Made by a program: the position numbers and the translations under genes. Positions 1-64,000 of a DNA stretch of 64,000 bases are shown in pieces. The stretch's first letter is position 1, and each line of letters begins with the position of its first letter. The stretch is taken from positions 1 through 64,000 of the forward strand of contig CALXKZ010000007.1 in assembly GCA_944389065.1 (NCBI GenBank), in the 5' to 3' direction. This DNA is from an uncultured Spirochaetaceae bacterium (GTDB lineage: Bacteria; Spirochaetota; Spirochaetia; Sphaerochaetales; Sphaerochaetaceae). The notes below the pieces were generated by a model. It was not told the DNA's origin. It did no database searches and saw nothing but the letters and a program-made list of their open reading frames with translations.

Positions 1-498
1 GGAACAGGCGGCGGAAACCATCTTGCAGCGCTTCTGCTTGAGGATGCTACGGGAACTGAGTTCACCCATGTTGCATATGATGGCGGAAATCCGTCTGTGA
101 TCGGTCTTATGAGCGGCGAAGTTGATGCATCGATGAACAACTCTCCGGAAGGTTACTCCAATGTTGAGGCCGGACAGGTGAGGATGCTTGTGTCATTTGG
201 TGAAGAGAGGCTCCCGGACTTCCCTGATGTTCCGACAGCAAAGGAACTTGGATACGACATAGTGCTCAGACAGTGGAGAGGTATCGCAGTTCCTCTTGAG
301 ACTTCTGATGAGATTGTCGATAAACTCGATGACATCATCAAGGTTTGTGTAGAGGATCCTGCATATGCGGAAAAGCTTGCCGGTATCGGCGCTATACCAG
401 CATATATGGATACAGAAGAGTATAACCAGTTCATCAAGTCTGAGGATCAGAGATTCAAGGATCTCATCGTAAGCAGAGGATTTGGAGACAGGTATTGA
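1..498 (+). CDS. tctC: Tripartite tricarboxylate transporter substrate-binding protein, TctC family (3' part)
   Basis: The reading frame is open from base 1, so the signal peptide and first lobe lie outside the window. The visible part has the C-terminal lobe of TctC/Bug-type periplasmic binding proteins: a GTGGGNH stretch at the edge, a block around DGGNPSVIGLMSGEVD, and FPDVPTAKELGYD, which is very typical of this family. The protein would capture a carboxylate or other small anion and pass it to the TctA/TctB membrane pair encoded next. Bug proteins bind many ligands, so the substrate cannot be named. A strong hairpin follows the stop codon, before tctB. Confidence 0.9.
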   Translation, partial: GTGGGNHLAALLLEDATGTEFTHVAYDGGNPSVIGLMSGEVDASMNNSPEGYSNVEAGQVRMLVSFGEERLPDFPDVPTAKELGYDIVLRQWRGIAVPLETSDEIVDKLDDIIKVCVEDPAYAEKLAGIGAIPAYMDTEEYNQFIKSEDQRFKDLIVSRGFGDRY

Positions 499-502
499 TC
501 CA

Positions 503-529
503 GAGGCTGCCGTAAAGCACGGCAGCTTC
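503..529 (+). promoter_or_regulatory. Intercistronic hairpin between tctC and tctB
   Basis: A perfect 8-bp stem (506-513 with 519-526, five-base loop) extends outward to about 11 bp with one G-T pair. No T-run follows, so it is unlikely to be a strong terminator. It ends 17 bases before the tctB start. Such hairpins after binding-protein genes often protect the upstream mRNA and keep the binding protein in excess of the permease; that role is inferred. Confidence 0.6.
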
Positions 530-546
530 CAGTTATTGGGGTGTTT

Positions 547-1005
547 ATGGAGAAGAAATCTGCCCTTTCAGAGCTTGTTATCGGTATTCTGATTCTAGCT
601 CTTGGCATATTTGTATTCTGTTATGGTTTCACGCTGAAGACGGCGAAGACGGGTATCGGTGCGGGAGGATATCCTAAATTCATAGGCGTTGTGCTGATGA
701 TTCTCGGTATATGCCAGACAGCTATATCGTTATTCCAGGGTGTCAGGAAACCTGTGCTGAAGGCTGACAGGACGAAGATAATGAGGCTTGTCGCTCTTGT
801 TGCGGCAATGGTTATCTACCTCTGGCTGCTCCCGCATATCGGATTTGTCATAATGACTCCGGTTCTGATCATCGCGCTGATGCTGCTTTTCGGAATCAGA
901 CGGTGGCTTCTGGGACTTGTCATCGCAATAGTCTTCACCATAATCGTCTATCTCCTGTTCACACGGGTTTTCATGGTGTTCCTTCCTGGATTCACCTTAT
1001 TCTGA
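547..1005 (+). CDS. tctB: Tripartite tricarboxylate transporter small membrane subunit, TctB family
   Basis: A protein of 152 residues with about four hydrophobic segments, matching the small TctB/DUF1468 subunit. Family features are the first helix followed by a GIGAGGYPKF stretch and a short cytoplasmic loop before the second pair of helices. The chosen ATG at 547 has a GGGG ribosome-site core just upstream; a GTG six bases earlier is possible but worse placed. It sits 12 bases before tctA. Together with TctA it forms the membrane part of a secondary, binding-protein-dependent transporter driven by an ion gradient. The substrate is unknown. Confidence 0.88.
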   Translation: MEKKSALSELVIGILILALGIFVFCYGFTLKTAKTGIGAGGYPKFIGVVLMILGICQTAISLFQGVRKPVLKADRTKIMRLVALVAAMVIYLWLLPHIGFVIMTPVLIIALMLLFGIRRWLLGLVIAIVFTIIVYLLFTRVFMVFLPGFTLF

Positions 1006-1017
1006 TGGGGGATAGCT

Positions 1018-2505
1018 ATGTTTGAATATATAATCTTAGGATTTGCATCTGTCTTCCATCCTACATCATTCATCCTAATGGTATTCGGGGTTGTCATGGG
1101 CATAGTCATCGGTGCGATTCCTGGTCTTTCCGGCTCTATGGGAATCATCCTGCTTCTGCCTTTGGTATATATGCTTCCGAGCGAGGTCGCTCTTGTAATG
1201 CTCTGCGGACTGTTCTGCGGTTCGATGTATGGCGGATCCATATCCGCGATACTTCTTAATACCCCGGGAACGCCATCTGCTGCAGCAACTGTTCTCGATG
1301 GATACCCGCTTGCACAGAAGGGGAAAGCAGGAAAAGCCATAGGAATCTCGTCATTTGCTTCTTTTATTGGCGGATTGATTTCCACGCTCTGCCTGATGTT
1401 CATTGCCCCTGAGCTTGCCAGCATTGCACTGAACTTCCAGGCTGCGGATTATTTCTCGCTGGCTATCTTCGGACTTACTATCATGGCAAGTGCATCCGGC
1501 GGTAGCATGGTGAAGGCGCTTATAGCAGGAGCCGTCGGCCTTCTTCTGTCTGCTGTCGGTATGGATCCGATTACAGGAAATCCACGGTTCACCTTCGGTT
1601 CTTATAAGCTTATGAGTGGTCTTGATATCCTGCCGATCCTCATAGGGGTCTTTGCTCTCAGCGAGGTCATGGTCAAGGTGAATTCAAAGAATAAGGGACT
1701 GGTATTCGATGAGAAGAAGATCGAGAAGGTCGTCCCGACATTCTCCGAGGTAAGATCTGTACTGAAGGTGGCTATTGTCGGTGGTATTATCGGGGTCCTT
1801 ATCGGGATAATCCCTGGAACAGGCGGAGCCATCGCATGCTTCCTTGCATACAATGTTGCAAAGAAACTATCAGGAAATGGCTCTAAGTTCGGGACAGGCG
1901 AGCTTGAAGGGATAGCCGCGCCAGAGGCCGCTAACAATGGAACGACAGGTGGCGCTCTCATTCCGATGCTTGCTCTTGGAATTCCAGGGGATGTCGTCAC
2001 ATCGGTCATGCTCGGTGCACTTGTTCTGGTAGGTGTCAGACCTGGTCCTATGCTCTTTGTTGAAAGCCCGGATCTTGTCTATACGATCTTCTCAGGCATG
2101 TTCGTCATACAGTTCCTGATGCTTGGCTTCGGATTTCTTTTCGCAAGGATTTCACCAAAGATCCTGAAGATCCCTGCCAATATCCTTATGCCGATAATCG
2201 TCGTGCTTTGCATGGTCGGGGCTTTCTCAATCGGAAACCAGACATATCATATCTGGATTGCGGTCATATTCGGTGTTGTTGGATACCTTATGAAGAAGTA
2301 TGGATTCCCGGGAGCCCCTCTTATACTTGGTGTCATACTCGGCCCGATTGCCGAGGAGAATCTGAACAGGGCCCTTATTGTCTCGGGAAATGATGTTTCT
2401 GTATTCTTCACCCGCCCGATTTCACTGGCTTTCCTTCTCCTTTCCGCTTTCTCTATTGGCTTAACGGTATACAACAGAGTAAAAAAGGATAGGAAAGAAG
2501 CATAA
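1018..2505 (+). CDS. tctA: Tripartite tricarboxylate transporter large permease, TctA family
   Basis: A 495-residue, very hydrophobic protein of the TctA family (usual length about 500). Diagnostic stretches are GAIPGLSGSMGIILLLPLVY near the N-terminus, the SAILLNTPGTPSAAATVLDG block, and the second, related GIIPGTGGAIACFLAYN half, reflecting the internal duplication of this family. It forms the translocation pathway for the ligand delivered by TctC. GGGGGAT precedes the ATG at 1018. A palindromic terminator-like hairpin begins eight bases after the stop, partly separating it from the oxidoreductase gene that follows. Confidence 0.93.
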   Translation: MFEYIILGFASVFHPTSFILMVFGVVMGIVIGAIPGLSGSMGIILLLPLVYMLPSEVALVMLCGLFCGSMYGGSISAILLNTPGTPSAAATVLDGYPLAQKGKAGKAIGISSFASFIGGLISTLCLMFIAPELASIALNFQAADYFSLAIFGLTIMASASGGSMVKALIAGAVGLLLSAVGMDPITGNPRFTFGSYKLMSGLDILPILIGVFALSEVMVKVNSKNKGLVFDEKKIEKVVPTFSEVRSVLKVAIVGGIIGVLIGIIPGTGGAIACFLAYNVAKKLSGNGSKFGTGELEGIAAPEAANNGTTGGALIPMLALGIPGDVVTSVMLGALVLVGVRPGPMLFVESPDLVYTIFSGMFVIQFLMLGFGFLFARISPKILKIPANILMPIIVVLCMVGAFSIGNQTYHIWIAVIFGVVGYLMKKYGFPGAPLILGVILGPIAEENLNRALIVSGNDVSVFFTRPISLAFLLLSAFSIGLTVYNRVKKDRKEA

Positions 2506-2512
2506 TCGATCT

Positions 2513-2538
2513 ACGCAGGGCCATATGGCTCTGCGTTT
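2513..2538 (+). terminator. Terminator-like palindrome after tctA
   Basis: A nearly perfect palindrome (12-bp arms, one G-T pair, no true loop apart from the central ATAT) is followed by TTTTC. It lies just before the ribosome site AGGAG of the next gene. It looks like a partial terminator that would lower transcription into the oxidoreductase gene rather than stop it completely. Confidence 0.6.
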
Positions 2539-2551
2539 TCCAGGAGTTCTC

Positions 2552-3715
2552 ATGAATAAGATCGGAATAGCAATACTTGGTTCCGGGGCAATAGCGAAAG
2601 TACATGCTGATTGTTTCAGGAAACTTGAAGAATTATGTGAGATAAGAGCTGTCTGCGATATTTTCCCGGATAAAGCTGAAGCTCTCATAAAGGAGAAAGA
2701 GCTGGATCATGCAGTGGCTCTTGCTGATTACTCTGCCTTATGGGATATGGATTCGATAGATGCTGTCTCTGTATGCCTCCCCCCTGGAGAGCATGCCAAA
2801 GCAGCGGTTGCAGCTCTTGAGCATGGAAAGCATGTCATTGTCGAAAAACCTATGGCCTGTTCGCTCGAGGAATGCGACCAGATGATAAAAGCAGCGGAAA
2901 GGAATAACCGTATCCTCTCCTCAGTTGCCCAGAACAGGTACAAGATTCCTATGATGAAGATAAAGAAACTCATCGATTCCGGGGAGCTGGGACGTGTTCT
3001 GCAGGCAAATATAAATTCATGGTGGTGGCGTGGACAGAACTATTATGATCTATGGTGGAGAGGAACCTGGGAAAAAGAGTGCGGAGGATGCACCACAAGC
3101 CATGCAACCCATCATATTGATCTGATGCTGTGGATGCTGGGAAAACCACGGGCAGTGACAGCAGTGATGGGAAATACCGGACATTTCAACAGTGAATGCG
3201 AGGATCTGTCGTATGCCATATTCGAGTACCCCGGTGCTATGGCGCTTCTTAATGCATCTCTTGTCAGTCATGGGGAAGAGCAGGAGCTTGTCTTCCAGTG
3301 TGAACGTGCAGGTATATCCATTCCATGGAAGGTCAGGGCTTCAAAGGCTCTTGGAAATGGCTTCCCGGAAGAGAATAAAGACGAAGAGAATAGAATCCAG
3401 CAGCTTTATGATTCGCTTCCAGAGATTCCAGAAGAGGGACATGCAGCCCAGCTCAGGAACTTCCTTAAGGCTATAAGGGGAGAGGAGGATCTTTTCATCT
3501 CCGGACGGGATGGAAGGAATACGATTGAGATTATAATGGGCATATACAAATCATCGATAGAACATCGTCCTGTTATTTTCCCGATCAAGGAGGATGATCC
3601 ATTCTACAGGAAGGATACAATGGTGGGATCGATGCCTCATTTCCACGAAAAGCTCAAAAGTGTCGATAATTTAGCTGATGTAGGAATTTCCCTTGGCAGA
3701 GATGTTGGAAAATAG
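2552..3715 (+). CDS. Gfo/Idh/MocA family NAD(P)-dependent oxidoreductase
   Basis: A 387-residue protein with an N-terminal Rossmann fold (GSGAIA at residues 10-15), the family EKP motif at 98-100 whose lysine takes part in catalysis, and a C-terminal domain with an HHID segment (187-190) at the usual active-site position. Members oxidise or reduce sugars, inositols and sugar acids. The start at 2552 follows AGGAG with good spacing; an upstream ATG at 2525 lies in the terminator hairpin and is unlikely. Being between tctCBA and a ROK regulator suggests it acts on the imported ligand or a sugar derived from it. The exact substrate is not visible. Confidence 0.88.
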   Translation: MNKIGIAILGSGAIAKVHADCFRKLEELCEIRAVCDIFPDKAEALIKEKELDHAVALADYSALWDMDSIDAVSVCLPPGEHAKAAVAALEHGKHVIVEKPMACSLEECDQMIKAAERNNRILSSVAQNRYKIPMMKIKKLIDSGELGRVLQANINSWWWRGQNYYDLWWRGTWEKECGGCTTSHATHHIDLMLWMLGKPRAVTAVMGNTGHFNSECEDLSYAIFEYPGAMALLNASLVSHGEEQELVFQCERAGISIPWKVRASKALGNGFPEENKDEENRIQQLYDSLPEIPEEGHAAQLRNFLKAIRGEEDLFISGRDGRNTIEIIMGIYKSSIEHRPVIFPIKEDDPFYRKDTMVGSMPHFHEKLKSVDNLADVGISLGRDVGK

Positions 3716-3754
3716 GTTAAACTCTAATCATCTTAGTTGTTGATTGGAGGTTAT

Positions 3755-4978
3755 ATGCGTTACGAGGATATGGAGTATGAGAATTATGGGAATGTCCTCG
3801 GATATATAATCTCCGATTCCGGAGCTCTTACAAGAACTGAGATTGCCAGGAAGCTTGGGCTGAGCAAGGCAACTGTTACGCAGGTCATCAACAGATTCAT
3901 AGCTTATGGTCTTGTTCATGAGGGGGGAAAGATCACCAAGGCTGGAAAGGGCAGGCCTGGGAACCTTCTTTACATGAACAATAACATGTGGTTCGTTCTT
4001 GGAGCCTCTCTTTCTGAGAATACATGGCAGTTCGCTATAGCAGATCTTACAGGAAGCATTGTAAGCACGTATGAGCTTCCTGTCTCTCCAATGGTTCCGG
4101 AAGTATTCGTCTCCAGGCTCCTTGAAGGGCTGAAGCATATGATCAGCCTATGCCCAGGCAAGCTCCTGCCCGGCGTTGGGATAGGAGTTCCAGGTGTTGT
4201 CGATCAGGAGCATGGTGATATCGTATTCGCATATGACTATGGCTGGAATAGCCGTGTCAATATCTCCGAGCAGATCAGAAGAGAGCTCAATATGGAGTCC
4301 TTCGTCAGAAACAGGAACCATCTTGCAGGGATTGCCGAGTATAAATATGCCAACCCGGAGAAAGAACAGTCGATGATATATATCGGCATAGGATCCGGGA
4401 TCCGGGCTGCTATCTTCTCTGCAGGGCATATTATCCGTGGCGCGGATGGAAGAGCGGGACGTATAAGCCATATTCAGATAGATCCGGATGGAAAGCTCTG
4501 CTCATGCGGTAAACGTGGATGTCTGTTCACAATTGCTAATGAGCATGCCCTTCTTGAGGATGTATCCAATATGCTCTCATCTACAGATATCCATTCTGTT
4601 CTCCGGACGCGAGAGGGCAGTGCTCAGGTTAGGGATATCATGGCTTTGACAGAGGACGGGGATGAGCTTGCTCTGGAGGCTGTCCACCATATTGCTTCTG
4701 CTATGACAAAAGCAATACGGATTCTTTCAGTTGTCCTCAATCCCAGGAAAATCGTACTAGGTGGTTCTATCGGAGATTCAGAGGCTCTTGTAAGATTCAT
4801 AAACGAAGAGCTTGATGAGAGTGCAGGACTTCAGGATATTTATCCGGATGTCTGTCGGTGCAGCATAAAGCCATATGGATCATTGCTTGGGGCGATAAGT
4901 CTTGTTATCGATAACTCTTTCTCGCTTGTCTATGATGATTTCATAGCCTTTGTGAAGCAGCAGCCTTCTTCTCCATGA
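3755..4978 (+). CDS. ROK family transcriptional regulator (winged helix plus ROK domain)
   Basis: A 407-residue protein. Residues about 10-70 form a winged helix-turn-helix (LTRTEIARKLGLSKATVTQV). The rest is a ROK domain with the sugar-binding loop GVGIGVPGVVD and the zinc motif CSCGKRGC. The ROK kinases carry an Asp in an N-D-A-N type motif; here the corresponding stretch reads VRNRNHLAG, so phosphotransfer is unlikely and a pure sensor role fits. GGAGG precedes the ATG at 3755. It probably controls the transporter and oxidoreductase genes upstream in response to a sugar or sugar phosphate. Its last 38 bases overlap the convergent broken vsr gene. Confidence 0.88.
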   Translation: MRYEDMEYENYGNVLGYIISDSGALTRTEIARKLGLSKATVTQVINRFIAYGLVHEGGKITKAGKGRPGNLLYMNNNMWFVLGASLSENTWQFAIADLTGSIVSTYELPVSPMVPEVFVSRLLEGLKHMISLCPGKLLPGVGIGVPGVVDQEHGDIVFAYDYGWNSRVNISEQIRRELNMESFVRNRNHLAGIAEYKYANPEKEQSMIYIGIGSGIRAAIFSAGHIIRGADGRAGRISHIQIDPDGKLCSCGKRGCLFTIANEHALLEDVSNMLSSTDIHSVLRTREGSAQVRDIMALTEDGDELALEAVHHIASAMTKAIRILSVVLNPRKIVLGGSIGDSEALVRFINEELDESAGLQDIYPDVCRCSIKPYGSLLGAISLVIDNSFSLVYDDFIAFVKQQPSSP

Positions 4979-5369
4979 TGATGCGGAGAATCATGTCAGC
5001 CGTATCATCAAGATCGTTGCGTATTTCATGCTCCCATACTCTTATGACTGTATAGCCCATACTGGAGAGTGTATGGTTGACTTCGATATCTTTTTCCATA
5101 TTGCGTTCTATCTTCGGTATTCAGTAGTCCCTGTTTGATTTTATGGATTCCTTTCTTTCTTCCCAGTTCCAGCCATGCCAGAAGTCTCCATCGCAGAAGA
5201 TAGCTACCATATATTTCTTTATGGATATGTCAGGATGCCCGTATACAGAGGAGCTGTTCTTCCTGAAGCGCAGGCCTCTATGCCAGAGAGCTTTTGACAG
5301 CATCCTCTCAATTGATGTGTCCTTGCCTCTTATCCTGGACATATTGTAGCTACGCTCTTCGGTTGTCAT
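4941..5369 (-). pseudogene. vsr: DNA mismatch endonuclease Vsr with an internal stop codon
   Basis: Reading from the ATG at 5369 gives the start of a Vsr-type very-short-patch repair nuclease: EERSYNMSRIRGKDTSIE, the catalytic region GHPDISI, and DGDFWHGWNWEE. At codon 83 (5121-5123) there is a TGA exactly where the family has a conserved Trp in the N-R-D-(Y/F)-W-x-x-K-I motif. The same frame then continues with IPKIERNMEKD and VIRVWEHEI to a TGA at 4941-4943, giving 142 codons, a normal Vsr length. So one TGG-to-TGA change interrupts an otherwise whole gene. TGA is a normal stop in this genome. No cytosine methyltransferase lies nearby. A sequencing error cannot be excluded. Confidence 0.82.
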
Positions 5370-5488
5370 GGGAATATTATGACAGTACTCCTCTGTTTTT
5401 TCGATCTTATGTGATTTAATATTTCAGGAGAGATTTTATTCAGAAAACAATAAAATCGTATTAATAGAATAATCTATGTATAAAATTG

Positions 5489-5517
5489 TTGACAAGAAAT
5501 GTCAGTAGCGGGACAAT
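5489..5517 (+). promoter_or_regulatory. Putative sigma-70 promoter for a small RNA
   Basis: A perfect TTGACA (5489-5494) is followed after 17 bases by GACAAT (5512-5517), four of six matches to the -10 consensus. The predicted start is near 5524. No plus-strand open reading frame follows, so the promoter fits the structured RNA candidate downstream. Confidence 0.5.
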
Positions 5518-5523
5518 CGAGAG

Positions 5524-5626
5524 TGGATGGCCGTTGCGGTAAGGACCAGCACCTGGAGTCCATGCTAAGCGATCCCCCTTATAACCTTTTGCCTAGCGCA
5601 CACAATCTTTCCGGTGCTGGCCCTTT
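5524..5626 (+). ncRNA. Candidate structured small RNA of unknown family
   Basis: This stretch has no coding frame but folds into a long hairpin: 5541-5553 pairs with 5613-5625 (12 pairs, one A-C mismatch), and 5563-5572 pairs with 5589-5598 (nine pairs, one mismatch), with an asymmetric internal loop between them. It follows a promoter-like pair of boxes. I looked for signal recognition particle, 6S, tmRNA, RNase P and common riboswitch motifs and found none, so no family is assigned. The converging esterase gene ends at 5639, so the RNA could also affect that transcript's 3' end. Confidence 0.4.
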
Positions 5627-5638
5627 CCTAATGGCTAT

Positions 5639-6739
5639 TCAGTAATTCGGGCGGGATTTCCTTAGCTCCTGCTCTGTGCAGAACTGCACATTCTCCACAG
5701 GTCTTCCTGCGGCAAACTGCCGTATCGCGCATTCTCCTTCCGGCCGTCCTATCGCATCTTTATAGGGCATGAAACCATGGAAAGCACCTTTTGCAATCAG
5801 CACATTGGATTTCGTATCAGCTTCCGCAAGGGCTTTGCCATAAAGTATTCCGTCATCAGCAAGAGGGTCTATCTCCGCTGAGATTATAAGGGCAGGAGGA
5901 AGTCTTGAGAGATCTGGGCTGAGAAGCGGAGAGAACATAGGGGAGAGTATATCCTTAGGTTCCCTCGCATAGTTCTTCACATAGAATGAGAGCATATTCT
6001 CATCAAGCATCGGGCTATCGCGGTATTCAGTCATGGACTGAGTCCTCAGACGGCAGTCAGTGATAGGATATAGAAGTATCTGCCCTGCAAGCTGGGGGCC
6101 TTTCCTGTCACGCAGAAGCATTGCGGTCACCGCTGCAAGATTGCCGCCTGCGCTGTCTCCTGCGATGAATATCCTGTCTGTATCGATCTTCCAGTACTTT
6201 GCTCCCTCTGCCGCCCATAGTACCGCATCATAGCAGTCTTCCACTGCTGTCGGGAATTTGTATTTCGGAGCAAGGCGGTAGTCTATCAGCAGGATAGCTG
6301 ACTCAGTTGCTTCTGCCAGATGACGGAGGAATATGGAATAGAAATCCATATTCCCGAATACCCATCCACCTCCATGGCAGAAAATGATCAGCGGCATTAC
6401 CCCAGTAAGCTCTGCAAGATGCGGATCTGAGAAATAGTATCCTGTTATAGCTCCTTCGGTGACAGGAATGACGAATGTCTGCATGATCACATGCTTGGAT
6501 CTGCAGAGTACGCTTCTGGCTTCCCGTCTTGTTATATTCATATTGTTTATATTGTTTATCAGCTCGTCGGAAAGGGATTCAGGATTCCTGGCTTGGAACT
6601 TGCTGGAAAGCCTGACCATCCTTTTCGCACGACCTGTCAGTTTATATTCAGACATAGGAATATCGTATAGGCAAAGCTTCTCTGCATCAAGTCTTTGTAT
6701 CGGAGTTATATCATTCTGGCTTTGAAGGGCCTTTGGCAA
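5639..6739 (-). CDS. Alpha/beta hydrolase of the hormone-sensitive-lipase type (esterase)
   Basis: A 366-residue protein with the HSL-family oxyanion motif HGGGWVFG (122-129), nucleophile motif GDSAGG (Ser196), and likely triad partners Asp291 (EIDPLADDG) and His321 (HGFM). These enzymes cleave short-chain esters or acetyl groups in the cytoplasm. There is no signal peptide. The chosen start is a TTG at 6739 with AGGA upstream; it overlaps the end of the MATE gene by 29 bases. An ATG about 30 codons in is an alternative. It is probably co-transcribed with the MATE pump, but no shared substrate can be read from the sequence. Confidence 0.82.
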   Translation of the reverse strand: MPKALQSQNDITPIQRLDAEKLCLYDIPMSEYKLTGRAKRMVRLSSKFQARNPESLSDELINNINNMNITRREARSVLCRSKHVIMQTFVIPVTEGAITGYYFSDPHLAELTGVMPLIIFCHGGGWVFGNMDFYSIFLRHLAEATESAILLIDYRLAPKYKFPTAVEDCYDAVLWAAEGAKYWKIDTDRIFIAGDSAGGNLAAVTAMLLRDRKGPQLAGQILLYPITDCRLRTQSMTEYRDSPMLDENMLSFYVKNYAREPKDILSPMFSPLLSPDLSRLPPALIISAEIDPLADDGILYGKALAEADTKSNVLIAKGAFHGFMPYKDAIGRPEGECAIRQFAAGRPVENVQFCTEQELRKSRPNY

Positions 6740-8072
6740 GGATTTTCCTATGCACGATCATGAATGCCGTGAATGTTGTTATTGCGGAGACCGAATCTGC
6801 AATCGATTCGGCAAGGAAGACTCCTGTAGTCCCGAGAGCTGTCGATGAAAGTATGAATACAAGTGGGATAAGCAGTATGATCTTCCTGAATACTGCGAAG
6901 AATAGGGATATCCTTGCCTGTCCAAGCCCTACGAATGTATTCTGGGCTGCACACTGAAGCCCGAATATTGAGATCCCGGTAATGTAGAATTTCATATATG
7001 GAGCAGCGAAATCTATAAGCTCACCTGAGGATGTGAATAGTCCAATCACCGTATCCGGCATCAGATTGCATATCAGGGAAATCAGGGCTGTGTATGCGGC
7101 TTCTGTTATTGCAGCAAAACGGAATATCGAGATAACCCGGTCTGGATGTCCTGCTCCGAAGTTGTAGCTGACAATGGGAGTCACAGCCTGATTCATCCCG
7201 TTTATTGGCATCATGCAGAAATTAAGCACGGAAGACATTATAGTCATTGCACCTACTGCCATATCACCGGAGATCATCTGCAGCCTCGATGTGAATGTGA
7301 ATGTTATTGCCGCTTCCGTCGCGCTCATTATGAAAGGGGAGACTCCGAGCGATATGACAGGAAGCAGTACATTCCATTTTATCCTCATATCCTTAAGGCG
7401 TATCCGGAGCTCGCTTCTTCCGCTTGTGAGGAATAGCAGTACATAGAGAGCAGATGCCATCTGGCTTATCACAGTGGCGATAGCCGCGCCACGCGCTCCA
7501 AGACCGAAGGCGAATATGAACACAGGATCCAGTATGATGTTCATCACAGCTCCGATTATCACTGTCATCATGCTCTTGACGGTCTTGCCTTCAGCCGATA
7601 TGAAAGGGTTCAGACCAAGGGTAAGAAGAACGAAAGGAGTACCGATAAGGTATATATCCATGTACTGCTTCCCATATCTGAACGTCTCATCTGATGCTCC
7701 GAAGAGATAAAGCAGCGGGGTCATGAAGATATAGAAGAAAGCCATCAGCATTAATGAAAGAAGGAGAAGCGCTGCAACGGAGACAGAGAGTATTTCCTCT
7801 GCTTTGTCCTTCCTTTTCTGCCCCATCCTGATTGCGGAAAGAGGGCCGCCTCCATTGCCGATCAGGTATGAGAACGCTGTTATCAGAAGAATGATGGGAT
7901 ATGTTATCCCAACACCAGTAAGGATGACTGCTCCCGACCCTTCGATATGTCCCAGATATATTCTGTCGACAAGATTGTATAATCCGTTCACAAGCTGGGC
8001 AACTATAAGCGGAAACGCCATTTCCGGGACAAGCCTTGATATCTTCCTTGTCCCCAGTTCCTTCTGATCCAT
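6711..8072 (-). CDS. MATE family efflux transporter
   Basis: A 453-residue membrane protein with about 12 hydrophobic segments and the MATE layout of two related halves. Typical stretches are LVNGLYNLVDRIYLGHI in helix 1, the PFISAEGKTVKSM loop and VMNIILDPVFIFAFGLGARGAAIATVISQ at the end of the first half. Such pumps expel drugs or metabolites using a sodium or proton gradient. The ATG at 8072 faces the divergent E2-like gene across 162 bases that must hold both promoters. A paralogue with the same architecture lies at 42461-43831. The substrate is unknown. Confidence 0.92.
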   Translation of the reverse strand: MDQKELGTRKISRLVPEMAFPLIVAQLVNGLYNLVDRIYLGHIEGSGAVILTGVGITYPIILLITAFSYLIGNGGGPLSAIRMGQKRKDKAEEILSVSVAALLLLSLMLMAFFYIFMTPLLYLFGASDETFRYGKQYMDIYLIGTPFVLLTLGLNPFISAEGKTVKSMMTVIIGAVMNIILDPVFIFAFGLGARGAAIATVISQMASALYVLLFLTSGRSELRIRLKDMRIKWNVLLPVISLGVSPFIMSATEAAITFTFTSRLQMISGDMAVGAMTIMSSVLNFCMMPINGMNQAVTPIVSYNFGAGHPDRVISIFRFAAITEAAYTALISLICNLMPDTVIGLFTSSGELIDFAAPYMKFYITGISIFGLQCAAQNTFVGLGQARISLFFAVFRKIILLIPLVFILSSTALGTTGVFLAESIADSVSAITTFTAFMIVHRKILAKGPSKPE

Positions 8073-8234
8073 ATCTTTGTTTTACCTCAATAGCCGCAAT
8101 AAGCAAAGCATCTGAGCAGATCTTCATTAGGAAGCCATTTCTGAATAGCAGAAAGATCACAGAAGCACAGATATTCATCACTGGAAAGCAGTATTGCTGG
8201 ATAATATCGGAAATCAGAGGTATCATCATTAAAG

Positions 8235-9092
8235 ATGGGAAAGAGAGAAAAGGAAGGAAGACGGATCAAGACGCTCACTCCGTACAACATGATTATTCCC
8301 TATATAATGGTTGAGCGTAATGATAGCCAGAACAGCATAGCAACATATGTTGATGTTAGCGGAGCGGAGAATCTTATAAGGAAGCTCCGTTCTGAAGGAT
8401 ATGTATCAATAGGGATTCTCCATGTGCTCCTTGCAGCTTACGTGAGGGCTCTGAGCCAGCGGCCCGGTGTGAACAGATTCATAAGAGGGCAGAAGATCTA
8501 TGCAAGGAACGGGATTGTCATAAACATAATCGTCAAGCGCAAGATGAGCATCGATGCCGCTGATACTTCAGTAAAGCTCAGACTTAAGCCGACAGATACT
8601 CTCATCGATATCTACAATAAATGGACCGAACTTTATACGAAGGTTCTGGAAGAGGATGAGAATGGTATGGATAAGACGGCACGGATAATCTGCTATATTC
8701 CTGGGCTTATCAAGAAATTCACCATAGCCTTCCTGAAGTTCCTGGATTACTTCGGGCTTCTTCCCCGTGCGATAGTGGATGTCTCACCTTTCCATGGCTC
8801 GATGTTCATAACGAATATGGCATCCCTCAACATCCCGCCGATAGTCCATCATCTGTATAACTTCGGGAATGTTCCGGTATTCATCGCATTCGGAGCCAAG
8901 CGCTATCAGATAGTGGCTAATGATGATGGTACGGTGACTAAGCACAGGGTTATAGATATCATCGCTAATCTTGATGAGCGCATATGCGATGGATTCTACT
9001 ATGCTTCGGCTATGAAGCTGCTGAAAAAGTACTTCCAGAACCCAGAAGAGCTTCTGAAGGCCCCTGAGACTGTTGTTGAGGATATCCCCTGA
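8235..9092 (+). CDS. 2-oxoacid dehydrogenase E2-like acyltransferase domain protein without lipoyl domain
   Basis: A 285-residue protein resembling only the catalytic domain of dihydrolipoamide acyltransferases (chloramphenicol acetyltransferase fold). Visible parts are a FITNMASL segment (191-198) and the C-terminal DERICDG motif (247-253). Active E2 enzymes have D-H-R-x-x-D-G there; the catalytic His is Glu here. The lipoyl and subunit-binding domains are absent, and no E1 or E3 gene is near, so it is not a normal E2. Stand-alone relatives occur in gut anaerobes, but their role is not established as far as I know. It lies 16 bases before metY, so a link with methionine synthesis is possible but only inferred. 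Confidence 0.68.
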   Translation: MGKREKEGRRIKTLTPYNMIIPYIMVERNDSQNSIATYVDVSGAENLIRKLRSEGYVSIGILHVLLAAYVRALSQRPGVNRFIRGQKIYARNGIVINIIVKRKMSIDAADTSVKLRLKPTDTLIDIYNKWTELYTKVLEEDENGMDKTARIICYIPGLIKKFTIAFLKFLDYFGLLPRAIVDVSPFHGSMFITNMASLNIPPIVHHLYNFGNVPVFIAFGAKRYQIVANDDGTVTKHRVIDIIANLDERICDGFYYASAMKLLKKYFQNPEELLKAPETVVEDIP

Positions 9093-9108
9093 GTGCTATC
9101 ATCCTCTC

Positions 9109-10386
9109 ATGGAAAAAGACACAATATGCATTCAGGGAGGCTATAAGCCCGGAAATAGTGAGCCACGGGTCCTTCCTATCTATCAGAGCACTACGTATAA
9201 ATATGATTCAGCTGAAGAGCTGGCAAAGCTTTTCGACCTCGAAGCCCCTGGCCACATGTATACCAGGATATCCAATCCGACGGTCGAGTTCGTAGAGAAC
9301 AAGATAGCCGAGCTTGAGGGCGGGGTGGGAGCAATGATGACCTCTTCCGGGCAGGCTGCATCATTCATATCTGTTTTCAATATCGCATCATCCGGCGATA
9401 ACTTCGTCATGATGTCAAATCTCTATGGCGGTACGACAAACCTGTTCCTTGTAACAATGAAACGCATGGGAATTGAAGCCAGGGTTGCAACATCAGATAT
9501 GTCCGATGATGAATTCCTGTCGCTTTTTGATGACAGGACCCGCTGTTTCTTCGGAGAGACTATCGCCAACCCCTCTCTTGAGGTCTTTGACTTTGACAGG
9601 TTTGTCCCTCTTGTGCACAGCAAGGGTGTTCCTGTAATCATTGACAATACATTCGCGACCCCAGTCCTATGCAATCCGATTGCTCTTGGTGCTGATATAG
9701 TCGTCCATTCAACTACTAAATATATGGATGGCCATGCCGAGGTTGTCGGGGGAGTCATTGTCGATGGCGGCGTTTTTGACTGGACAAAGGGCGGAAAGTA
9801 TCCTGAGCTTACGGAACCCGATGATTCTTATCATGGTGTTGTCTATACAAAGCAATTCGGCCGTGCTGCTTATATAACAAAAGCCAGAACACAGCTTATG
9901 CGGGATCTCGGCACAACAGTTCAGCCGATTGCTGCATTCCTGATCAATAATGGGCTTGAAACGCTGAGTCTGCGGATCAGGAAGCACTCGGAGAATGCAC
10001 TTGCAGTCGCAGAGTATCTGAAGTCGAGGACTGATATCGTCGAGAGCGTCAGCTATCCAGGGCTGGCAGATGATAAAGAGCATTCAAGAGCGGTACGTTA
10101 TCTCAAGGATGGTCTTTCATCAGGTGTGGTCTCCTTCTGTGTGAAAGGCGGAAGAGAGAATGCTATGGCCTTCATGAATGCATTGAAGCTCGCGGCTATT
10201 GTTGTCCATGTGGCTGATGTCCGGACCTGCGTGCTGAACCCTGCATCGACAACGCACAGACAGCTTTCCGATGAGATGCTCAGAAAAGCAGGCATTGAAC
10301 CTGGATTCGTCAGATTCTCAGTCGGTATTGAGGATAAGAAGGATATCATCAGGGACATCGAAGAGGCATTCAAGGCATGCCTATAA
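9109..10386 (+). CDS. metY: O-acetylhomoserine sulfhydrylase (aminocarboxypropyltransferase)
   Basis: A 425-residue PLP enzyme of the Cys/Met metabolism family. Family signatures include [15 protein letters not shown], the [14 protein letters not shown] block that holds the phosphate of [15 protein letters not shown] with the Asp that contacts the pyridine nitrogen, and [10 protein letters not shown] with the PLP lysine. The length and the order of these blocks fit MetY rather than cystathionine gamma-synthase. It makes homocysteine from O-acetylhomoserine and sulfide. The ATG at 9109 begins the conserved domain, although no clear ribosome site precedes it. metA overlaps its end by 10 bases, supplying the substrate. 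Confidence 0.92.
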
Positions 10387-11306
10387 AGATTCCCGACAGG
10401 CTTCCTGCGAGGAAGGTCCTTGAGAATGAGAATATTTTCGTAATGACCGAGAAAAGGGCGCGTACACAGGATATGCGTCCTCTCAGGATTCTCCTTCTGA
10501 ATCTGATGCCTACGAAGATAACGACGGAGACCCAGCTGTCACGTCTTCTCGGGAATACTCCGCTTCAGGTCGAGCTGACGCTCCTGCAGGTTGAAAGCCA
10601 TGTTCCGAAGCATACACCAGCAGAGCATATGCTATCATTCTACAAAGTATTCCGGGATGTGGCAGATGAGAACTTCGACGGCATGGTCATAACAGGTGCG
10701 CCTGTTGAGAATCTTCCTTTTGAAAAGGTTTCATACTGGGAAGAGCTCTGTGCGATCATGGAGTGGTCCAAGAGCCATGTCCATTCGACATTCCACATAT
10801 GCTGGGGGGCGCAGGCCGGGCTTTATTACCATTTTGGGATCGGAAAGCATGAGCTTGGGAAGAAGCTCTTCGGAGTATATCCCCATAAGGTCATATATAG
10901 GAATCCTGTTCTTCTCAGAGGCTTTGATGATGTATTCTTCGTTCCCCATTCCCGCTATACCGCTAGCGATACTGAGGCCATGTTCCGTGAGCCTAAGCTG
11001 AAGATCCTTGCATCCTCTCCTGAGGCCGGTATCTATGCCGCCATGACTGCCAATGGCCGTCAGATATTCATCTCAGGGCACTCCGAATATGATGCTGATA
11101 CGCTGAAGAATGAATACCTCAGAGACAGGAATGCTGGGCTGGATACACCGGTTCCGGAGAATTACTTTCCGATGGATGATCCAGAAAATCCTCCGATTGT
11201 GAGGTGGAGAAGCCATGCCAATCTTCTGTATTCCAACTGGCTGAACTACTTTGTCTATCAGACGACTCCATATGATCTTGCAGAGCTGAAAGGGGATGAG
11301 CAGTAG
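10377..11306 (+). CDS. metA: Homoserine O-acetyltransferase, MetA type
   Basis: A 309-residue enzyme with the MetA hallmarks: [18 protein letters not shown], the catalytic Cys142 in HICWGAQ, and the later GHSEYDADT with the His and Glu of the catalytic centre. Residue 111 is Glu. In characterised MetA proteins Glu111 goes with acetyl-CoA and Gly111 with succinyl-CoA, so this enzyme is predicted to make O-acetylhomoserine, although many databases label the family succinyltransferase. That agrees with the overlapping metY. The two genes form a two-step route from homoserine to homocysteine. Confidence 0.92.
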
Positions 11307-11334
11307 CTGAGGACTATTGTTCATCTTTTCATCG

Positions 11335-11358
11335 AAAACCACCGGCTGGGCCGGTGGG
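11335..11358 (-). terminator. Terminator of the BspA-like gene, also facing metA
   Basis: A perfect 8-bp GC-rich stem (11339-11346 with 11350-11357, three-base loop). On the minus strand it is followed by TTTT, so it reads best as the terminator of the minus-strand surface-protein gene. It also lies between that gene and the end of metA, so it may block transcription from both sides. Confidence 0.65.
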
Positions 11359-11394
11359 CATTGCTTGAATCAGATTAGAATATGGATGGAACGC

Positions 11395-13647
11395 TCAAAC
11401 AGAATCTCCGAGGCAGATGACTTTTACTTTTGAGTTTGATGGTGGTTTTGCCCCTGACGGGAGAGCATCCCATTCTGCTTTGGTCCCATAGAAATTGAAT
11501 GTAACATTGTGGGAGAATATGAAAGAAGTATTATATTTCTCAATGCTTCTTGGGTACCCTATCTGGGATATGCCAGAACTTACAAAACATTGATATCCAA
11601 GCGTTGTAAAACCTTCTGGCAAGTCAATGCTTTTCAGATTCCCGCAATTCGTAAATGCATAGTTTCCAATTTCCTTTAAGCTGCTGCCCTCTTCAAAAAC
11701 TACACTTGAAAGATTGTCGCAATAGCCAAAAGAATATGATCCTATTGTTTCGAGAGATGCAGGGATCTTTATGCTTTCGATTTCGTCTGAAGACCTGAAG
11801 ATATCAAGGATTTCCGTGTATCCAGATGGAATGGAGACCTCTCCATCGACATTGCCTACATATGCTGCCAATACCGTTCGATCGGATTTCCTGACTATAT
11901 GCCCGTTTTCATCCACTGCATAATTGCGATTTGCTGAACTAATGCTGACAGATGCTGAAGTTCCATTGAAGGCTGTTCCGCCAATATCAGTGACAGTTGA
12001 AGGAATAGCAATGCTTCTGAGGCCTGAATTCTTGAATGCGTTGTCTTCAATTGTTTTCAGACCATCTGGCAGCTCCAATGTTTCAAGAGACTTGCATCCC
12101 TCAAAAGCAGACTCATTAATTTCCTCTAGCGTTTCAGGTAGAATAACTTCCTTTAATGCAGAACACCCATTGAAACAATCGTGTCCTATACTTGTTCCAT
12201 CAGCAATGGTTATAGAAACCAGTTTCTCACATCCTTGGAAAATACCAATGAGTATATTGAAAGTCCCAAACAATGATGTATTAGCTGGAATGGTGATTTC
12301 TTCAATTGCTGTATAGGCAAAAGCCCCTGCCGCCATTAATCTGAATTCAGAAGAGGGCTCAAGTATTACCTCTGTCAGGTTGCTGCATTCGTTAAATGCA
12401 CTCTGTCCTATCGATGTAATAGAGCTTGGGATAAATACTGAGGTTATTGCAGTATTCCCGGAGAATGCTCCATCATCAATTCTTGTTATAGCAACACCAT
12501 TGACTGAAGATGGAATAATCACATCCGTATCAGTGCCTTTGTATTCGGTAATCGTAGAGCCTTCGACAGTGAAATCATCAGCATTGGTATCACCTTCATC
12601 TGGTACATCCCCCGGATCTTCTCCTGGCACATCACCTGAGTCTGCCCCTGGAGGAAGATCTGCTTCGATATCTGGAGTCTGTGAGATCCTATCAAACATC
12701 GTAACACCCGTCACAGTACCATTGAAGAAACTCAGGTTTATGATTCCGGTCATTGATAAGTGCCCATTGACCTCCATCGCGAGCATCGGGGTTTCTCCCT
12801 CTATATTAAGAAGGTAAGTTCCTTCTGCCTGTTTCTGGTAGGTATAAGGCATCGCAGGAGATGATCCTGTAGCTCCCATCCAGACAACGACAGCCTCATC
12901 TGTGAAGGAAACCCTGACACGGCCTTTCTGCGTCTCAAAAGTCTCAGATGTCCATGTCAGGTCCTCAGTAGATTCCCATGTTCCGAAAAAGTAACTGTCT
13001 CCGGTTACAGGCTTTTCAGGCTCTGGGACATCACTTCCAGGGATTGCTGTATTTCCATAATCTCTGCCATCTACCCAGTTTACCCCATTCAGGATAAGGT
13101 TATCGTTTGATACAGAGACAGAAAATGATGAAACACCGAAAAGAGAACGGAAAGAGTTCTCATTTGATGAAACGTTAACGGAATCGCCATCAGGCTTATA
13201 AGAAGCTGTTATGGTCTGGGATGTGCCATTATATGTTTCCTCAATGGATACATTTCCATTATCAAACCTGAAGACGATTGAATTATTGCCATTGGCAATG
13301 TGCCATGATTTCCCGCTTAGATTATCTTCAAAGGCTGCCGATGGCGGTAAATCGGGTTCTATATCCACACTCTCTGAGATTCTATTCATCTGAGGGACTC
13401 CGACTAATCCCTCAAAGAAATCCAGATCTGAAAGACCTGTCAAAGTCAATACGCCATTTAGATTAAGCACACTAACCATGTGAGAGCCGCTGGAATCAGT
13501 AATGGTGATTGTATTGCTGTTCGTATCATAAAGATATGGCAGAGCACTTGTAGAACCCAGCTCATCCATAAAGAATATCACCCTGTCTTCCGAAAAAGAT
13601 GCACTTACTTTCCCTTGGAAGTATTCTGAGGGTGATACACTGATCAT
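11395..13647 (-). CDS. BspA-like leucine-rich-repeat surface protein (main part, frameshifted from its leader)
   Basis: The open frame encodes 750 residues. The C-terminal half (about 360-740) has LRR_5/BspA-type repeats such as SAFEGCKSLETLELPDGLKT and GYCDNLSSVVFEEGSSLKEI. The N-terminal half has modules of about 100 residues: one starting before the frame's first Met, one in the middle beginning FFGTWESTEDLTWTS, with shared endings like RISESVDIEPDLPP and RISQTPDIEADLPP. An acidic Gly/Asp/Pro linker joins the halves. BspA-like proteins sit on the cell surface and bind host or matrix components. This frame lacks any signal peptide; one lies just upstream in another frame (13697-13774). A single-base indel near 13700 would join them. 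Confidence 0.85.
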   Translation of the reverse strand: MISVSPSEYFQGKVSASFSEDRVIFFMDELGSTSALPYLYDTNSNTITITDSSGSHMVSVLNLNGVLTLTGLSDLDFFEGLVGVPQMNRISESVDIEPDLPPSAAFEDNLSGKSWHIANGNNSIVFRFDNGNVSIEETYNGTSQTITASYKPDGDSVNVSSNENSFRSLFGVSSFSVSVSNDNLILNGVNWVDGRDYGNTAIPGSDVPEPEKPVTGDSYFFGTWESTEDLTWTSETFETQKGRVRVSFTDEAVVVWMGATGSSPAMPYTYQKQAEGTYLLNIEGETPMLAMEVNGHLSMTGIINLSFFNGTVTGVTMFDRISQTPDIEADLPPGADSGDVPGEDPGDVPDEGDTNADDFTVEGSTITEYKGTDTDVIIPSSVNGVAITRIDDGAFSGNTAITSVFIPSSITSIGQSAFNECSNLTEVILEPSSEFRLMAAGAFAYTAIEEITIPANTSLFGTFNILIGIFQGCEKLVSITIADGTSIGHDCFNGCSALKEVILPETLEEINESAFEGCKSLETLELPDGLKTIEDNAFKNSGLRSIAIPSTVTDIGGTAFNGTSASVSISSANRNYAVDENGHIVRKSDRTVLAAYVGNVDGEVSIPSGYTEILDIFRSSDEIESIKIPASLETIGSYSFGYCDNLSSVVFEEGSSLKEIGNYAFTNCGNLKSIDLPEGFTTLGYQCFVSSGISQIGYPRSIEKYNTSFIFSHNVTFNFYGTKAEWDALPSGAKPPSNSKVKVICLGDSV

Positions 13648-13696
13648 GACATCATTTGAGCTTTCCCATGTTCCCCATAGCTGAGAACCCTGACCT

Positions 13697-13774
13697 TCAC
13701 CCTCCCTCGGGAACGGAGCAGGAAGAGAAGATGAACGCTAAGATACAAAAAAGGACTAACGATAATTTCTTCAT
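13697..13774 (-). pseudogene. Lipoprotein signal peptide of the BspA-like protein, out of frame
   Basis: From an ATG at 13774 (TGGGG upstream) the minus strand encodes 25 residues beginning MKKLSLVLFCILAFIFSSCS, a textbook lipoprotein signal with Cys in the lipobox, then PEGG and a TGA. If one G is removed from the GAGGGAGGG stretch next to the stop, the frame continues into the main protein as EGQGSQLWGTWESSNDV, which matches the middle module's FFGTWESTEDL. The distance of 127 bases to the main frame's first Met confirms a shift of one. This is a recent frameshift, a sequencing error, or slippage in short G-runs. Confidence 0.75.
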
Positions 13775-14112
13775 TTTTACCCCACTGGTTTGGCAGTTTA
13801 CCATTGATCTCTTTGAAAGTGAATAAGAACTGAGTATTAGCAGATTGCATGTATGAGCACGATGCTCTTATCCAATAAGGAAAAGAAATTTTTTCTTTTT
13901 CGGACTTTCAGTTCCCAGATATAGGAATAATGTATCTAGCGAAATAGGCTAGAAGAGAAGCAAATGATAAAAATACTTGGTGCAGATTATGCCTTTCTTG
14001 AATATTAAATGCATATCTGCTGATATTTCATACGGTATTATTAAATATTTATGCATAGATAGTAGCAATAATCGGTTTTTTATGTATAATTATGCTGTAT
14101 TAGGGAGGGCAT
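13775..14112. other. AT-rich intergenic region between the surface protein and argC
   Basis: 338 bases without a convincing gene. It must hold divergent promoters for the lipoprotein gene and argC. Features seen are a small hairpin at 13855-13867, an A/T inverted repeat near 13880-13900, a TGAAT half-site at 13999-14003 that could belong to an arginine-repressor box although the second half is poor, and a TATAAT close to argC. Confidence 0.5.
14085..14090 (+). promoter_or_regulatory. -10 box of the argC promoter
   Basis: A perfect TATAAT lies 23 bases before the argC start, placing transcription start near 14097 and giving a leader of about 16 bases. No good -35 box is seen 17 bases upstream, so an activator or extended contact may be needed. 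AGGGAGGG before the ATG is the ribosome site. Confidence 0.5.
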
Positions 14113-15147
14113 ATGGTCAAAGCTGCGGTTTTAGGCGCAACAGGTTATGCAGGAGCTGAGCTTGTAAGGATTCTATCAGCTCATCAGGATGTGGAGATTG
14201 TCTATCTTGCATCGCACTCCTATGCAGGGAAGAAGTTCTCCGATATCTATCCAGGAATGCATACTGTCTGCGATATGGTTCTTTCAGAGGATGATGTATC
14301 AAAAGCAGCAGAGAATGCAGATGTTCTTTTCATGGCTCTTCCTGCAGGTATTGCAAGTGAGGCTGTGACGCCGGAGCTCCTGGAGAAATGCGTGGTAATT
14401 GATCTTGGTGCTGATTTCCGCCTCCATGATGCAGCAGTCTATGAGGAGTGGTACAAGAAGGAACATAAGCATCCTGCCCTTCTTGCTGAAGCTGTATATG
14501 GACTTCCAGAGATCCATAGAGAGGATATAAAAGGAAAGCGGCTTATTGCAAACCCCGGATGCTATACGACATGCACTATCCTTACTCTATATCCGCTAGT
14601 GAATAATGACCTTATAGATGCCTCTTCGATAATAGTAGATGCAAAAAGCGGAACCTCAGGAGCTGGCAGAGGAGAGAAGCTGGGGTCGATGTTCTGTGAA
14701 GTGAATGAGAGCATCAAGGCTTATGGCGTAGCATCGCATAGGCATACGCCGGAGATCGAGCAGGAGCTTTCTCTTGCAGCAGGCTATGATATCCTCCTTC
14801 AGTTCACCCCTCATCTCGTTCCGATGAACAGGGGTATACTTTCATGCTGCTATGCTCGTCTGAAGCCTGGTGTCAAAGAGGACGATATAAAGAAAGCATA
14901 TAGCATGTACAATGGAGAGCCGTTTATAAGGGTATCCGATGATCTTCCTGAGACAAAATATGTCAAAGGTACGAATATGGTGGATATCAGTTTCAGGCTC
15001 GATAAGCGTACTGGGAATATAATCGCTATCGGAGCAATTGATAATCTTGTAAAAGGAGCGGCCGGACAGGCTGTGCAGAATATGAATATAGTTTTCGGTC
15101 TTGATGAGACTGAAGGGCTTGAAAGGGCAGCTGGGGCTGCTTTCTGA
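14113..15147 (+). CDS. argC: N-acetyl-gamma-glutamyl-phosphate reductase
   Basis: A 344-residue protein of normal ArgC length. The N-terminal NADP site reads GATGYAGAELVRIL; the catalytic Cys sits in NPGCYTT; the C-terminal part has HRHTPEIEQ and FTPHLVPMNRGIL, both standard in ArgC. It reduces N-acetylglutamyl phosphate to the semialdehyde, the third step of arginine synthesis. It opens the argCJBD operon, with a perfect TATAAT box and a strong AGGGAGGG ribosome site ahead. The gap to argJ is 13 bases. Confidence 0.96.
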   Translation: MVKAAVLGATGYAGAELVRILSAHQDVEIVYLASHSYAGKKFSDIYPGMHTVCDMVLSEDDVSKAAENADVLFMALPAGIASEAVTPELLEKCVVIDLGADFRLHDAAVYEEWYKKEHKHPALLAEAVYGLPEIHREDIKGKRLIANPGCYTTCTILTLYPLVNNDLIDASSIIVDAKSGTSGAGRGEKLGSMFCEVNESIKAYGVASHRHTPEIEQELSLAAGYDILLQFTPHLVPMNRGILSCCYARLKPGVKEDDIKKAYSMYNGEPFIRVSDDLPETKYVKGTNMVDISFRLDKRTGNIIAIGAIDNLVKGAAGQAVQNMNIVFGLDETEGLERAAGAAF

Positions 15148-15160
15148 AAGGAATACAGGT

Positions 15161-16372
15161 ATGGAAATCATAGATAAAGGCGGGGTTGCTTCCCCGAAAG
15201 GTTTTCTTGCTGCAGGTATCCATGCAGGGCTGAAGAAACAGAAGAAGGATATGGCTATGATTGTATCGGTTGCGGACTCTGTTGCGGCAGGTACTTTCAC
15301 TACGAACAAGGTCAAGGCCGCTCCGGTTCTCTGGGATATGCAGATTCTGAAGAAGCCTCTGCACAGGGCTGTCGTCGTAAACAGCGGAAGTGCCAATGCA
15401 TGTACTGCGGAGCGGGGACTGAGGGATGCGGAGGCAAGCGCTGCCTATGCTGCGCAATTGCTGGGAATAGAACCGGATGAGGTCTTTGTTGCCTCTACAG
15501 GCGTGATCGGTGTTCCTCTCGATATGGATAAGATAAAGAATGGGATCTCGATGCTTGTTCCTGCTCTTTCTTCCGATGGGCACTGCGCTGCTGAGGCTAT
15601 TATCACGACAGATACTTTTCCGAAAGAAGCCGCGGCTTCTGTATCTATCAATGGAAAGACCATAACAATCGGTGGAATGTCGAAGGGCTCTGGAATGATC
15701 CATCCCAACATGGCAACGACGCTATCATTCATCACAACAGATGCAGTCATTGCCAAAGAGGATCTTCAATCCCTTCTTGGTGCTACTGTTGATGATACCT
15801 ACAACATGATCTCTGTTGATGGTGATACTTCTACCAATGATACGGTTCTTGTGCTTGCCAATGGGCTTGCCGGGAATGATCAGATAAAGCCAGGAACAGA
15901 GGAGTGGGTATTATTCGAAGAGACTTTCAGATATGTGCTTGGAACACTCGCTCGCTATCTTGCCCGCGATGGAGAAGGTGCTACACGGTTCATTGAAATG
16001 GATGTCAGGAATGCCCTGACGAAAAAGGATGCAAAGACCCTTGCACGCGCTGTTGTCTCATCTTCTCTGGTCAAAGCCGCATTTTTCGGTGCTGATGCGA
16101 ACTGGGGACGTATTCTCTGTGCAATGGGGTATTCCGGTGCTGATTTCGACCCATCTCTTGTCGATCTGTCTTTCACATCTCCTGCAGGAACAATACAGGT
16201 TGTGAAAGGCGGTGAGCCTATCCGCTTCGATGAGGCAGAAGCAAAGAAGATTCTTTCTGAAAAGGAGATCACGGCAGTGGCGGACTGCCATCAGGGTGAT
16301 TTCTCCGCTCAGGCATGGGGATGCGATCTTACATATGATTATGTGAAGATCAACGGTGATTACAGGAGCTGA
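15161..16372 (+). CDS. argJ: Glutamate N-acetyltransferase (ornithine acetyltransferase)
   Basis: A 403-residue ArgJ. It begins GGVASPKGFLAAGIHAGLK and contains SKGSGMIHPNMATTLSF, where the chain cleaves itself between Ala and Thr to expose the nucleophile; the residue after the Thr is Thr rather than the usual Met. The enzyme moves the acetyl group from N-acetylornithine to glutamate, so the cyclic arginine pathway runs here and no ArgE is needed. Whether it also uses acetyl-CoA (bifunctional form) cannot be told. The start at 15161 follows AAAGGAAT; a start 60 bases upstream would overlap argC and adds nothing conserved. Confidence 0.95.
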   Translation: MEIIDKGGVASPKGFLAAGIHAGLKKQKKDMAMIVSVADSVAAGTFTTNKVKAAPVLWDMQILKKPLHRAVVVNSGSANACTAERGLRDAEASAAYAAQLLGIEPDEVFVASTGVIGVPLDMDKIKNGISMLVPALSSDGHCAAEAIITTDTFPKEAAASVSINGKTITIGGMSKGSGMIHPNMATTLSFITTDAVIAKEDLQSLLGATVDDTYNMISVDGDTSTNDTVLVLANGLAGNDQIKPGTEEWVLFEETFRYVLGTLARYLARDGEGATRFIEMDVRNALTKKDAKTLARAVVSSSLVKAAFFGADANWGRILCAMGYSGADFDPSLVDLSFTSPAGTIQVVKGGEPIRFDEAEAKKILSEKEITAVADCHQGDFSAQAWGCDLTYDYVKINGDYRS

Positions 16373-16373
16373 T

Positions 16374-17258
16374 ATGTACGAGAAGGAAAGAGCTAAAGCG
16401 GATGTGCTCATTGAGGCTATTCCATATATAAGGAAGTTCGCAGGTACTACCATCGTTGTGAAATATGGTGGCTCTGCAATGGTTGATGAGAAGCTCAAGA
16501 AATCAGTGATAAAGGATATAGCGCTTCTCAAGTATATCGGACTTAAGCCAGTGATCGTCCATGGTGGCGGCAAGGAGATAACAGCTCTTCTCGACAGGCT
16601 TGGCAAGGAGACGAAGTTTGTTGATGGCCTGCGGGTTACCGATGCAGAGACTGCCGGGGTTGCCGAGATGGTTCTTTCCGGCTCGATCGGCAAGAGCCTT
16701 GTAGAGAATCTTGAGTCTGTAGGGGTCGAAGCCTGCAGCATAAATGGAAAGGATGGCCATACGCTGCTGGCAAAGAAGAAGATTGATGACAAGGGCCGCG
16801 ATCTTGGTTTTGTAGGGGAGATAGAGAAGGTGGATATCCATCTTATTGAGACTCTTCTTGAGGCTGGATATGTTCCTGTTATATCCCCGGTGGGAGTTGA
16901 TGCATATTCCCAGACATATAACATCAACGCAGACTATGCAGCTTCAGCTATAGCAGGAGCTCTTAATGCCCAGAAACTGGTCTTTCTCACCGATGTTGAA
17001 GGTATTCTCCGCGATAAGGATGATCCATCGACGATCATAAGACGCATGAACGCAAGAGAGGCTTTGGATATGATAGCAGATGGTACGATAAATGGGGGGA
17101 TGATACCTAAAGTAGAATGCTGCCTTGATGCTCTTTCGAAGGGAGTCAATACAGTCCATGTTCTCGATGGCCGGCTCCCTCATTCAATGCTTCTCGAGAT
17201 ATTCACAGCAGATGGAATCGGAACAATGGTCACACCGGAGGTGCATAATGTCAAATAA
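16374..17258 (+). CDS. argB: Acetylglutamate kinase
   Basis: A 294-residue amino-acid kinase. Signatures are VVKYGGSAM near the N-terminus, VIVHGGGKEITALLDRLG for substrate binding, and INADYAASAIAGAL plus FLTDVEGIL in the nucleotide-binding part. It phosphorylates N-acetylglutamate, usually the arginine-controlled step. The extra N-terminal 15-20 residues before the kinase core resemble those of arginine-sensitive forms, so feedback inhibition is plausible. AGGAG within the end of argJ precedes the ATG at 16374. The last 11 bases overlap argD. Confidence 0.95.
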   Translation: MYEKERAKADVLIEAIPYIRKFAGTTIVVKYGGSAMVDEKLKKSVIKDIALLKYIGLKPVIVHGGGKEITALLDRLGKETKFVDGLRVTDAETAGVAEMVLSGSIGKSLVENLESVGVEACSINGKDGHTLLAKKKIDDKGRDLGFVGEIEKVDIHLIETLLEAGYVPVISPVGVDAYSQTYNINADYAASAIAGALNAQKLVFLTDVEGILRDKDDPSTIIRRMNAREALDMIADGTINGGMIPKVECCLDALSKGVNTVHVLDGRLPHSMLLEIFTADGIGTMVTPEVHNVK

Positions 17259-18429
17259 GGAAATCATAGAGCTTGCAGGTTGCAATTACATGCATAACTA
17301 TGCGCAGTTCCCGATAGCGGTGAAGTCGGGAAAGGGCATGTATGTTAAAGATGAGGATGGCAAGGAGTATCTGGATTTCGTAGCAGGTATTGCAGTCAAT
17401 GCGCTTGGTTACGGCGATGAAGATGAGAAAAAAGCACTTCTGAGCGTCATGGAAGATGGAGTCTTTCATACATCGAACCTTTATTACAACAGACATGCTG
17501 TACATGCTGCAGCGATGCTCAATGAGCTTGCAGGCTCTGACAGAGTATTCTTCTGCAATAGCGGAGCAGAGGCAAATGAAGCTGCGCTTAAGATAGCAAG
17601 AAAGCATGGTTTTCAGAAGGGCAGAAGCACTATAATCTCATTTGAGCATTCTTTCCATGGAAGAACATATGGTGCAATAACTGTAACAGGGCAGGAAAAG
17701 TACCATAAAGGTTTTGCTCCGATGCTTCCGGGAGTTGTGTATGCTCAGTACAACGATCTCGATTCAGTAAAAGCACTGATTGATGGGAATACTGCTGCTA
17801 TAATAGCGGAACCTCTTCAGGGTGAGGGTGGGATAATCCCGGGCGAGAAAGCATTTCTTGAAGGGCTGAGGAAGCTCTGTGATGAGAACGATATGCTTCT
17901 TATCTTCGATGAGGTGCAGTGCGGCCTTGGAAGGACAGGTAAGCCTTTCTGCTTCCAGCACTATGGTGTAACTCCTGATCTTCTTACATTGGCCAAGGCT
18001 CTTGGGGGAGGCCTTCCGATGGGTGCTTGCCTTGCATTCGGAAAAGCTGCGGATGTATTCCAGCCGGGAGATCATGCTGCTACTTTCGGCGGAAATGTCT
18101 GCGCGGCGGCTCTGGCTGAAGTCCTGCTTTCAAAGCTTCCCGATCTTTCAGAGTCTGTGAAGACCAATGGGGAGTATCTGACAAAGAAGCTTGAGATGAT
18201 AGCTGCTGCCCATCCTGATAAAGTCACAGGAGTGCGTGGCATGGGATTCATGCAGGGGCTGGATCTTTCCGTTCCTCCTCGTGATGTGATTGGAAAGTGC
18301 ATAGAGAAGGGGCTTCTTGTATGCTCAGCCGGCTATACGGTTCTTCGTTTTGTCCCGCCTCTCATTGCCTCCAAGGAAGATATCGATAAAGCATCTGCGA
18401 TAGTCGATGAGGCATTGTCGGAACTCTGA
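17248..18429 (+). CDS. argD: Acetylornithine aminotransferase
   Basis: A 393-residue class III PLP aminotransferase. Visible motifs are CNSGAEANEAALKIARKH, ISFEHSFHGRTYGA, LLIFDEVQCGLGRTG with the conserved Asp, and TLAKALGGGLPMGA with the PLP lysine. It converts N-acetylglutamate semialdehyde to N-acetylornithine. The start at 17248 follows GGAGGTG inside argB; the longer frame upstream is out of the conserved domain. It completes the acetylated part of the arginine pathway; carbamoylation and later genes (argF, argG, argH) are not in this window. Confidence 0.95.
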   Translation: MSNKEIIELAGCNYMHNYAQFPIAVKSGKGMYVKDEDGKEYLDFVAGIAVNALGYGDEDEKKALLSVMEDGVFHTSNLYYNRHAVHAAAMLNELAGSDRVFFCNSGAEANEAALKIARKHGFQKGRSTIISFEHSFHGRTYGAITVTGQEKYHKGFAPMLPGVVYAQYNDLDSVKALIDGNTAAIIAEPLQGEGGIIPGEKAFLEGLRKLCDENDMLLIFDEVQCGLGRTGKPFCFQHYGVTPDLLTLAKALGGGLPMGACLAFGKAADVFQPGDHAATFGGNVCAAALAEVLLSKLPDLSESVKTNGEYLTKKLEMIAAAHPDKVTGVRGMGFMQGLDLSVPPRDVIGKCIEKGLLVCSAGYTVLRFVPPLIASKEDIDKASAIVDEALSEL

Positions 18430-18436
18430 CAGGATA

Positions 18437-19267
18437 ATGGAAGGAGGAATGGAACTTCAGCGGGATATAAGAATCCTCAGATTCATGCATTACCGCATGA
18501 ATTCCTTCCTTGCCATGTTTTCGCATATTCTCCGGTTCGTATTCCCTCTCGTAAGACCTGTATCAGGGGTGAAGGAGGAGATAAAGACCATGTGCGGGTT
18601 GAAGTGCAGTATCTTCACTTCAGATTGCAGAGAGAAGGGTACATTGCTGAAAATCCATGGAGGAGCATTTTCCTCTCCTGCTGCTCCATATCATAAGAAG
18701 AATGCTTCCCTGTATGCCAAAGCAGGCTATAAGGTGGTTATGCCTGATTACCCACTTCTCCCTTTTCATCATCATCCGGAAGCTCTGGAAAAGCTTATAG
18801 TACTTGCAGAGGATATTCCGGATCTTTCTGTGATCGAAGGAGACAGCGCAGGAGGTTTTCTTGCTATCCATACCGTATCGGCAATGGAATCCAAGCCTGA
18901 TCTGATGCTTATTTACCCTGTAGTGATGCCTGAAGAGGAGACTGAATCGATGAGAAGATATGATTCAGCTCCTATGTGGAATAGCCGGAATAACAGGTGG
19001 ATGATCAGGAATTATATCAAAGGGAGGCCTTCTTTTTCATACAATCTATCAGGGGTCAGAAGGGCTTTTGTTGAGGTTGCCGAATATGATCCTCTGCATG
19101 ATGAGGGCATTATGATCGCAGATGAGCTTTCCATGCTTGGTGCATCTGTTGTGATTTCAGAGCCTGAAGGTACTGTCCATGGCTATGACTTTCTATGGAG
19201 AAAGCCTTTTGTGAGAAGAATGATTGGAAGAAGGATCGAGTGGCTATGCAACGAAAGCCAGGAGTGA
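18437..19267 (+). CDS. Alpha/beta hydrolase fold protein at the end of the arg operon
   Basis: A 276-residue hydrolase with the HGGAFSSPA oxyanion motif, GDSAGGF nucleophile motif, EYDPLHDEG (Asp) and VHGYDF (His), the same triad order as steryl-acetyl and other short-chain esterases. It starts seven bases after argD, so it is probably in the arg operon, but ArgJ already handles deacetylation and no arginine role is evident. The ATG at 18437 has only AGGA very close; a second ATG at 18449 directly follows GGAGGA with too little space. The N-terminal hydrophobic stretch could touch the membrane. Substrate unknown. Confidence 0.75.
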   Translation: MEGGMELQRDIRILRFMHYRMNSFLAMFSHILRFVFPLVRPVSGVKEEIKTMCGLKCSIFTSDCREKGTLLKIHGGAFSSPAAPYHKKNASLYAKAGYKVVMPDYPLLPFHHHPEALEKLIVLAEDIPDLSVIEGDSAGGFLAIHTVSAMESKPDLMLIYPVVMPEEETESMRRYDSAPMWNSRNNRWMIRNYIKGRPSFSYNLSGVRRAFVEVAEYDPLHDEGIMIADELSMLGASVVISEPEGTVHGYDFLWRKPFVRRMIGRRIEWLCNESQE

Positions 19268-19282
19268 ACTGCATCTTATTGT

Positions 19283-20350
19283 TCAGGATAAATCCGACTG
19301 ATGTCTTTTCAGCCAAGCCTCACCATCTTCCGTGAAGTCTGTGCATAATCCATATTCACTGCTTCTCTTATTCCCTGTGGGTATACCGTGTGATGTGAAA
19401 TCAGGCTCCTTCGGGAAACCGGGGATGGTATCTTCTGTATTTCCCGGGATCCTGCTGAAGTCAGGGACCAAGCCGCTGAGCATGCCTGTGGTATTGCCGG
19501 AAACGGCTTTCATGAAAGATTCCGCATATTCTCCCTTAAGTATGGAGATGATAGATGTAATCACGGGTGCAGGATATACAGACATATTCGTATACTGCAG
19601 ACTCTCTGCCTGCTCCAGTTCCTCAATGGCTTTCTTCCTTTCTCCATAATGGATATGCACAAGCGCATAATGGACATATGGATCTGAAAATGATGGCTGA
19701 TGCTTTTCCAGAAGGCTGTCGAGTATCTTTCCTGCTTCTTCCATCCTTCCTTCTGCAATTGAGAGGACTGCCTTGAAATCTTCAATTGCAGGGGAATCTG
19801 TTATTTCTTTCTGGCACTCATCGAGAAAAGACCTGAATTCCTCCATCCGTCCTGCTCTGAGAAGGTAGTCAAGCATGCTGAGGCGTAGTCCTTTGCCTTG
19901 ATACCCAGCTTCCATTGCTTTATCAGCCAGTTCGATTGCTTTGTCTGTATTGCCTTTTATGAAGTAGTACTGGGACATAGCCACTTCTGCGGAAAGGCTG
20001 GATTCAGTACTCTCTGAGGCTATGATTGTCTCCAGTGCCTGTTTTGCCAGCTCCGGATCTCCGTACTGCATCAGAAGGGAAGCTGCCGCCATTGTATATT
20101 CTTCGGATAATCCTGCTTTCAGAGCCTTCTGTGAGTATTCCGAGGCTTTTCCATATTCCTCGCGGTTCCCGCTTCTGATGATCTTTGACGCTTTCCCAAG
20201 ATACCATGGACCTTTAAGACAGTATGCGAATCCAATGACGGATAGCGCAATCAGTATTATTGCCGCTGCTTTGCAGATTGAAAGAATCAGCGAGGCAGAA
20301 CCCAGGATAACGAGTATTATGCTTATGGTCAGTATCTTTCTGTTGTTCAT
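19283..20350 (-). CDS. Membrane-anchored TPR-like repeat protein
   Basis: A protein of about 355 residues. Two hydrophobic segments lie near the N-terminus (ISIILVILGSASLILSIC and AAIILIALSVIGFAYCL), followed by helical repeats of TPR type over about residues 55-260 (for example YGKASEYSQKALKAGL and KAIELADKAMEAGY). The C-terminal 90 residues are Pro/Gly-rich with no match I recognise. It probably scaffolds other proteins at the inner membrane. The start at 20350 places the first membrane segment at once; an ATG at 20386 would add 12 residues. Neither has a clear ribosome site. It follows the I42-inhibitor gene by about 65 bases. Confidence 0.65.
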   Translation of the reverse strand: MNNRKILTISIILVILGSASLILSICKAAAIILIALSVIGFAYCLKGPWYLGKASKIIRSGNREEYGKASEYSQKALKAGLSEEYTMAAASLLMQYGDPELAKQALETIIASESTESSLSAEVAMSQYYFIKGNTDKAIELADKAMEAGYQGKGLRLSMLDYLLRAGRMEEFRSFLDECQKEITDSPAIEDFKAVLSIAEGRMEEAGKILDSLLEKHQPSFSDPYVHYALVHIHYGERKKAIEELEQAESLQYTNMSVYPAPVITSIISILKGEYAESFMKAVSGNTTGMLSGLVPDFSRIPGNTEDTIPGFPKEPDFTSHGIPTGNKRSSEYGLCTDFTEDGEAWLKRHQSDLS

Positions 20351-20414
20351 AAAGGATATTCTACCTGAAAAGCTGTCTGCAGGCATGCTTGAGAATCTAT
20401 AAAGCCAAGTCTGG

Positions 20415-20756
20415 TCATAGATAGCTCAGCGTAAGATCATCATATACTGTCACAGAATATACTTCCTGTGCAGCGTTTGTGCCTGTCTCCATATTCCTTG
20501 AAGAGAATGTAAGCGTTACATGTCCTGGAACTGTACCGATGAAAGTGAAGGCATGCATTCCGTTGCTGTTCAGGGAAGATGCTGTCAGTTCAATATGGCC
20601 TGATCCCATCTGTCCCCATACCCACTGGAATCCGCTTTCCGGATTTTCCGGAAGCATTATCGTGATATCCTGGCGATTTATATCAGCATCGCTGGTTGAT
20701 GCACACCCGGCAAGAACAAAAATAGCAATTGCGATAGCTGATATGATACCTTTCAT
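20415..20756 (-). CDS. Chagasin-like (I42 family) protease inhibitor lipoprotein
   Basis: A 113-residue lipoprotein: hydrophobic signal, then the lipobox LAGC. The mature part shows the chagasin/I42 pattern, with LPENPESGFQWVW matching the N-P-T-T-G-Y-x-W loop, HAFTFIGTVPGHVTLTF in the G-x-x-G/F region, and an SSRN segment like the R-x-W loop. I42 proteins inhibit papain-type cysteine proteases. In a bacterium it may guard envelope proteins against host or competitor proteases; this is inferred. Its ATG overlaps the stop of the HPt gene (ATGA), so the two are translationally coupled. Confidence 0.72.
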   Translation of the reverse strand: MKGIISAIAIAIFVLAGCASTSDADINRQDITIMLPENPESGFQWVWGQMGSGHIELTASSLNSNGMHAFTFIGTVPGHVTLTFSSRNMETGTNAAQEVYSVTVYDDLTLSYL

Positions 20757-21094
20757 TCAGATGAATCCTTGATGGCATTTATGATGGATGAATAGAGTTC
20801 CTTCGTATCCTTCCAGTCTCCTGCTATCTTATCATCACTGACTTCCTCGACACGACCGGCATATTCTGCCAGAGACCTTATCCCTAGCTTTTCCGCATTC
20901 TTCCTCAGGGAATGGGCAAGCCTCCTCGCCCCTTCATAGTCTTTAGCTGCGATGCATGTGTCGATTGATGATGATATATCCGAACCGGCAAATGAAAGAA
21001 GCTTCTCGCGGACTATGCTTACATCCCCGCAGAAATCTTCCATGACACTTTCATAATCCATTCCGATTTTATCCGCAATTGCTCTGATGTTCAT
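20753..21094 (-). CDS. Histidine-containing phosphotransfer (HPt) domain protein
   Basis: A 113-residue, all-helical protein made of one HPt domain. His61 in AHSLRKNAEKLGI is in the place of the phosphorylated His of H-x-L-K-G; the Lys at the usual position is shifted (HSLRKN). Such proteins carry phosphate between hybrid kinases and response regulators. No kinase or regulator gene is in this window, so its partners lie elsewhere. It overlaps the I42-type lipoprotein by four bases, an unusual pairing. It is separated from the transporter upstream by 65 bases holding a hairpin. Confidence 0.72.
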   Translation of the reverse strand: MNIRAIADKIGMDYESVMEDFCGDVSIVREKLLSFAGSDISSSIDTCIAAKDYEGARRLAHSLRKNAEKLGIRSLAEYAGRVEEVSDDKIAGDWKDTKELYSSIINAIKDSSE

Positions 21095-21116
21095 AATTTA
21101 AATATGATTGAACTGA

Positions 21117-21138
21117 ATCCTCCCGTCAATGGGAGGAT
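21117..21138 (-). terminator. Hairpin between the transporter and the HPt gene
   Basis: A perfect 8-bp stem (21117-21124 with 21131-21138, six-base loop). On the minus strand no T-run follows, so termination would be partial. It may separate the gdhA-DUF1846-transporter transcript from the HPt-I42-TPR genes. Confidence 0.45.
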
Positions 21139-21159
21139 CCATGTTATTTTTCTGTGTTT

Positions 21160-22533
21160 TCAGGAAAGAACACCATATATTCCGTTTATGGTGACAATCA
21201 GGATGATAACCGGAAGGATGTATGAGCAGTAGACTCTGAGCCAGACAGGGAACTTGAATCCGTTTCCTATATCTGCTTCAGCTATGAAGTTCTTCCATCC
21301 CCAGCCGTTCTTCATCGTACAGAAGAATACGAAAGCCATGCTTCCCAGAGGAAGTATGAGATTTGAAACAAAGAAGTCCTCAAGATCAAGAACCCCTGTT
21401 CCTTCACCGAAAGGCTGGAAGCCAGAGAGTACATTGAAACCGAGAACACATGGAATTGAAAGGAAGAAAAGCAGAACGAAATTGAGCATTACCGCATTCT
21501 TTCTTGTCCAGCCTCTGTTGTCCATCCAATATGAGACAATGTTCTCAAATACTGCAATAAGTGTTGAGAGCGCGGCGAATATCATTGCAAGGAAGAAGAA
21601 TGCTCCCCAGATATTGCCAGCAGGCATCCTTGTGAACACATTCGGAAGCGATACAAAGAGAAGGGCAGGGCCTGTTCCTGCTTCAACTCCGAAGGCTGAG
21701 CATGCAGGGAAGATTATGAATCCTGCAAGGAGGGCTACTGTCGTATCGAGACAGATGATCTTGATAGTCTCTCCTCCGAGTGTATGCTCGTTGCTGAAGT
21801 AGGAGCCGAAGATTGCCATTGCTCCTATTCCAAGGGAGAGCGTGAAGAAAGCCTGTCCCATTGCTGCGAATATTGATTCGGAAAGCCCGTATTCATGGAC
21901 CAGGTTGCCGAAATCGGGGCGGATATAGAATAGAAGCCCTTCACGGCTGCCCGGAAGAAGGCAGGAATGGATTGCAAGAATGAGCATGAGTACGAAAAGA
22001 ATCATCATCATGACCTTCGTTATCTTCTCGACACCATTCTTCAGACCGATGATGACGATCCCTGCAGTAAGCAGCAGGGCTATTGCCATATAGACGATCT
22101 GCAGAAGAGGATCTGCTGTCAACGCACCGAAAAATGATGAGACATCTGCGGTTGTGAATGAACTTGATATCCCGCCTGTCAGAAATGATACGAAGTAGTA
22201 GATCAGCCAGCCAGTGAGGACTGAGTAGAACATCAGAAGAATATAATTCCCTGCGACTGCTGCAGGTCCGATGAGGTGCCACTTCGTTCCCTTGGGTTCA
22301 AGCGTTCTGAGCGCTCCTGCGATATTCTTTCTTCCCGCTCTTCCGATGGCGAACTCCATTGTCATTACCGGCAGCCCGATAAGCAGCAGGAATATGAGAT
22401 ATATGAGAACGAATGCTGCCCCACCATATCTTCCTGTGATATATGGGAAGCGCCACACGTTTCCCAGTCCGATTGCGCATCCAGCTGAAAGCAGAATGAA
22501 GCCCAGCCTGGATGAAAGCCTTTCGCGTTCCAT
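21160..22533 (-). CDS. Neurotransmitter:sodium symporter family transporter
   Basis: A 457-residue membrane protein of the NSS (SNF) family. The N-terminus reads SRLGFILLSAGCAIGLGNVWRFPY across helix 1, the core of the sodium and substrate site, followed by GGAAFVLIYLIFLLLIGLP and the EFAIGR end of helix 2. Eleven to twelve membrane segments are visible. Bacterial members import amino acids or related amines with sodium. It follows DUF1846 by 21 bases and lies in the same transcript as glutamate dehydrogenase, which suggests an amino-acid substrate; this is an inference from context. Confidence 0.9.
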   Translation of the reverse strand: MERERLSSRLGFILLSAGCAIGLGNVWRFPYITGRYGGAAFVLIYLIFLLLIGLPVMTMEFAIGRAGRKNIAGALRTLEPKGTKWHLIGPAAVAGNYILLMFYSVLTGWLIYYFVSFLTGGISSSFTTADVSSFFGALTADPLLQIVYMAIALLLTAGIVIIGLKNGVEKITKVMMMILFVLMLILAIHSCLLPGSREGLLFYIRPDFGNLVHEYGLSESIFAAMGQAFFTLSLGIGAMAIFGSYFSNEHTLGGETIKIICLDTTVALLAGFIIFPACSAFGVEAGTGPALLFVSLPNVFTRMPAGNIWGAFFFLAMIFAALSTLIAVFENIVSYWMDNRGWTRKNAVMLNFVLLFFLSIPCVLGFNVLSGFQPFGEGTGVLDLEDFFVSNLILPLGSMAFVFFCTMKNGWGWKNFIAEADIGNGFKFPVWLRVYCSYILPVIILIVTINGIYGVLS

Positions 22534-22554
22534 ATTGACCTCGATTTTGTTTTT

Positions 22555-24060
22555 CTAGATATTCCTTACAGGATATCTTGGATCGCTTGTTGCAAGTATG
22601 CCAAGCTTCCTGATTCCAGAACTATCTCCCGGAGATGGTATATGGGTCAAGTGCACTTCTGCATTTTTCAGCAGAGGCAGTGCTTTCATGGCCTTTGCGG
22701 CATCTTCGCTGATAGAAGCACTCATTGCAAGCGCAATAAGGATCTCATCGAGATTCATGCTGACGCCTCTGCCTGAAAGTATATCCCTTTTCATCGCCGT
22801 TATGCTCTTTATGACGTCGGCTGCAATCAGATCCCTTTCCTTCGGGATTCCTGTCATAACCTTCAAGGCATTCAGAAGAAGGGCAGAGCATGCATGGAGC
22901 ATCTCAGAGTTATGTGCTGTTACTATCGTTCCATCAGGAAGTTCGATAGCTGCGGCACAGACAGTCCCATTCTTGCCTTTTCCTTCTGCGATTGCCTTTT
23001 CCAATGCTTCCCTTGCGGGGACAACAACAGATCTGTCCTCCTCTGTCAGAGAGCATTTGTCCATGATCGCGCTTATTCTGTTGACCGTGTTCTCATCAGC
23101 AAGCCCTGAAATATAATCCGATCTTATCTGGAAGCTCCTGCGGATTATCTCCTGCCTTCCGGCTTCTCTGCAGACTTCATCATCCGTTATGCCGAAGCCG
23201 CATCTGTTCACTCCCATATCTGTCGGGGATTTGTATATGCAGCTTTCTCCTGTGATTTTCTCAAGGATCCTTGCAAGAAGAGGAAATGCCTCGAGATCAC
23301 GGGAGTAGTTTACGGCTATCTTCCCATATGCATTCAGATGGAAGTGGTCTATGAGGTTCACATCACCTATATCCGCAGTAGCAGCCTCGTATGCGATATT
23401 CACAGGATGATCCAGAGGAAGATTCCAGATGGGGAATGTCTCAAGTTTTGAATAGCTTGGTTTCTGTCCCATCTTCGCTTCATGGTACATCTGCGAAAGA
23501 CATGTGGCCAGCTTTCCCGAACCTGGGCCAGGTGCTGTAATTATTACAACAGGGGCTTCCACCGGAATGTATTCATTCTTTCCATATCCGTTCTCTGATA
23601 CTACTACGTCAATATTAGCAGGGTAGCCAGGAGTTTTCGGATGTGTGTATACATTGATGCCTCTGCGCTCGAGCTTTTCCTTGAAAACCGTCGCTCCGAC
23701 CTGATTCTCATATCTTGTGATCACAACTTTATTGCAGATCAGACCATAAGCGGCAAAGTCATCGATCATTTTAAGAACATCAGCATCGTAGCTGATTCCG
23801 AAATCTGAACGGATCTTCCTTTTTTCTATGTCTCCTGCATAGATGCATATTATTATATCCAGCTTATCCTTAAGAGACTGGAAGACCTTCATCTTGTTGT
23901 TCTCATCGAAGCCTGGAAGGACTCTCGATGCGTGCTTGTCGTGAAGCAGCTTGCCTCCGCACTCGATATAGAGGCGCCCGGAAGAATTCCGGACCCTCTC
24001 GAGTATATAGCGTGACTGCTCTTCAACATATTTTCTGCTGTCGAAGCCTGTTTTCTGCAT
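22555..24060 (-). CDS. DUF1846 family protein
   Basis: A 501-residue protein of the DUF1846 family, whose members are about 490-500 residues. Distinctive stretches are YIECGGKLLHDKHASRVLPG near the N-terminus, ICIYAGDIEKRKIRSDFGI, and a P-loop-like APGPGSGKLATCL segment. Structures are known for the family, but no function that I can state with confidence. The start codon shares one base with the gdhA stop (TAATG), so the two are tightly coupled; the transporter gene follows 21 bases later. A nucleotide-dependent role linked to amino-acid use is a guess from context only. Confidence 0.82.
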   Translation of the reverse strand: MQKTGFDSRKYVEEQSRYILERVRNSSGRLYIECGGKLLHDKHASRVLPGFDENNKMKVFQSLKDKLDIIICIYAGDIEKRKIRSDFGISYDADVLKMIDDFAAYGLICNKVVITRYENQVGATVFKEKLERRGINVYTHPKTPGYPANIDVVVSENGYGKNEYIPVEAPVVIITAPGPGSGKLATCLSQMYHEAKMGQKPSYSKLETFPIWNLPLDHPVNIAYEAATADIGDVNLIDHFHLNAYGKIAVNYSRDLEAFPLLARILEKITGESCIYKSPTDMGVNRCGFGITDDEVCREAGRQEIIRRSFQIRSDYISGLADENTVNRISAIMDKCSLTEEDRSVVVPAREALEKAIAEGKGKNGTVCAAAIELPDGTIVTAHNSEMLHACSALLLNALKVMTGIPKERDLIAADVIKSITAMKRDILSGRGVSMNLDEILIALAMSASISEDAAKAMKALPLLKNAEVHLTHIPSPGDSSGIRKLGILATSDPRYPVRNI

Positions 24061-25424
24061 TATACGTAGCCTTCTGCCAGCATCGCACGGGATACTTTCA
24101 TGAAGCCAGCGATATTCGCACCATCGACAAAGTTGTTCTTCTCCGAGTACTTCTCTGCGGCTTCCGAGATATTCCTGTAGATGCTGTTCATGATGTTTCT
24201 CAATTCCTGGTCAACCTTTTCACGTGACCAGGTCATCCTTGCAGAGTTCTGTGCCATCTCAAGCCCTGATACTGCAACACCTCCTGCATTAGCAGCCTTT
24301 GCAGGTGCAAGAAGCACACCATTGCCCATGAGAATCTTCTCGGCTTCGACAGAGCATGGCATATTTGCTCCTTCGCCGACAAGCTTGATGCCGTTCTTCA
24401 CGAGATTCTCCGCATCAGCTTTCAGTATCTCATTCTGCGTTGCGCAGGGGAATGCGTAATCGGCTTTGATATTCCAGACCGGATTAGGCTCTTCAGGATT
24501 GCGGGCGATGTATTCCACGCCAGTATACTTCTCTGCATATTCCTTTATTCTTCCACGCTTTACATTCTTCAGGTTCATGACGTAGCGGAGCTTTTCCGGA
24601 GTGATACCGCTTTCATCATAGATCATTCCAGAGGAATCCGAGAGAGTCACGACCTTTGCTCCAAGCTCGTTGAGTTTCTCTACAGTATACTGAGCAACAT
24701 TGCCAGACCCGGAAACAAGGCAGGTCTTTCCTTCAAGCCCCATCTTTTCTCCGCGGAGTATTGCCTCTGAAAGATATACAAGCCCATAACCGGTTGCTTC
24801 GGGCCTGATATTTGATCCGCCGAAATCCATGCCCTTTCCTGTAAGAATGCCTGTGAACTGGTTCGTGATTCTCTTATACTGCCCGAAAAGATATCCGATC
24901 TCTCTTCCGCCCACACCGATATCGCCGGCTGGCACATCTGTATCAGCCCCGATATGTCTGTAGAGCTCTGTCATGAACGACTGGCAGAAACGCATCACCT
25001 CTGCATCGGATTTCCCCTTTGGGTTGAAGTCAGAGCCACCTTTTCCTCCTCCCATCGGAAGGCCGGTAAGGCTGTTCTTGAATACCTGTTCGAAAGCAAG
25101 GAATTTCATAATGGAGAGATTGACCGATGGATGGAATCTTAATCCACCCTTGTATGGACCGATAGCCGATGACATCTCGACTCTATAGCCTCTGTTTATC
25201 TGAAGTCTTCCCTCATCATCAATCCATGGAACACGGAACATGACAGTACGCTCTGGCTCTGTCATTCTCTCAAGCACCTTGTGATAGGTTACTTCGGGAA
25301 GCTCCTCGATGATCTTGTCGATGGACTGAAGGAATGTGTAGACCGCCTGCTGGAACTCCTTCTGGTCAGGATCGGTCTTCAGCACATGTTCATAAACACG
25401 TTCTGTTACATCATGCATAGTCAT
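24060..25424 (-). CDS. gdhA: NADP-type glutamate dehydrogenase
   Basis: A 454-residue hexameric-type GDH. Key blocks are GPYKGGLRFHPSVNLS with the catalytic region, LTGLPMGGGKGGSDFNPKGK with active-site lysines, PAGDIGVGGREIGYLFGQYK, and the cofactor fold around VSGSGNVAQYT. It interconverts 2-oxoglutarate plus ammonia and glutamate; the length and order resemble the NADP-linked assimilatory enzymes. The start at 25424 follows AGGAG with short spacing; an upstream start at 25532 would add 36 residues not found in the family. It is first of an operon with DUF1846 and a sodium symporter. Confidence 0.94.
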   Translation of the reverse strand: MTMHDVTERVYEHVLKTDPDQKEFQQAVYTFLQSIDKIIEELPEVTYHKVLERMTEPERTVMFRVPWIDDEGRLQINRGYRVEMSSAIGPYKGGLRFHPSVNLSIMKFLAFEQVFKNSLTGLPMGGGKGGSDFNPKGKSDAEVMRFCQSFMTELYRHIGADTDVPAGDIGVGGREIGYLFGQYKRITNQFTGILTGKGMDFGGSNIRPEATGYGLVYLSEAILRGEKMGLEGKTCLVSGSGNVAQYTVEKLNELGAKVVTLSDSSGMIYDESGITPEKLRYVMNLKNVKRGRIKEYAEKYTGVEYIARNPEEPNPVWNIKADYAFPCATQNEILKADAENLVKNGIKLVGEGANMPCSVEAEKILMGNGVLLAPAKAANAGGVAVSGLEMAQNSARMTWSREKVDQELRNIMNSIYRNISEAAEKYSEKNNFVDGANIAGFMKVSRAMLAEGYV

Positions 25425-25551
25425 TTTTCTCCTATGCATCGGGATTTTACATATTCTAAGGAACCATGGAAAGAGAATCAGAGCCCTGTACCGTGAATTT
25501 CCAGAAATTAAATTCTTCACACTTTCTTCCAAAACTGATAAGCAAATAGCT

Positions 25552-25962
25552 ATGCGTATATTCAGAATTGAATCCAGAGTCTATTTTTCGGATACGGATG
25601 CGACAGGGCGGGCTTCATGGAAAAGTCTTTTCGATTGGGCTGAGCATGGAAGGACAGAGATGCTCAGGAAAGCAATACCGGAGATCCCGCAGTCTGAGCT
25701 GGCGGCGGCTGATGGTATTCTGACTGTAATCAAGTCAATAAGCTGCCGGAAGTCCAGAGATCTCCATCTCGACGACAAGGTGGTCTGCGAAAGCTGGGTG
25801 GAAAGGATCCAGAGGTTTTCATGCAATATCGGGCAGCGGATTATGTGCAATGGGACTGTCATCGCTGAATTCGGCGTCAGGGCTGCCTTCATAGACAGAG
25901 TCTCAAAGCATCCTGTTCTCATCCCTGAGGCTTTCAGAGAGGCGCTAGGAGGTGGTGTATGA
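25552..25962 (+). CDS. Hot-dog fold acyl-CoA thioesterase, divergent YbgC-like copy
   Basis: A 136-residue 4HBT-type protein. It keeps the catalytic DTDA motif (FSDTDATG) and the E-x-x-R segment (WAEHGRTEML), but where typical enzymes have G-x-V-Y-H-x-x-Y it has GRASWKSLF, so the active-site His and the Tyr are missing. Its neighbour, overlapping by four bases, is a normal copy. Gene duplication followed by divergence is likely; the pair could form a mixed oligomer or this copy could have another acyl substrate. It is divergent from gdhA across 127 bases. Confidence 0.75.
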   Translation: MRIFRIESRVYFSDTDATGRASWKSLFDWAEHGRTEMLRKAIPEIPQSELAAADGILTVIKSISCRKSRDLHLDDKVVCESWVERIQRFSCNIGQRIMCNGTVIAEFGVRAAFIDRVSKHPVLIPEAFREALGGGV

Positions 25963-26324
25963 GAGAATTCATATATGAGTACCGTATTTCTCTGTCTGAT
26001 ACGGATGCTGGAGGCATAGTCTATCATTCGAACTATATTGCCATAGCCGAACGGGCCCGTACTGAGATGCTTAGGGAAATAGGGATTGAGAAAATGATTC
26101 TGGATGCAGAGGAGATTGATATAGAGTATATGCGGCCCGGAGCCGTTGATGATCTGGTAACTGTCCATAGCACAGTATCTGCGATTGATGATGGACAGTG
26201 TGCAATCTCGCAGATTGTAGAAAGAGGTGATGAGACTCTTGCTGAAATGCATGTGAAAGCTTTCCTGAGATCATTATCCGATCTGAATGTGGTTCCTGTA
26301 CCATATGAATTAACAGAGGCTTAA
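25959..26324 (+). CDS. YbgC/FadM-type acyl-CoA thioesterase
   Basis: A 121-residue hot-dog fold protein with the full motif SDTDAGGIVYHSNYI and the helix AERARTEMLREIGI. Members hydrolyse short- or medium-chain acyl-CoA and act as tetramers or dimers in the cytoplasm; some are tied to the Tol-Pal system, but no tol genes are near. It overlaps the upstream paralogue by ATGA, so both are made together. A separate promoter for the phosphofructokinase gene lies after its stop. Confidence 0.83.
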   Translation: MREFIYEYRISLSDTDAGGIVYHSNYIAIAERARTEMLREIGIEKMILDAEEIDIEYMRPGAVDDLVTVHSTVSAIDDGQCAISQIVERGDETLAEMHVKAFLRSLSDLNVVPVPYELTEA

Positions 26325-26369
26325 CAACTCTTTCTCCATTTCCTGATACGATGGTAAGGCATATTTCTT

Positions 26370-26398
26370 TTGAGGCACGTTTCAGGCTGTGTTAGACT
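26370..26398 (+). promoter_or_regulatory. Putative promoter of the pfk-ppx-ppk operon
   Basis: TTGAGG (26370-26375) and TAGACT (26393-26398) are 17 bases apart, four of six matches each. The predicted start is near 26405, leaving a leader of about 17 bases with GGAGGTGG as ribosome site. Confidence 0.45.
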
Positions 26399-26421
26399 AG
26401 ACCCAAGTGGAGGTGGAATTT

Positions 26422-27492
26422 ATGAAAATCGGAATTCTCACAAGCGGAGGGGACTGCCCCGGTCTGAATGCTGTTATACGTGGTTTTGCAAAGTATGTCT
26501 TCAATGAAATCAAGGATGCGGAGCTGATTGGAATATCTGATGGATATCTTGGACTCATCAATAAGGATGTGAAGAAGATGAAGCCATCTGATTTCTCTGG
26601 GATTCTGAATGTCGGAGGCACTATTCTCGGCACGTCCAGACAGCCATTCAAGAGCATGACGGATGAGGATAGGAATGGCCAGAGCAAGCTCGATATGATG
26701 AAAAAGAACTACAATTCGCTCGGGCTTGATCTTCTTGTGACTCTCGGAGGTGCTGGAACACATAAGACTGCGGCTCTTCTTTCCAGTGTCGGACTCAATG
26801 TAATAGGCATTCCGAAGACTATCGATAATGATATCTATGGAACTGATGTCACATTCGGTTTCCATACTGCTGTTGATATCGCAACGGAGTGCATCGACAG
26901 GATTCATACAACAGCAGCAAGCCATGGACGGACTATGCTTATTGAGATCATGGGAAACAAAGTAGGCTGGCTGACGCTTTATTCTGGCATTGCAGGCGGT
27001 GCTGATATCATACTTCTGCCGGAGATCCCATATGATCCAGATGCTGTTGTAAAAACTGTTGAGAAGAGAATCGAGAATGGCAGGGCATTCAATATCATTG
27101 CAATAGCAGAAGGTGCCATGAGCATTGAGGAATCGAAGATGAAGAAGCAGGAGCGCCTGGAGTTCAGAGGAGGCCGGGCAACAGGTACGGAGAAGCTTGC
27201 TGAATATATTGAAGCGAAAGCCGGAGTAGAGACGAGGACTGTTGTTCCTGGACATCTTCAGAGAGGCGGTTCTCCTTCTCCATATGACAGACTTCTTTCT
27301 ACTGAGATGGGTTCATATGCCGGACGTCTTGCAAAGGAAGGAAAACATGGTGTGACAGTTGCTCTCCGTGGTACTGAGATCACATACAATGCCCTTGCTG
27401 ATATCGCAGGGAAAATGAAGTTCGTGCCAACTGATCATCAGCTTCTCAGTGTTGCCAGATCCATTGGCATTTCATTCGGAGATGGAAGGTAA
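26422..27492 (+). CDS. 6-phosphofructokinase (ATP- or PPi-type not settled)
   Basis: A 356-residue PFK with GILTSGGDCPGLNAVIRG at the N-terminus, PKTIDNDIYGTDVTFGFHTA with the catalytic Asp (135), and GHLQRGGSPSPYDR near the C-terminus. The donor-site loop reads GGAGT (109-113) instead of GGDGT/S, so the usual metal-binding Asp is Ala111. The next Gly favours ATP, while Lys132 in PKTIDND is the form found in PPi enzymes and in some ATP enzymes. It phosphorylates fructose 6-phosphate in glycolysis. It is three bases from an exopolyphosphatase-like gene, followed by polyphosphate kinase. The gene symbol is left open because the subfamily is unclear. Confidence 0.88.
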   Translation: MKIGILTSGGDCPGLNAVIRGFAKYVFNEIKDAELIGISDGYLGLINKDVKKMKPSDFSGILNVGGTILGTSRQPFKSMTDEDRNGQSKLDMMKKNYNSLGLDLLVTLGGAGTHKTAALLSSVGLNVIGIPKTIDNDIYGTDVTFGFHTAVDIATECIDRIHTTAASHGRTMLIEIMGNKVGWLTLYSGIAGGADIILLPEIPYDPDAVVKTVEKRIENGRAFNIIAIAEGAMSIEESKMKKQERLEFRGGRATGTEKLAEYIEAKAGVETRTVVPGHLQRGGSPSPYDRLLSTEMGSYAGRLAKEGKHGVTVALRGTEITYNALADIAGKMKFVPTDHQLLSVARSIGISFGDGR

Positions 27493-27495
27493 AGC

Positions 27496-28401
27496 ATGAA
27501 GATAGCCATAATGGATTTCTCAAGCACAGCGCTTTCACTCCTTGTCGCCGAGGTTTCCAGAGAGCATATAGAGCCGATGATCGGGCTTCGCCGCTCTGTT
27601 TCCCTTGTTGATTATATGTCAAAGAAGGGAAAGCTTTCGGATAGAGGAGTCGAGAAAGTAATTGAAGCTGTCAGATATCTTGAGGATGCAGCTAAGAAGG
27701 TAGGATCCGATAGATTGGTTCTTATTGCTACAGCTTCGATGAGACTTGTATCGAACTATGCAGAAATCCAGGAGGCTGTCTATCAGTCGACAGGGCTTTC
27801 ATTTGATATTCTGAACGGAAAAGAAGAGGCCTTTGCCGATGCAGAGGCAAATAGGGAATATGCTTCGCTTGGCGATGCCCTGCTGCTGGATATAGGAGGA
27901 GCGACTGCAGAGCTTGCAGACTTGGAGGAGGATGACATGGAGAATATGTTCTCGCTTCCTATCGGGCCTGTGACGCTCCGTAAGTTCTCCTCCTCGTTCT
28001 ATCCTGATGAAGATGAAATCCGCGAGATGCGCAGTGCGATCAGGAAGGTCCTTTCCAGAGAACTTGTCTATCCAGGAGCAATATTCGGGCATATCGTGCT
28101 GGTGGGCGGGAACTGCGAGGCTCTCTACAGCGTATATTCAGATTTCTACAAAGTATCGGAGTCTGCGCTCAGGGTAATGAAAAGGAAGAAGCTGAAGCGG
28201 TTGATCTCTTATCTTGCCTCATCAGATGACAGATCTTCGATTCTGATAAAGAATGCTCCGGAGAAGGCGCATCTGCTTATTCCTTCTGCTGTTCTGGCGC
28301 ATTCGATTGCAAAATACTTCGCTGCGGATGAGCTGATAATATCAAGCAAAGGAGTCAAGGAGGGATATCTGAGGCTCCTTATGGAGGAAATAAATGGCTA
28401 A
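27496..28401 (+). CDS. ppx: Ppx/GppA family phosphatase (exopolyphosphatase-like)
   Basis: A 301-residue protein of the ASKHA fold. It has the N-terminal DFSSTALSLLVAEV phosphate loop, KEEAFADAEANREYASLG with the conserved Glu, LLLDIGGATAELADLE, and LVGGNCEAL. It lacks the C-terminal HD-like domain of longer Ppx proteins. Members remove terminal phosphates from polyphosphate or convert pppGpp to ppGpp. Since it overlaps ppk by eight bases, polyphosphate breakdown is the likely role, opposing Ppk. It also follows phosphofructokinase by three bases, coupling the three genes. Confidence 0.82.
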   Translation: MKIAIMDFSSTALSLLVAEVSREHIEPMIGLRRSVSLVDYMSKKGKLSDRGVEKVIEAVRYLEDAAKKVGSDRLVLIATASMRLVSNYAEIQEAVYQSTGLSFDILNGKEEAFADAEANREYASLGDALLLDIGGATAELADLEEDDMENMFSLPIGPVTLRKFSSSFYPDEDEIREMRSAIRKVLSRELVYPGAIFGHIVLVGGNCEALYSVYSDFYKVSESALRVMKRKKLKRLISYLASSDDRSSILIKNAPEKAHLLIPSAVLAHSIAKYFAADELIISSKGVKEGYLRLLMEEING

Positions 28402-30445
28402 GGAGAAATCCAGGTGCATCTGTGCGCCGTATATCAACAGAGAATATTCATGGCTTCAGTTCGATGACAGGGTTCTTGATCAGGCAAGGGATCCGGAGAA
28501 TCCTTTGCTTGAGCGCTGCTGTTTCCTTTCGATCTTCATTTCCAATCTTGATGAGTTCGTACGGGTGCGTCTTGGATCTCTGCTGAATCTGGAGCTCCAT
28601 AGCCCTGATTATACGGACAATAAGACCGGAATGTCTGCCCGGGATCAGATAGATGCGATTCTTGGAATGCTTCCATCATATTACAAAAAGGCCGATGATA
28701 CTTTCTCTAAGCTTAGGAAAGAGCTGAAGAAAGCTGGGGTTGATATCATTCTTCATGGGAATATGACAGATACCCAGAAGACAAAATCCCTCGCATATTT
28801 CCAGGAGAATATCGTTCCATTCCTTTCGCCGCTTATTCTCGATGCAAAGCACCCTATGATCAGGTTCGAGAATCAGAGGCTGTATCTTGTATTGCGTCTT
28901 GAGCGTGATGGCCGTGATATGTTCGGCGTGGTATCGATGGGCATGCGGATTGAACCTCTTGTTCCGATTTCCGGAGGCAAGAAGGTCAGGCTGATACCAG
29001 CAGAAGAGCTTCTGTATCTTTTCGGGGACTCTCTTTTCCCTTCATGCCACATCAAGGAGAAGGCTCTTGTGAGGATTACCCGCAATGCTGACTTCGAAGC
29101 AACAGTCGAGGATGCCGATATCGAATACGACTTCGATTTCTCGAAGCTCATACGCAACAGAGTAGAGTCCAGGGGAAGCCTTGCTGCGGTGCGTCTTGAG
29201 ATGAATGCCGAATCAGAGGAGCTGAAGTCCTTCCTTATAAAGCATCTGGGCATAAAGAAGAACCAGGTCTTCATGGTCGGAGGATGTTTCTCTTATAAAT
29301 ACATGTTCTCTCTTGACGACTATTTCCCTGCAGCAGTAAGGCCCACGCTGAGGTATCCGGCTTTCAAAGGGTCAATCTCTTCAACGCTGCAGAAAGGAAC
29401 GATGATTGATACAGCTCTCCGCCGCGATATCTTCCTTTCATATCCATTCCAGTCGATGGATCCGCTTTTATGGTTGCTGGATGAATGTGCGGATGATCCC
29501 AGAGTGAACAATATAAAGATAACAATCTATCGCCTTGCAAATCATTCGAGGATCGTTCAGTCTCTTGTGCGTGCAGCTGAGAACGGCAAGGATGTTTCTG
29601 TGGTGATGGAGCTCTGCGCACGGTTTGATGAGGAGTCCAATCTCTCATATGCCAAGCAGCTTCAGGAGGCTGGGTGCACCGTCTTCTATGGGGTTGAGAA
29701 TTACAAAGTGCATTCGAAGATCATTTCGATTGTTCTTCGTGATAAGGGCAAGGTAAGGTATATTACCCATCTGGGGACAGGGAATTACAATGAGAGCACA
29801 GCAAAGCAGTATACCGATCTGAATATCATCACTTCTGATAAAGATATAGGGCAGGACGGCGTCGCTTTTTTCAGCAACCTTGCCACTATGACAATAGATT
29901 CGGAGTATAAAAGGCTGCTTGTGGCTCCATTTACGCTTAAGCAGGGCATTATCAATGCGATTGACAATGAGATAAAGAAAGGATCTGATGGGTCAATCAC
30001 ATGCAAGATGAACTCTCTTTCCGATAAGGAGATGATTGATAAGCTTGTGGAAGCATCAATAAAAGGTGTACGTGTCCGTCTGATCATCCGCGGTATCTGC
30101 TGCCTCCTTCCAGGAGTGCCTGGGCTGACTGAGAATATTACGGTAAAGAGTATTGTCGGACGTTTCCTTGAGCACTCGAGAATATATTCATTCGGTTCGG
30201 GCGATATGTATATTTCGTCTGCGGATCTTATGACGAGAAATGTCGACAGACGTGTTGAGATTGCAACTCCTGTGCTGGATCCGGAGATCAAGAAGACGAT
30301 ACGGAATATGCTTGAGTACATGCTGAATGACAATGTCAAAGGAAGGGTGCTTGAAAACAATGGGCAGTATACAGCTGTTCCGAGAATCCCTGAGCCGATA
30401 AACTCACAGGAGCTTTTTCTGGGATATTTCCATTCAGGGAACTGA
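28394..30445 (+). CDS. ppk: Polyphosphate kinase 1
   Basis: A 683-residue Ppk1. N-terminal part: INREYSWLQFDDRVLDQA and FLSIFISNLDEFVRVR. The two phospholipase-D-like catalytic domains hold the autophosphorylated His440 in NYKVHSKIISI and the second His in EHSRIYSFG. It makes polyphosphate from ATP at the membrane. It is the last gene of the pfk-ppx-ppk operon. Polyphosphate would serve as phosphate and energy store, and as chaperone under stress. asd follows after 64 bases with its own leader. Confidence 0.95.
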   Translation: MAKEKSRCICAPYINREYSWLQFDDRVLDQARDPENPLLERCCFLSIFISNLDEFVRVRLGSLLNLELHSPDYTDNKTGMSARDQIDAILGMLPSYYKKADDTFSKLRKELKKAGVDIILHGNMTDTQKTKSLAYFQENIVPFLSPLILDAKHPMIRFENQRLYLVLRLERDGRDMFGVVSMGMRIEPLVPISGGKKVRLIPAEELLYLFGDSLFPSCHIKEKALVRITRNADFEATVEDADIEYDFDFSKLIRNRVESRGSLAAVRLEMNAESEELKSFLIKHLGIKKNQVFMVGGCFSYKYMFSLDDYFPAAVRPTLRYPAFKGSISSTLQKGTMIDTALRRDIFLSYPFQSMDPLLWLLDECADDPRVNNIKITIYRLANHSRIVQSLVRAAENGKDVSVVMELCARFDEESNLSYAKQLQEAGCTVFYGVENYKVHSKIISIVLRDKGKVRYITHLGTGNYNESTAKQYTDLNIITSDKDIGQDGVAFFSNLATMTIDSEYKRLLVAPFTLKQGIINAIDNEIKKGSDGSITCKMNSLSDKEMIDKLVEASIKGVRVRLIIRGICCLLPGVPGLTENITVKSIVGRFLEHSRIYSFGSGDMYISSADLMTRNVDRRVEIATPVLDPEIKKTIRNMLEYMLNDNVKGRVLENNGQYTAVPRIPEPINSQELFLGYFHSGN

Positions 30446-30509
30446 AAAATATTGCACAAGATATTCCAAAGGGGATATCCTTCGCTAAATTATAAGGATA
30501 GCGTGTAGT

Positions 30510-31532
30510 ATGGAGAACAGAAAATTCAAGGTTGCGGTTATTGGTGCTACAGGAGCGGTCGGGCAGGTTTTCATGTGGATGCTCTCCGATCATCCCTGGT
30601 TCGAGCTCAGCTATGTCACAGCCTCTGCTGCGAGAGTAGGGCAGAAATATGCTGCCACAGTCCATTGGGTAATGCCTTTTGAGATGCCTGAAGTCCTCAG
30701 GGATATGGAGGTCAGGGAGTTCAACTTCGAAGCTATGAAGAAGGAGGGAGTGCAGATTGTTTTCTCTGCTCTTCCTGCGGCTGTTGCCCGTGAGGCAGAA
30801 CCTCAGATGAGGGCGAATGGCTTCTATGTGTTCTCCAATGCAGCTGCAATGCGCTATGACAAGGATGTTCCGATTCTCATTCCTGAGACGAATTCCGAAC
30901 AGCTTGAGCTGATTAGGAATCAAGGATATCCTCAGACAGGTTTCTGTGTCACGAATGCGAACTGTGTCACTACAGGTCTTGCTATGGCATTAGCCCCGCT
31001 GAGGAAATTCGGCATCAAGACGATAACGATAAACAGTTACCAGAGCGTATCCGGAGCAGGATATCCGGGCCTTTCCTCCTTTGATATCACAGATAACTGC
31101 ATTCCTTATATAGGAGGAGAGGAGGAGAAGATCGAGAAGGAGATAAAGAAGATCCTTTCAATTGATCCAGATGTGTATGCCTATACAGTACGCGTTCCTG
31201 TGATGTTCGGACATCTTGAGACAGTATGGCTCGATTTCGAGAAGGATGTGGAGATCGATGATGTAATCAGCGCATGGGAGAACTTCAAGGAAGCCCATGA
31301 TCTTCCTTCAACGCCTGCCCATCCTGTCGTGTACTCCTCTGAGCCTACATTCCCGCAGCCCAAGTATGCTTTCTGGGGAACTCCGAAGGGAATGGTTGTT
31401 TACACAGGAAGACTCAAGAAGAAGAACGGAAGGATCGGCTTTGTGCTCCTGGTCAACAATATCGTGAAGGGAGCCGCCGGCGGGTCTATACAGAACGCAG
31501 AGGCGTTTGTCACACGGTTCGGTCTGAGATAA
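30510..31532 (+). CDS. asd: Aspartate-semialdehyde dehydrogenase, archaeal/fungal type
   Basis: A 340-residue ASADH. It starts with the NADP loop VAVIGATGAVGQVFMWML, has the catalytic Cys in TNANCVTTG, SYQSVSGAGYPG, and the closing NNIVKGAAGGSIQNAEAF. These features and length fit the archaeal/fungal branch rather than the usual bacterial branch. It reduces aspartyl phosphate to the semialdehyde needed for Lys, Thr and Met, thus feeding the metA-metY step encoded at 9109-11306. A purine-rich AAGGA lies 11 bases before the ATG. A hairpin follows the stop, shared with the converging metallo-hydrolase gene. Confidence 0.93.
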   Translation: MENRKFKVAVIGATGAVGQVFMWMLSDHPWFELSYVTASAARVGQKYAATVHWVMPFEMPEVLRDMEVREFNFEAMKKEGVQIVFSALPAAVAREAEPQMRANGFYVFSNAAAMRYDKDVPILIPETNSEQLELIRNQGYPQTGFCVTNANCVTTGLAMALAPLRKFGIKTITINSYQSVSGAGYPGLSSFDITDNCIPYIGGEEEKIEKEIKKILSIDPDVYAYTVRVPVMFGHLETVWLDFEKDVEIDDVISAWENFKEAHDLPSTPAHPVVYSSEPTFPQPKYAFWGTPKGMVVYTGRLKKKNGRIGFVLLVNNIVKGAAGGSIQNAEAFVTRFGLR

Positions 31533-31550
31533 TCCAGAGTGTACGGAAAT

Positions 31551-31578
31551 AGGGCAGCTGATCTGATTCGGCTGCCTT
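31551..31578. terminator. Bidirectional hairpin between asd and the metallo-hydrolase
   Basis: An 8-bp stem (31551-31558 with 31571-31578, one G-T pair, 12-base loop) lies in the 54 bases between two converging genes. T-runs are weak on both sides, so it is a modest terminator. Confidence 0.5.
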
Positions 31579-31586
31579 ATCTGTTC

Positions 31587-32198
31587 TTATGCATTCGCAG
31601 GTTTCAGTACAACTGCTGTGGAATCGAAGCTTTCATCTGTATCAATAGTGCTTCTATCAAGATGGATGGCATTTCTGAAGCATGATATGAAATCTTTCTC
31701 AGATGATAGGACATCGAATCCAAAGCAATCGACTTTGAAGTGCATCGGTATTGCCATACGAGGCTGAAGCTCTTTGATGATTGATGCAGCTGTTTTCCCA
31801 TCTATTGTGTAGAAACCGCCTACAGGAATCAATATTGCATCAAGGTCCTTCAGTTTGCCGCTTTCCGGGGGAAGACATCCGAGATCACCCATATGTGCAA
31901 TCTTTGCATTCTTTCCGGTTATTATATAGATTCTGTTCTTTCCTCGCTTTGTTCCCGTTGCATCATCATGGAATGTCTCGATTGTCTCGACGGAAAGAGG
32001 TGTCTTGCCTGATGCTTTTATCTTAACCCCCGCCCTGAAATTGTGATCTCCATGTTCATGTGTGCAGATAACATCGTCCGCAGTTTCACGTACCTCTGAT
32101 AATCCAGGTACAGATCCATCTTCATATGGGTCTATGATGATTGAGTATCCATCCTCCTCTATTCTGAAGCATGAGTGCCCTATCCAAGTGATTCTCAT
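31587..32198 (-). CDS. MBL-fold metal-dependent hydrolase
   Basis: A 203-residue metallo-beta-lactamase-fold protein of the short, stand-alone kind. It has ITWIGHSCFRIE at the start, the metal motif THEHGDHN, AHMGDLGCLPP with the next ligand, and AIPMHFK near the end with the last His. It binds zinc or iron. Proteins of this group are often labelled L-ascorbate-lactonase-like or Zn-dependent hydrolase, but the substrate is not known. It converges on asd and diverges from yajC, so it is probably a single-gene unit. Confidence 0.82.
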   Translation of the reverse strand: MRITWIGHSCFRIEEDGYSIIIDPYEDGSVPGLSEVRETADDVICTHEHGDHNFRAGVKIKASGKTPLSVETIETFHDDATGTKRGKNRIYIITGKNAKIAHMGDLGCLPPESGKLKDLDAILIPVGGFYTIDGKTAASIIKELQPRMAIPMHFKVDCFGFDVLSSEKDFISCFRNAIHLDRSTIDTDESFDSTAVVLKPANA

Positions 32199-32302
32199 AA
32201 AAGCCTCCAGATTGATTTTACCACGATTCCTTTAGGGAATATCGATTCTTCTCCGCTGCTGTAAATATGCATACGGAATGGAGGCTAAGAACGCATACTG
32301 CC

Positions 32303-32331
32303 TTGACCTCTGCCTGCCTAAATGCTAATTT
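32303..32331 (+). promoter_or_regulatory. Putative promoter of yajC
   Basis: TTGACC (32303-32308) and TAATTT (32326-32331) are 17 bases apart. The predicted start near 32338 gives a leader of about 30 bases ending in AGAGGTTTC before the yajC ATG. Confidence 0.4.
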
Positions 32332-32368
32332 TCGTATATCGAAATAAAAAGACAGAGGTTTCACTCAG

Positions 32369-32797
32369 ATGAACAGCACCAGCGGATCAATGATGACGAC
32401 AATGATTACTTTCGTACTTATCATTCTTATCTTCTATTTCCTGATGATCAGGCCACAGAAGAAGAGGGATAAGGAAGCTAAGGCAATGCTTGCCGCAATG
32501 AAGAAGGGAGACAAGGTTGTCACAATCGGAGGTATTCATGGCACTATTGTCATGGTAAAGGATAATACGGTTATCATAAAAGTTGATGATTCTGCCCGCA
32601 TTGAGTTCTCAAAGAACGCTATTTCCACAGTAACTCCGAAAGGAACGGAGAAGCCTGCTCCGAAGAAGGAAAAGGCAGAGGCTGAAAAGGCTGCGGAGAA
32701 TAAGGCCGTTGAGAATAAGCCGGCAGGAGAGATCACTCCAGAGACAAAAGCTGCAGAGAATGCTGCAGAGAAGAGCGAAGAAAAAGAGGATAAGTAA
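32369..32797 (+). CDS. yajC: Preprotein translocase subunit YajC with charged C-terminal tail
   Basis: A 142-residue protein. One membrane helix (TFVLIILIFYFLMIRPQKKR) is followed by the conserved small domain KKGDKVVTIGGIHGTIVMV. After residue 90 comes a Lys/Glu/Ala-rich tail of about 50 residues, longer than in typical YajC (about 110). YajC joins SecDF at the SecYEG channel; secD and secF follow directly. An intrinsic-terminator-like hairpin separates yajC and secD. Confidence 0.93.
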   Translation: MNSTSGSMMTTMITFVLIILIFYFLMIRPQKKRDKEAKAMLAAMKKGDKVVTIGGIHGTIVMVKDNTVIIKVDDSARIEFSKNAISTVTPKGTEKPAPKKEKAEAEKAAENKAVENKPAGEITPETKAAENAAEKSEEKEDK

Positions 32798-32829
32798 AGA
32801 ACACTCTTTTGAGTCGATTATGGAGGAAA

Positions 32830-32857
32830 GGGGAATCTTCTTGATTCCCTGTTTTTT
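32830..32857 (+). promoter_or_regulatory. Hairpin with U-run between yajC and secD, next to the secD start
   Basis: A 7-bp stem (32831-32837 with 32843-32849, extended by one G-T pair) is followed by GTTTTTT, ending two bases before the secD ATG. The only ribosome-site sequence, GGAGG at 32822-32826, lies on the far side. Folding removes 19 bases and leaves about 14 between GGAGG and ATG. It can act as a partial terminator, a translation switch for secD, or both. Confidence 0.65.
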
Positions 32858-32859
32858 AT

Positions 32860-34596
32860 ATGAGCAAAATAGGACGTTCCCTGCTTGTGCTTCTGGTTAT
32901 CGTGGTATGCGCGATGCTTCTTTATCCTACAATCAGATGGTATTTCTTCGTGCCCGATGATGTTAAGGATCTGGCTGCTGGAAGCAATGAGAATATCAGG
33001 GATTGGGCAAGAGGACAGGCTTCAAGAGAGATTCAGGATCTCCGGGCAATGCTTCAGTCAGGAAGGGATCAGGGAATCCCTGATGATTACAACTATCTTA
33101 TAAGCTATGCGGAAGATGAAAGAAGGGAAAGGAATATGGATATGCCTGAAAGCTGGGATATCTATTCACTGCTGTCATCGTTTGCTAGTGAAGATGATCT
33201 TTTCATGGTGATTGAGAGTCATTACCGTGATGAGATAATGGATGCAAAGAGACTTTCCGGCAACGTCCTCCAGCTTGGGCTTGATCTGAGAGGTGGCATG
33301 TCTGTGGTGCTTGAGGCTGATACTGATAGCTTCGAGGCCCAGCATGGGTACAGGCCTTCCGGAGCTGAGCTTTCTTCCCTGATTGCTGATGATATAGAGA
33401 TTCTCACTTCCCGTATCGATCAGTTCGGAGTCACTGAACCTGATATAAGACAGCAGGGAGCGGAGCAGATACTGATTGAAGTTCCTGGAGAGGTCGATCC
33501 TGAGAGGGTTGATTCTTTCCTTATGTCCAGAGGCTCGCTTACTTTCCACCTCGTTGATTCAGAGCTTACCGCAAGGGTCAACAGGGATTATATGGGCAGC
33601 CGGGCTAAGGCATTCCGTTCTGATGGATCGATCATCATACCGGATTATATTCCAGCCGGAAGAGAGCTTCTCGGATACTATACAGAGGATGAATACGGGA
33701 TTGATGAGCTTAGAGAGTTCGTTGTCATTCATTCTGATGTAGCGCTGGATGGAACGCATCTTGAATCAGCCAGAATGGAACGCAACCCTCAGAATAATCA
33801 GCCAGTGGTCAATTTCCGTCTCGACAGCGAAGGCGGAAAGATCTTCTATGACCTTACTTCACAGCATGTGGGAGAACAGCTGTCTGTCGTGATGGATGGC
33901 AAGGTGAAGAGCGTTGCAGTGATCAATAGCGCTATAAGCCAGGATGTGCAGCTTGCAGGATCATTCTCGGAGGACGAAGCCCAGTCTCTGGCAGTCGCGC
34001 TCCGTACCTCGTCGCTGCCTATTGATCTTGCAATTGTTTCTCAGCAGGGTGTTGGCGCCTCTCTTGGTTCCGATGCAGTATCAGTAGCGCTGAAGGCAAT
34101 ACTTTTCGGTCTTTTCCTCATTGTTTTCTTTATGATCATTTACTACGGGCCTGCGGGATTCATTGCGGACTTTGCTCTTCTGATGAACTTCTACATGATG
34201 ATTGCAGTGCTTTCTGCTCTTCATTTCACGCTTACTCTTTCGTCGGTTGCAGGCTTGGTGCTGACCTTGGGGATGGCCATAGATGCAAACGTCATCATCT
34301 ATGAAAGAATGAAGGAGGAGATTGCCGCAGGGAAAACGCCTTATGAGACTGTGAAGCTTGGCTTCGGACATGCGTTCTGGACGATAATGGATTCGAATGT
34401 GACAACGATAATAGCAGCAGTTGTCCTGTCAGTCCTTGGATCAAGCACTGTGAAAGGCTTTGCCAACACACTTGCTGTAGGTATTGTCTGCTCACTCTTC
34501 ACATCGCTTTTCGTTTCCCATCTTCTTTTTGATTTCTTTGTTAAGGAAGAGAGCATCAAAGGAGTCGGCCTTTCATGGAGAAGGAGGGGTATATGA
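32860..34596 (+). CDS. secD: Protein translocase subunit SecD
   Basis: A 578-residue SecD. After the first helix (LLVLLVIVVCAMLLYPTI) comes a large periplasmic part with the conserved LGLDLRGGMSVVLE, and in the C-terminal membrane domain GLVLTLGMAIDANVIIYERMKEE. SecD with SecF uses the proton or sodium gradient to pull exported proteins across the membrane. An in-frame stop at 32842 means translation cannot start earlier, so the ATG at 32860 is fixed, yet it has no ribosome site directly before it; see the hairpin entry. It overlaps secF by ATGA. Confidence 0.96.
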   Translation: MSKIGRSLLVLLVIVVCAMLLYPTIRWYFFVPDDVKDLAAGSNENIRDWARGQASREIQDLRAMLQSGRDQGIPDDYNYLISYAEDERRERNMDMPESWDIYSLLSSFASEDDLFMVIESHYRDEIMDAKRLSGNVLQLGLDLRGGMSVVLEADTDSFEAQHGYRPSGAELSSLIADDIEILTSRIDQFGVTEPDIRQQGAEQILIEVPGEVDPERVDSFLMSRGSLTFHLVDSELTARVNRDYMGSRAKAFRSDGSIIIPDYIPAGRELLGYYTEDEYGIDELREFVVIHSDVALDGTHLESARMERNPQNNQPVVNFRLDSEGGKIFYDLTSQHVGEQLSVVMDGKVKSVAVINSAISQDVQLAGSFSEDEAQSLAVALRTSSLPIDLAIVSQQGVGASLGSDAVSVALKAILFGLFLIVFFMIIYYGPAGFIADFALLMNFYMMIAVLSALHFTLTLSSVAGLVLTLGMAIDANVIIYERMKEEIAAGKTPYETVKLGFGHAFWTIMDSNVTTIIAAVVLSVLGSSTVKGFANTLAVGIVCSLFTSLFVSHLLFDFFVKEESIKGVGLSWRRRGI

Positions 34597-35801
34597 AGAA
34601 GCCTTTTGATTCACTCAGATACAGATATATTGCCATAATTGCTTCCTCTTTATTCTTAGCCATTGGTCTGGTTATATTCTTCGTGGCAGGATTTGTCACT
34701 GGAATCGATTTCGGATCGGGTTATTCAGAAGAAGTGCGGATAGCTCCACTGGGGTTCTCCTGTGCTTATTCCGGAGATAAAACGATGGTATTATCAGCAG
34801 AGGCTGGTGTGCTTTCTCTTACGCAGCGGGATGAGAGGGGCGTTAAGACAGTGCAGTTCTCTCCTGATGCCTATCCGCTTTCAGGTGATATAGCGGAAGC
34901 AATGGATGATTATGGTATTGATGTGACTGTGAAGGATCCTCTTCTTCCATCTGATAATCTGACAGCAGGCTTCGGTTATCCCTGCAGGTTATCATCAGAT
35001 CCGATGCGCGTTAATTTCGCAACCGATACCGTGGATATCACAATAGAGGATATGAGGGCAGCCCTTTCGCCGCTTGGAAATGCAAGTGTACAGACGGTAG
35101 GTGAGACAAGCGACGCTGGTTTCCAGATAAGGATCAGCGCTGATGAGGGAGAGACAGAGGCCGATGTGGAGGAGCGTGTGAATAATGTGCTTGGAGATGC
35201 TTTCGGAAGCGAGAATATCGTTGTTATGCGCTCAGATTTCGTTGGTCCGAAATTCTCTTCATCACTGTTCCGGAATTCTATAACAGGAGTCCTGCTTGCC
35301 CTTGCCCTGATACTCATATACGTTGCTTTCAGGTTCCGTTTTGCATATGCTGTCTCCTCGATAATCGCTCTGATGCATGATGTACTTGCGATGCTTTCAT
35401 TCATCCTGATATTCCGTCTTGAGGTATCATCGACTACTATTGCGGCGGTTCTGACGATAATCGGATATTCATTGAATAATACGATTGTCATATTCGATCG
35501 TGTCCGTGAGAACATAAAACAGGAGAAGAAGCTTTCTGTCGAGGATGTGATATCCATGTCTGTCCGCCAGTCGCTGACAAGGACTGTGATAACAAGCCTT
35601 ACAACGCTTTTCGCGATTGTTCCGCTTGCTTTCCTCGGCTCTGGTGATATTCAGCTATTTGCAATCAATCTGACATGGGGCCTTGTTGCTGGAGCGTACT
35701 CTTCTGTTTTTCTTGCGCCAGCATTCCTGTCATTCTTCCATAGGGTGATGCCTATAAATATCGAGAAAGAGAAGAAGGAAGAGGAGTATTCACTGGTCTG
35801 A
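34593..35801 (+). CDS. secF: Protein translocase subunit SecF
   Basis: A 402-residue SecF. The first helix is followed by VTGIDFGSGYSEEVRIA, a diverged form of the D-F-x-G-G motif. The membrane domain holds AVLTIIGYSLNNTIVIFDRVRENI and SLTRTVITSLTTLFAIVPL. The start at 34593 follows GGAGGGG and overlaps the secD stop; an ATG at 34575 is inside secD and less likely. The periplasmic part is about 80-100 residues longer than in E. coli SecF. It ends overlapping ispH by one base (TGATG). Confidence 0.95.
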   Translation: MKKPFDSLRYRYIAIIASSLFLAIGLVIFFVAGFVTGIDFGSGYSEEVRIAPLGFSCAYSGDKTMVLSAEAGVLSLTQRDERGVKTVQFSPDAYPLSGDIAEAMDDYGIDVTVKDPLLPSDNLTAGFGYPCRLSSDPMRVNFATDTVDITIEDMRAALSPLGNASVQTVGETSDAGFQIRISADEGETEADVEERVNNVLGDAFGSENIVVMRSDFVGPKFSSSLFRNSITGVLLALALILIYVAFRFRFAYAVSSIIALMHDVLAMLSFILIFRLEVSSTTIAAVLTIIGYSLNNTIVIFDRVRENIKQEKKLSVEDVISMSVRQSLTRTVITSLTTLFAIVPLAFLGSGDIQLFAINLTWGLVAGAYSSVFLAPAFLSFFHRVMPINIEKEKKEEEYSLV

Positions 35802-36619
35802 TGAGGGTTGTCGAAGCATCGGTATATGGATTCTGCAGCGGAGTAAGATCTGCTGTTTCAAAGGCAATGGAGGCAGCTGCCAGAGCGGAAAGAATGGGGC
35901 TGCCATGTTATGTCTGCGGTTCTCTCGTGCATAGCAGGGCAGTATCGGATATGCTTTCTTCAGCCGGTATTGCCGAGATTGATTCTCCATCAGGCCATGA
36001 ACCGGGGATTGTTGTAATCCGTACTCATGGGATAGGAGATGAGCTCAGAAAGTCATTCAAGGATAATGGGTTCCTGATTGAGGATGCGACATGCCCTGTG
36101 CTTTTGAGAAATGCGGATCTTCTTAGGCATGCGAGGTCGCCTTTGCTTATCGGGAACAGAATGCATAGCGAGATCATAGGGCTCTTGGGCTGCAGGGATG
36201 CAATTGTGATAGAAAACCCTGATGATCTTGCCTGTCTTTCTCTCGATACAGAATATGAGGCGGTGATCCAGACAACGCTTTCTTCATCTCTTCTTGATCA
36301 GATTCTCTCGCGTGCAGCAGAAGCCGGGCTCAGGATAAACTGTCTCAACACAATCTGCCGAGCCTCAGCTGAGAGACGTGATGCACTTAGGAAGCTTGCC
36401 GATATAGCTGATGCGATTGTGGTTGTCGGAGACAGCGACAGTGCCAATTCAAAAGAGCTTGCCGATCTTGCCCGGAGGGAGGGGATTCCTTCTTTTCTTG
36501 TATCGGATCCGGATCTGATTCCAGATAGCGTTTTCCATTATAATACGATAGGGCTGACAGCTGGTGCTTCAGCCCCGGATCAGCTGATTGAGGCTGTGAA
36601 AAGGAGACTCGGAGAATAA
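35801..36619 (+). CDS. ispH: 4-hydroxy-3-methylbut-2-enyl diphosphate reductase
   Basis: A 272-residue IspH, shorter than the usual 280-320. The three cluster-binding Cys are at 12 (YGFCSGV), 98 (ATCP) and 186 (NTIC). His44, His76, His122 and Glu124 (MHSEIIG), Thr158-Thr159 and the closing GLTAGASAPDQL match the substrate site of characterised IspH. It performs the last step of the non-mevalonate isoprenoid pathway in the cytoplasm, reducing HMBPP with a 4Fe-4S cluster. It is coupled to secF by a one-base overlap, and rex begins one base after its stop. Confidence 0.93.
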   Translation: MRVVEASVYGFCSGVRSAVSKAMEAAARAERMGLPCYVCGSLVHSRAVSDMLSSAGIAEIDSPSGHEPGIVVIRTHGIGDELRKSFKDNGFLIEDATCPVLLRNADLLRHARSPLLIGNRMHSEIIGLLGCRDAIVIENPDDLACLSLDTEYEAVIQTTLSSSLLDQILSRAAEAGLRINCLNTICRASAERRDALRKLADIADAIVVVGDSDSANSKELADLARREGIPSFLVSDPDLIPDSVFHYNTIGLTAGASAPDQLIEAVKRRLGE

Positions 36620-36620
36620 T

Positions 36621-37301
36621 ATGGCAGATGATGTTTCAAGAGAGATGATTCCCATACCGGCAGTGAAAAGATTCCCCTCATATCTCAGGCTTCTAAGACA
36701 GGCCAGAGATAACGGCAAGAAATATATAAGCGCAACTGAACTCGCTGACGAACTGTCTTTGAAGCCTATACAGGTCCGTAAGGATATTTCCAGTACAGGC
36801 ATTGAAGGAAAGCCCCGTATCGGCTTTGTCGTAGATGAGCTTATCGCTGCGATCAACCATGTCCTAGGGTGGGATAATCCAACAGAGGCCTTGATCGTAG
36901 GATGCGGGAATCTTGGATCTGCAATTGCTGCATATGGAGGGTTTGAAGCGTATGGGCTTAAGATTGTCGCGGCATTTGATAAGGATCCAAGACGCATAGG
37001 AACGAGAATCGGCGATATTTCCGTTTATCCGATCGAGACTGTGAACCAATATGTAAAGACCCATCGCGTGACTATTGCTGTAATTGCTGTCCCCGCATCT
37101 CAGGCTCAGGCTACCGCAGATCTTCTGGTAGGATGCGGTATACGCGGAATATGGAATTTTGCTCCGAAGGATCTGAAGCTTCCCCCGGATGTTGTCCTTC
37201 AGCGTACAGATCTGGCGACTTCCTTCGCGGTTCTTTCCATTAAGCTCAGGAAAAAACTTGCCGAGGAAATGGGGGATGATTATTTCGAGAGCGATATATA
37301 A
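36621..37301 (+). CDS. rex: Redox-sensing transcriptional repressor Rex
   Basis: A 226-residue Rex. The N-terminal winged helix (FPSYLRLLRQARDNGKKYIS through LKPIQVRKDISSTG) binds DNA; the Rossmann domain has VGCGNLGSAIAAY and binds NADH/NAD. Rex releases DNA when NADH rises. It starts one base after ispH, and the hydrogenase cluster begins 161 bases downstream on the same strand, a natural target since hydrogenases dispose of reducing power. I could not find a clear Rex palindrome in that gap. Confidence 0.95.
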   Translation: MADDVSREMIPIPAVKRFPSYLRLLRQARDNGKKYISATELADELSLKPIQVRKDISSTGIEGKPRIGFVVDELIAAINHVLGWDNPTEALIVGCGNLGSAIAAYGGFEAYGLKIVAAFDKDPRRIGTRIGDISVYPIETVNQYVKTHRVTIAVIAVPASQAQATADLLVGCGIRGIWNFAPKDLKLPPDVVLQRTDLATSFAVLSIKLRKKLAEEMGDDYFESDI

Positions 37302-37413
37302 TGCCATGATAAGCAAGTTGATGTGAAATCAGTAATATTAATATGAAATTATTGGCTATAAAGTGTCATCTTTCAGATTTATCATAGCTATTTTCTGCTC
37401 CTGAATCATTTTA

Positions 37414-37440
37414 TTGACTTACTGTTCGACATGGTATAGT
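37414..37440 (+). promoter_or_regulatory. Putative promoter of the hydrogenase cluster
   Basis: TTGACT (37414-37419) and TATAGT (37435-37440) are good boxes, but the 15-base spacing is shorter than ideal, which often goes with regulated promoters. AGGAG precedes the first gene. No palindromic Rex site is evident around the boxes. Confidence 0.45.
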
Positions 37441-37462
37441 CTTTTAGTGACTAGGAGCTAAA

Positions 37463-37744
37463 ATGGCTGAGAATAATAAGCTGAAGGTGGAGCTCTGCAT
37501 GGGTTCCAGCTGCTTTGCAAGAGGCAATAGCGGCATCCTTTCCGATCTGGAAGGATATATTAGCGAGAACGGACTTGAGGACAGAGTTGAGCTTGAAGGG
37601 CATCTCTGCCTTGGAAAATGCAATTCAGGACCGCACATCATGATTGGTGATAAGGAGTTCTCAGGTATTTCTGATTCCAGCTGCGTAATAGACCTTGTCA
37701 GAAAGGCACTGGAGGAAAACGATGCAGAATCCGATCTACACTGA
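37463..37744 (+). CDS. Thioredoxin-like 2Fe-2S protein of the hydrogenase cluster (first copy)
   Basis: A 93-residue protein with the thioredoxin-like 2Fe-2S pattern: C-x4-C in ELCMGSSCFARG and C-x3-C in HLCLGKCNSG. It resembles the small NuoE/HydC-type subunits that carry electrons between NADH-linked parts and hydrogenases. It lacks the long helical N-terminus of NuoE. The next gene starts inside its last codons (22-base overlap), so it is translationally coupled to the sensory-type hydrogenase. A second copy precedes hydA at 40712. Confidence 0.85.
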   Translation: MAENNKLKVELCMGSSCFARGNSGILSDLEGYISENGLEDRVELEGHLCLGKCNSGPHIMIGDKEFSGISDSSCVIDLVRKALEENDAESDLH

Positions 37745-39509
37745 GGTAACAAGCTGCCGTGACTGCTATAAGTGCGTGCGTTCATGTCCTGTAAAGGCAA
37801 TCCAGATCAAAGATGGAAATGCAATGATCATGAAGGACAGGTGCGTTTATTGCGGTAAATGTGTCCATGTATGTCCTAATAATGCGAAAAAAGTAAGGGA
37901 TGATACAGAACGTGTGAAGCTTGCCATAAAATCAGGCAGGCCTGTATTCTGTTCGCTTGCTCCTTCATATGCTGCAGAGTTTTCCGGATATGAGGATGAG
38001 CTTCTGACTGCATTGAAGAAGCTTGGATTCTCAGCGATTTCCGAGACAGCAATAGGAGCTGCTCTTGTAACGCAGGCACTTGATATGTATGCAGCAGAGC
38101 ATGATGGCAATGCGCCGTTCATCGGAACTGCATGCCCTGCTGTAGTGGAGCTTGTCAAGAAATACTATCCGCAGTATGTTGACAGGCTTGCTCCGGTTCC
38201 TTCGCCGCTCCAGTCACATAGCGCGTATCTCAGGCATCTTTACAATGAGGACCTGATTATCGTTTTCATTGGTCCATGCATTGCAAAGAAGATGGAGGCT
38301 GATACAACGCCAGGCTATCCTGATCTTGCTATTTCCTTCGATGAGCTCAGAGCGTGGATGGGGAGTGAAGGTATTTCTCTTGAGACAATAAAGGCTGAGC
38401 CTGTTGATCTTGTGCCAATGAAAGCTGGTATAAGCACACTATATCCGGTTGAAGGTGGGCAGATAATGAGCTCTTCAATCTGGGGAAAGAACAGGATTGA
38501 TACAAAGGCCATTTCAATGTCCGGTATGGAAGAGGTCCTTTCTGCGCTTTCAATAGAGGATGATCCGTTCCCGTTCCTGGAGCTTCTATCATGTGATGGA
38601 GGATGTGTGAATGGGCCTGGTACGAGCATCAGGACATCGATAGCACAGAAGAAGAGAAAAGCTGCGGAGTGGACAGAGAAAAGGCTGGATGAGCCCGAGT
38701 TGTTCAAAGGAGATGAGGAGTTCGCCAGAACGCTTCTCGAGAAGGGCTATTCAATTCTTGATGCTGAGAAACCTTCCAATGAGAGCAGATTCAGTGAGGA
38801 GCATACTGAAAGCGAGATCAAGCGTGCTCTTGTCGAGCTTGGAAAGCTTACCAAGGCTGATGAGCTCAACTGCGGCGGCTGTGGATACAACACATGCCGT
38901 GATATGGCTATCGCCTATCTTGATGGAATGGCAGAGATTGAAATGTGCGTCACAAAGATGCGCAAGGAAGCGGAAAGCAAGGTCGATGTTCTGCTCCGTA
39001 CGATTCCAATGGGTGTTGTCATTGTTGATTCGGATCTCCAGATTGCTGACTGCAATACGAGGTTCCTCGATCTTTTCGGTGATATGGAAGAAGGCTTTGT
39101 CGATCAGAGCGTGCTGGCGATGGTCAAGGGGCTTCCACTTGAGCGCTTCATCTCATTCTCTGATAAATTCCGTGATCAGTTCTATCTATCGCATCCGGGG
39201 CAGTACAGGCTCCATTTCAAGGATAAGTATCTGCGTGTGACCTTCTTCCTTGTGGAGGAGAAGAGGCTTCTTGGTGCGATGTTCGAAGATATAACCAGTC
39301 CGACAATCAGACGTGAGACCGTTGTGAAGAAGGCTGAGGATGTCATCCAGAAGTCACTGGAGACGGTACAGCAGATTGCTTCGCTTCTGGGAGAGAATGC
39401 TGCAGAGACAGAGATTATGCTCAATTCGCTGATTGATGCATTCAGTGTACATTCTTCCGGAGAATCCGATTCATCGTTCACCGAGGACGAAGGTGGGGAT
39501 CTGACATGA
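37722..39509 (+). CDS. Sensory-type [FeFe]-hydrogenase with PAS domain (HydS/HfsB-like)
   Basis: A 595-residue multidomain protein. Residues 12-60 hold two 4Fe-4S motifs (SCRDCYKCVRSCP and CVYCGKCVHVCP). The H-cluster domain follows: TACP at 136-139, GPCIAKKME at 184-192 and CDGGC at 291-295. Residues 384-409 have an extra Fe-S motif CGGCGYNTC, and about 420-530 form a PAS domain. The position of the proton-relay Cys of active enzymes is Ala137, as reported for sensory hydrogenases, so slow catalysis and hydrogen or redox sensing are predicted. The start at 37722 follows GGAGG. It overlaps the phosphatase gene by ATGA, its likely output. Confidence 0.88.
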   Translation: MQNPIYTEVTSCRDCYKCVRSCPVKAIQIKDGNAMIMKDRCVYCGKCVHVCPNNAKKVRDDTERVKLAIKSGRPVFCSLAPSYAAEFSGYEDELLTALKKLGFSAISETAIGAALVTQALDMYAAEHDGNAPFIGTACPAVVELVKKYYPQYVDRLAPVPSPLQSHSAYLRHLYNEDLIIVFIGPCIAKKMEADTTPGYPDLAISFDELRAWMGSEGISLETIKAEPVDLVPMKAGISTLYPVEGGQIMSSSIWGKNRIDTKAISMSGMEEVLSALSIEDDPFPFLELLSCDGGCVNGPGTSIRTSIAQKKRKAAEWTEKRLDEPELFKGDEEFARTLLEKGYSILDAEKPSNESRFSEEHTESEIKRALVELGKLTKADELNCGGCGYNTCRDMAIAYLDGMAEIEMCVTKMRKEAESKVDVLLRTIPMGVVIVDSDLQIADCNTRFLDLFGDMEEGFVDQSVLAMVKGLPLERFISFSDKFRDQFYLSHPGQYRLHFKDKYLRVTFFLVEEKRLLGAMFEDITSPTIRRETVVKKAEDVIQKSLETVQQIASLLGENAAETEIMLNSLIDAFSVHSSGESDSSFTEDEGGDLT

Positions 39510-40702
39510 ATAATATCTTCATAGATGTGGATTATGCACAGGTTTTCAAACATGGGCAGAAAATAGGCGGTGATGTATTCCTGCTTTCAAGGAATCCGGA
39601 AAACAATCAGATAGTCTCTACTCTTTCCGATGGGCTTGGAAGCGGGGTCAAGGCCAACGTGCTAGCATCGCTTACAGCTCACATGGCGCATCGTTTGTCA
39701 TTTTCCCCGATTGACCTGAGCCACTCTGCGAAGATAATCATGGATACCCTCCCTGTCTGCAAGGAAAGGAAGATAAGCTATTCGACTTTCACAATTGCGG
39801 ATATCAGATACGGGGAGGATATGGAGCATATCGCTGTAAATCTTGTTGAATATGATAATCCTCCATCTCTGAGGTTCTCTGGTCCTGATCCGATTACATG
39901 GAAGCGCGATAAGACAGAGCTGCAGAGAGAGGGTGCCTTCAAGAAGGAAATTGTCGCACAGTCGGCATTCAATCTTGAAATAGGCGATAGGCTTGTCATG
40001 TTCTCAGATGGAGTCACGCAGTCAGGTCTGGGCAAAAGTCTTCCTCTAGGCTGGAGGCTTGATGGTGTGAAGACATTTGTCAGTGATGAGATAAAAAAGG
40101 ATCCTGATATCTCTGCCAGAGAGCTCTCACGCGCTATTGTCCAGAAGGCCTATTCCCTTGATGGACTTGCGTCCAAGGACGATATAACATGCGTGGTTGT
40201 CTATGTCAGAAGACCAAGACGTCTGCTGATTGTCACAGGCCCCCCATTTACCAAGGAAGCTGATGAGGTTCTTGGGGAGAAGATCCGGGCATTCAAAGGA
40301 AAGAAGATTGTCAGTGGTGGAACGACAGCCCAGATTGTCTCAAGGCTTCTGGGAAAGAAACTCACTCTTGATCTCTCATCGTGGTCCAAGGATGTTCCTC
40401 CTGCATCAAAGATGGAGGGGATTGATCTCGTTACGGAGGGCATGCTCACCTTGTCCAAGGTAGCTACGATACTTGAGAAGAAGACAAATCCTGCAGATCT
40501 TCCAAATGACCCGGCAAAGAAGTTCGTCGAGATGCTTCTTGATAGCGACCAGGTTCATTTCATTGTAGGAACAAAGATCAATGAAGCGCACCAGGATCCG
40601 AATATCCCTGTTGAGATCGGAATCAGAAGAACGATTATCGGGCGTCTCAGAAAGGCGCTTGAGGAAATATATCTAAAGGAAACATCCCAGGAGTATTTAT
40701 AG
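39506..40702 (+). CDS. SpoIIE/PP2C-type serine phosphatase linked to hydrogenase
   Basis: A 398-residue protein. The first 235 residues form a SpoIIE/PP2C phosphatase with metal motifs GGDVF, STLSDGLGSG, MFSDGVTQSG and KDDITCVVVYV. Residues about 240-398 form an added domain with LLIVTGPPF and SGGTTAQIVSRLLGKK that I cannot assign. It would remove phosphate from Ser/Thr of a target such as an anti-sigma antagonist. Coupled by ATGA to the PAS-containing hydrogenase, it is probably the output of that sensor. Its target is not in this window. Similar genes lie in Hfs-type hydrogenase operons of clostridia. Confidence 0.83.
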   Translation: MNNIFIDVDYAQVFKHGQKIGGDVFLLSRNPENNQIVSTLSDGLGSGVKANVLASLTAHMAHRLSFSPIDLSHSAKIIMDTLPVCKERKISYSTFTIADIRYGEDMEHIAVNLVEYDNPPSLRFSGPDPITWKRDKTELQREGAFKKEIVAQSAFNLEIGDRLVMFSDGVTQSGLGKSLPLGWRLDGVKTFVSDEIKKDPDISARELSRAIVQKAYSLDGLASKDDITCVVVYVRRPRRLLIVTGPPFTKEADEVLGEKIRAFKGKKIVSGGTTAQIVSRLLGKKLTLDLSSWSKDVPPASKMEGIDLVTEGMLTLSKVATILEKKTNPADLPNDPAKKFVEMLLDSDQVHFIVGTKINEAHQDPNIPVEIGIRRTIIGRLRKALEEIYLKETSQEYL

Positions 40703-40711
40703 GAGGATTCA

Positions 40712-40972
40712 ATGAAGAAGTCCAAAGTGAAAGTAAGAATCTGTTTAGGTACGGCATGCTTTGTGCAGGGGGGAGCTGATCTTCTCCTGTATAATGACTT
40801 TGTCGATCCAGCAGTACTCGCAGAATGTGAGATTGAGGGTTGTTCTTGCCTTGATGAATGCAAGGTTGGGAATGGAAGCGCTCCTTATGTCTCAATAAAT
40901 GACAAAGTCTATAGCGGAGTCAATCAGGATATGTTCTGTAAGCTCCTTGCGGAGGCCGTGAAGAATGCTTGA
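40712..40972 (+). CDS. Thioredoxin-like 2Fe-2S protein of the hydrogenase cluster (second copy)
   Basis: An 86-residue protein with C-x4-C (RICLGTACFVQG) and a CSCLDEC segment giving the second Cys pair. It is a paralogue of the 37463 gene. AGGAGG precedes its ATG. It overlaps hydA by eight bases, so it is likely the electron partner of the catalytic hydrogenase, while the first copy pairs with the sensory protein. No NuoF-like flavin subunit is present, so direct NADH use by this complex is not supported by this window. Confidence 0.85.
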   Translation: MKKSKVKVRICLGTACFVQGGADLLLYNDFVDPAVLAECEIEGCSCLDECKVGNGSAPYVSINDKVYSGVNQDMFCKLLAEAVKNA

Positions 40973-42416
40973 ACTGAATAATCAGTATACTCTCATGAAG
41001 AGGAAGATCGATACAGAAGTCCTTAAGTGCTTTTTCGATGGTACTCTCGTTGAGCAGGCTGATAAACTGCCTCTGGAGATAATCCCGAAGACAAGAGTTC
41101 CTTTCAGATGCTGTATCTATAAAGAGAGGGCGATGGTGCGTTATCGCATCATGGCTCTGGCTGGTATAAACATCGAGCGTGATGACGATGAGGAGAAGCC
41201 TCTTTCAGAATATATGAAGGAAGTCCTCTCTGAGGACAAGCCACCGCTTCCGCTTCTGACTACCATCATCACAGGGTGCTCTGGATGCCCTAAGTCGCAG
41301 TACAGGATTTCCGATGGATGCAGAGGCTGTTTTGCCCGTCCCTGTATGTCAAATTGTCCTAAGGATGCAATCGTTTTCATAAATGGTCAGGCCCATATTC
41401 AGGAGGATAGATGCATCAGATGCGGCAAGTGCATGGAGGTTTGTCCATTCCATGCTGTTGTGCATATCCCTGTTCCATGCGAAGAGGCATGCCCTGTCGA
41501 TGCAGTGAAGAAGAATGAGGAAGGATTTGTAGAGATTGAGCATGATAAGTGCATAGGCTGCGGAAAATGTGTCAGGTCATGTCCTTTCGGCGCCATAGTG
41601 GAGCGTTCGGGCCTTTTCCCGGTTGCAAAGATGCTCAAGCGTGGAGATAAGGTCGTTGCAATGATTGCCCCTGCAATTGAGGGACAGTTCCCTGGAACGC
41701 TTGGACAGCTTAAGGCTGCAATAAAGAAAGCTGGTTTCTATGATGTTGTTGAGGTTGCAGAAGGGGCAGAGGTCACATCTGTGAAAGAGGCAGAGGAACT
41801 CCATGAAAGAATCAGTGAAGGTGCAGACTTCATGACGACCTCCTGCTGTCCATCATATATGGAGCTTGTTGATATCCATATTCCTTATCTTAAAGAGAAG
41901 AGATCATCAACGCTCTCTCCAATGGGATATGCTGCTGAAATCGTCAGAGAGAAGTACCCTGATGCGAAATCGGTCTTTATCGGGCCATGCCTTGCAAAAA
42001 AGGTAGAAGCTGCGAAGAGGTACCGCGATAAGATTGATGGTGTTATGACATTTGCTGAGCTTGCTTCCATATTCATTGCTAAGGATATCGATGTGAGAGA
42101 GATGGAGGCTGATGATCTTGGCGATACAGCTTCATTTGAGGATTGCCGTGAGTTCGCAGTCACATCAGGTGTTGCGGCATGTGTCATGAGAAGATTCCAG
42201 TCTGAAGGAGTAAATGCCAGAACGCTGCCTATCAATGGTCTTGATAAGAAGACTGTTCGTCTTATGAAGACATGGGAGCGCAGGGCACCTGATGCAGAGC
42301 TTGTTGAGGTGATGGCCTGTGAAGGTGGTTGTATTGCTGGTCCCGGCACAATCGTAAAACCGGCTCTTGCTCTTAAGCTGAGAAATCAGAAGATGGCACC
42401 AGTAAAGTCAAAATAG
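40965..42416 (+). CDS. hydA: Catalytic [FeFe]-hydrogenase
   Basis: A 483-residue monomer-type [FeFe]-hydrogenase. Residues 105-210 carry several Fe-S motifs (CSGCPKS, CRGCFARPCMSNCP, CIRCGKCMEVCP, CIGCGKCVRSCP). The H-cluster motifs are complete: TSCCPSY (292-298) with the proton-relay Cys294, GPCLAKKVE (340-348), and MACEGGCIAGPG (Cys452, Cys456). It makes or uses hydrogen with ferredoxin-like donors. It lacks the N-terminal plant-type 2Fe-2S domain, like group B enzymes. The maturases HydE, HydF and HydG are not in this window. A strong terminator follows. Confidence 0.93.
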   Translation: MLELNNQYTLMKRKIDTEVLKCFFDGTLVEQADKLPLEIIPKTRVPFRCCIYKERAMVRYRIMALAGINIERDDDEEKPLSEYMKEVLSEDKPPLPLLTTIITGCSGCPKSQYRISDGCRGCFARPCMSNCPKDAIVFINGQAHIQEDRCIRCGKCMEVCPFHAVVHIPVPCEEACPVDAVKKNEEGFVEIEHDKCIGCGKCVRSCPFGAIVERSGLFPVAKMLKRGDKVVAMIAPAIEGQFPGTLGQLKAAIKKAGFYDVVEVAEGAEVTSVKEAEELHERISEGADFMTTSCCPSYMELVDIHIPYLKEKRSSTLSPMGYAAEIVREKYPDAKSVFIGPCLAKKVEAAKRYRDKIDGVMTFAELASIFIAKDIDVREMEADDLGDTASFEDCREFAVTSGVAACVMRRFQSEGVNARTLPINGLDKKTVRLMKTWERRAPDAELVEVMACEGGCIAGPGTIVKPALALKLRNQKMAPVKSK

Positions 42417-42436
42417 CATTAGATATATTGCACTTC

Positions 42437-42460
42437 AATAGCCGGGGAGACCCGGCTATT
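42437..42460. terminator. Hairpin terminator between hydA and a converging MATE gene
   Basis: A perfect 10-bp stem (42437-42446 with 42451-42460) closed by a GAGA tetraloop. It ends exactly one base before the stop codon of the converging MATE gene. No long T-run is present on either strand, but the stem is very stable and should insulate the two operons. Confidence 0.65.
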
Positions 42461-43831
42461 CTATATCGTAAGGCCTCCGCTTTCGCGTTTTCTCAGTATT
42501 TTCGGAAGCTGAGTTACCATTACAATCGTTCCGACAGTTGCTGAAAGCAGATCAGATATCCCTTCCGCAAAGAAAGCTGCCTCCGCTCCGAAGAATATAG
42601 GCAGGAATATCGTTGCTATCATGAATGATATTTTTCTGTTCAATGACAGGGGAAGAGAGAATCTTACCTGCCCGAGGGCTGTCATCATATCGACATTGAC
42701 ATATTGGAAAGATAATGGAATCACCATGCATTCGAAGATCATCATATAGCGGGATGACAGCTTCAGTATTTCTTCATCTTTTGAGAAAAGAGAAGCGAAA
42801 AGACCTGCTCCGAAGAGTGTGAAGAAGAACATTATGATTGTGTAGCATGTAATGAGAATCTGAAGATTTCTTATGCTTTGTCTTACTCTGATGCTGTTTC
42901 CTGCTCCGTAGTTATAGCTGACAAGGCCCTGGCACCCTGCTGTCATACCACCCATTGGATATGTAACAAGAATGTGATAGCTCTGGACAATGGTCGAGCA
43001 GGTTATGAGTATATCTCCCATCTCTGGACCGCCGTATTTCTGCAGCATGGCATTGAGGACAATCAGGAGAAGACTGTCTGTTGATATGATTATGAATGAT
43101 GAGAGCCCGAACTTGATTATTCTTCTGACCTCACTGGGCAGAAAACCGTGGAATCTTAGTTTTATGGCAGTATTCCTGGAACGAAGGGCCTGTACTGCGA
43201 TGAGCATTGAGACAATCTGCGAGATCACCGTTGCAATCGCTGCCCCTTTGACTCCCATGCCAAGGAGGAAGATGAATACTGGATCGAGTATGATATTCAT
43301 CACAGCTCCTGCCAGGACCGATATCATTCCTTTGGTTGACATTCCTTGGTTTATGACAAAGCTGTTCAGTCCGGTTGCAAGCAGGGCAAATGGCGTTCCC
43401 AGCAGATACCAGCCAAGATATTCCGATGCATATGGAAGCGTCGCAGAGGAAGCTCCGAATGCCAGAAGAATGGGGTTTCTGGACAGGAAGAATACCGGAG
43501 TGAGGATCGCGGATGAGATCAGAAGAAGATAGAAGCCTGTCGTTACGATGCCTTCTGCAGCTTCATGGTCTCCATGGCCTTCCCGCATTGCCATTATCGG
43601 GGCACCGCCCATTCCAATAAGCGATGCAAAAGATGATATGAATGTAGCTATAGGGGCTGCGACTCCGACTCCTGCCAATGCTATATCGCCATAACTGGAA
43701 ATATGGCCTATATACATCCTGTCGACAATCGCATAGAGAACATTCACGGCCTGTGCAAGTGCTGTTGGCAGTGCAAGCGATAGCACAAGAGGCCATATCC
43801 TATCTTTACCGAGGTCGTAACGTCTTCCCAT
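42461..43831 (-). CDS. MATE family efflux transporter (second copy)
   Basis: A 456-residue, 12-helix MATE protein. ALAQAVNVLYAIVDRMYIGHI in helix 1 and VMNIILDPVFIFLLGMGVKGAAIATVISQ match the paralogue at 6711-8072. The open frame continues upstream to 43960, but that part runs through a tRNA-Arg gene, so the start is placed at the ATG at 43831 just before the first conserved residues. No ribosome site is visible there. Substrate unknown; function is drug or metabolite export with a cation gradient. Confidence 0.88.
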   Translation of the reverse strand: MGRRYDLGKDRIWPLVLSLALPTALAQAVNVLYAIVDRMYIGHISSYGDIALAGVGVAAPIATFISSFASLIGMGGAPIMAMREGHGDHEAAEGIVTTGFYLLLISSAILTPVFFLSRNPILLAFGASSATLPYASEYLGWYLLGTPFALLATGLNSFVINQGMSTKGMISVLAGAVMNIILDPVFIFLLGMGVKGAAIATVISQIVSMLIAVQALRSRNTAIKLRFHGFLPSEVRRIIKFGLSSFIIISTDSLLLIVLNAMLQKYGGPEMGDILITCSTIVQSYHILVTYPMGGMTAGCQGLVSYNYGAGNSIRVRQSIRNLQILITCYTIIMFFFTLFGAGLFASLFSKDEEILKLSSRYMMIFECMVIPLSFQYVNVDMMTALGQVRFSLPLSLNRKISFMIATIFLPIFFGAEAAFFAEGISDLLSATVGTIVMVTQLPKILRKRESGGLTI

Positions 43832-43903
43832 ACCAATGGAGGAGTATATTATTCTTCTTGATTTTCTTCCATAAGTTCCTGATAGGCCGCTTATCGGTGA
43901 TGC

Positions 43904-43975
43904 ACCTCCAAGCGGAATCGAACCGCTATCCTTCCCTCCGGAGGGGAATGCACTATCCATTATGCTATGGAGGCG
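43904..43975 (-). tRNA. tRNA-Arg (anticodon CCG)
   Basis: On the minus strand a full cloverleaf folds: acceptor stem 7 bp with a G-T first pair, D arm GCAT/GTGC, anticodon stem TTCCC/GGGAA with loop CTCCGGA, and T arm with GGTTCGATTCC. The anticodon CCG reads CGG codons. CCA is not encoded. It lies 15 bases after the stop of the HTH gene. Confidence 0.95.
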
Positions 43976-43990
43976 TTATTCAGGATTCTA

Positions 43991-44338
43991 TCAGTTTCGC
44001 GCCTGAAAATCACCATGTAGAGTGTATATATTGTCATTGATTCCAAGAATAGTGTGTATGAACCGAAGATCATCATCAGTCGCATCGAGGGACTTTTCCG
44101 CTATTTCATTGATGCTTTCAGGAAAATCAGAGACATTCATACCTGTAAGCAGTTTCTCGATAGATGCTCCGATTGCTGTCGATATCATATAGGCATCAGC
44201 AAGGGCCGGGAGCCTTGCGGTATAGCGCTGGTCTCGTATCTTCTGATAGCTGAGTCCTGTTACATCGCATAATTTCTTTATGCTGAATGGCCAGAAAGAA
44301 TCAACATTATCCCAGAATTTCTTTCCTGATGCTTGCAT
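43991..44338 (-). CDS. Small XRE-like helix-turn-helix regulator
   Basis: A 115-residue protein. Residues about 18-65 form a lambda-repressor-like HTH (FSIKKLCDVTGLSYQKIRDQR and IEKLLTGMN). The C-terminal 50 residues are acidic and of unknown role. It has no visible ribosome site. An inverted repeat 25 bases upstream of its start could be its own operator. The tRNA-Arg follows immediately, so the transcript may run into it. Targets unknown; the neighbouring LysE exporter is a candidate. Confidence 0.68.
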   Translation of the reverse strand: MQASGKKFWDNVDSFWPFSIKKLCDVTGLSYQKIRDQRYTARLPALADAYMISTAIGASIEKLLTGMNVSDFPESINEIAEKSLDATDDDLRFIHTILGINDNIYTLHGDFQARN

Positions 44339-44363
44339 ATGCCACAGTATTGCATAAAGGTTA

Positions 44364-44378
44364 TTCCTTTTGAAGGAA
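44364..44378. promoter_or_regulatory. Inverted repeat, possible operator
   Basis: TTCCTT (44364-44369) and AAGGAA (44373-44378) form a perfect 6-bp inverted repeat with a three-base centre in the 72 bases between the LysE gene and the HTH gene. It could be bound by the HTH protein or act as a weak hairpin after the LysE gene. Confidence 0.3.
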
Positions 44379-44410
44379 ATACTTGGATTTTTTCATTTTT
44401 GTCGTATTTA

Positions 44411-44977
44411 TCAGACAAAGAAGCGTATTGCAGTATAAAGAAGAAGCAATGCCATTATGATTCCGATAGCCTTGCCATGTCTTTTGTATATTCCAGAGAG
44501 CAGGGAGCCTCCTACTGCCCATGCCAGTCCTCCTGCAAAGCATGAAACAGGAATGAGCAAGGATAGCGCGATACGGGCCACGGTTCCTTCATATGCGGGA
44601 ATGATCATAGTCGAGATCGCTGTCAATGCAAGGATATGCACTTTCACGTTGATAAGCTGGAGGATCATGCCTTCTGTGAATCCTGCGCTCTTTTCTTCAG
44701 CATCAGCTGTTCCTTTTCTGTATGTCTTATACGCAAGATAGACAAGGTATGCCGCTCCAGCTGCTTTCATCCATGGTTCGGCACCCGGGATGAAAGCATA
44801 CAGGGTTGCCGATGCAGCATATGCAATGGCTGTTACTGCTGTGATTCCGAATAGCATCCCGATATTCAGCCATATGCCTTTTCTAAGCCCGACAGCAGCC
44901 GCATTGGCCATTGACAGGATCGTATTCGGTCCTGGGGTGAAGGTCATTGCAAAAAGATAGATCAGGAGAGCATCCAT
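44411..44977 (-). CDS. LysE/RhtB family amino-acid exporter
   Basis: A 188-residue membrane protein with about six helices. The family start is clear in LFAMTFTPGPNTILSMANAAAVGLRKG, and the LVYLAYKTYRKG segment after helix 3 is typical. LysE/RhtB proteins export amino acids such as lysine, threonine or homoserine to prevent overload. It is divergent from a TetR gene across 76 bases, so TetR control is possible. The substrate cannot be read. Confidence 0.85.
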   Translation of the reverse strand: MDALLIYLFAMTFTPGPNTILSMANAAAVGLRKGIWLNIGMLFGITAVTAIAYAASATLYAFIPGAEPWMKAAGAAYLVYLAYKTYRKGTADAEEKSAGFTEGMILQLINVKVHILALTAISTMIIPAYEGTVARIALSLLIPVSCFAGGLAWAVGGSLLSGIYKRHGKAIGIIMALLLLYTAIRFFV

Positions 44978-45053
44978 GTTCCCAGAATACTGCCAGTCAG
45001 CAAAATAATCATTCCAATTCGTACTGAATCATATTATCATTTCTTTCAGAGAT

Positions 45054-45650
45054 ATGCCTAAGAAGATAGATCATGAAGAAAGGAAAGAGCATATATTGAA
45101 AACAGCTCTCGATGTTTTTGCACGTGAGGGCTATCGTGATTCAAATCTCTCTCTTATCGCGGAGAGAGCCGGACTTTCGCGTCCTACTATCTACCAGTAC
45201 TTCCATGATAAGGAAGAGATATATTATTACGCTGTAAAGCTTGTTACAGGCAGATTGTTCACAAAGTATTCGGAAATCGCCTGGGGAAAAGGCGATGAGG
45301 ATGAAATAGCCCGTATGAAAGCTATTCTCAAGGATATCATCAATGAAGCGATTGCCAATGAAGATGCCTTGATGAATCTGATGGCCGTGATGCTAAGTGC
45401 GAAGAAGGAGGGTATCGATTTTGCCGATGTCATACAGCATAGGACCGCAAAGCTTTCGATTCTGTTCAAAAGGCTTATCAGGCAGGGGATAACGAACGGG
45501 ACAATAAAGAATGTGGATATTGCAGGCTCTGCATCTGAGATATTCGCCATAGCTGAGACGATATGCTTCCAGGTGGCATTCTTCCGGTCATTCAGCTGGG
45601 AGGAGGCCTATTCCTTTGCATCTTCCTATATTGATGGACTCAGAGCTTAG
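45054..45650 (+). CDS. TetR family transcriptional regulator
   Basis: A 198-residue regulator. The HTH lies in residues 10-55 ([37 protein letters not shown]), then a helical ligand domain of low similarity. It may repress the divergent LysE-type exporter, which starts 76 bases away. Its ATG has only AGAG close by. clpB begins 71 bases after its stop. Confidence 0.85.
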
Positions 45651-45721
45651 CCCTTAACGATTCCAGTTACGCTTATTATATTTCCATTGTGCAGTCAGAT
45701 GATTGCAGAATGGAGGTATAT

Positions 45722-48286
45722 ATGGATTACAATAAGTTTACACTGAAGCTGCAGAATGCTATAGAGGAAGCAGCTCAGAGTGCGTCTTCAGCACAGCATC
45801 CAGAAGTCACTCCTGCAGATATCATCATTGCGCTTACAAAGCAGAAAGATGGGGTTCTGATGCCCCTTTTCGAGAAGCTGGGGGTATCTCCTGACCGTGT
45901 TGTATCATCGATGCAGGAAATACTTGATAAGCTTCCACGCACTTATGGGGCCGGGCAGCAGACATTCTCCCGCTCTGCCGCCAGGATATTGGGCGCATGT
46001 GATAAAATCGCAGCGGAATTCAAAGATGAATATATTTCGGCAGAGCATTTCCTGCTATCGCTTCTTGGGGATGAATGCCCTGAGAAAGATGCTCTTATAG
46101 CTCTTGGTGTAAGTAAAAATGAGGTTATGAAGGCTCTGCAGGCAATCAGGGGCAATCAGAGGATAACAAGCCAGGATCCGGAATCCGGATATCAGGCTCT
46201 GGATAAATACTGTAAGGATCTGACCCGTCTTGCGGCAGAGGATAAGCTTGATCCTGTCATCGGCAGGGATGAGGAGATACGCCGTGTGATGCAGGTTCTC
46301 TGCAGAAGGACAAAGAATAATCCTGTCCTTATCGGAGAGCCTGGAGTCGGTAAGACTGCAATCGTTGAAGGGTTGGCGGAACGTATTGCAAAGGGTGATG
46401 TCCCTGAGTCGCTTGCTGATAAAAGACTTCTGTCCCTTGATCTTGGTTCCCTCATCGCAGGTGCGAAATTCCGTGGAGAGTTTGAGGAGCGGCTGAAAGG
46501 CGTCATAAATGAAGTGACGAAAAGCGATGGAAAGATCATACTCTTCATCGATGAGCTCCATACTATTGTCGGGGCTGGGGCTGCAGAGGGGTCTACGGAT
46601 GCTTCGAATCTTATAAAGCCTGCACTTGCAAGGGGAGAGCTCCATGCTATAGGTGCAACTACGCTTGATGAGTACAGAAAATACATCGAGACAGATAAAG
46701 CGCTTGAAAGAAGATTCCAGCCAGTTTATACAAAGGAACCGTCTGTCGAAGATACAATCTCGATTCTCCGCGGACTCCAGCCGAAGTATGAGCTTCATCA
46801 TGGCGTAAGGATAAAGGATGAAGCTCTTGTTGCAGCTGCTGTCCTGTCTGACAGGTATCTTACCAACAGATTCCTGCCTGATAAAGCAATTGATCTCGTT
46901 GATGAGGCAGCTTCCCAGATCAAGATGGAGATAGAAAGCCAGCCTGCTGAGCTGGATAATCTCCACAGAAAGATGCTTCAGCTTTCGATTGAGAAGCAGG
47001 CTCTTACGAGAGAGGATGATACAGCTTCCAGAGAGCGGCTTGAGAAGATCGGCAAAGAGCTGTCGGAGATGCAGGCAAAGTATGACGCACTCAATCTTGA
47101 GTGGCAGAATGAGAGGTCTGCTATCGTAAATCTCAGGGAGAAGAAGGCCGAGCTTGAGAAGCTCAATACACAGGAGCAGAATGCAGAGCGTCAGGGAGAT
47201 CTCAATACTGCAGCAATGATCAAGCATGGGCAGATCCCGGCAGTCAAAGCAGCCATAAAGGAAGCGGAGGATAAGGTGAATTCCTTCCAGCATGATGGCA
47301 GGCGGCTGCTTCGCGAGGAAGTGTCTGAAGATGATATAGCAAAAGTCGTCTCAGCCTGGACGGGTGTCCCTGTTGCAAAGATGCTGAGCTCCGAGACTGA
47401 GAAGTATATCAATCTTGAGAAGATTCTCTCGGAAAAGGTTGTCGGACAGGATAAGGCCATCAGTGCTGTTGCTAATGCAATCAGGAGGAATAAAGCTGGT
47501 ATAGGAGATGAGCACAGGCCACTTGGATCATTCCTCTTTGCAGGTCCTACTGGAGTGGGAAAGACTCTTCTTGCGAAGGAACTTGCTTCTTTCCTATTTG
47601 ATGATGAGAAAGCGCTGACTCGTATTGATATGTCAGAGTATATGGAGAAATACTCCGTCTCAAGACTGATAGGGGCACCTCCTGGGTATGTCGGCTATGA
47701 TCAGGGCGGGCAGCTTACTGAGGTAGTCAGGCGCAGACCATATTCGGTGATTCTTTTCGATGAGATAGAGAAGGCACATCCTGATGTGTTCAATATCCTT
47801 TTGCAGGTACTTGATGATGGAAGGCTCACAGATGGTCAGGGGCGTGTCGTTGATTTTACAAACACGATAATAATCATGACATCAAACCTTGGGTCCAGTG
47901 AGATACTCTCCGATTCTGCTCATGCAGAGGAAAAGGTCATGGATGTCATAAGGCATACATTCCGTCCTGAGTTCATCAACAGAATCGATGAGATAGTGGT
48001 CTTCAATCCTCTGGGAGAGAATGAGATCAGGAAGATTGTGCATATACAGCTTGGCATCCTTGCAAAGCGTGTTGAGAGGCGTGGATACAAGATGGAATGG
48101 AGCGATGATGTAGAGGCTTATATAGCTAAGGCTGGGTTCGATCCTGTCTACGGTGCACGTCCAATCAGAAGATTCATACAGGATAGTGTTGAGAATGGAC
48201 TTTCAACGCTCCTTCTTTCCGGAAGGCTCAGCGAAGGGAGTACAATACATATCTCAATGGAGAATGGAAAGATCACCGTTTCCTGA
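45722..48286 (+). CDS. clpB: ATP-dependent disaggregase ClpB
   Basis: An 854-residue ClpB. It has the N-terminal repeat domain, first ATPase with GEPGVGKT (about residue 205) and LFIDELHT, the coiled-coil middle domain (about 400-540) that marks ClpB from other Clp proteins, and the second ATPase with GPTGVGKT (about 605) and [12 protein letters not shown]. It rescues aggregated proteins with DnaK. The start at 45722 follows GGAGG. No CIRCE element is seen upstream. Its 3' end overlaps the converging nucleotidyltransferase gene by 33 bases. Confidence 0.96.
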
Positions 48287-48832
48287 TACTATGGCTTTAT
48301 AGCGTGATGGGGTGTCGGCATCGAGTACGGTGCCGATGCTCCCATTGTATTTCCCTGTATCATACATTGAAAGATATTCCCTGAGACTTCCGTTGAATCC
48401 CAGAAGTCTTTGTCTGTGTTCTTTTCTGAACATTACCGGATGGCCAGGGATTCCAGAGTATACTGCCCTGGAGATTGAGTGGGAGGAAAGAAGGGCATAG
48501 GTTCCTGCATAATCTGAGTATGTGATCAAAGGAAGATCTCCAGGGACTATTGCGAAATCATCATCCCCTGCTGCCTTTATTCCGCAGATAGTGCTTATTT
48601 TCTGGCCTTTCTGATAATCTGGGCAATAAACCGGTTTTGCATTGAAACCTGAAATGGCTTCTTCCATTCTTTCTCTTTCATGGCCTGTTACGACAATTAT
48701 TCTGTCTGAGAATGACAGTGCTGTTTCAAGAACGCTATGGATTATCGGTTTGTCTTTGTAGGGCAGAAGAAGCTTGTTCTCTCCAATACCCATCCTTGAT
48801 GAAAGTCCTGCAGCTAGAACAATTATTGTCAT
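48254..48832 (-). CDS. MobA-like NTP transferase domain protein
   Basis: A 192-residue protein with the NTP-transferase start [20 protein letters not shown], the [11 protein letters not shown] region, VPGDLPLIT with the metal-binding Asp, and [15 protein letters not shown]. This pattern is that of MocA/MobA-type enzymes that add CMP or GMP to molybdenum cofactors; some relatives work in purine or sugar pathways. No molybdenum enzyme lies near. The role is therefore left general. Confidence 0.78.
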
Positions 48833-48893
48833 ACTGTAAGTCTATCATGTTCTGATGATATATTTCATTCCTGCAATCTGCTATCATCATGAT

Positions 48894-49622
48894 ATGCTTG
48901 ATCCACACAATAACAATCTGCTTGAATCGGTAAGGAAAAGGATCATCAACGATCCCTCTGGTGATTATGATGATGCTCTTTTCCATTCTTTCCTCACATC
49001 AGCTGGACTAGGGAAGGAAATATACAACTACCATCACTATATAGAAGATAACGGGAAAAGATATATTGCCGCATCTCTTTCAGGATCATCAGGAGGCGTA
49101 TGGATTACGCTCCGTGCATTTCTCTACAGCTTCTCCTCTGAGTATGTTGAGTATGACGGTTTTGTGATGGATGGGATAATCATTGAAAAGGATTTCATTG
49201 AGGAGATCATATCCGGGCTGGATGAAAGCGGAGTAAGTGCTGTCATCGGGGATGTGCTTGCAGAGGAGGCGGAGGCTGCGGTTCTCCCATATGCAGGAGA
49301 TAGGATCCGGGCTTCGATTCCGTCCGATACTCCCCAGAATATGATAATAGAGCTTCCAGTTCCTCCAGCAACAGGCAGTGAATCTGATAGAAAACAGCTT
49401 GCTGAATCTTTCTTCTCGCTTTTTGAGGCAATAAAGGACTATGGAATACATAGTGCTGCACTCCCATTCTTCAGTGGTTATGATCCAGCTTTGTTTTCTG
49501 ATATAGCACTATCATCTGTCTCTGCTTTTATGCATAAGGAGCCTGATTACTTTATCCAGATTGTCTTCACCTGCCGGAATGAAACCGAGTTTGAAGCGTT
49601 ATCAGGTTCGGCACAGGAATAA
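48894..49622 (+). CDS. Degenerate macro-domain-like protein
   Basis: A 242-residue protein. I do not recognise a firm family, but residues 113-236 follow the macro-domain order: VIGDVLAEEAEAAVLPYAG resembles the G-D-I-T...DAIVNAAN loop, and AIKDYGIHSAALPFFSG resembles the later A-x-x-x-G-x-x-S-I-A-F-P-x-x-S-T-G segment, ending with IQIVFTCRNETEFEAL. Key residues for ADP-ribose (the Asn pair) are missing. The first 110 residues are unassigned. The start at 48894 has no ribosome site; earlier in-frame starts would run into the divergent promoter region. Confidence 0.5.
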   Translation: MLDPHNNNLLESVRKRIINDPSGDYDDALFHSFLTSAGLGKEIYNYHHYIEDNGKRYIAASLSGSSGGVWITLRAFLYSFSSEYVEYDGFVMDGIIIEKDFIEEIISGLDESGVSAVIGDVLAEEAEAAVLPYAGDRIRASIPSDTPQNMIIELPVPPATGSESDRKQLAESFFSLFEAIKDYGIHSAALPFFSGYDPALFSDIALSSVSAFMHKEPDYFIQIVFTCRNETEFEALSGSAQE

Positions 49623-49625
49623 ATA

Positions 49626-49647
49626 AAGCGGCCTTTACAAGCCGCTT
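49626..49647 (-). terminator. Terminator of tRNA-Arg(CCT)
   Basis: A 7-bp stem (49626-49632 with 49641-49647, eight-base loop) followed on the minus strand by TTATTTATT. It is placed just after the 3' end of the tRNA-Arg gene and also faces the macro-domain gene. Confidence 0.6.
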
Positions 49648-49650
49648 GTC

Positions 49651-49724
49651 TGATCCTGAGCAGATTCGAACTGCTGACCTTCCGCTTAGGAGGCGGACGC
49701 TCTATCCAGCTGAGCTACAGGATC
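49651..49724 (-). tRNA. tRNA-Arg (anticodon CCT)
   Basis: A full cloverleaf on the minus strand: acceptor GATCCTG/CAGGATC, D arm GCTC/GAGC, anticodon stem TCCGC/GCGGA with loop CTCCTAA, and T arm with AGTTCGAATCT. The anticodon CCT reads AGG codons. CCA is not encoded. A terminator follows directly. Confidence 0.96.
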
Positions 49725-49951
49725 ATCCGGCACTCAATGCCGCGACTGACAATTTACAGTATTTCATAATCTTAGGCAATATGCTTTAGCGTAAAGTGCC
49801 GGAATATGCGGCTGAGATATATATGGAATGAATATATTTATCAGCAGATGCTGCTTTCCCGGGCATAATCATTTTGCCTGTATCTGACCGTTATACCTAT
49901 AGATATATTCAATGGGTATAGGAAATCTTCTCTAGGAGGAGCTTCTCGATA

Positions 49952-49980
49952 TTGCATATTAATACAATTTTCTGTATATA
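49952..49980 (+). promoter_or_regulatory. Possible promoter of the liv operon
   Basis: TTGCAT (49952-49957) and TATATA (49975-49980) are spaced by 17 bases, upstream of the binding-protein gene. Both boxes are imperfect. The rest of the 294-base gap is AT-rich and includes a TATACC/GGTATA inverted repeat near 49890-49925 that might be an operator. Confidence 0.35.
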
Positions 49981-50018
49981 GTGAAAATAACTTTTTCTTG
50001 TCTTATTCGGAGGTGGCT

Positions 50019-51203
50019 ATGAGAAAAGCTGTTGTTATTCTGCTCGCGATGCTCCTTTCAATAGCTGGAGTGTATGCAGGAGGCTCTTCAGAGTCCGCTG
50101 ATTCAGATGTTTATAAGATCGGATTCATCGGACCTCTTACAGGTGATAATGCCAACTATGGCATCAGGTGCTCCAATGCAGCACGTCTTGCTATCGATAA
50201 GATCAATGCAGAAGGCGGCATTGGCGGGAAGGCCCTTGAGCTCATTGCTGAGGATAGCGAAGGTACTGTTGATAAGGCTATCGCAGGTTATGAGAAGCTT
50301 GTCTACTCTGATGATGTAGTCGCTATCATCGGACCTGTATTCACATCACCAGCGCTTGCTGTTGCACAGCGTGCTATGGAAGATGAGATTGTAATGATCT
50401 CACCGTCTGCTACGCATAAGGATGTTACTGCTCAGGCCAGGAACAATGCAGATGGAAAGAACTATGTATTCAGGACAGTTCCTTCCGATGCTCTTCAGGC
50501 AGAGGTCGCTTCTTACTATTTCTATCAGGTGCTTGGCTATAGAAAGCTTGCAACGCTTTATGCAATGAATGATTACAGCCAGGGTCTTGCAGAAGGTCTT
50601 GAGAGCACATTCACCTCTCTTGGCGGAGAGATCGTGTCTTCGCAGACATGCATGGTTGGCGACAAGGATTTCAGAACACAGCTTTCCCAGATCAAGAGCG
50701 CTGGTCCTGAAGCTGTCTACATCCCTGATTATACAGTAGAGATCGCGCAGATTCTCGAGCAGGGTGCTCAGCTTGGAGTGGGACCATTCCTTTCCAGCGA
50801 TGGTTTCTCCGATCCGATGGTTTATCAGCTTGCTGGTGATTTCACTGATGGTGTTGTCTATATCGGTCCGGCTCAGGCTGAGGCTTCAACAATCCTCACG
50901 GATTTCCAGGCAGCTTACAGAGAAGCATACAATGGTGATGAGGCTGATTCCTTCGCAACCAACTCCTATGATGCCGTCAATATCCTCGCTGCTGCTATTG
51001 AACGCGCAGGAAGCGGTGACAGAGTTCTTGTAAGGGATGAAGTTGCTGCAACAAAGGATTTCCAGGGAGCTAATGGCGTGATGAATTTCGCAGAGAATGG
51101 CGATCTCGTTGCCAGCCAGGGCGTATATCATGTTGAAGGTACAAATCCTGTCTATGTCGGATCATTCCAGGTCCAGAATGGGCAGATTGTACAGGTTGAC
51201 TGA
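50019..51203 (+). CDS. livJ: Branched-chain amino acid ABC transporter substrate-binding protein
   Basis: A 394-residue periplasmic binding protein of the LivJ/LivK type. The signal peptide (VVILLAMLLSIAGVYA) has no lipobox Cys, so it is exported as a free protein. The start of the mature fold, YKIGFIGPLTGDNANYG, and IDKINAEGGIGGKALELIAE are typical. The gene starts at 50019 after CGGAGG. A terminator follows before the permease genes, keeping this protein in excess. Leu/Ile/Val is the default ligand of the family; others such as amides or urea exist. Confidence 0.92.
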   Translation: MRKAVVILLAMLLSIAGVYAGGSSESADSDVYKIGFIGPLTGDNANYGIRCSNAARLAIDKINAEGGIGGKALELIAEDSEGTVDKAIAGYEKLVYSDDVVAIIGPVFTSPALAVAQRAMEDEIVMISPSATHKDVTAQARNNADGKNYVFRTVPSDALQAEVASYYFYQVLGYRKLATLYAMNDYSQGLAEGLESTFTSLGGEIVSSQTCMVGDKDFRTQLSQIKSAGPEAVYIPDYTVEIAQILEQGAQLGVGPFLSSDGFSDPMVYQLAGDFTDGVVYIGPAQAEASTILTDFQAAYREAYNGDEADSFATNSYDAVNILAAAIERAGSGDRVLVRDEVAATKDFQGANGVMNFAENGDLVASQGVYHVEGTNPVYVGSFQVQNGQIVQVD

Positions 51204-51223
51204 TTGATTATAGTCTGATATCT

Positions 51224-51255
51224 GCTGTCGGAGGCCTTGCGCTTCCGGCAGTTTT
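51224..51255 (+). terminator. Terminator between livJ and livH
   Basis: A 10-bp stem (51225-51234 with 51242-51251, two G-T pairs, seven-base loop) followed by TTTT. It lies inside the operon after the binding-protein gene and should pass only part of the transcripts to livHMGF. Confidence 0.65.
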
Positions 51256-51388
51256 GTATTTCCAGCGTCTAGACATGGGTCCATGCTATTCACATATGTA
51301 TGTGCTGCATGGCAGAATAGAATGGTGCTGGTACAGCTGCTTGCAGATCAGTTTCATAAATCTGCACGCATGTAGAACGCATGTGTAT

Positions 51389-51452
51389 TCCGGCAAAGAG
51401 CAGTCTTGATGACAGCTTCAGCAGGCCGGATGCTCCATTTGAAAAGTGGAGC
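51389..51452 (+). promoter_or_regulatory. Structured leader before livH
   Basis: Two nested or sequential hairpins are possible: TCCGGC (51389-51394) with GCCGGA (51425-51430), and GCTCCATT (51432-51439) with AGTGGAGC (51445-51452). A direct repeat CGCATGT lies just upstream. Together with the terminator this makes the 282-base livJ-livH gap unusually structured. Function unknown. Confidence 0.4.
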
Positions 51453-51485
51453 AGTTCAATTGGATGTGGGTTTCCGGAGGGTTTC

Positions 51486-52406
51486 TTGAACACGCTTTCA
51501 CTTTACATGCAGTACATCGTCAATGGCATAACGCTGGGGGCAATATATTCTCTCATAGCGCTTGGCTATACGATGGTATATGGCATCCTGAAGTTCATAA
51601 ACTTCGCCCATGGCGATATTCTCATGGTTGGGGCTTTTACTGGCCTTCTGATTTTCCAGGGGCTTGCAGGAACTGCAGAACCTGGAGCCTGGACGCTGTT
51701 GGCGTTCTTCATTGCCATGGTTGCCAGTATGGCTATCTGTGCGGTGCTTGGTGTTTTCATCGAGAGAGTAGCATACAAGCCGCTTCGCAATGCAAATAGG
51801 CTTGCCCCTCTTCTTTCTGCTATCGGTGTTTCTTTCATACTTTCCAACGGAGCTGCATGGATATTCGGAACGACATCAAGACGGTTTCCATATCCTTTTG
51901 AGAACGAACCCATACATCTTGGAGGAGTTACGATCACTCCTCATCAGATTCTTGTGATAATCGTTTCGATAATCATGATGATCCTGCTCGCATTCTTTGT
52001 TAACAAAACCAGAATGGGCAAGGCGATGAGGGCGACATCGCTTGATCAGAACACGAGCGCATTGATGGGTATAAACGTAAATCGTGTCATATCACTGACA
52101 TTTGCCATAGGTTCAGCTCTCGCTGCTGTCGGGGGAATGCTCGCTTCATTTGATTTCCGTGTCTATCCATCAATGGGTACAATGACAGGATTGAAGGCAT
52201 TCGTTGCTGCTGTCATAGGCGGAATCGGGAATATCCAGGGGGCGATGATCGGAGGTGTGCTTCTTGGAATTCTTGAAGCTGTCGGTGCTCCGCTTCTTCA
52301 TATTCCGAATGGCATGAGGGACACTGTCGCTTTTGCTGTTCTCATCATTATCCTTCTGGTAAAGCCTGAAGGAATACTCGGTAAAAACGAGAGGGAGAAG
52401 GTCTGA
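51486..52406 (+). CDS. livH: Branched-chain amino acid ABC transporter permease LivH
   Basis: A 306-residue permease with about eight helices. It begins with YIVNGITLGAIYSLIALGYT and has GILKFINFAHGDILMVGAF, the best-known LivH signature; GGIGNIQGAMIGG near the end is also typical. The start is placed at a TTG (51486) because GGAGGG lies four bases before it; an ATG at 51507 is an alternative, and the longer frame from 51381 runs through the structured leader. It pairs with LivM in the inner membrane. Confidence 0.93.
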   Translation: MNTLSLYMQYIVNGITLGAIYSLIALGYTMVYGILKFINFAHGDILMVGAFTGLLIFQGLAGTAEPGAWTLLAFFIAMVASMAICAVLGVFIERVAYKPLRNANRLAPLLSAIGVSFILSNGAAWIFGTTSRRFPYPFENEPIHLGGVTITPHQILVIIVSIIMMILLAFFVNKTRMGKAMRATSLDQNTSALMGINVNRVISLTFAIGSALAAVGGMLASFDFRVYPSMGTMTGLKAFVAAVIGGIGNIQGAMIGGVLLGILEAVGAPLLHIPNGMRDTVAFAVLIIILLVKPEGILGKNEREKV

Positions 52407-52407
52407 T

Positions 52408-53343
52408 ATGCTCAATTTCTTCCAGCTCATACTCATATATTCAGGTGTCTATGCCATGATGGCCATCGGTCAGAACTGTATTACAGGATATACAGGAATG
52501 CTTTCTCTCTGCCATGCGGGTTTTTTCTGCATAGGAAGCTATGCAACAGCGATAATCTGCAAGACAATGGGACTTTCATTCTGGCTTTCGCTTCCGATTG
52601 CCGCTATTGCTGCCGGAGTCGTAGGATTCCTGATCGGCGTCCCGACTCTGCGTCTGAAGGGTGATTATCTTTGTATTGCAACTCTTGGTCTCGGAGAGAT
52701 AATCCGTAATGTTGCGACCAATATCAATCCGGTTGGATACAATAGCATCCCAAGGGTTTCGCTGTTTGGATATCAGTTCGCATCCAGGAATAAACTTGCT
52801 TTCATTATTCTTATCTGGGTATTCGTCCTTATTTTCTATATTCTTTTCCAGAGACTTGCACATAGCAGGATAGGCCGTGCGATGACTGCAATACGCGAGG
52901 ATGAGGTCGCTGCTGCATCAAATGGTATAAACGTGACAAAGTATAAGATCATATCGTTCGTGCTTGGAGCTGCAGTCGGCGGAGTTGCGGGGTGCTTCCA
53001 GACAGCTTATACGCTTACTGTCCAGCCAGCTTCTTATACGTTCATGGTCTCTGTAATGGTTCTCTGCACGGTCGTTCTTGGTGGAATGGGCAATGGGAAA
53101 GCTGTGATACTCGGAGCCTTCATAATCCAGTTCATATCATACTTCCCGCAGCTTACAGGTCTTACGAATGTCATTCCCGCACAGGCTAAGCAGATAATCT
53201 TCGGTCTTATCCTTGTTGTGATGATGATCTGGCGTCCTCAGGGACTTCTGGGCCGGGATAAGTTCCGCTATGGTGATCCTCGTACATTCACAGAGCGTAT
53301 CTCTGATACCTTCAGCCGTAAGAAGAAAGGAGGTGCAGTATGA
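52408..53343 (+). CDS. livM: Branched-chain amino acid ABC transporter permease LivM
   Basis: A 311-residue permease. GQNCITGYTGMLSLCHAGFFCIG near the start, GVPTLRLKGDYLCIATLGLGEI, and AIREDEVAAASNGINVTKYK are LivM hallmarks. It begins one base after the livH stop region and overlaps livG by ATGA at its end. With LivH it forms the channel energised by LivG and LivF. Confidence 0.94.
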   Translation: MLNFFQLILIYSGVYAMMAIGQNCITGYTGMLSLCHAGFFCIGSYATAIICKTMGLSFWLSLPIAAIAAGVVGFLIGVPTLRLKGDYLCIATLGLGEIIRNVATNINPVGYNSIPRVSLFGYQFASRNKLAFIILIWVFVLIFYILFQRLAHSRIGRAMTAIREDEVAAASNGINVTKYKIISFVLGAAVGGVAGCFQTAYTLTVQPASYTFMVSVMVLCTVVLGGMGNGKAVILGAFIIQFISYFPQLTGLTNVIPAQAKQIIFGLILVVMMIWRPQGLLGRDKFRYGDPRTFTERISDTFSRKKKGGAV

Positions 53344-54119
53344 CGCTTCTTGAAACAAAGCATCTTACACGTGAATTCGGCGGAGTAATTGCTGTAAATG
53401 ATGTTGATTTCATTGTCAAAGAAGGGCTTGTCACTGGTCTGATTGGTCCTAATGGAGCAGGAAAAACAACACTCTTCAATCAGATTACCGGTGTTGATAA
53501 ACCGACTTCGGGGAGCATTTTCTTCGCTGGCAATGAGATTACAGGCCTTCCTGCATGGAAGATAAGCCGGATGGGAATCGCCCGTACGTTCCAGAACATA
53601 CGTCTGTATAAGGAACTGACAGCTGTTGAGAATGTCATGATGGGATTGCACTTCAAGGTCGGTGATGATCCTTTCCACCATCGTTTCGTGCAGGCAGTGA
53701 AGAGCTACATCTTCGCATCTCGGGAGAACCGTGAAGTCTATTCCAAAGCCATGGAGTGGCTTCGTTTCTTCGACATCGATCAGAGTGCTCAGGAGTTTGC
53801 CAGGAATCTTCCATATGGTACTCAGCGGGAACTTGAGATTGCAAGGGCACTTGCTGCAGAGCCTAAACTGCTATTCCTTGATGAGCCTGCTGCTGGTATG
53901 AACCCTGCAGAGACAGAGCATCTGATGCATGTTGTTGATAAGATCCGTTCCCTTGGCGTTACAGTAGTCCTGATTGAGCATGATATGAAGCTTGTAATGA
54001 ATATATGCGATCAGATAACGGTTCTTAATTTCGGGATGAAGATCGCCGATGGAACACCTAATGAGATCAAGAAGGATAAGGCAGTCATAGAAGCATATCT
54101 CGGCAGGGAGGAGGAGTGA
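53340..54119 (+). CDS. livG: Branched-chain amino acid ABC transporter ATP-binding protein LivG
   Basis: A 259-residue ABC ATPase. Walker A is GPNGAGKTT, the Q-loop region ARTFQNIRLYKELTAVENVM is that of LivG, and Walker B is LLFLDEPAAGMNP, followed by the switch His in IEHDMKL. The signature motif reads LPYGTQRELEIARAL, the usual diverged LivG form. It overlaps livM by four bases and livF by one. It drives uptake together with LivF. Confidence 0.95.
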   Translation: MTLLETKHLTREFGGVIAVNDVDFIVKEGLVTGLIGPNGAGKTTLFNQITGVDKPTSGSIFFAGNEITGLPAWKISRMGIARTFQNIRLYKELTAVENVMMGLHFKVGDDPFHHRFVQAVKSYIFASRENREVYSKAMEWLRFFDIDQSAQEFARNLPYGTQRELEIARALAAEPKLLFLDEPAAGMNPAETEHLMHVVDKIRSLGVTVVLIEHDMKLVMNICDQITVLNFGMKIADGTPNEIKKDKAVIEAYLGREEE

Positions 54120-54847
54120 TGGAAAAGCTTAGTATCAAGGATATCTCTGTATGCTATGGTAACATCAGGGCGCTTTCCGGCGTTTCCATGTCTGTTTCCG
54201 AAGGTGATATCGTAGCTCTTATCGGAGCAAATGGAGCTGGTAAGTCCACACTTCTGAATGCAATTGTAGGCCTCGTTCCTCTGGAAAATGGGGAAATCGA
54301 TTTCGAAGGCGAGCCGATATGCCTTTCAAAGCATCAGAAGCTTACAACTGATCTTATTGTCCGTAAGGGCATAGCGCTTGTTCCTGAAGGCCGCCATGTA
54401 TTTGCAGATATGACTGTTGAGGAGAATCTCGATATGGGGGCTTTCATGATACGCGATCAGAGCCTCATCGAAAGAAAGAAGGAAGAGATGTATGATTTCT
54501 TCCCGATTCTCGGAGCTAGGAAGAAGCAGAAGACAAGGTCCCTGTCCGGCGGAGAGCAGCAGATGATGGCCATTGCAAGGGCGCTTATGTCATCCCCTAA
54601 GCTTCTTCTGCTGGATGAGCCAGGGCTTGGGCTTGCTCCTCTCATTGTCCAGGATATCTTCAATAAAATTAAGATAATCAATAAAGAGAATAAGGTGACT
54701 GTCTTTCTTGTTGAGCAGAATGCAAGGCTTGCGCTCAAGACATCGGCCTATGGTTATGTTCTCGAAAATGGGCGTATCGTTCTTCAGGACAGAGGTGAGA
54801 ACCTGCTGAATAATGAGAAAGTGCAGAAGGCGTATCTCGGCGCGTGA
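54119..54847 (+). CDS. livF: Branched-chain amino acid ABC transporter ATP-binding protein LivF
   Basis: A 242-residue ABC ATPase: Walker A GANGAGKST, LVPEGRHVFADMTVEENL typical of LivF, signature SLSGGEQQMMAIARALM, Walker B LLLLDEPGLGLAP, then EQNARLAL. The ATG at 54119 follows AGGAGG and overlaps the livG stop. It is last in the operon; a bidirectional terminator follows. Confidence 0.95.
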   Translation: MEKLSIKDISVCYGNIRALSGVSMSVSEGDIVALIGANGAGKSTLLNAIVGLVPLENGEIDFEGEPICLSKHQKLTTDLIVRKGIALVPEGRHVFADMTVEENLDMGAFMIRDQSLIERKKEEMYDFFPILGARKKQKTRSLSGGEQQMMAIARALMSSPKLLLLDEPGLGLAPLIVQDIFNKIKIINKENKVTVFLVEQNARLALKTSAYGYVLENGRIVLQDRGENLLNNEKVQKAYLGA

Positions 54848-54860
54848 GCATCCATTATTG

Positions 54861-54893
54861 AAAAAAAGAACAGGGCTGCGAAGCCCTGTTTTC
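54861..54893. terminator. Bidirectional terminator between livF and efp
   Basis: A perfect 9-bp stem (54869-54877 with 54882-54890) with a GCGA tetraloop. TTTTC follows on the plus strand, and a run of seven A on the left gives TTTTTTT on the minus strand. It ends both the liv operon and the epmA-efp operon. Confidence 0.85.
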
Positions 54894-54909
54894 TGTATCA
54901 GACAATCAA

Positions 54910-55473
54910 TCAGTTATTGACTCTTTCAAGATATTCCTTCGTCTCAGTATTGACCCTGATCTTCTCTCCCTGCTTGATGAAGATAGGAACACGGACGCGA
55001 AGTCCTGTCTCTGTAGTGACATACTTTGTAGCACCCTGGACAGTATCTCCCTTGATTGCTTCCTCAGCTTCGGCAACTGTGAATACGATCTTTGAAGGAA
55101 TGATGATATCGAGTACCTGATCCTCCCAGAATGTTGCTCTGTAAGTCTCTCCTTCCTTCATGAAGTACTGATAATCAGGGAAAGACTTCATTGGAACATC
55201 AAGCTGATCAAATGTCTCTGTGTTCTGGAAGAAGAAATTCTCTCCATCATTATAGAGATACTGGATATCCCTATCCTCGACTGTGATGTCCTCTGCGTTA
55301 TCCTGGCTCTTCATAGTCTCGGAAAGCACCTGGCCTGTTGAAGGGCTCTTAAGCTTGAGACGGACGAAAGCCGAACCTTTGCCTGGGTTTACGAACTCGC
55401 GCTCGATGCATACAAACGGCTGTCCTTTGATGAGCAATGCCGTTCCTTTGTCAATCTGTCCTGCTTTAATCAT
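54910..55473 (-). CDS. efp: Translation elongation factor P
   Basis: A 187-residue EF-P with three domains. The loop that reaches the ribosome's peptidyl centre is FVNPGKGSAF, with Lys32 in the place of modified Lys34 of E. coli. The C-terminal GDTVQGATKYVTTETGLRVRVP is typical. EF-P relieves stalling at proline runs. It lies 23 bases after epmA on the same strand, so the modifying enzyme and its target are made together. AGAGGTAT precedes its ATG. Confidence 0.96.
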   Translation of the reverse strand: MIKAGQIDKGTALLIKGQPFVCIEREFVNPGKGSAFVRLKLKSPSTGQVLSETMKSQDNAEDITVEDRDIQYLYNDGENFFFQNTETFDQLDVPMKSFPDYQYFMKEGETYRATFWEDQVLDIIIPSKIVFTVAEAEEAIKGDTVQGATKYVTTETGLRVRVPIFIKQGEKIRVNTETKEYLERVNN

Positions 55474-55496
55474 GACTATATACCTCTAAATGTAAT

Positions 55497-56489
55497 CTAT
55501 ATCCTGGATTTTCCATCCGTGAGCATATCAGAAAGAGGGAATAAAAGTAAAGGCTCTATGGTTTTAAGTCCCAATTCTGCCGCAAGAAGCCTATCCAGGC
55601 CCATTGCCGTGCCTGAAGATTTCGGTATATCCAGATCAGGAAAGGATGGATCTGCAGGAGGAATCGCATCCTTGCTGCCCATTCTCTCCCTAGTCAGCTT
55701 ATCTTCCTCTTCTTCAAAGTATGATGCCATTTCGTTCTTGTCTGTCTCTTCGGCATAGCAGTTTGCGATCTCAATCCCGTTGATATACATCTCCCACCTT
55801 CTGCGTACAGGTTTCGTGCCATCTTTTGCAGCAAGACAGCGTATTCTTTCCGGATATTCTGTGAGATATACCTCCCTGTCTTTTGGAAGTGACGGTTCGG
55901 TGTATGTCAGGAAGATTCTGTTGAATGTATCATCCCATGGTTCATCGGGGCCCGGGGTCAGCGAAAGCCTTTCCGCTTCCTTCCTGAGATAGTCTATGTT
56001 CTCGGCCTTGTCCATATCGACACCGGCATATTTCTTCATTGCCTCTGCCATTGTGATTACAAGCGGTTTCTCTTCAATCCATCCTGGACAGCCTTCCAGC
56101 CTTGTTTTCTCTATCATCTCAATGGTCAGCTCAATTGAATCCTTCTCGTCTGCATTAACCAGATAGTATTCAAGCATCGTGAACTCGGGATTGTGGATGC
56201 TGCCGAGCTGCTCTGCATTCCTGAAGCACTGGGAAATCTGGAAAATGCTCCCGGATCCCGCCGCAAGCAGTTTTTTCATGAATATCTCAGGAGAGGGGAT
56301 CATGTATAGCTGCAGATTGCCCGTGAATTCGTTGCAGAATTCCGTGCTGAAAACCTTGATAGTAGGTTCCGGGATAAGATATGGAGATAATGTCGGAGTA
56401 GAGACTTCAAGAAAATCCTTGCCGGTGAAAAACCGGCGTATAGAAGAAAAAAGCTCAGAACGCTTTCTCGCTGCATTGAAATCAAACAT
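55497..56489 (-). CDS. epmA: EF-P lysine ligase EpmA (GenX/PoxA)
   Basis: A 330-residue protein like the catalytic domain of class II lysyl-tRNA synthetase but without the N-terminal tRNA-binding domain, the EpmA layout. Motif 2 appears as FQISQCFRNAEQLGSIHNPEFTMLEYY and motif 3 as GTAMGLDRLLAAELG. EpmA attaches beta-lysine to EF-P; efp follows in the same operon. EpmB, which makes beta-lysine, is not in this window. The gene is divergent from mnmE. Confidence 0.92.
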   Translation of the reverse strand: MFDFNAARKRSELFSSIRRFFTGKDFLEVSTPTLSPYLIPEPTIKVFSTEFCNEFTGNLQLYMIPSPEIFMKKLLAAGSGSIFQISQCFRNAEQLGSIHNPEFTMLEYYLVNADEKDSIELTIEMIEKTRLEGCPGWIEEKPLVITMAEAMKKYAGVDMDKAENIDYLRKEAERLSLTPGPDEPWDDTFNRIFLTYTEPSLPKDREVYLTEYPERIRCLAAKDGTKPVRRRWEMYINGIEIANCYAEETDKNEMASYFEEEEDKLTRERMGSKDAIPPADPSFPDLDIPKSSGTAMGLDRLLAAELGLKTIEPLLLFPLSDMLTDGKSRI

Positions 56490-56554
56490 GCTGAGATTGT
56501 ATTACTCGTTGCGGGCAAGTTGCAATAAGAGCTTATGATGCATACAATCGCGGT

Positions 56555-57862
56555 ATGCCACACTATTCTGTAGACGATCCGATATATGCGCTTGCAACGC
56601 CTTTTTCTCCTTCGGCTCTGGCTGTTATCAGAGCTTCCGGAGATAATATCATCTCTATTTTCAGTCCCTTGTTCACAGGAAAGCTGGAAGCCATTCCTAC
56701 GAACACAGCAGTCCATGGTTTCATCGTGGATCAGAAAGGGAACAGGATTGATGAGGTAGTCGTAATAAAGTACAGCAAAGGACATGGCTATACATCAGAA
56801 GAAGCTCTGGAAATCATGTGCCATGGATCCCTGCCTGTGATAAGGAAGATCTCGATTGCGCTTGAGAAGCAGGGGATCAGGGAGGCAGAACGAGGAGAGT
56901 TCACATACAGAGCATTCATGCATGGCCGTATGGATCTGACAGAAGCAGAGGCTGTTGAGGAGATTGTCCGGTCAAAATCGGATTCTGCAAGCTCGGATGC
57001 GCTTTCAAGGCTCGCTGGATCCATCAGGGCAGAAGCAGATTTCATCAAGTCCGCTCTCCTTGATATCCTGGCATCTCTTGAAGTCCAGCTTGACTACGGA
57101 GAAGATGAGATCCCGGAAGACTGGGTATTCCCAGAAGAGGATGTGAATCATATCATAGCAAGGCTTGAGGCAATAGCTGCTACGTATGAATCATCAAGGC
57201 TTTACAGCTCAGGTGCTGCGGTTGTCCTTGCAGGAAAGACAAATGCAGGAAAGAGCTCTCTATACAATGCAATCCTGAAAGAGAACCGGTCGATTGTATC
57301 TGCAGCTGAAGGCACAACACGCGATTATATAGAGGCTGAGTGCCTGATCGGCGATATCCCTGTTCGTCTTTTTGATACGGCGGGCCTCAGGGATACCAGT
57401 GAAACTGTGGAGATGGAAGGCATAGAGCGCACCAGAAAGCTCATGGACGAGGCAGATCTTGTTGTATATGTGCTTGATGGTAATGAGGATGTTCCTCATG
57501 ACATATATCCAGATGCTCTTCTTGTCAGGTCAAAAAGGGATATAACAGGTAAATGCGGAGAACTGTCATTTTCTTCGGTGACTGGCGAGGGACTGGAGAG
57601 TGTAATAAAAGCCATAGCAGCAAGGCTTTCTTCTGAATCCTCTGCTTCAGATGTTCCCCGTATAGATTCCGAGCGGCAGCGTGTCTGCCTTCTTGAAGCT
57701 GCAGCTGCTCTTCGCGAAGCGGCAGCTGCTGTTATTTCCGGAGAGGATATTGTCGCGATGTATATCCAGCTTGCGCTTTCCTCTCTATCAGCTTTGACAG
57801 GGGCTGTTACTTCTGATGATGTTCTTGATAGACTTTTCTCATCATTCTGTCTCGGGAAGTGA
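56555..57862 (+). CDS. mnmE: tRNA uridine-5-carboxymethylaminomethyl modification GTPase MnmE
   Basis: A 435-residue protein. The N-terminal folate-binding domain has [22 protein letters not shown] and [11 protein letters not shown]; the G domain has [14 protein letters not shown] (about residue 225), TTRDYIE and DTAGLRD; the C-terminus ends FCLGK, the conserved Cys motif. With MnmG it modifies the wobble uridine of several tRNAs. The G4 segment is diverged (LLVRSKRDI), and the protein is slightly shorter than E. coli's 454. Overlaps or abuts mnmG. Confidence 0.96.
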
Positions 57863-57864
57863 TT

Positions 57865-59664
57865 ATGAGTGATTATGATGCAATTGTTATTGGTGGCGGA
57901 CATGCGGGGATTGAAGCTTCTCTGGCGTTGAGCAGAGAAGGCTTTGAGACGCTTCTTGTTACCCAATCTCCTGATACAATCGGGAGAATGAGCTGCAATC
58001 CATCGATTGGAGGACTTGCAAAAGGCAATCTCGTACGGGAAATAGATGCCCTTGGCGGAGAGATGGGAAGACTTATCGATTCATCGATGATCCAGATGAG
58101 GATCCTCAACAGAAGAAGGGGACCTGCAGTTCAGGCACCGAGGGCACAAGCTGATAAATTCACATATTCAAGGCTTGCGAAAGAGACTCTTGAGAATACT
58201 GCCCATCTCCACATCTTTATGGATACAGTTGTTGATATCCTTTCAGAGAACGGAGCAGCCTCAGGGGTAAGAACAGAAAGGGGATGGACCATAACTGCCA
58301 GGACTGTTGTTCTTACCACAGGGACATTCATGGATGGAAGGATATTCATAGGAGAGTATGATGCTCCTTCCGGAAGGCTGGGAGAGAGCGCAGCTATCGG
58401 ACTTGGGGACAGCCTGAGGGCAAAAGGCTTCCATACTGGCAGAATGAAGACAGGAACACCCGCCCGTGTGAAGAAGAGCACCCTTGATTTCTCAGAGATG
58501 GAAGTCCAGGATGGCGATATCCCCATGGAGGCGTTCAGTTTCCTTTCCGAGTCTGTTGACAGACCTTCTCTTCCATGCTGGGTCACATACACCAACGATG
58601 AGACGCACAGGATAATCAGGGAGAATATAGGAAGATCTCCTCTTTATGGAGGGAAAATCGTTGGAAAAGGGCCTCGTTACTGTCCTTCGATTGAAGATAA
58701 GGTCGTGAGGTTCCCTGACCGGGAAAGACATCAGATCTTTGTAGAGCCAGAAGGCGTTGGCACTGAGGAGATGTATCTTAATGGACTATCTTCCTCACTT
58801 CCTGAGGATGTGCAGAGGGCATTCATTCACTCAATCCCCGGGCTGCGTCATGCGGAAGTCATACGTCCTGCATATGCTGTTGAGTATGATTACCTTGATC
58901 CGCTTGATCTCTACCCGACCCTTGAATCAAAGCTGATGAAAGGACTTTTCATCGCAGGTCAGACAAATGGCACTTCAGGATATGAAGAAGCTGCTGCCCA
59001 GGGAATCATTGCAGGGATAAATGCTTCTCAGTTACTGAAGAACGAGGCGCCTCTTATTCTCTCCAGATCTGAGGCATATATAGGTGTTCTTATCGATGAT
59101 CTTGTCACAAAAGGTACGAAAGAGCCATACAGGATGTTTACATCAAGAGCTGAGCACCGGCTTATACTCAGGCATGATAGTGCGGACAGAAGGCTTACTC
59201 CGATAGCTGTCAGACTGGGGCTTGCTGGCAAGGACAGAAGAGATCGGCTTGAGGAGAAAGAGAGAATGATCGCAAAGATAAGCAGTATTCTCAAATCCCG
59301 AAGAGCAGGAGGAAAGAGTGCCTATGAGAAGCTGAGAGAGCCTGAGGTCTCGATTGATACTCTGGGAATTGAAGAACTTGCATCTTTTCCTTTGTCTGTT
59401 CTTTCCACTGCCGAGCTTGATATAAAATATGCTGGCTACCTCGAAAGAGAAGCGAGGGAAGTGGAGAGGGCTAAGCGCAATGAGAATATGGCCATTCCTG
59501 TAGATTTCGATTATGATAGCATTGATGGTATTTCTTCTGAATCAAAGGAGAAGCTCAAAGCCATCAGACCGCTATCAATCGGACAGGCGATGAGGATATC
59601 CGGAGTACGGGTTTCAGATATCGCTGTATTGAGTGTGGCGGTAAGGAGCAGGGAACGTGGATAG
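57865..59664 (+). CDS. mnmG: tRNA uridine-5-carboxymethylaminomethyl modification enzyme MnmG
   Basis: A 599-residue FAD protein. It starts with [18 protein letters not shown], has [24 protein letters not shown] and [19 protein letters not shown], and ends with the helical tail that binds MnmE. It works with MnmE. The ATG at 57865 follows GGGAAGTG; a GTG two codons earlier would overlap the mnmE stop. rsmG overlaps its end by eight bases. Confidence 0.96.
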
Positions 59665-60310
59665 AGAGCTCTTGGAATCCGGCCTGGAGAGAATCGGGAT
59701 TCCTTATACCGCTGAAATGATTGATCGTATTTCATCATATGTCAGCGAGATAGTGCTCTTCAATCCTGCTTACAAGCTTGTTGGGGATAAAGACCCCGAT
59801 GAGATTGTGATAAGGCATGTGCTGGATTCTGCAGCCGCTTATCCGGCATTCATTGCCCGAACGCTTCCCGGTTCTGTTATAGCGGATCTTGGATCCGGTG
59901 CAGGCTTTCCCGGAATTGTCCTATCCATTCTCATGCCTGACAGGAAATTCGTCCTTGTTGAACGCATGAGGAGAAGAGCTCAGTTCCTGGCCCTTGCAAT
60001 AGCCAGAACCGGAATAAAGAACGCAGAATGCGATGAGAAGGATCTGAGAGAGGAAAAGAGAGTGTTCGACGCAGTCACTGCTAGAGCTTTTCATCCTCTT
60101 TATGATATCGCGGCGGATGTTATCAGCGTAATCAGCCCTTCTTCTGTTTCGTTATTCTACAAAGGACAGCGGCAGAATGCCGTGTCGGAGCTGGATGTTC
60201 TCAGGGGAGAGGGCTATTCCTTCGATGCGGAGGTACAGGATCTTAAGGTCCCATACCTTGATGAAAGGAGGACGCTCTGCGTTCTCACCAACTGGAAATA
60301 TAACAGATGA
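59657..60310 (+). CDS. rsmG: 16S rRNA (guanine527-N7)-methyltransferase RsmG
   Basis: A 217-residue methyltransferase. The RsmG pattern is seen in [24 protein letters not shown], the SAM site [17 protein letters not shown], and [14 protein letters not shown]. It modifies G527 in the 530 loop of 16S rRNA. It starts with GTG at 59657, preceded by AAGGAG, and overlaps mnmG; the mnmG-rsmG order is widely kept in bacteria. The last four bases overlap ftsK. Confidence 0.94.
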
Positions 60311-63300
60311 AGAAATACAGATTCTCTCTGATCATTGCCCTTGTTCTCCTTTCTGCAGGGGCATTGGCCGGCGTAGCCGGGTATCTTGCAGCATCCCAGA
60401 TGCTTCCTGCAGCTATCAGTGCTGCTGTTGAGCGGGTGCTTTCCGTTTATTCATTCGGACTTTATCCCATGTCGCTGTCTCTGGGGATCTTCCTTTTCCT
60501 GGAGGGATTGATGATTATCTCTTTCAGAAGGAAGAAGAGAGCTACTATGGTTCTTTCGGTTCCTTACTGGATATGCATATATCTTACGTTTCTTGCTTAC
60601 TTCCATCTCGGGCAGGGCAATCCTGAGCCATCATTTCTCATGGCGCCGATTGATCCGGAAAGGGAGCTTCTTGTCTTTGTATGCGCAGTGCTTGAGATCC
60701 TTCTGTATGCCGCCCTTGCGGCTGTGTTTGCTCCGCTTGATAAACGAATCAGGAAGAAGAATGAATTCCGTGCAAAGCAGATAAGTGCAGAAGAAGCTTC
60801 TTCTGATGATGAAAAGGCGGAAGAGCCTGTCATTGAGCGCGATGAGAAGGCAGGAGAACGGTATCTGAAGGATAAAGAGAAGGCTGAGAGAAAGATCAGA
60901 AAGAAAGCAGAGAAGGAAGCGCGCAAAGAAGAACGAAGGGCAGAGAAGAAAGCCAGGAAAGAAGCTGATAAGCAGGAGCGGGCTGAGGCAAGAGCTGAGG
61001 CCAGAGCAGAGAAAAAAGCTGCCAAGGCTGCAATGAAAGAGGCCGCAGCGGCTGCAAAGAATAGGCAGGCCAATGATCTGGATGCTTCAGAAAGCTTCAC
61101 GGCAGCAGGGCCGTATGTTCCGCATGCAGCAGCAGATCCGAATAAACCTGTTGAGTTCCCTGATATTGCGGACCTTCCCGAGCTGAAGACAATCCATCAG
61201 GATGCTGTTTCCAGTGTATCAGGCCACGATCTGAAGGAAGATATCCCTGCTTCAGAAGAATCTTCTGATGTCCAGAGTGTCCATAGGAATATTGATACGG
61301 ATGTTTTTTCCGAGGTCAAGAAGGAAATAGAGAGAGAGGAAGCCGAGGAGGAGCCGGAAGAAGAGGAGAAGATACACTTTGATTTCAAGCATCCGAAGCC
61401 GTTCGCCAGAGGTGGAATGCTAGAGGCAACCCTTGAGAATATGATGAAGGATCAGGAGCCGATAGAGAAGCCGAAGAAGCCGATTATAGGGTTTGATGAT
61501 GACAGAAAGGAACAGAAGGAGAAACGCAACAGTTCTTCATTTGCTCCTTCAACCCTTTCTCCTGAGCACCCAAGATACCGTATGTTCGAATCTCTCACTC
61601 ATAGCCCTAATGTTTCTCATTTTCCTTCAAAGGCATTTGTCGCTGAGGAGAGTACAGGAGATGATCAGCTTGCTGCATCTGAGTCTTCAGCGGCTGTTCA
61701 GCAGGCTATTTCTGTGGAGAAATCTTCTCCACTGCCTTCTGCTGAGAATGTTCTTGAAAAGCCTGTAATACATCAGACAGTACCATCAGAAGAGATAAAG
61801 GACACGGTTCCGGAGAAGATGGCGTCATTCGATCCGTTCACTGCTCCTCCTAAGAAGAAAGCCAGCATGGAAGAGCCGGCTTCCATGAATGATGAAACTC
61901 CCCCCAGACAGGAGAATGAACTGATGCTTTCGGTTGGAATCGGCAATCTCAGATCGAATGAATATGGTTACGGAAGCATTGCTCAGAGAGCGAGACAGAA
62001 GTATTCGTTCCCCAGCGATTCAATTCTCTATGATTATCCAGGGATCTCCACGGAGATAGATGATGAGACAAGAGCAACTGGGGATACGATAGTCCGGACG
62101 CTTGCTGAGTTCAATGTCGAAGTTGAGCTTGACAATATCGTTAAAGGACCGACTGTCACGATGTATGAGCTGAGACTCCATGAAGGCACTCTCGTCTCGA
62201 AGGTTACAAGCAAATACAATGAGCTTTCACTTAATCTTGGAGGTGTGCACATAAGAATACTTGCTCCGGTTCCTGGCAAGCAGGTTGTTGGCATTGAGGT
62301 TCCGAATAAGAAAAGAGCCGTTGTAGGTTTCAAGGATATGCTCAGGGAGTATAAGAAGAATCCTGATAGCTCAAAGCTCAGTGTTCCTATGATTCTTGGC
62401 AGGACAATAACCGGATCGCCGCAGATAATCGATGTTGCGAAGATGCCTCATATGCTGATTGCAGGTACAACAGGTTCTGGAAAGTCCGTATGCATCAATA
62501 CATTCATATGTACAGTGCTTTATACGAGATCGCCGAAGGAAGTGAGGTTCATAATGATTGATCCGAAGGTCGTTGAGCTTTCGATCTACAATGGTATACC
62601 GCATCTTCTAACTCCTGTTATCACAGAGCCCAAAAAGGTTGTCAAAGCATTGAAGTGGCTATGTGATGAGATGGATAGAAGATATAACATGCTCTCCAGA
62701 TTCGGTGTCAGAAACATAAAAGGCCTGAATGATAAGATCCAGAATGAGAAGCTTCCTGCGGAGAAATTACCTTATATCGTGCTTATCATGGATGAGTTCG
62801 CTGATATCATGACATCATCGGTCGGAAAGGATGTTGATACGTTTGTTGCCCGCCTTACTGCTAAGGCAAGGGCTGCAGGAATCCATCTTGTGCTTGCAAC
62901 GCAGCGGCCGTCAGCAGATGTCATTACCGGTACAATAAAGAGCAATTTCCCTGCACGTATTGCATTTGCTGTATCCTCAGGTCTTAACTCCAGGATTATC
63001 CTTGATGAACAGGGGGCGGAAAACCTTCTAGGCAAAGGAGACATGATCTTCATGGATCCTGCCCAGCTTGGCAACAAGAGAATACAGGGAGCTTTCCTTT
63101 CGGATGAGGAAGTTGATGGAATATCCTCCGCCAGCAAGCGCAATGGAGAGCCTGACTACCTTACTGATGATATCTTCGAAGATGATCCAGAACCATCAGA
63201 GGATGTCTCTGATGGCGGTGGAAATTTCTCCGAGGAGGATAGCGATGAGGTGCTTTACGAAGAAGCTAAGAGAATATGCTATGAGCGTAAGACCGCTTCT

Positions 63301-63435
63301 GCTTCATACCTCCAGCGCCGCATGAGGATTGGGTATAACAGGGCAGCAAGGCTTATAGAGATGATGGAGGATGATGGTATCGTAGGGCCACCGAATGGAT
63401 CAAAGCCTCGCGAGATCATCGATTACACAAAGTGA
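60307..63435 (+). CDS. ftsK: DNA translocase FtsK/SpoIIIE
   Basis: A 1042-residue protein. Residues 1-150 hold about four membrane helices. Residues 155-250 are a Lys/Glu/Ala-rich, probably helical stretch, and 250-530 a low-complexity acidic linker, both unusually long. The motor follows: Walker A GTTGSGKS (720-727), Walker B LIMDEFAD (about 826), and TQRPSADVITG. The last 70 residues are the winged gamma domain (SYLQRRMRIGYNRAARLIEMM) that reads polar DNA sequences. It clears chromosome ends at division. It overlaps rsmG by ATGA and the next gene by TGATG. Confidence 0.95.
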   Translation: MKKYRFSLIIALVLLSAGALAGVAGYLAASQMLPAAISAAVERVLSVYSFGLYPMSLSLGIFLFLEGLMIISFRRKKRATMVLSVPYWICIYLTFLAYFHLGQGNPEPSFLMAPIDPERELLVFVCAVLEILLYAALAAVFAPLDKRIRKKNEFRAKQISAEEASSDDEKAEEPVIERDEKAGERYLKDKEKAERKIRKKAEKEARKEERRAEKKARKEADKQERAEARAEARAEKKAAKAAMKEAAAAAKNRQANDLDASESFTAAGPYVPHAAADPNKPVEFPDIADLPELKTIHQDAVSSVSGHDLKEDIPASEESSDVQSVHRNIDTDVFSEVKKEIEREEAEEEPEEEEKIHFDFKHPKPFARGGMLEATLENMMKDQEPIEKPKKPIIGFDDDRKEQKEKRNSSSFAPSTLSPEHPRYRMFESLTHSPNVSHFPSKAFVAEESTGDDQLAASESSAAVQQAISVEKSSPLPSAENVLEKPVIHQTVPSEEIKDTVPEKMASFDPFTAPPKKKASMEEPASMNDETPPRQENELMLSVGIGNLRSNEYGYGSIAQRARQKYSFPSDSILYDYPGISTEIDDETRATGDTIVRTLAEFNVEVELDNIVKGPTVTMYELRLHEGTLVSKVTSKYNELSLNLGGVHIRILAPVPGKQVVGIEVPNKKRAVVGFKDMLREYKKNPDSSKLSVPMILGRTITGSPQIIDVAKMPHMLIAGTTGSGKSVCINTFICTVLYTRSPKEVRFIMIDPKVVELSIYNGIPHLLTPVITEPKKVVKALKWLCDEMDRRYNMLSRFGVRNIKGLNDKIQNEKLPAEKLPYIVLIMDEFADIMTSSVGKDVDTFVARLTAKARAAGIHLVLATQRPSADVITGTIKSNFPARIAFAVSSGLNSRIILDEQGAENLLGKGDMIFMDPAQLGNKRIQGAFLSDEEVDGISSASKRNGEPDYLTDDIFEDDPEPSEDVSDGGGNFSEEDSDEVLYEEAKRICYERKTASASYLQRRMRIGYNRAARLIEMMEDDGIVGPPNGSKPREIIDYTK

Positions 63436-64000
63436 TGGAAAGAAGCGCAATCAGGAATGGAAAGATTGTCAGGGAGTGCGAAGCTGTGCTTCCTGTCGCA
63501 TATAGAGAAGTGCAGTATTCGTTTTCTGTATACGAGGCACTGCGGATTATAAAGGGCCATGTTGTTCATCTTGATGATCATTTGAGAAGGCTTGCCATGT
63601 CCTGCAGTGCCATCCATCTTATCCATCCTTTTGATGACCAAGTGATTTCCTCCTCAATCGAAGCTCTGATCAAAGCTGACGGAATACAGAATGCGACAAT
63701 GCGGATTCTGATTGTTGGAGGCGATAAGCCTTTGTTTTTCATAACATATACGGATCTTCTATCATATCCTGATAGCTACTACAGTGAAGGAATCGGCTGT
63801 ACGCTCTATCATGGTGAGAGATTTCTTCCAGAGGCAAAGACATCGAATCTTCTGATGCAGTATATAGCACTCGAGGAGGCAAAGAGCAAAGGAGCATTCG
63901 AAGCGCTTCTTGTGAATAGATCCGGGCTTGTGCTTGAAGGAACGAGAAGCAATTTCTATGGGTTATCCAATGACCGGCTCTATACAGCCCCGGATAACCT
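63435..64000 (+). CDS. Class IV PLP aminotransferase or 4-amino-4-deoxychorismate lyase (5' part)
   Basis: The frame runs from the ATG at 63435 past the window edge; 188 residues are seen. The fold type IV pattern is visible: SVYEALRIIKGHVVHLDDHLRRL at the start, KTSNLLMQYIALEEAKSKGA with the likely PLP-site lysine region, and LVLEGTRSNFYGL, the E-G-x-x-S-N motif. It could be a branched-chain aminotransferase, D-amino-acid aminotransferase or PabC; the length and missing C-terminus prevent a choice. It overlaps ftsK by one base. Confidence 0.8.
   Translation, partial: MERSAIRNGKIVRECEAVLPVAYREVQYSFSVYEALRIIKGHVVHLDDHLRRLAMSCSAIHLIHPFDDQVISSSIEALIKADGIQNATMRILIVGGDKPLFFITYTDLLSYPDSYYSEGIGCTLYHGERFLPEAKTSNLLMQYIALEEAKSKGAFEALLVNRSGLVLEGTRSNFYGLSNDRLYTAPDN

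Follow-up and report, generated by a model that had tools for sequence, protein, structure and literature searches.

The operon hfsABCD of Thermoanaerobacterium saccharolyticum (Shaw 2009; Eminoglu 2017, PMC5707799) encodes, in this order, the PAS-bearing sensory hydrogenase HfsB (HydS), the serine phosphatase HfsC, and the ferredoxin-linked, HydA2-like hydrogenase HfsD. HfsA, by its published description, does not align with known proteins. Deletion of hfsA or hfsB increases ethanol about 1.8-fold together with adhE expression, deletion of hfsB raises hydrogenase activity, and deletion of hfsC or hfsD gives no ethanol rise (PMC5707799). The ethanol phenotype requires HfsD (PMC11837493). In hfs mutants, NADH-ADH activity is elevated without a matching rise of ALDH, for which the authors regard post-transcriptional control as possible (PMC5707799).

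Ruminococcus albus likewise contains a paired sensory and HydA2-type catalytic hydrogenase, HydS/HydA2 (Zheng 2014, as cited in PMC5707799 and PMC11837493). According to these citing papers, the signal is proposed to reach a Ser/Thr protein kinase; none was found in the spirochaete draft genome described here. In group C3 of the HydDB classification of [FeFe]-hydrogenases, named "phosphatase-linked (putative)", a group C sensory hydrogenase also adjoins a serine/threonine phosphatase (PMC5037454). The described marks of sensory [FeFe]-hydrogenases are the loss of the TSCCP cysteine, methionine replacements, and a Cx2Cx4Cx16C motif (PMC8163306). For such enzymes from Thermotoga and Thermoanaerobacter, both H-cluster binding and a reaction with H2 are seen in vitro (PMC11376134, PMC8163306). 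The control of fermentation by H2 pressure or redox state via Hfs operons matters in practice for ethanol yield.

The gene set and its proteins

The window, a stretch of 64,000 nucleotides from an uncultured Spirochaetaceae bacterium, contains rex followed by five hydrogenase genes (Table 1). The host is a gut spirochaete. The arrangement of the five genes is the Hfs or HydDB "C3, phosphatase-linked" one, known before from Thermoanaerobacterium and Ruminococcus, and the set is a well-conserved example of this known kind, not a new kind. Compared with hfsABCD, it includes two separate [2Fe-2S] thioredoxin-like genes and adjoins rex and the secDF-ispH genes. One of the thioredoxin-like genes forms the head of the operon and can be set beside HfsA by description only.

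Table 1. Features of the rex and hydrogenase region, in positions of the window.
Feature	Position	Strand	Remarks
rex	36621..37301	+	NAD(H)-responsive repressor family; NF003994, PF06971 + PF02629
Candidate operator, TGTGA-N6-TCACA-like inverted repeat	37318..37341	.	Centred 84 bases before the -35 box
Candidate promoter of the hydrogenase operon, TTGACT-17-TAGTCT	37414..37442	+	TTGAC conserved in 33 upstream regions
trxA, thioredoxin-like [2Fe-2S] protein, 93 aa	37463..37744	+	PF01257 33 bits, cut-off 24.8
hydS, sensory [FeFe]-hydrogenase, 595 aa	37722..39509	+	Two 4Fe-4S, H-domain, Cx2Cx4Cx16C cluster motif, PAS
SpoIIE-type PP2C phosphatase	39506..40702	+	PF07228; catalytic part residues ~1-235, C-terminal domain ~238-398
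trxB, second thioredoxin-like [2Fe-2S] protein, 86 aa	40712..40972	+	PF01257 25.8 bits, cut-off 24.8
hydB/hfsD-like group B [FeFe]-hydrogenase, 483 aa	40965..42416	+	TIGR04105; TSCCP, GPCLAKK, EVMACEGGC motifs

An earlier note on this DNA, made from the sequence alone, had listed the order rex, 2Fe-2S protein, HydS-like hydrogenase with PAS, SpoIIE phosphatase, 2Fe-2S protein, HydA. All six genes are found at these places on the + strand, and each matches its family model. The same note gave overlaps of 22, 4, and 8 bases. The values for hydS-phosphatase (4 bases, ATGA) and trxB-hydB (8 bases) hold, and the overlap of trxA and hydS has to be corrected to 23 bases, with the HydS ATG at 37722. 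A gap of 9 bases separates the phosphatase from trxB.

HydS contains Fer4, Fe_hyd_lg_C (140 bits), PF04060 FeS, and PAS_8 domains. TACP replaces TSCCP, so that the proton-transfer cysteine (C299) is lost. Furthermore, M353 is replaced by G (GPC instead of MPC) and M497 by L (ELLSC instead of VMAC). The Cx2Cx4Cx16C motif, formed by C384, C387, C392, and C409, is located between the H-domain and PAS. Thus, HydS shows the marks of group C3, namely an H-domain with PAS, an adjoining Ser/Thr phosphatase, and sensory active-site replacements; group C3 itself is defined by sequence clusters, while the spirochaete HydS is likened to it by domains, motifs, and neighbour gene. HydB matches TIGR04105 "FeFe_hydrog_B1" with 516 bits (cut-off 450) and has the H-cluster motifs. 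The domains and intact active sites bear out the earlier view of a PAS-bearing sensory HydS that is coupled to a phosphatase and has a catalytic group B hydrogenase as its partner, in a set of the Hfs type.

The phosphatase matches PF07228 (SpoIIE) with 46 bits (cut-off 25), and its structure model matches SpoIIE structures. Asp23, Asp42, Asp168, and Asp226 are invariant in 20 sequences and align with the SpoIIE metal ligands. The phosphatase is intact, with all four catalytic aspartates kept. The enzyme has the PP2C catalytic fold and metal aspartates in common with SpoIIE/RsbU phosphatases, but differs from them in lacking STAS and RsbW partners, in having another C-terminal domain, and in having its input domain on a separate protein, HydS.

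The C-terminal domain carries conserved GPP, GGTTA, TEG, and NEAHQDP motifs, and its structure is predicted confidently (pLDDT 91.7). It belongs to no family named in Pfam or NCBIfam, and Foldseek yielded no PDB match at E <= 0.001. VIA-align places it closest (Z 7.6-9.6) to Rossmann-like domains that occur in molybdopterin oxidoreductases and in NuoG. This resemblance of the predicted structure is one of fold only and says nothing of function.

Rex and the upstream region

Rex matches NF003994 with 253 bits (cut-off 130). Its gene starts 1 base after ispH and closes a secD-secF-ispH-rex run, because of which it is probably part of the secD-secF-ispH transcript. Between rex and trxA there are 161 bases with a candidate conserved promoter, so rex need not share the hydrogenase transcript. 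In every one of the 33 upstream regions compared, the TTGAC box of this promoter precedes the trxA start by 44-55 bases.

The candidate operator is mostly located 83-87 bases upstream of TTGAC in these 33 regions, with two regions at 104-105. Its right half-site is degenerate in the window, and both half-sites are perfect in three relatives (L061, L063, L080). A match score of 8/10 is reached by 73% of the upstream regions and by 9% of shuffled ones; as the 33 regions are related, this reflects conservation of position and not independent events. In a scan of eight genomes, counts of the TGTGA-N6-TCACA motif are well above the reversed control. The repeat fits CRP/FNR as well as Rex, and a scan with the textbook 18-mer Rex box gave no clear site in the window. 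The earlier note had Rex adding NADH control. The adjacency of rex stands, and the case for such control is weakened by the separable transcript, by a site that also fits CRP/FNR, and by relatives in which rex is missing or elsewhere (L038, L084). Rex control of the hydrogenase operon stays plausible as a proposal.

Conservation of the operon and loss of maturases

Of the 100 relatives searched, 64 have a match to the phosphatase, and the loci read share the gene order of the window. The phosphatase alone served to fetch 80 named genomes, and in every one of them hydS is directly upstream of it. The full five-gene order is present in at least 45 of these 80, as small genes are missed at distance. 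The recurrence of the order in relatives and the 80/80 pairing argue that the arrangement is not due to chance. The best matches among the 80 loci come from Candidatus Ornithospirochaeta-type spirochaetes; further loci belong to Clostridia, Acidobacteria, Verrucomicrobia, Planctomycetes, Nitrospirae, Riflebacteria, and others. Variants occur as well. Mogibacterium-type genomes have hydS and the phosphatase without an adjoining hydrogenase. In CODH/ACS clusters (L053, L054), the phosphatase is paired with a PAS protein free of a hydrogenase domain and with a [2Fe-2S] protein. In L055 (genome G084), a copy of the phosphatase C-terminal domain stands in front of trxB-hydB.

Clustering of neighbour genes across 100 loci returns the operon itself, local synteny (ispH, secDF, rex), and HydF/HydE-like genes, the latter in nine loci of other phyla. 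No conserved kinase gene beside the phosphatase emerges from this clustering. In three loci of other spirochaete families (L041, L042, L051), rex and trxA are separated by a gene of AdhE length, which Pfam identifies as AdhE in L041, and this position ties the module to ethanol.

HydE, HydF, and HydG, which the earlier note had suggested looking for, are all present in the own genome, on contig C38. Among 61 operon-bearing spirochaete relatives, 24 have none of the three above cut-off. Such a loss of maturases in operon-bearing spirochaetes was unexpected. Low completeness was considered as a cause and rejected, mean completeness being equal with and without maturases; the maturase-free carriers include G049, which belongs to the own family and consists of a single contig, and further genomes that are 94-100% complete. 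HydB and HydS keep all H-cluster cysteines in the 19 such genomes read, one of which, G051, retains HydF but neither HydE nor HydG. The HydEFG-free genomes G049, G081, and G085 also encode group A hydrogenases whose motifs are complete. A brief literature search found no report of these maturase-free hydrogenase genomes.

If HydS sensed H2 through a complete H-cluster in these 24 genomes, their lack of HydEFG would be difficult to explain. Tentatively, and with more doubt than confidence, it is suggested that the HydS-phosphatase-HydB set works in HydEFG-free spirochaetes. Either the H-cluster would be obtained by an unknown route, or the "hydrogenases" would lack the [2Fe] subsite and act as iron-sulfur redox sensors and electron carriers; the phosphatase that they drive would have a C-terminal domain not described before and a target other than a STAS protein. 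The maturase loss in many operon-keeping genomes makes the real signal of HydS directly testable.

Possible signal and target of the phosphatase

The genes, their intact active sites, the strict linkage of HydS and phosphatase, and the absence of the usual partner-switch proteins are established. The favoured reading, to which we assign a probability of roughly 60%, is a sensor-phosphatase module with a catalytic partner, which senses redox state or H2 and balances H2 against ethanol. HydS, devoid of the usual proton-transfer cysteine, would read H2 or the redox state of ferredoxin. The signal would then run over the 4Fe-4S cluster at the C-terminus and the PAS domain and reach the PP2C phosphatase, which is co-translated with HydS; this direction is one that we infer. 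The phosphatase would alter the phosphorylation of some target and in this way shift the electron split between H2 (HydB and a separate HydABC) and ethanol (AdhE). The likeliest role of the two small [2Fe-2S] proteins is electron transfer to or from HydS and HydB. This sensor-phosphatase model leaves the C-terminal phosphatase domain unexplained.

HydS might instead be a redox sensor and not an H2 sensor, reporting the redox state of ferredoxin to the phosphatase via its 4Fe-4S clusters, whether or not the [2Fe] subsite is present. The 24 maturase-free genomes that keep the operon, with complete cluster cysteines in those read, are in line with this, as are the hydrogenase-free pairing in L053 and L054 and the Mogibacterium-type loci. 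The own genome, however, has HydEFG, and the Thermotoga and Thermoanaerobacter enzymes do bind the H-cluster and respond to H2 in vitro. We consider a redox sensor of this kind rather unlikely. A similarly low likelihood is given to a phosphatase that acts directly on a hydrogenase subunit, AdhE, or the substrate of HydD in the Hyd system, which would be post-translational and not transcriptional control. The NADH-ADH increase without a matching ALDH rise in hfs mutants (PMC5707799) and the domain copy in front of trxB-hydB favour such direct action, but the support from genomes is synteny only and no phosphosite is known.

Classical partner switching, in which the phosphatase would dephosphorylate a STAS anti-anti-sigma factor opposed by an RsbW-type kinase and thereby free a sigma factor, would suit a catalytic domain of SpoIIE/RsbU type. 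The own draft genome, which is 87% complete, encodes one SpoIIE-type phosphatase, yet yields 0 STAS matches, no Hanks kinase, and no RsbW-type kinase (HATPase_c_2) above cut-off. In a search of 48 genus members, 43 carried the phosphatase and 3 gave a STAS match. These results speak against partner switching, which is therefore very improbable. The statement of the earlier note that no standard kinase or anti-sigma partner lies in the window is borne out on the wider scale of the draft genome and 99 relatives. Since the standard partners are all absent in the lineage, the target of the phosphatase must be something else. The question is narrowed to a phosphatase that is strictly tied to HydS across many phyla and carries a conserved unnamed domain. 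The value of the set lies in the excluded partners, this unnamed domain, and the maturase-free genomes.

A second hydrogenase operon, hydC-hydD-hydE-hydB-hydA, is located on contig C78 and adjoins a second rex gene. Its HydD is the sole hydrogenase-linked kinase-like candidate in the own genome, and that it opposes the phosphatase is a guess. Within the sensor-phosphatase model, HydD could fill the kinase role; its weak match to the kinase family here (GHKL ATPase, PF02518, E 3e-4) and the guessed link to the phosphatase count against the model. A histidine kinase-like ATPase beside another sensory hydrogenase has been noted earlier (PMC8163306). In relatives, HydD has clear N, G1, and G2 boxes, as read by eye.

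Rex paralogues and their neighbours

The genome that holds the window also encodes a group A hydrogenase operon on contig C78, which includes HydD, a GHKL ATPase-like protein. This operon adjoins a second rex, different from the one in the window, and two Rex paralogues thus each adjoin a hydrogenase set. In most members of the genus, the spacing between the TGTGA-N6-TCACA-like inverted repeat and the -35 box is constant at about 84 bases. In other spirochaete families, an AdhE gene is located between rex and the trxA-hydS-phosphatase operon.

Coordinates of the features discussed
Feature	Locus	Position
Group A operon hydC-hydD-hydE-hydB-hydA	G000:C78 (L057)	5759-11442
Inverted repeat	window	37318-37341
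AdhE gene	L041	11212-13836
AdhE gene	L042, L051	
CODH/ACS clusters with the same phosphatase family	L053	2892-5532
	L054	6879-9340
Tandem hydS-phosphatase pairs	L127	2545-15813
	L102	1-7276
hydS-phosphatase pairs	L087-L095, L130	
Phosphatase C-terminal domain before trxB-hydB, and hydS with full phosphatase elsewhere (G084)	L055	7715-10139
	L049	7817-10984

Genomes without maturases

Many spirochaete genomes (G049, G081, G085, G088, G058 and about 17 of the own genus) lack all three of HydE, HydF and HydG. These genomes, some of them a single contig, encode several [FeFe]-hydrogenases whose H-cluster motifs are complete.

Phosphatase partners in other loci

In the CODH/ACS clusters, a phosphatase of the same family is accompanied by a PAS protein without a hydrogenase domain and a [2Fe-2S] protein; here the sensor is exchanged and the phosphatase output is kept. 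Mogibacterium-type genomes carry hydS-phosphatase pairs without an adjoining hydrogenase. Two hydS-phosphatase pairs occur in tandem in Riflebacteria and an Erysipelotrichia-labelled MAG, with rex and hydCBA at the head of the L127 array. In the relative G084, the C-terminal domain of the phosphatase follows a degenerate N-terminal part and lies before trxB-hydB, and hydS and a full-length phosphatase are encoded elsewhere in the genome.
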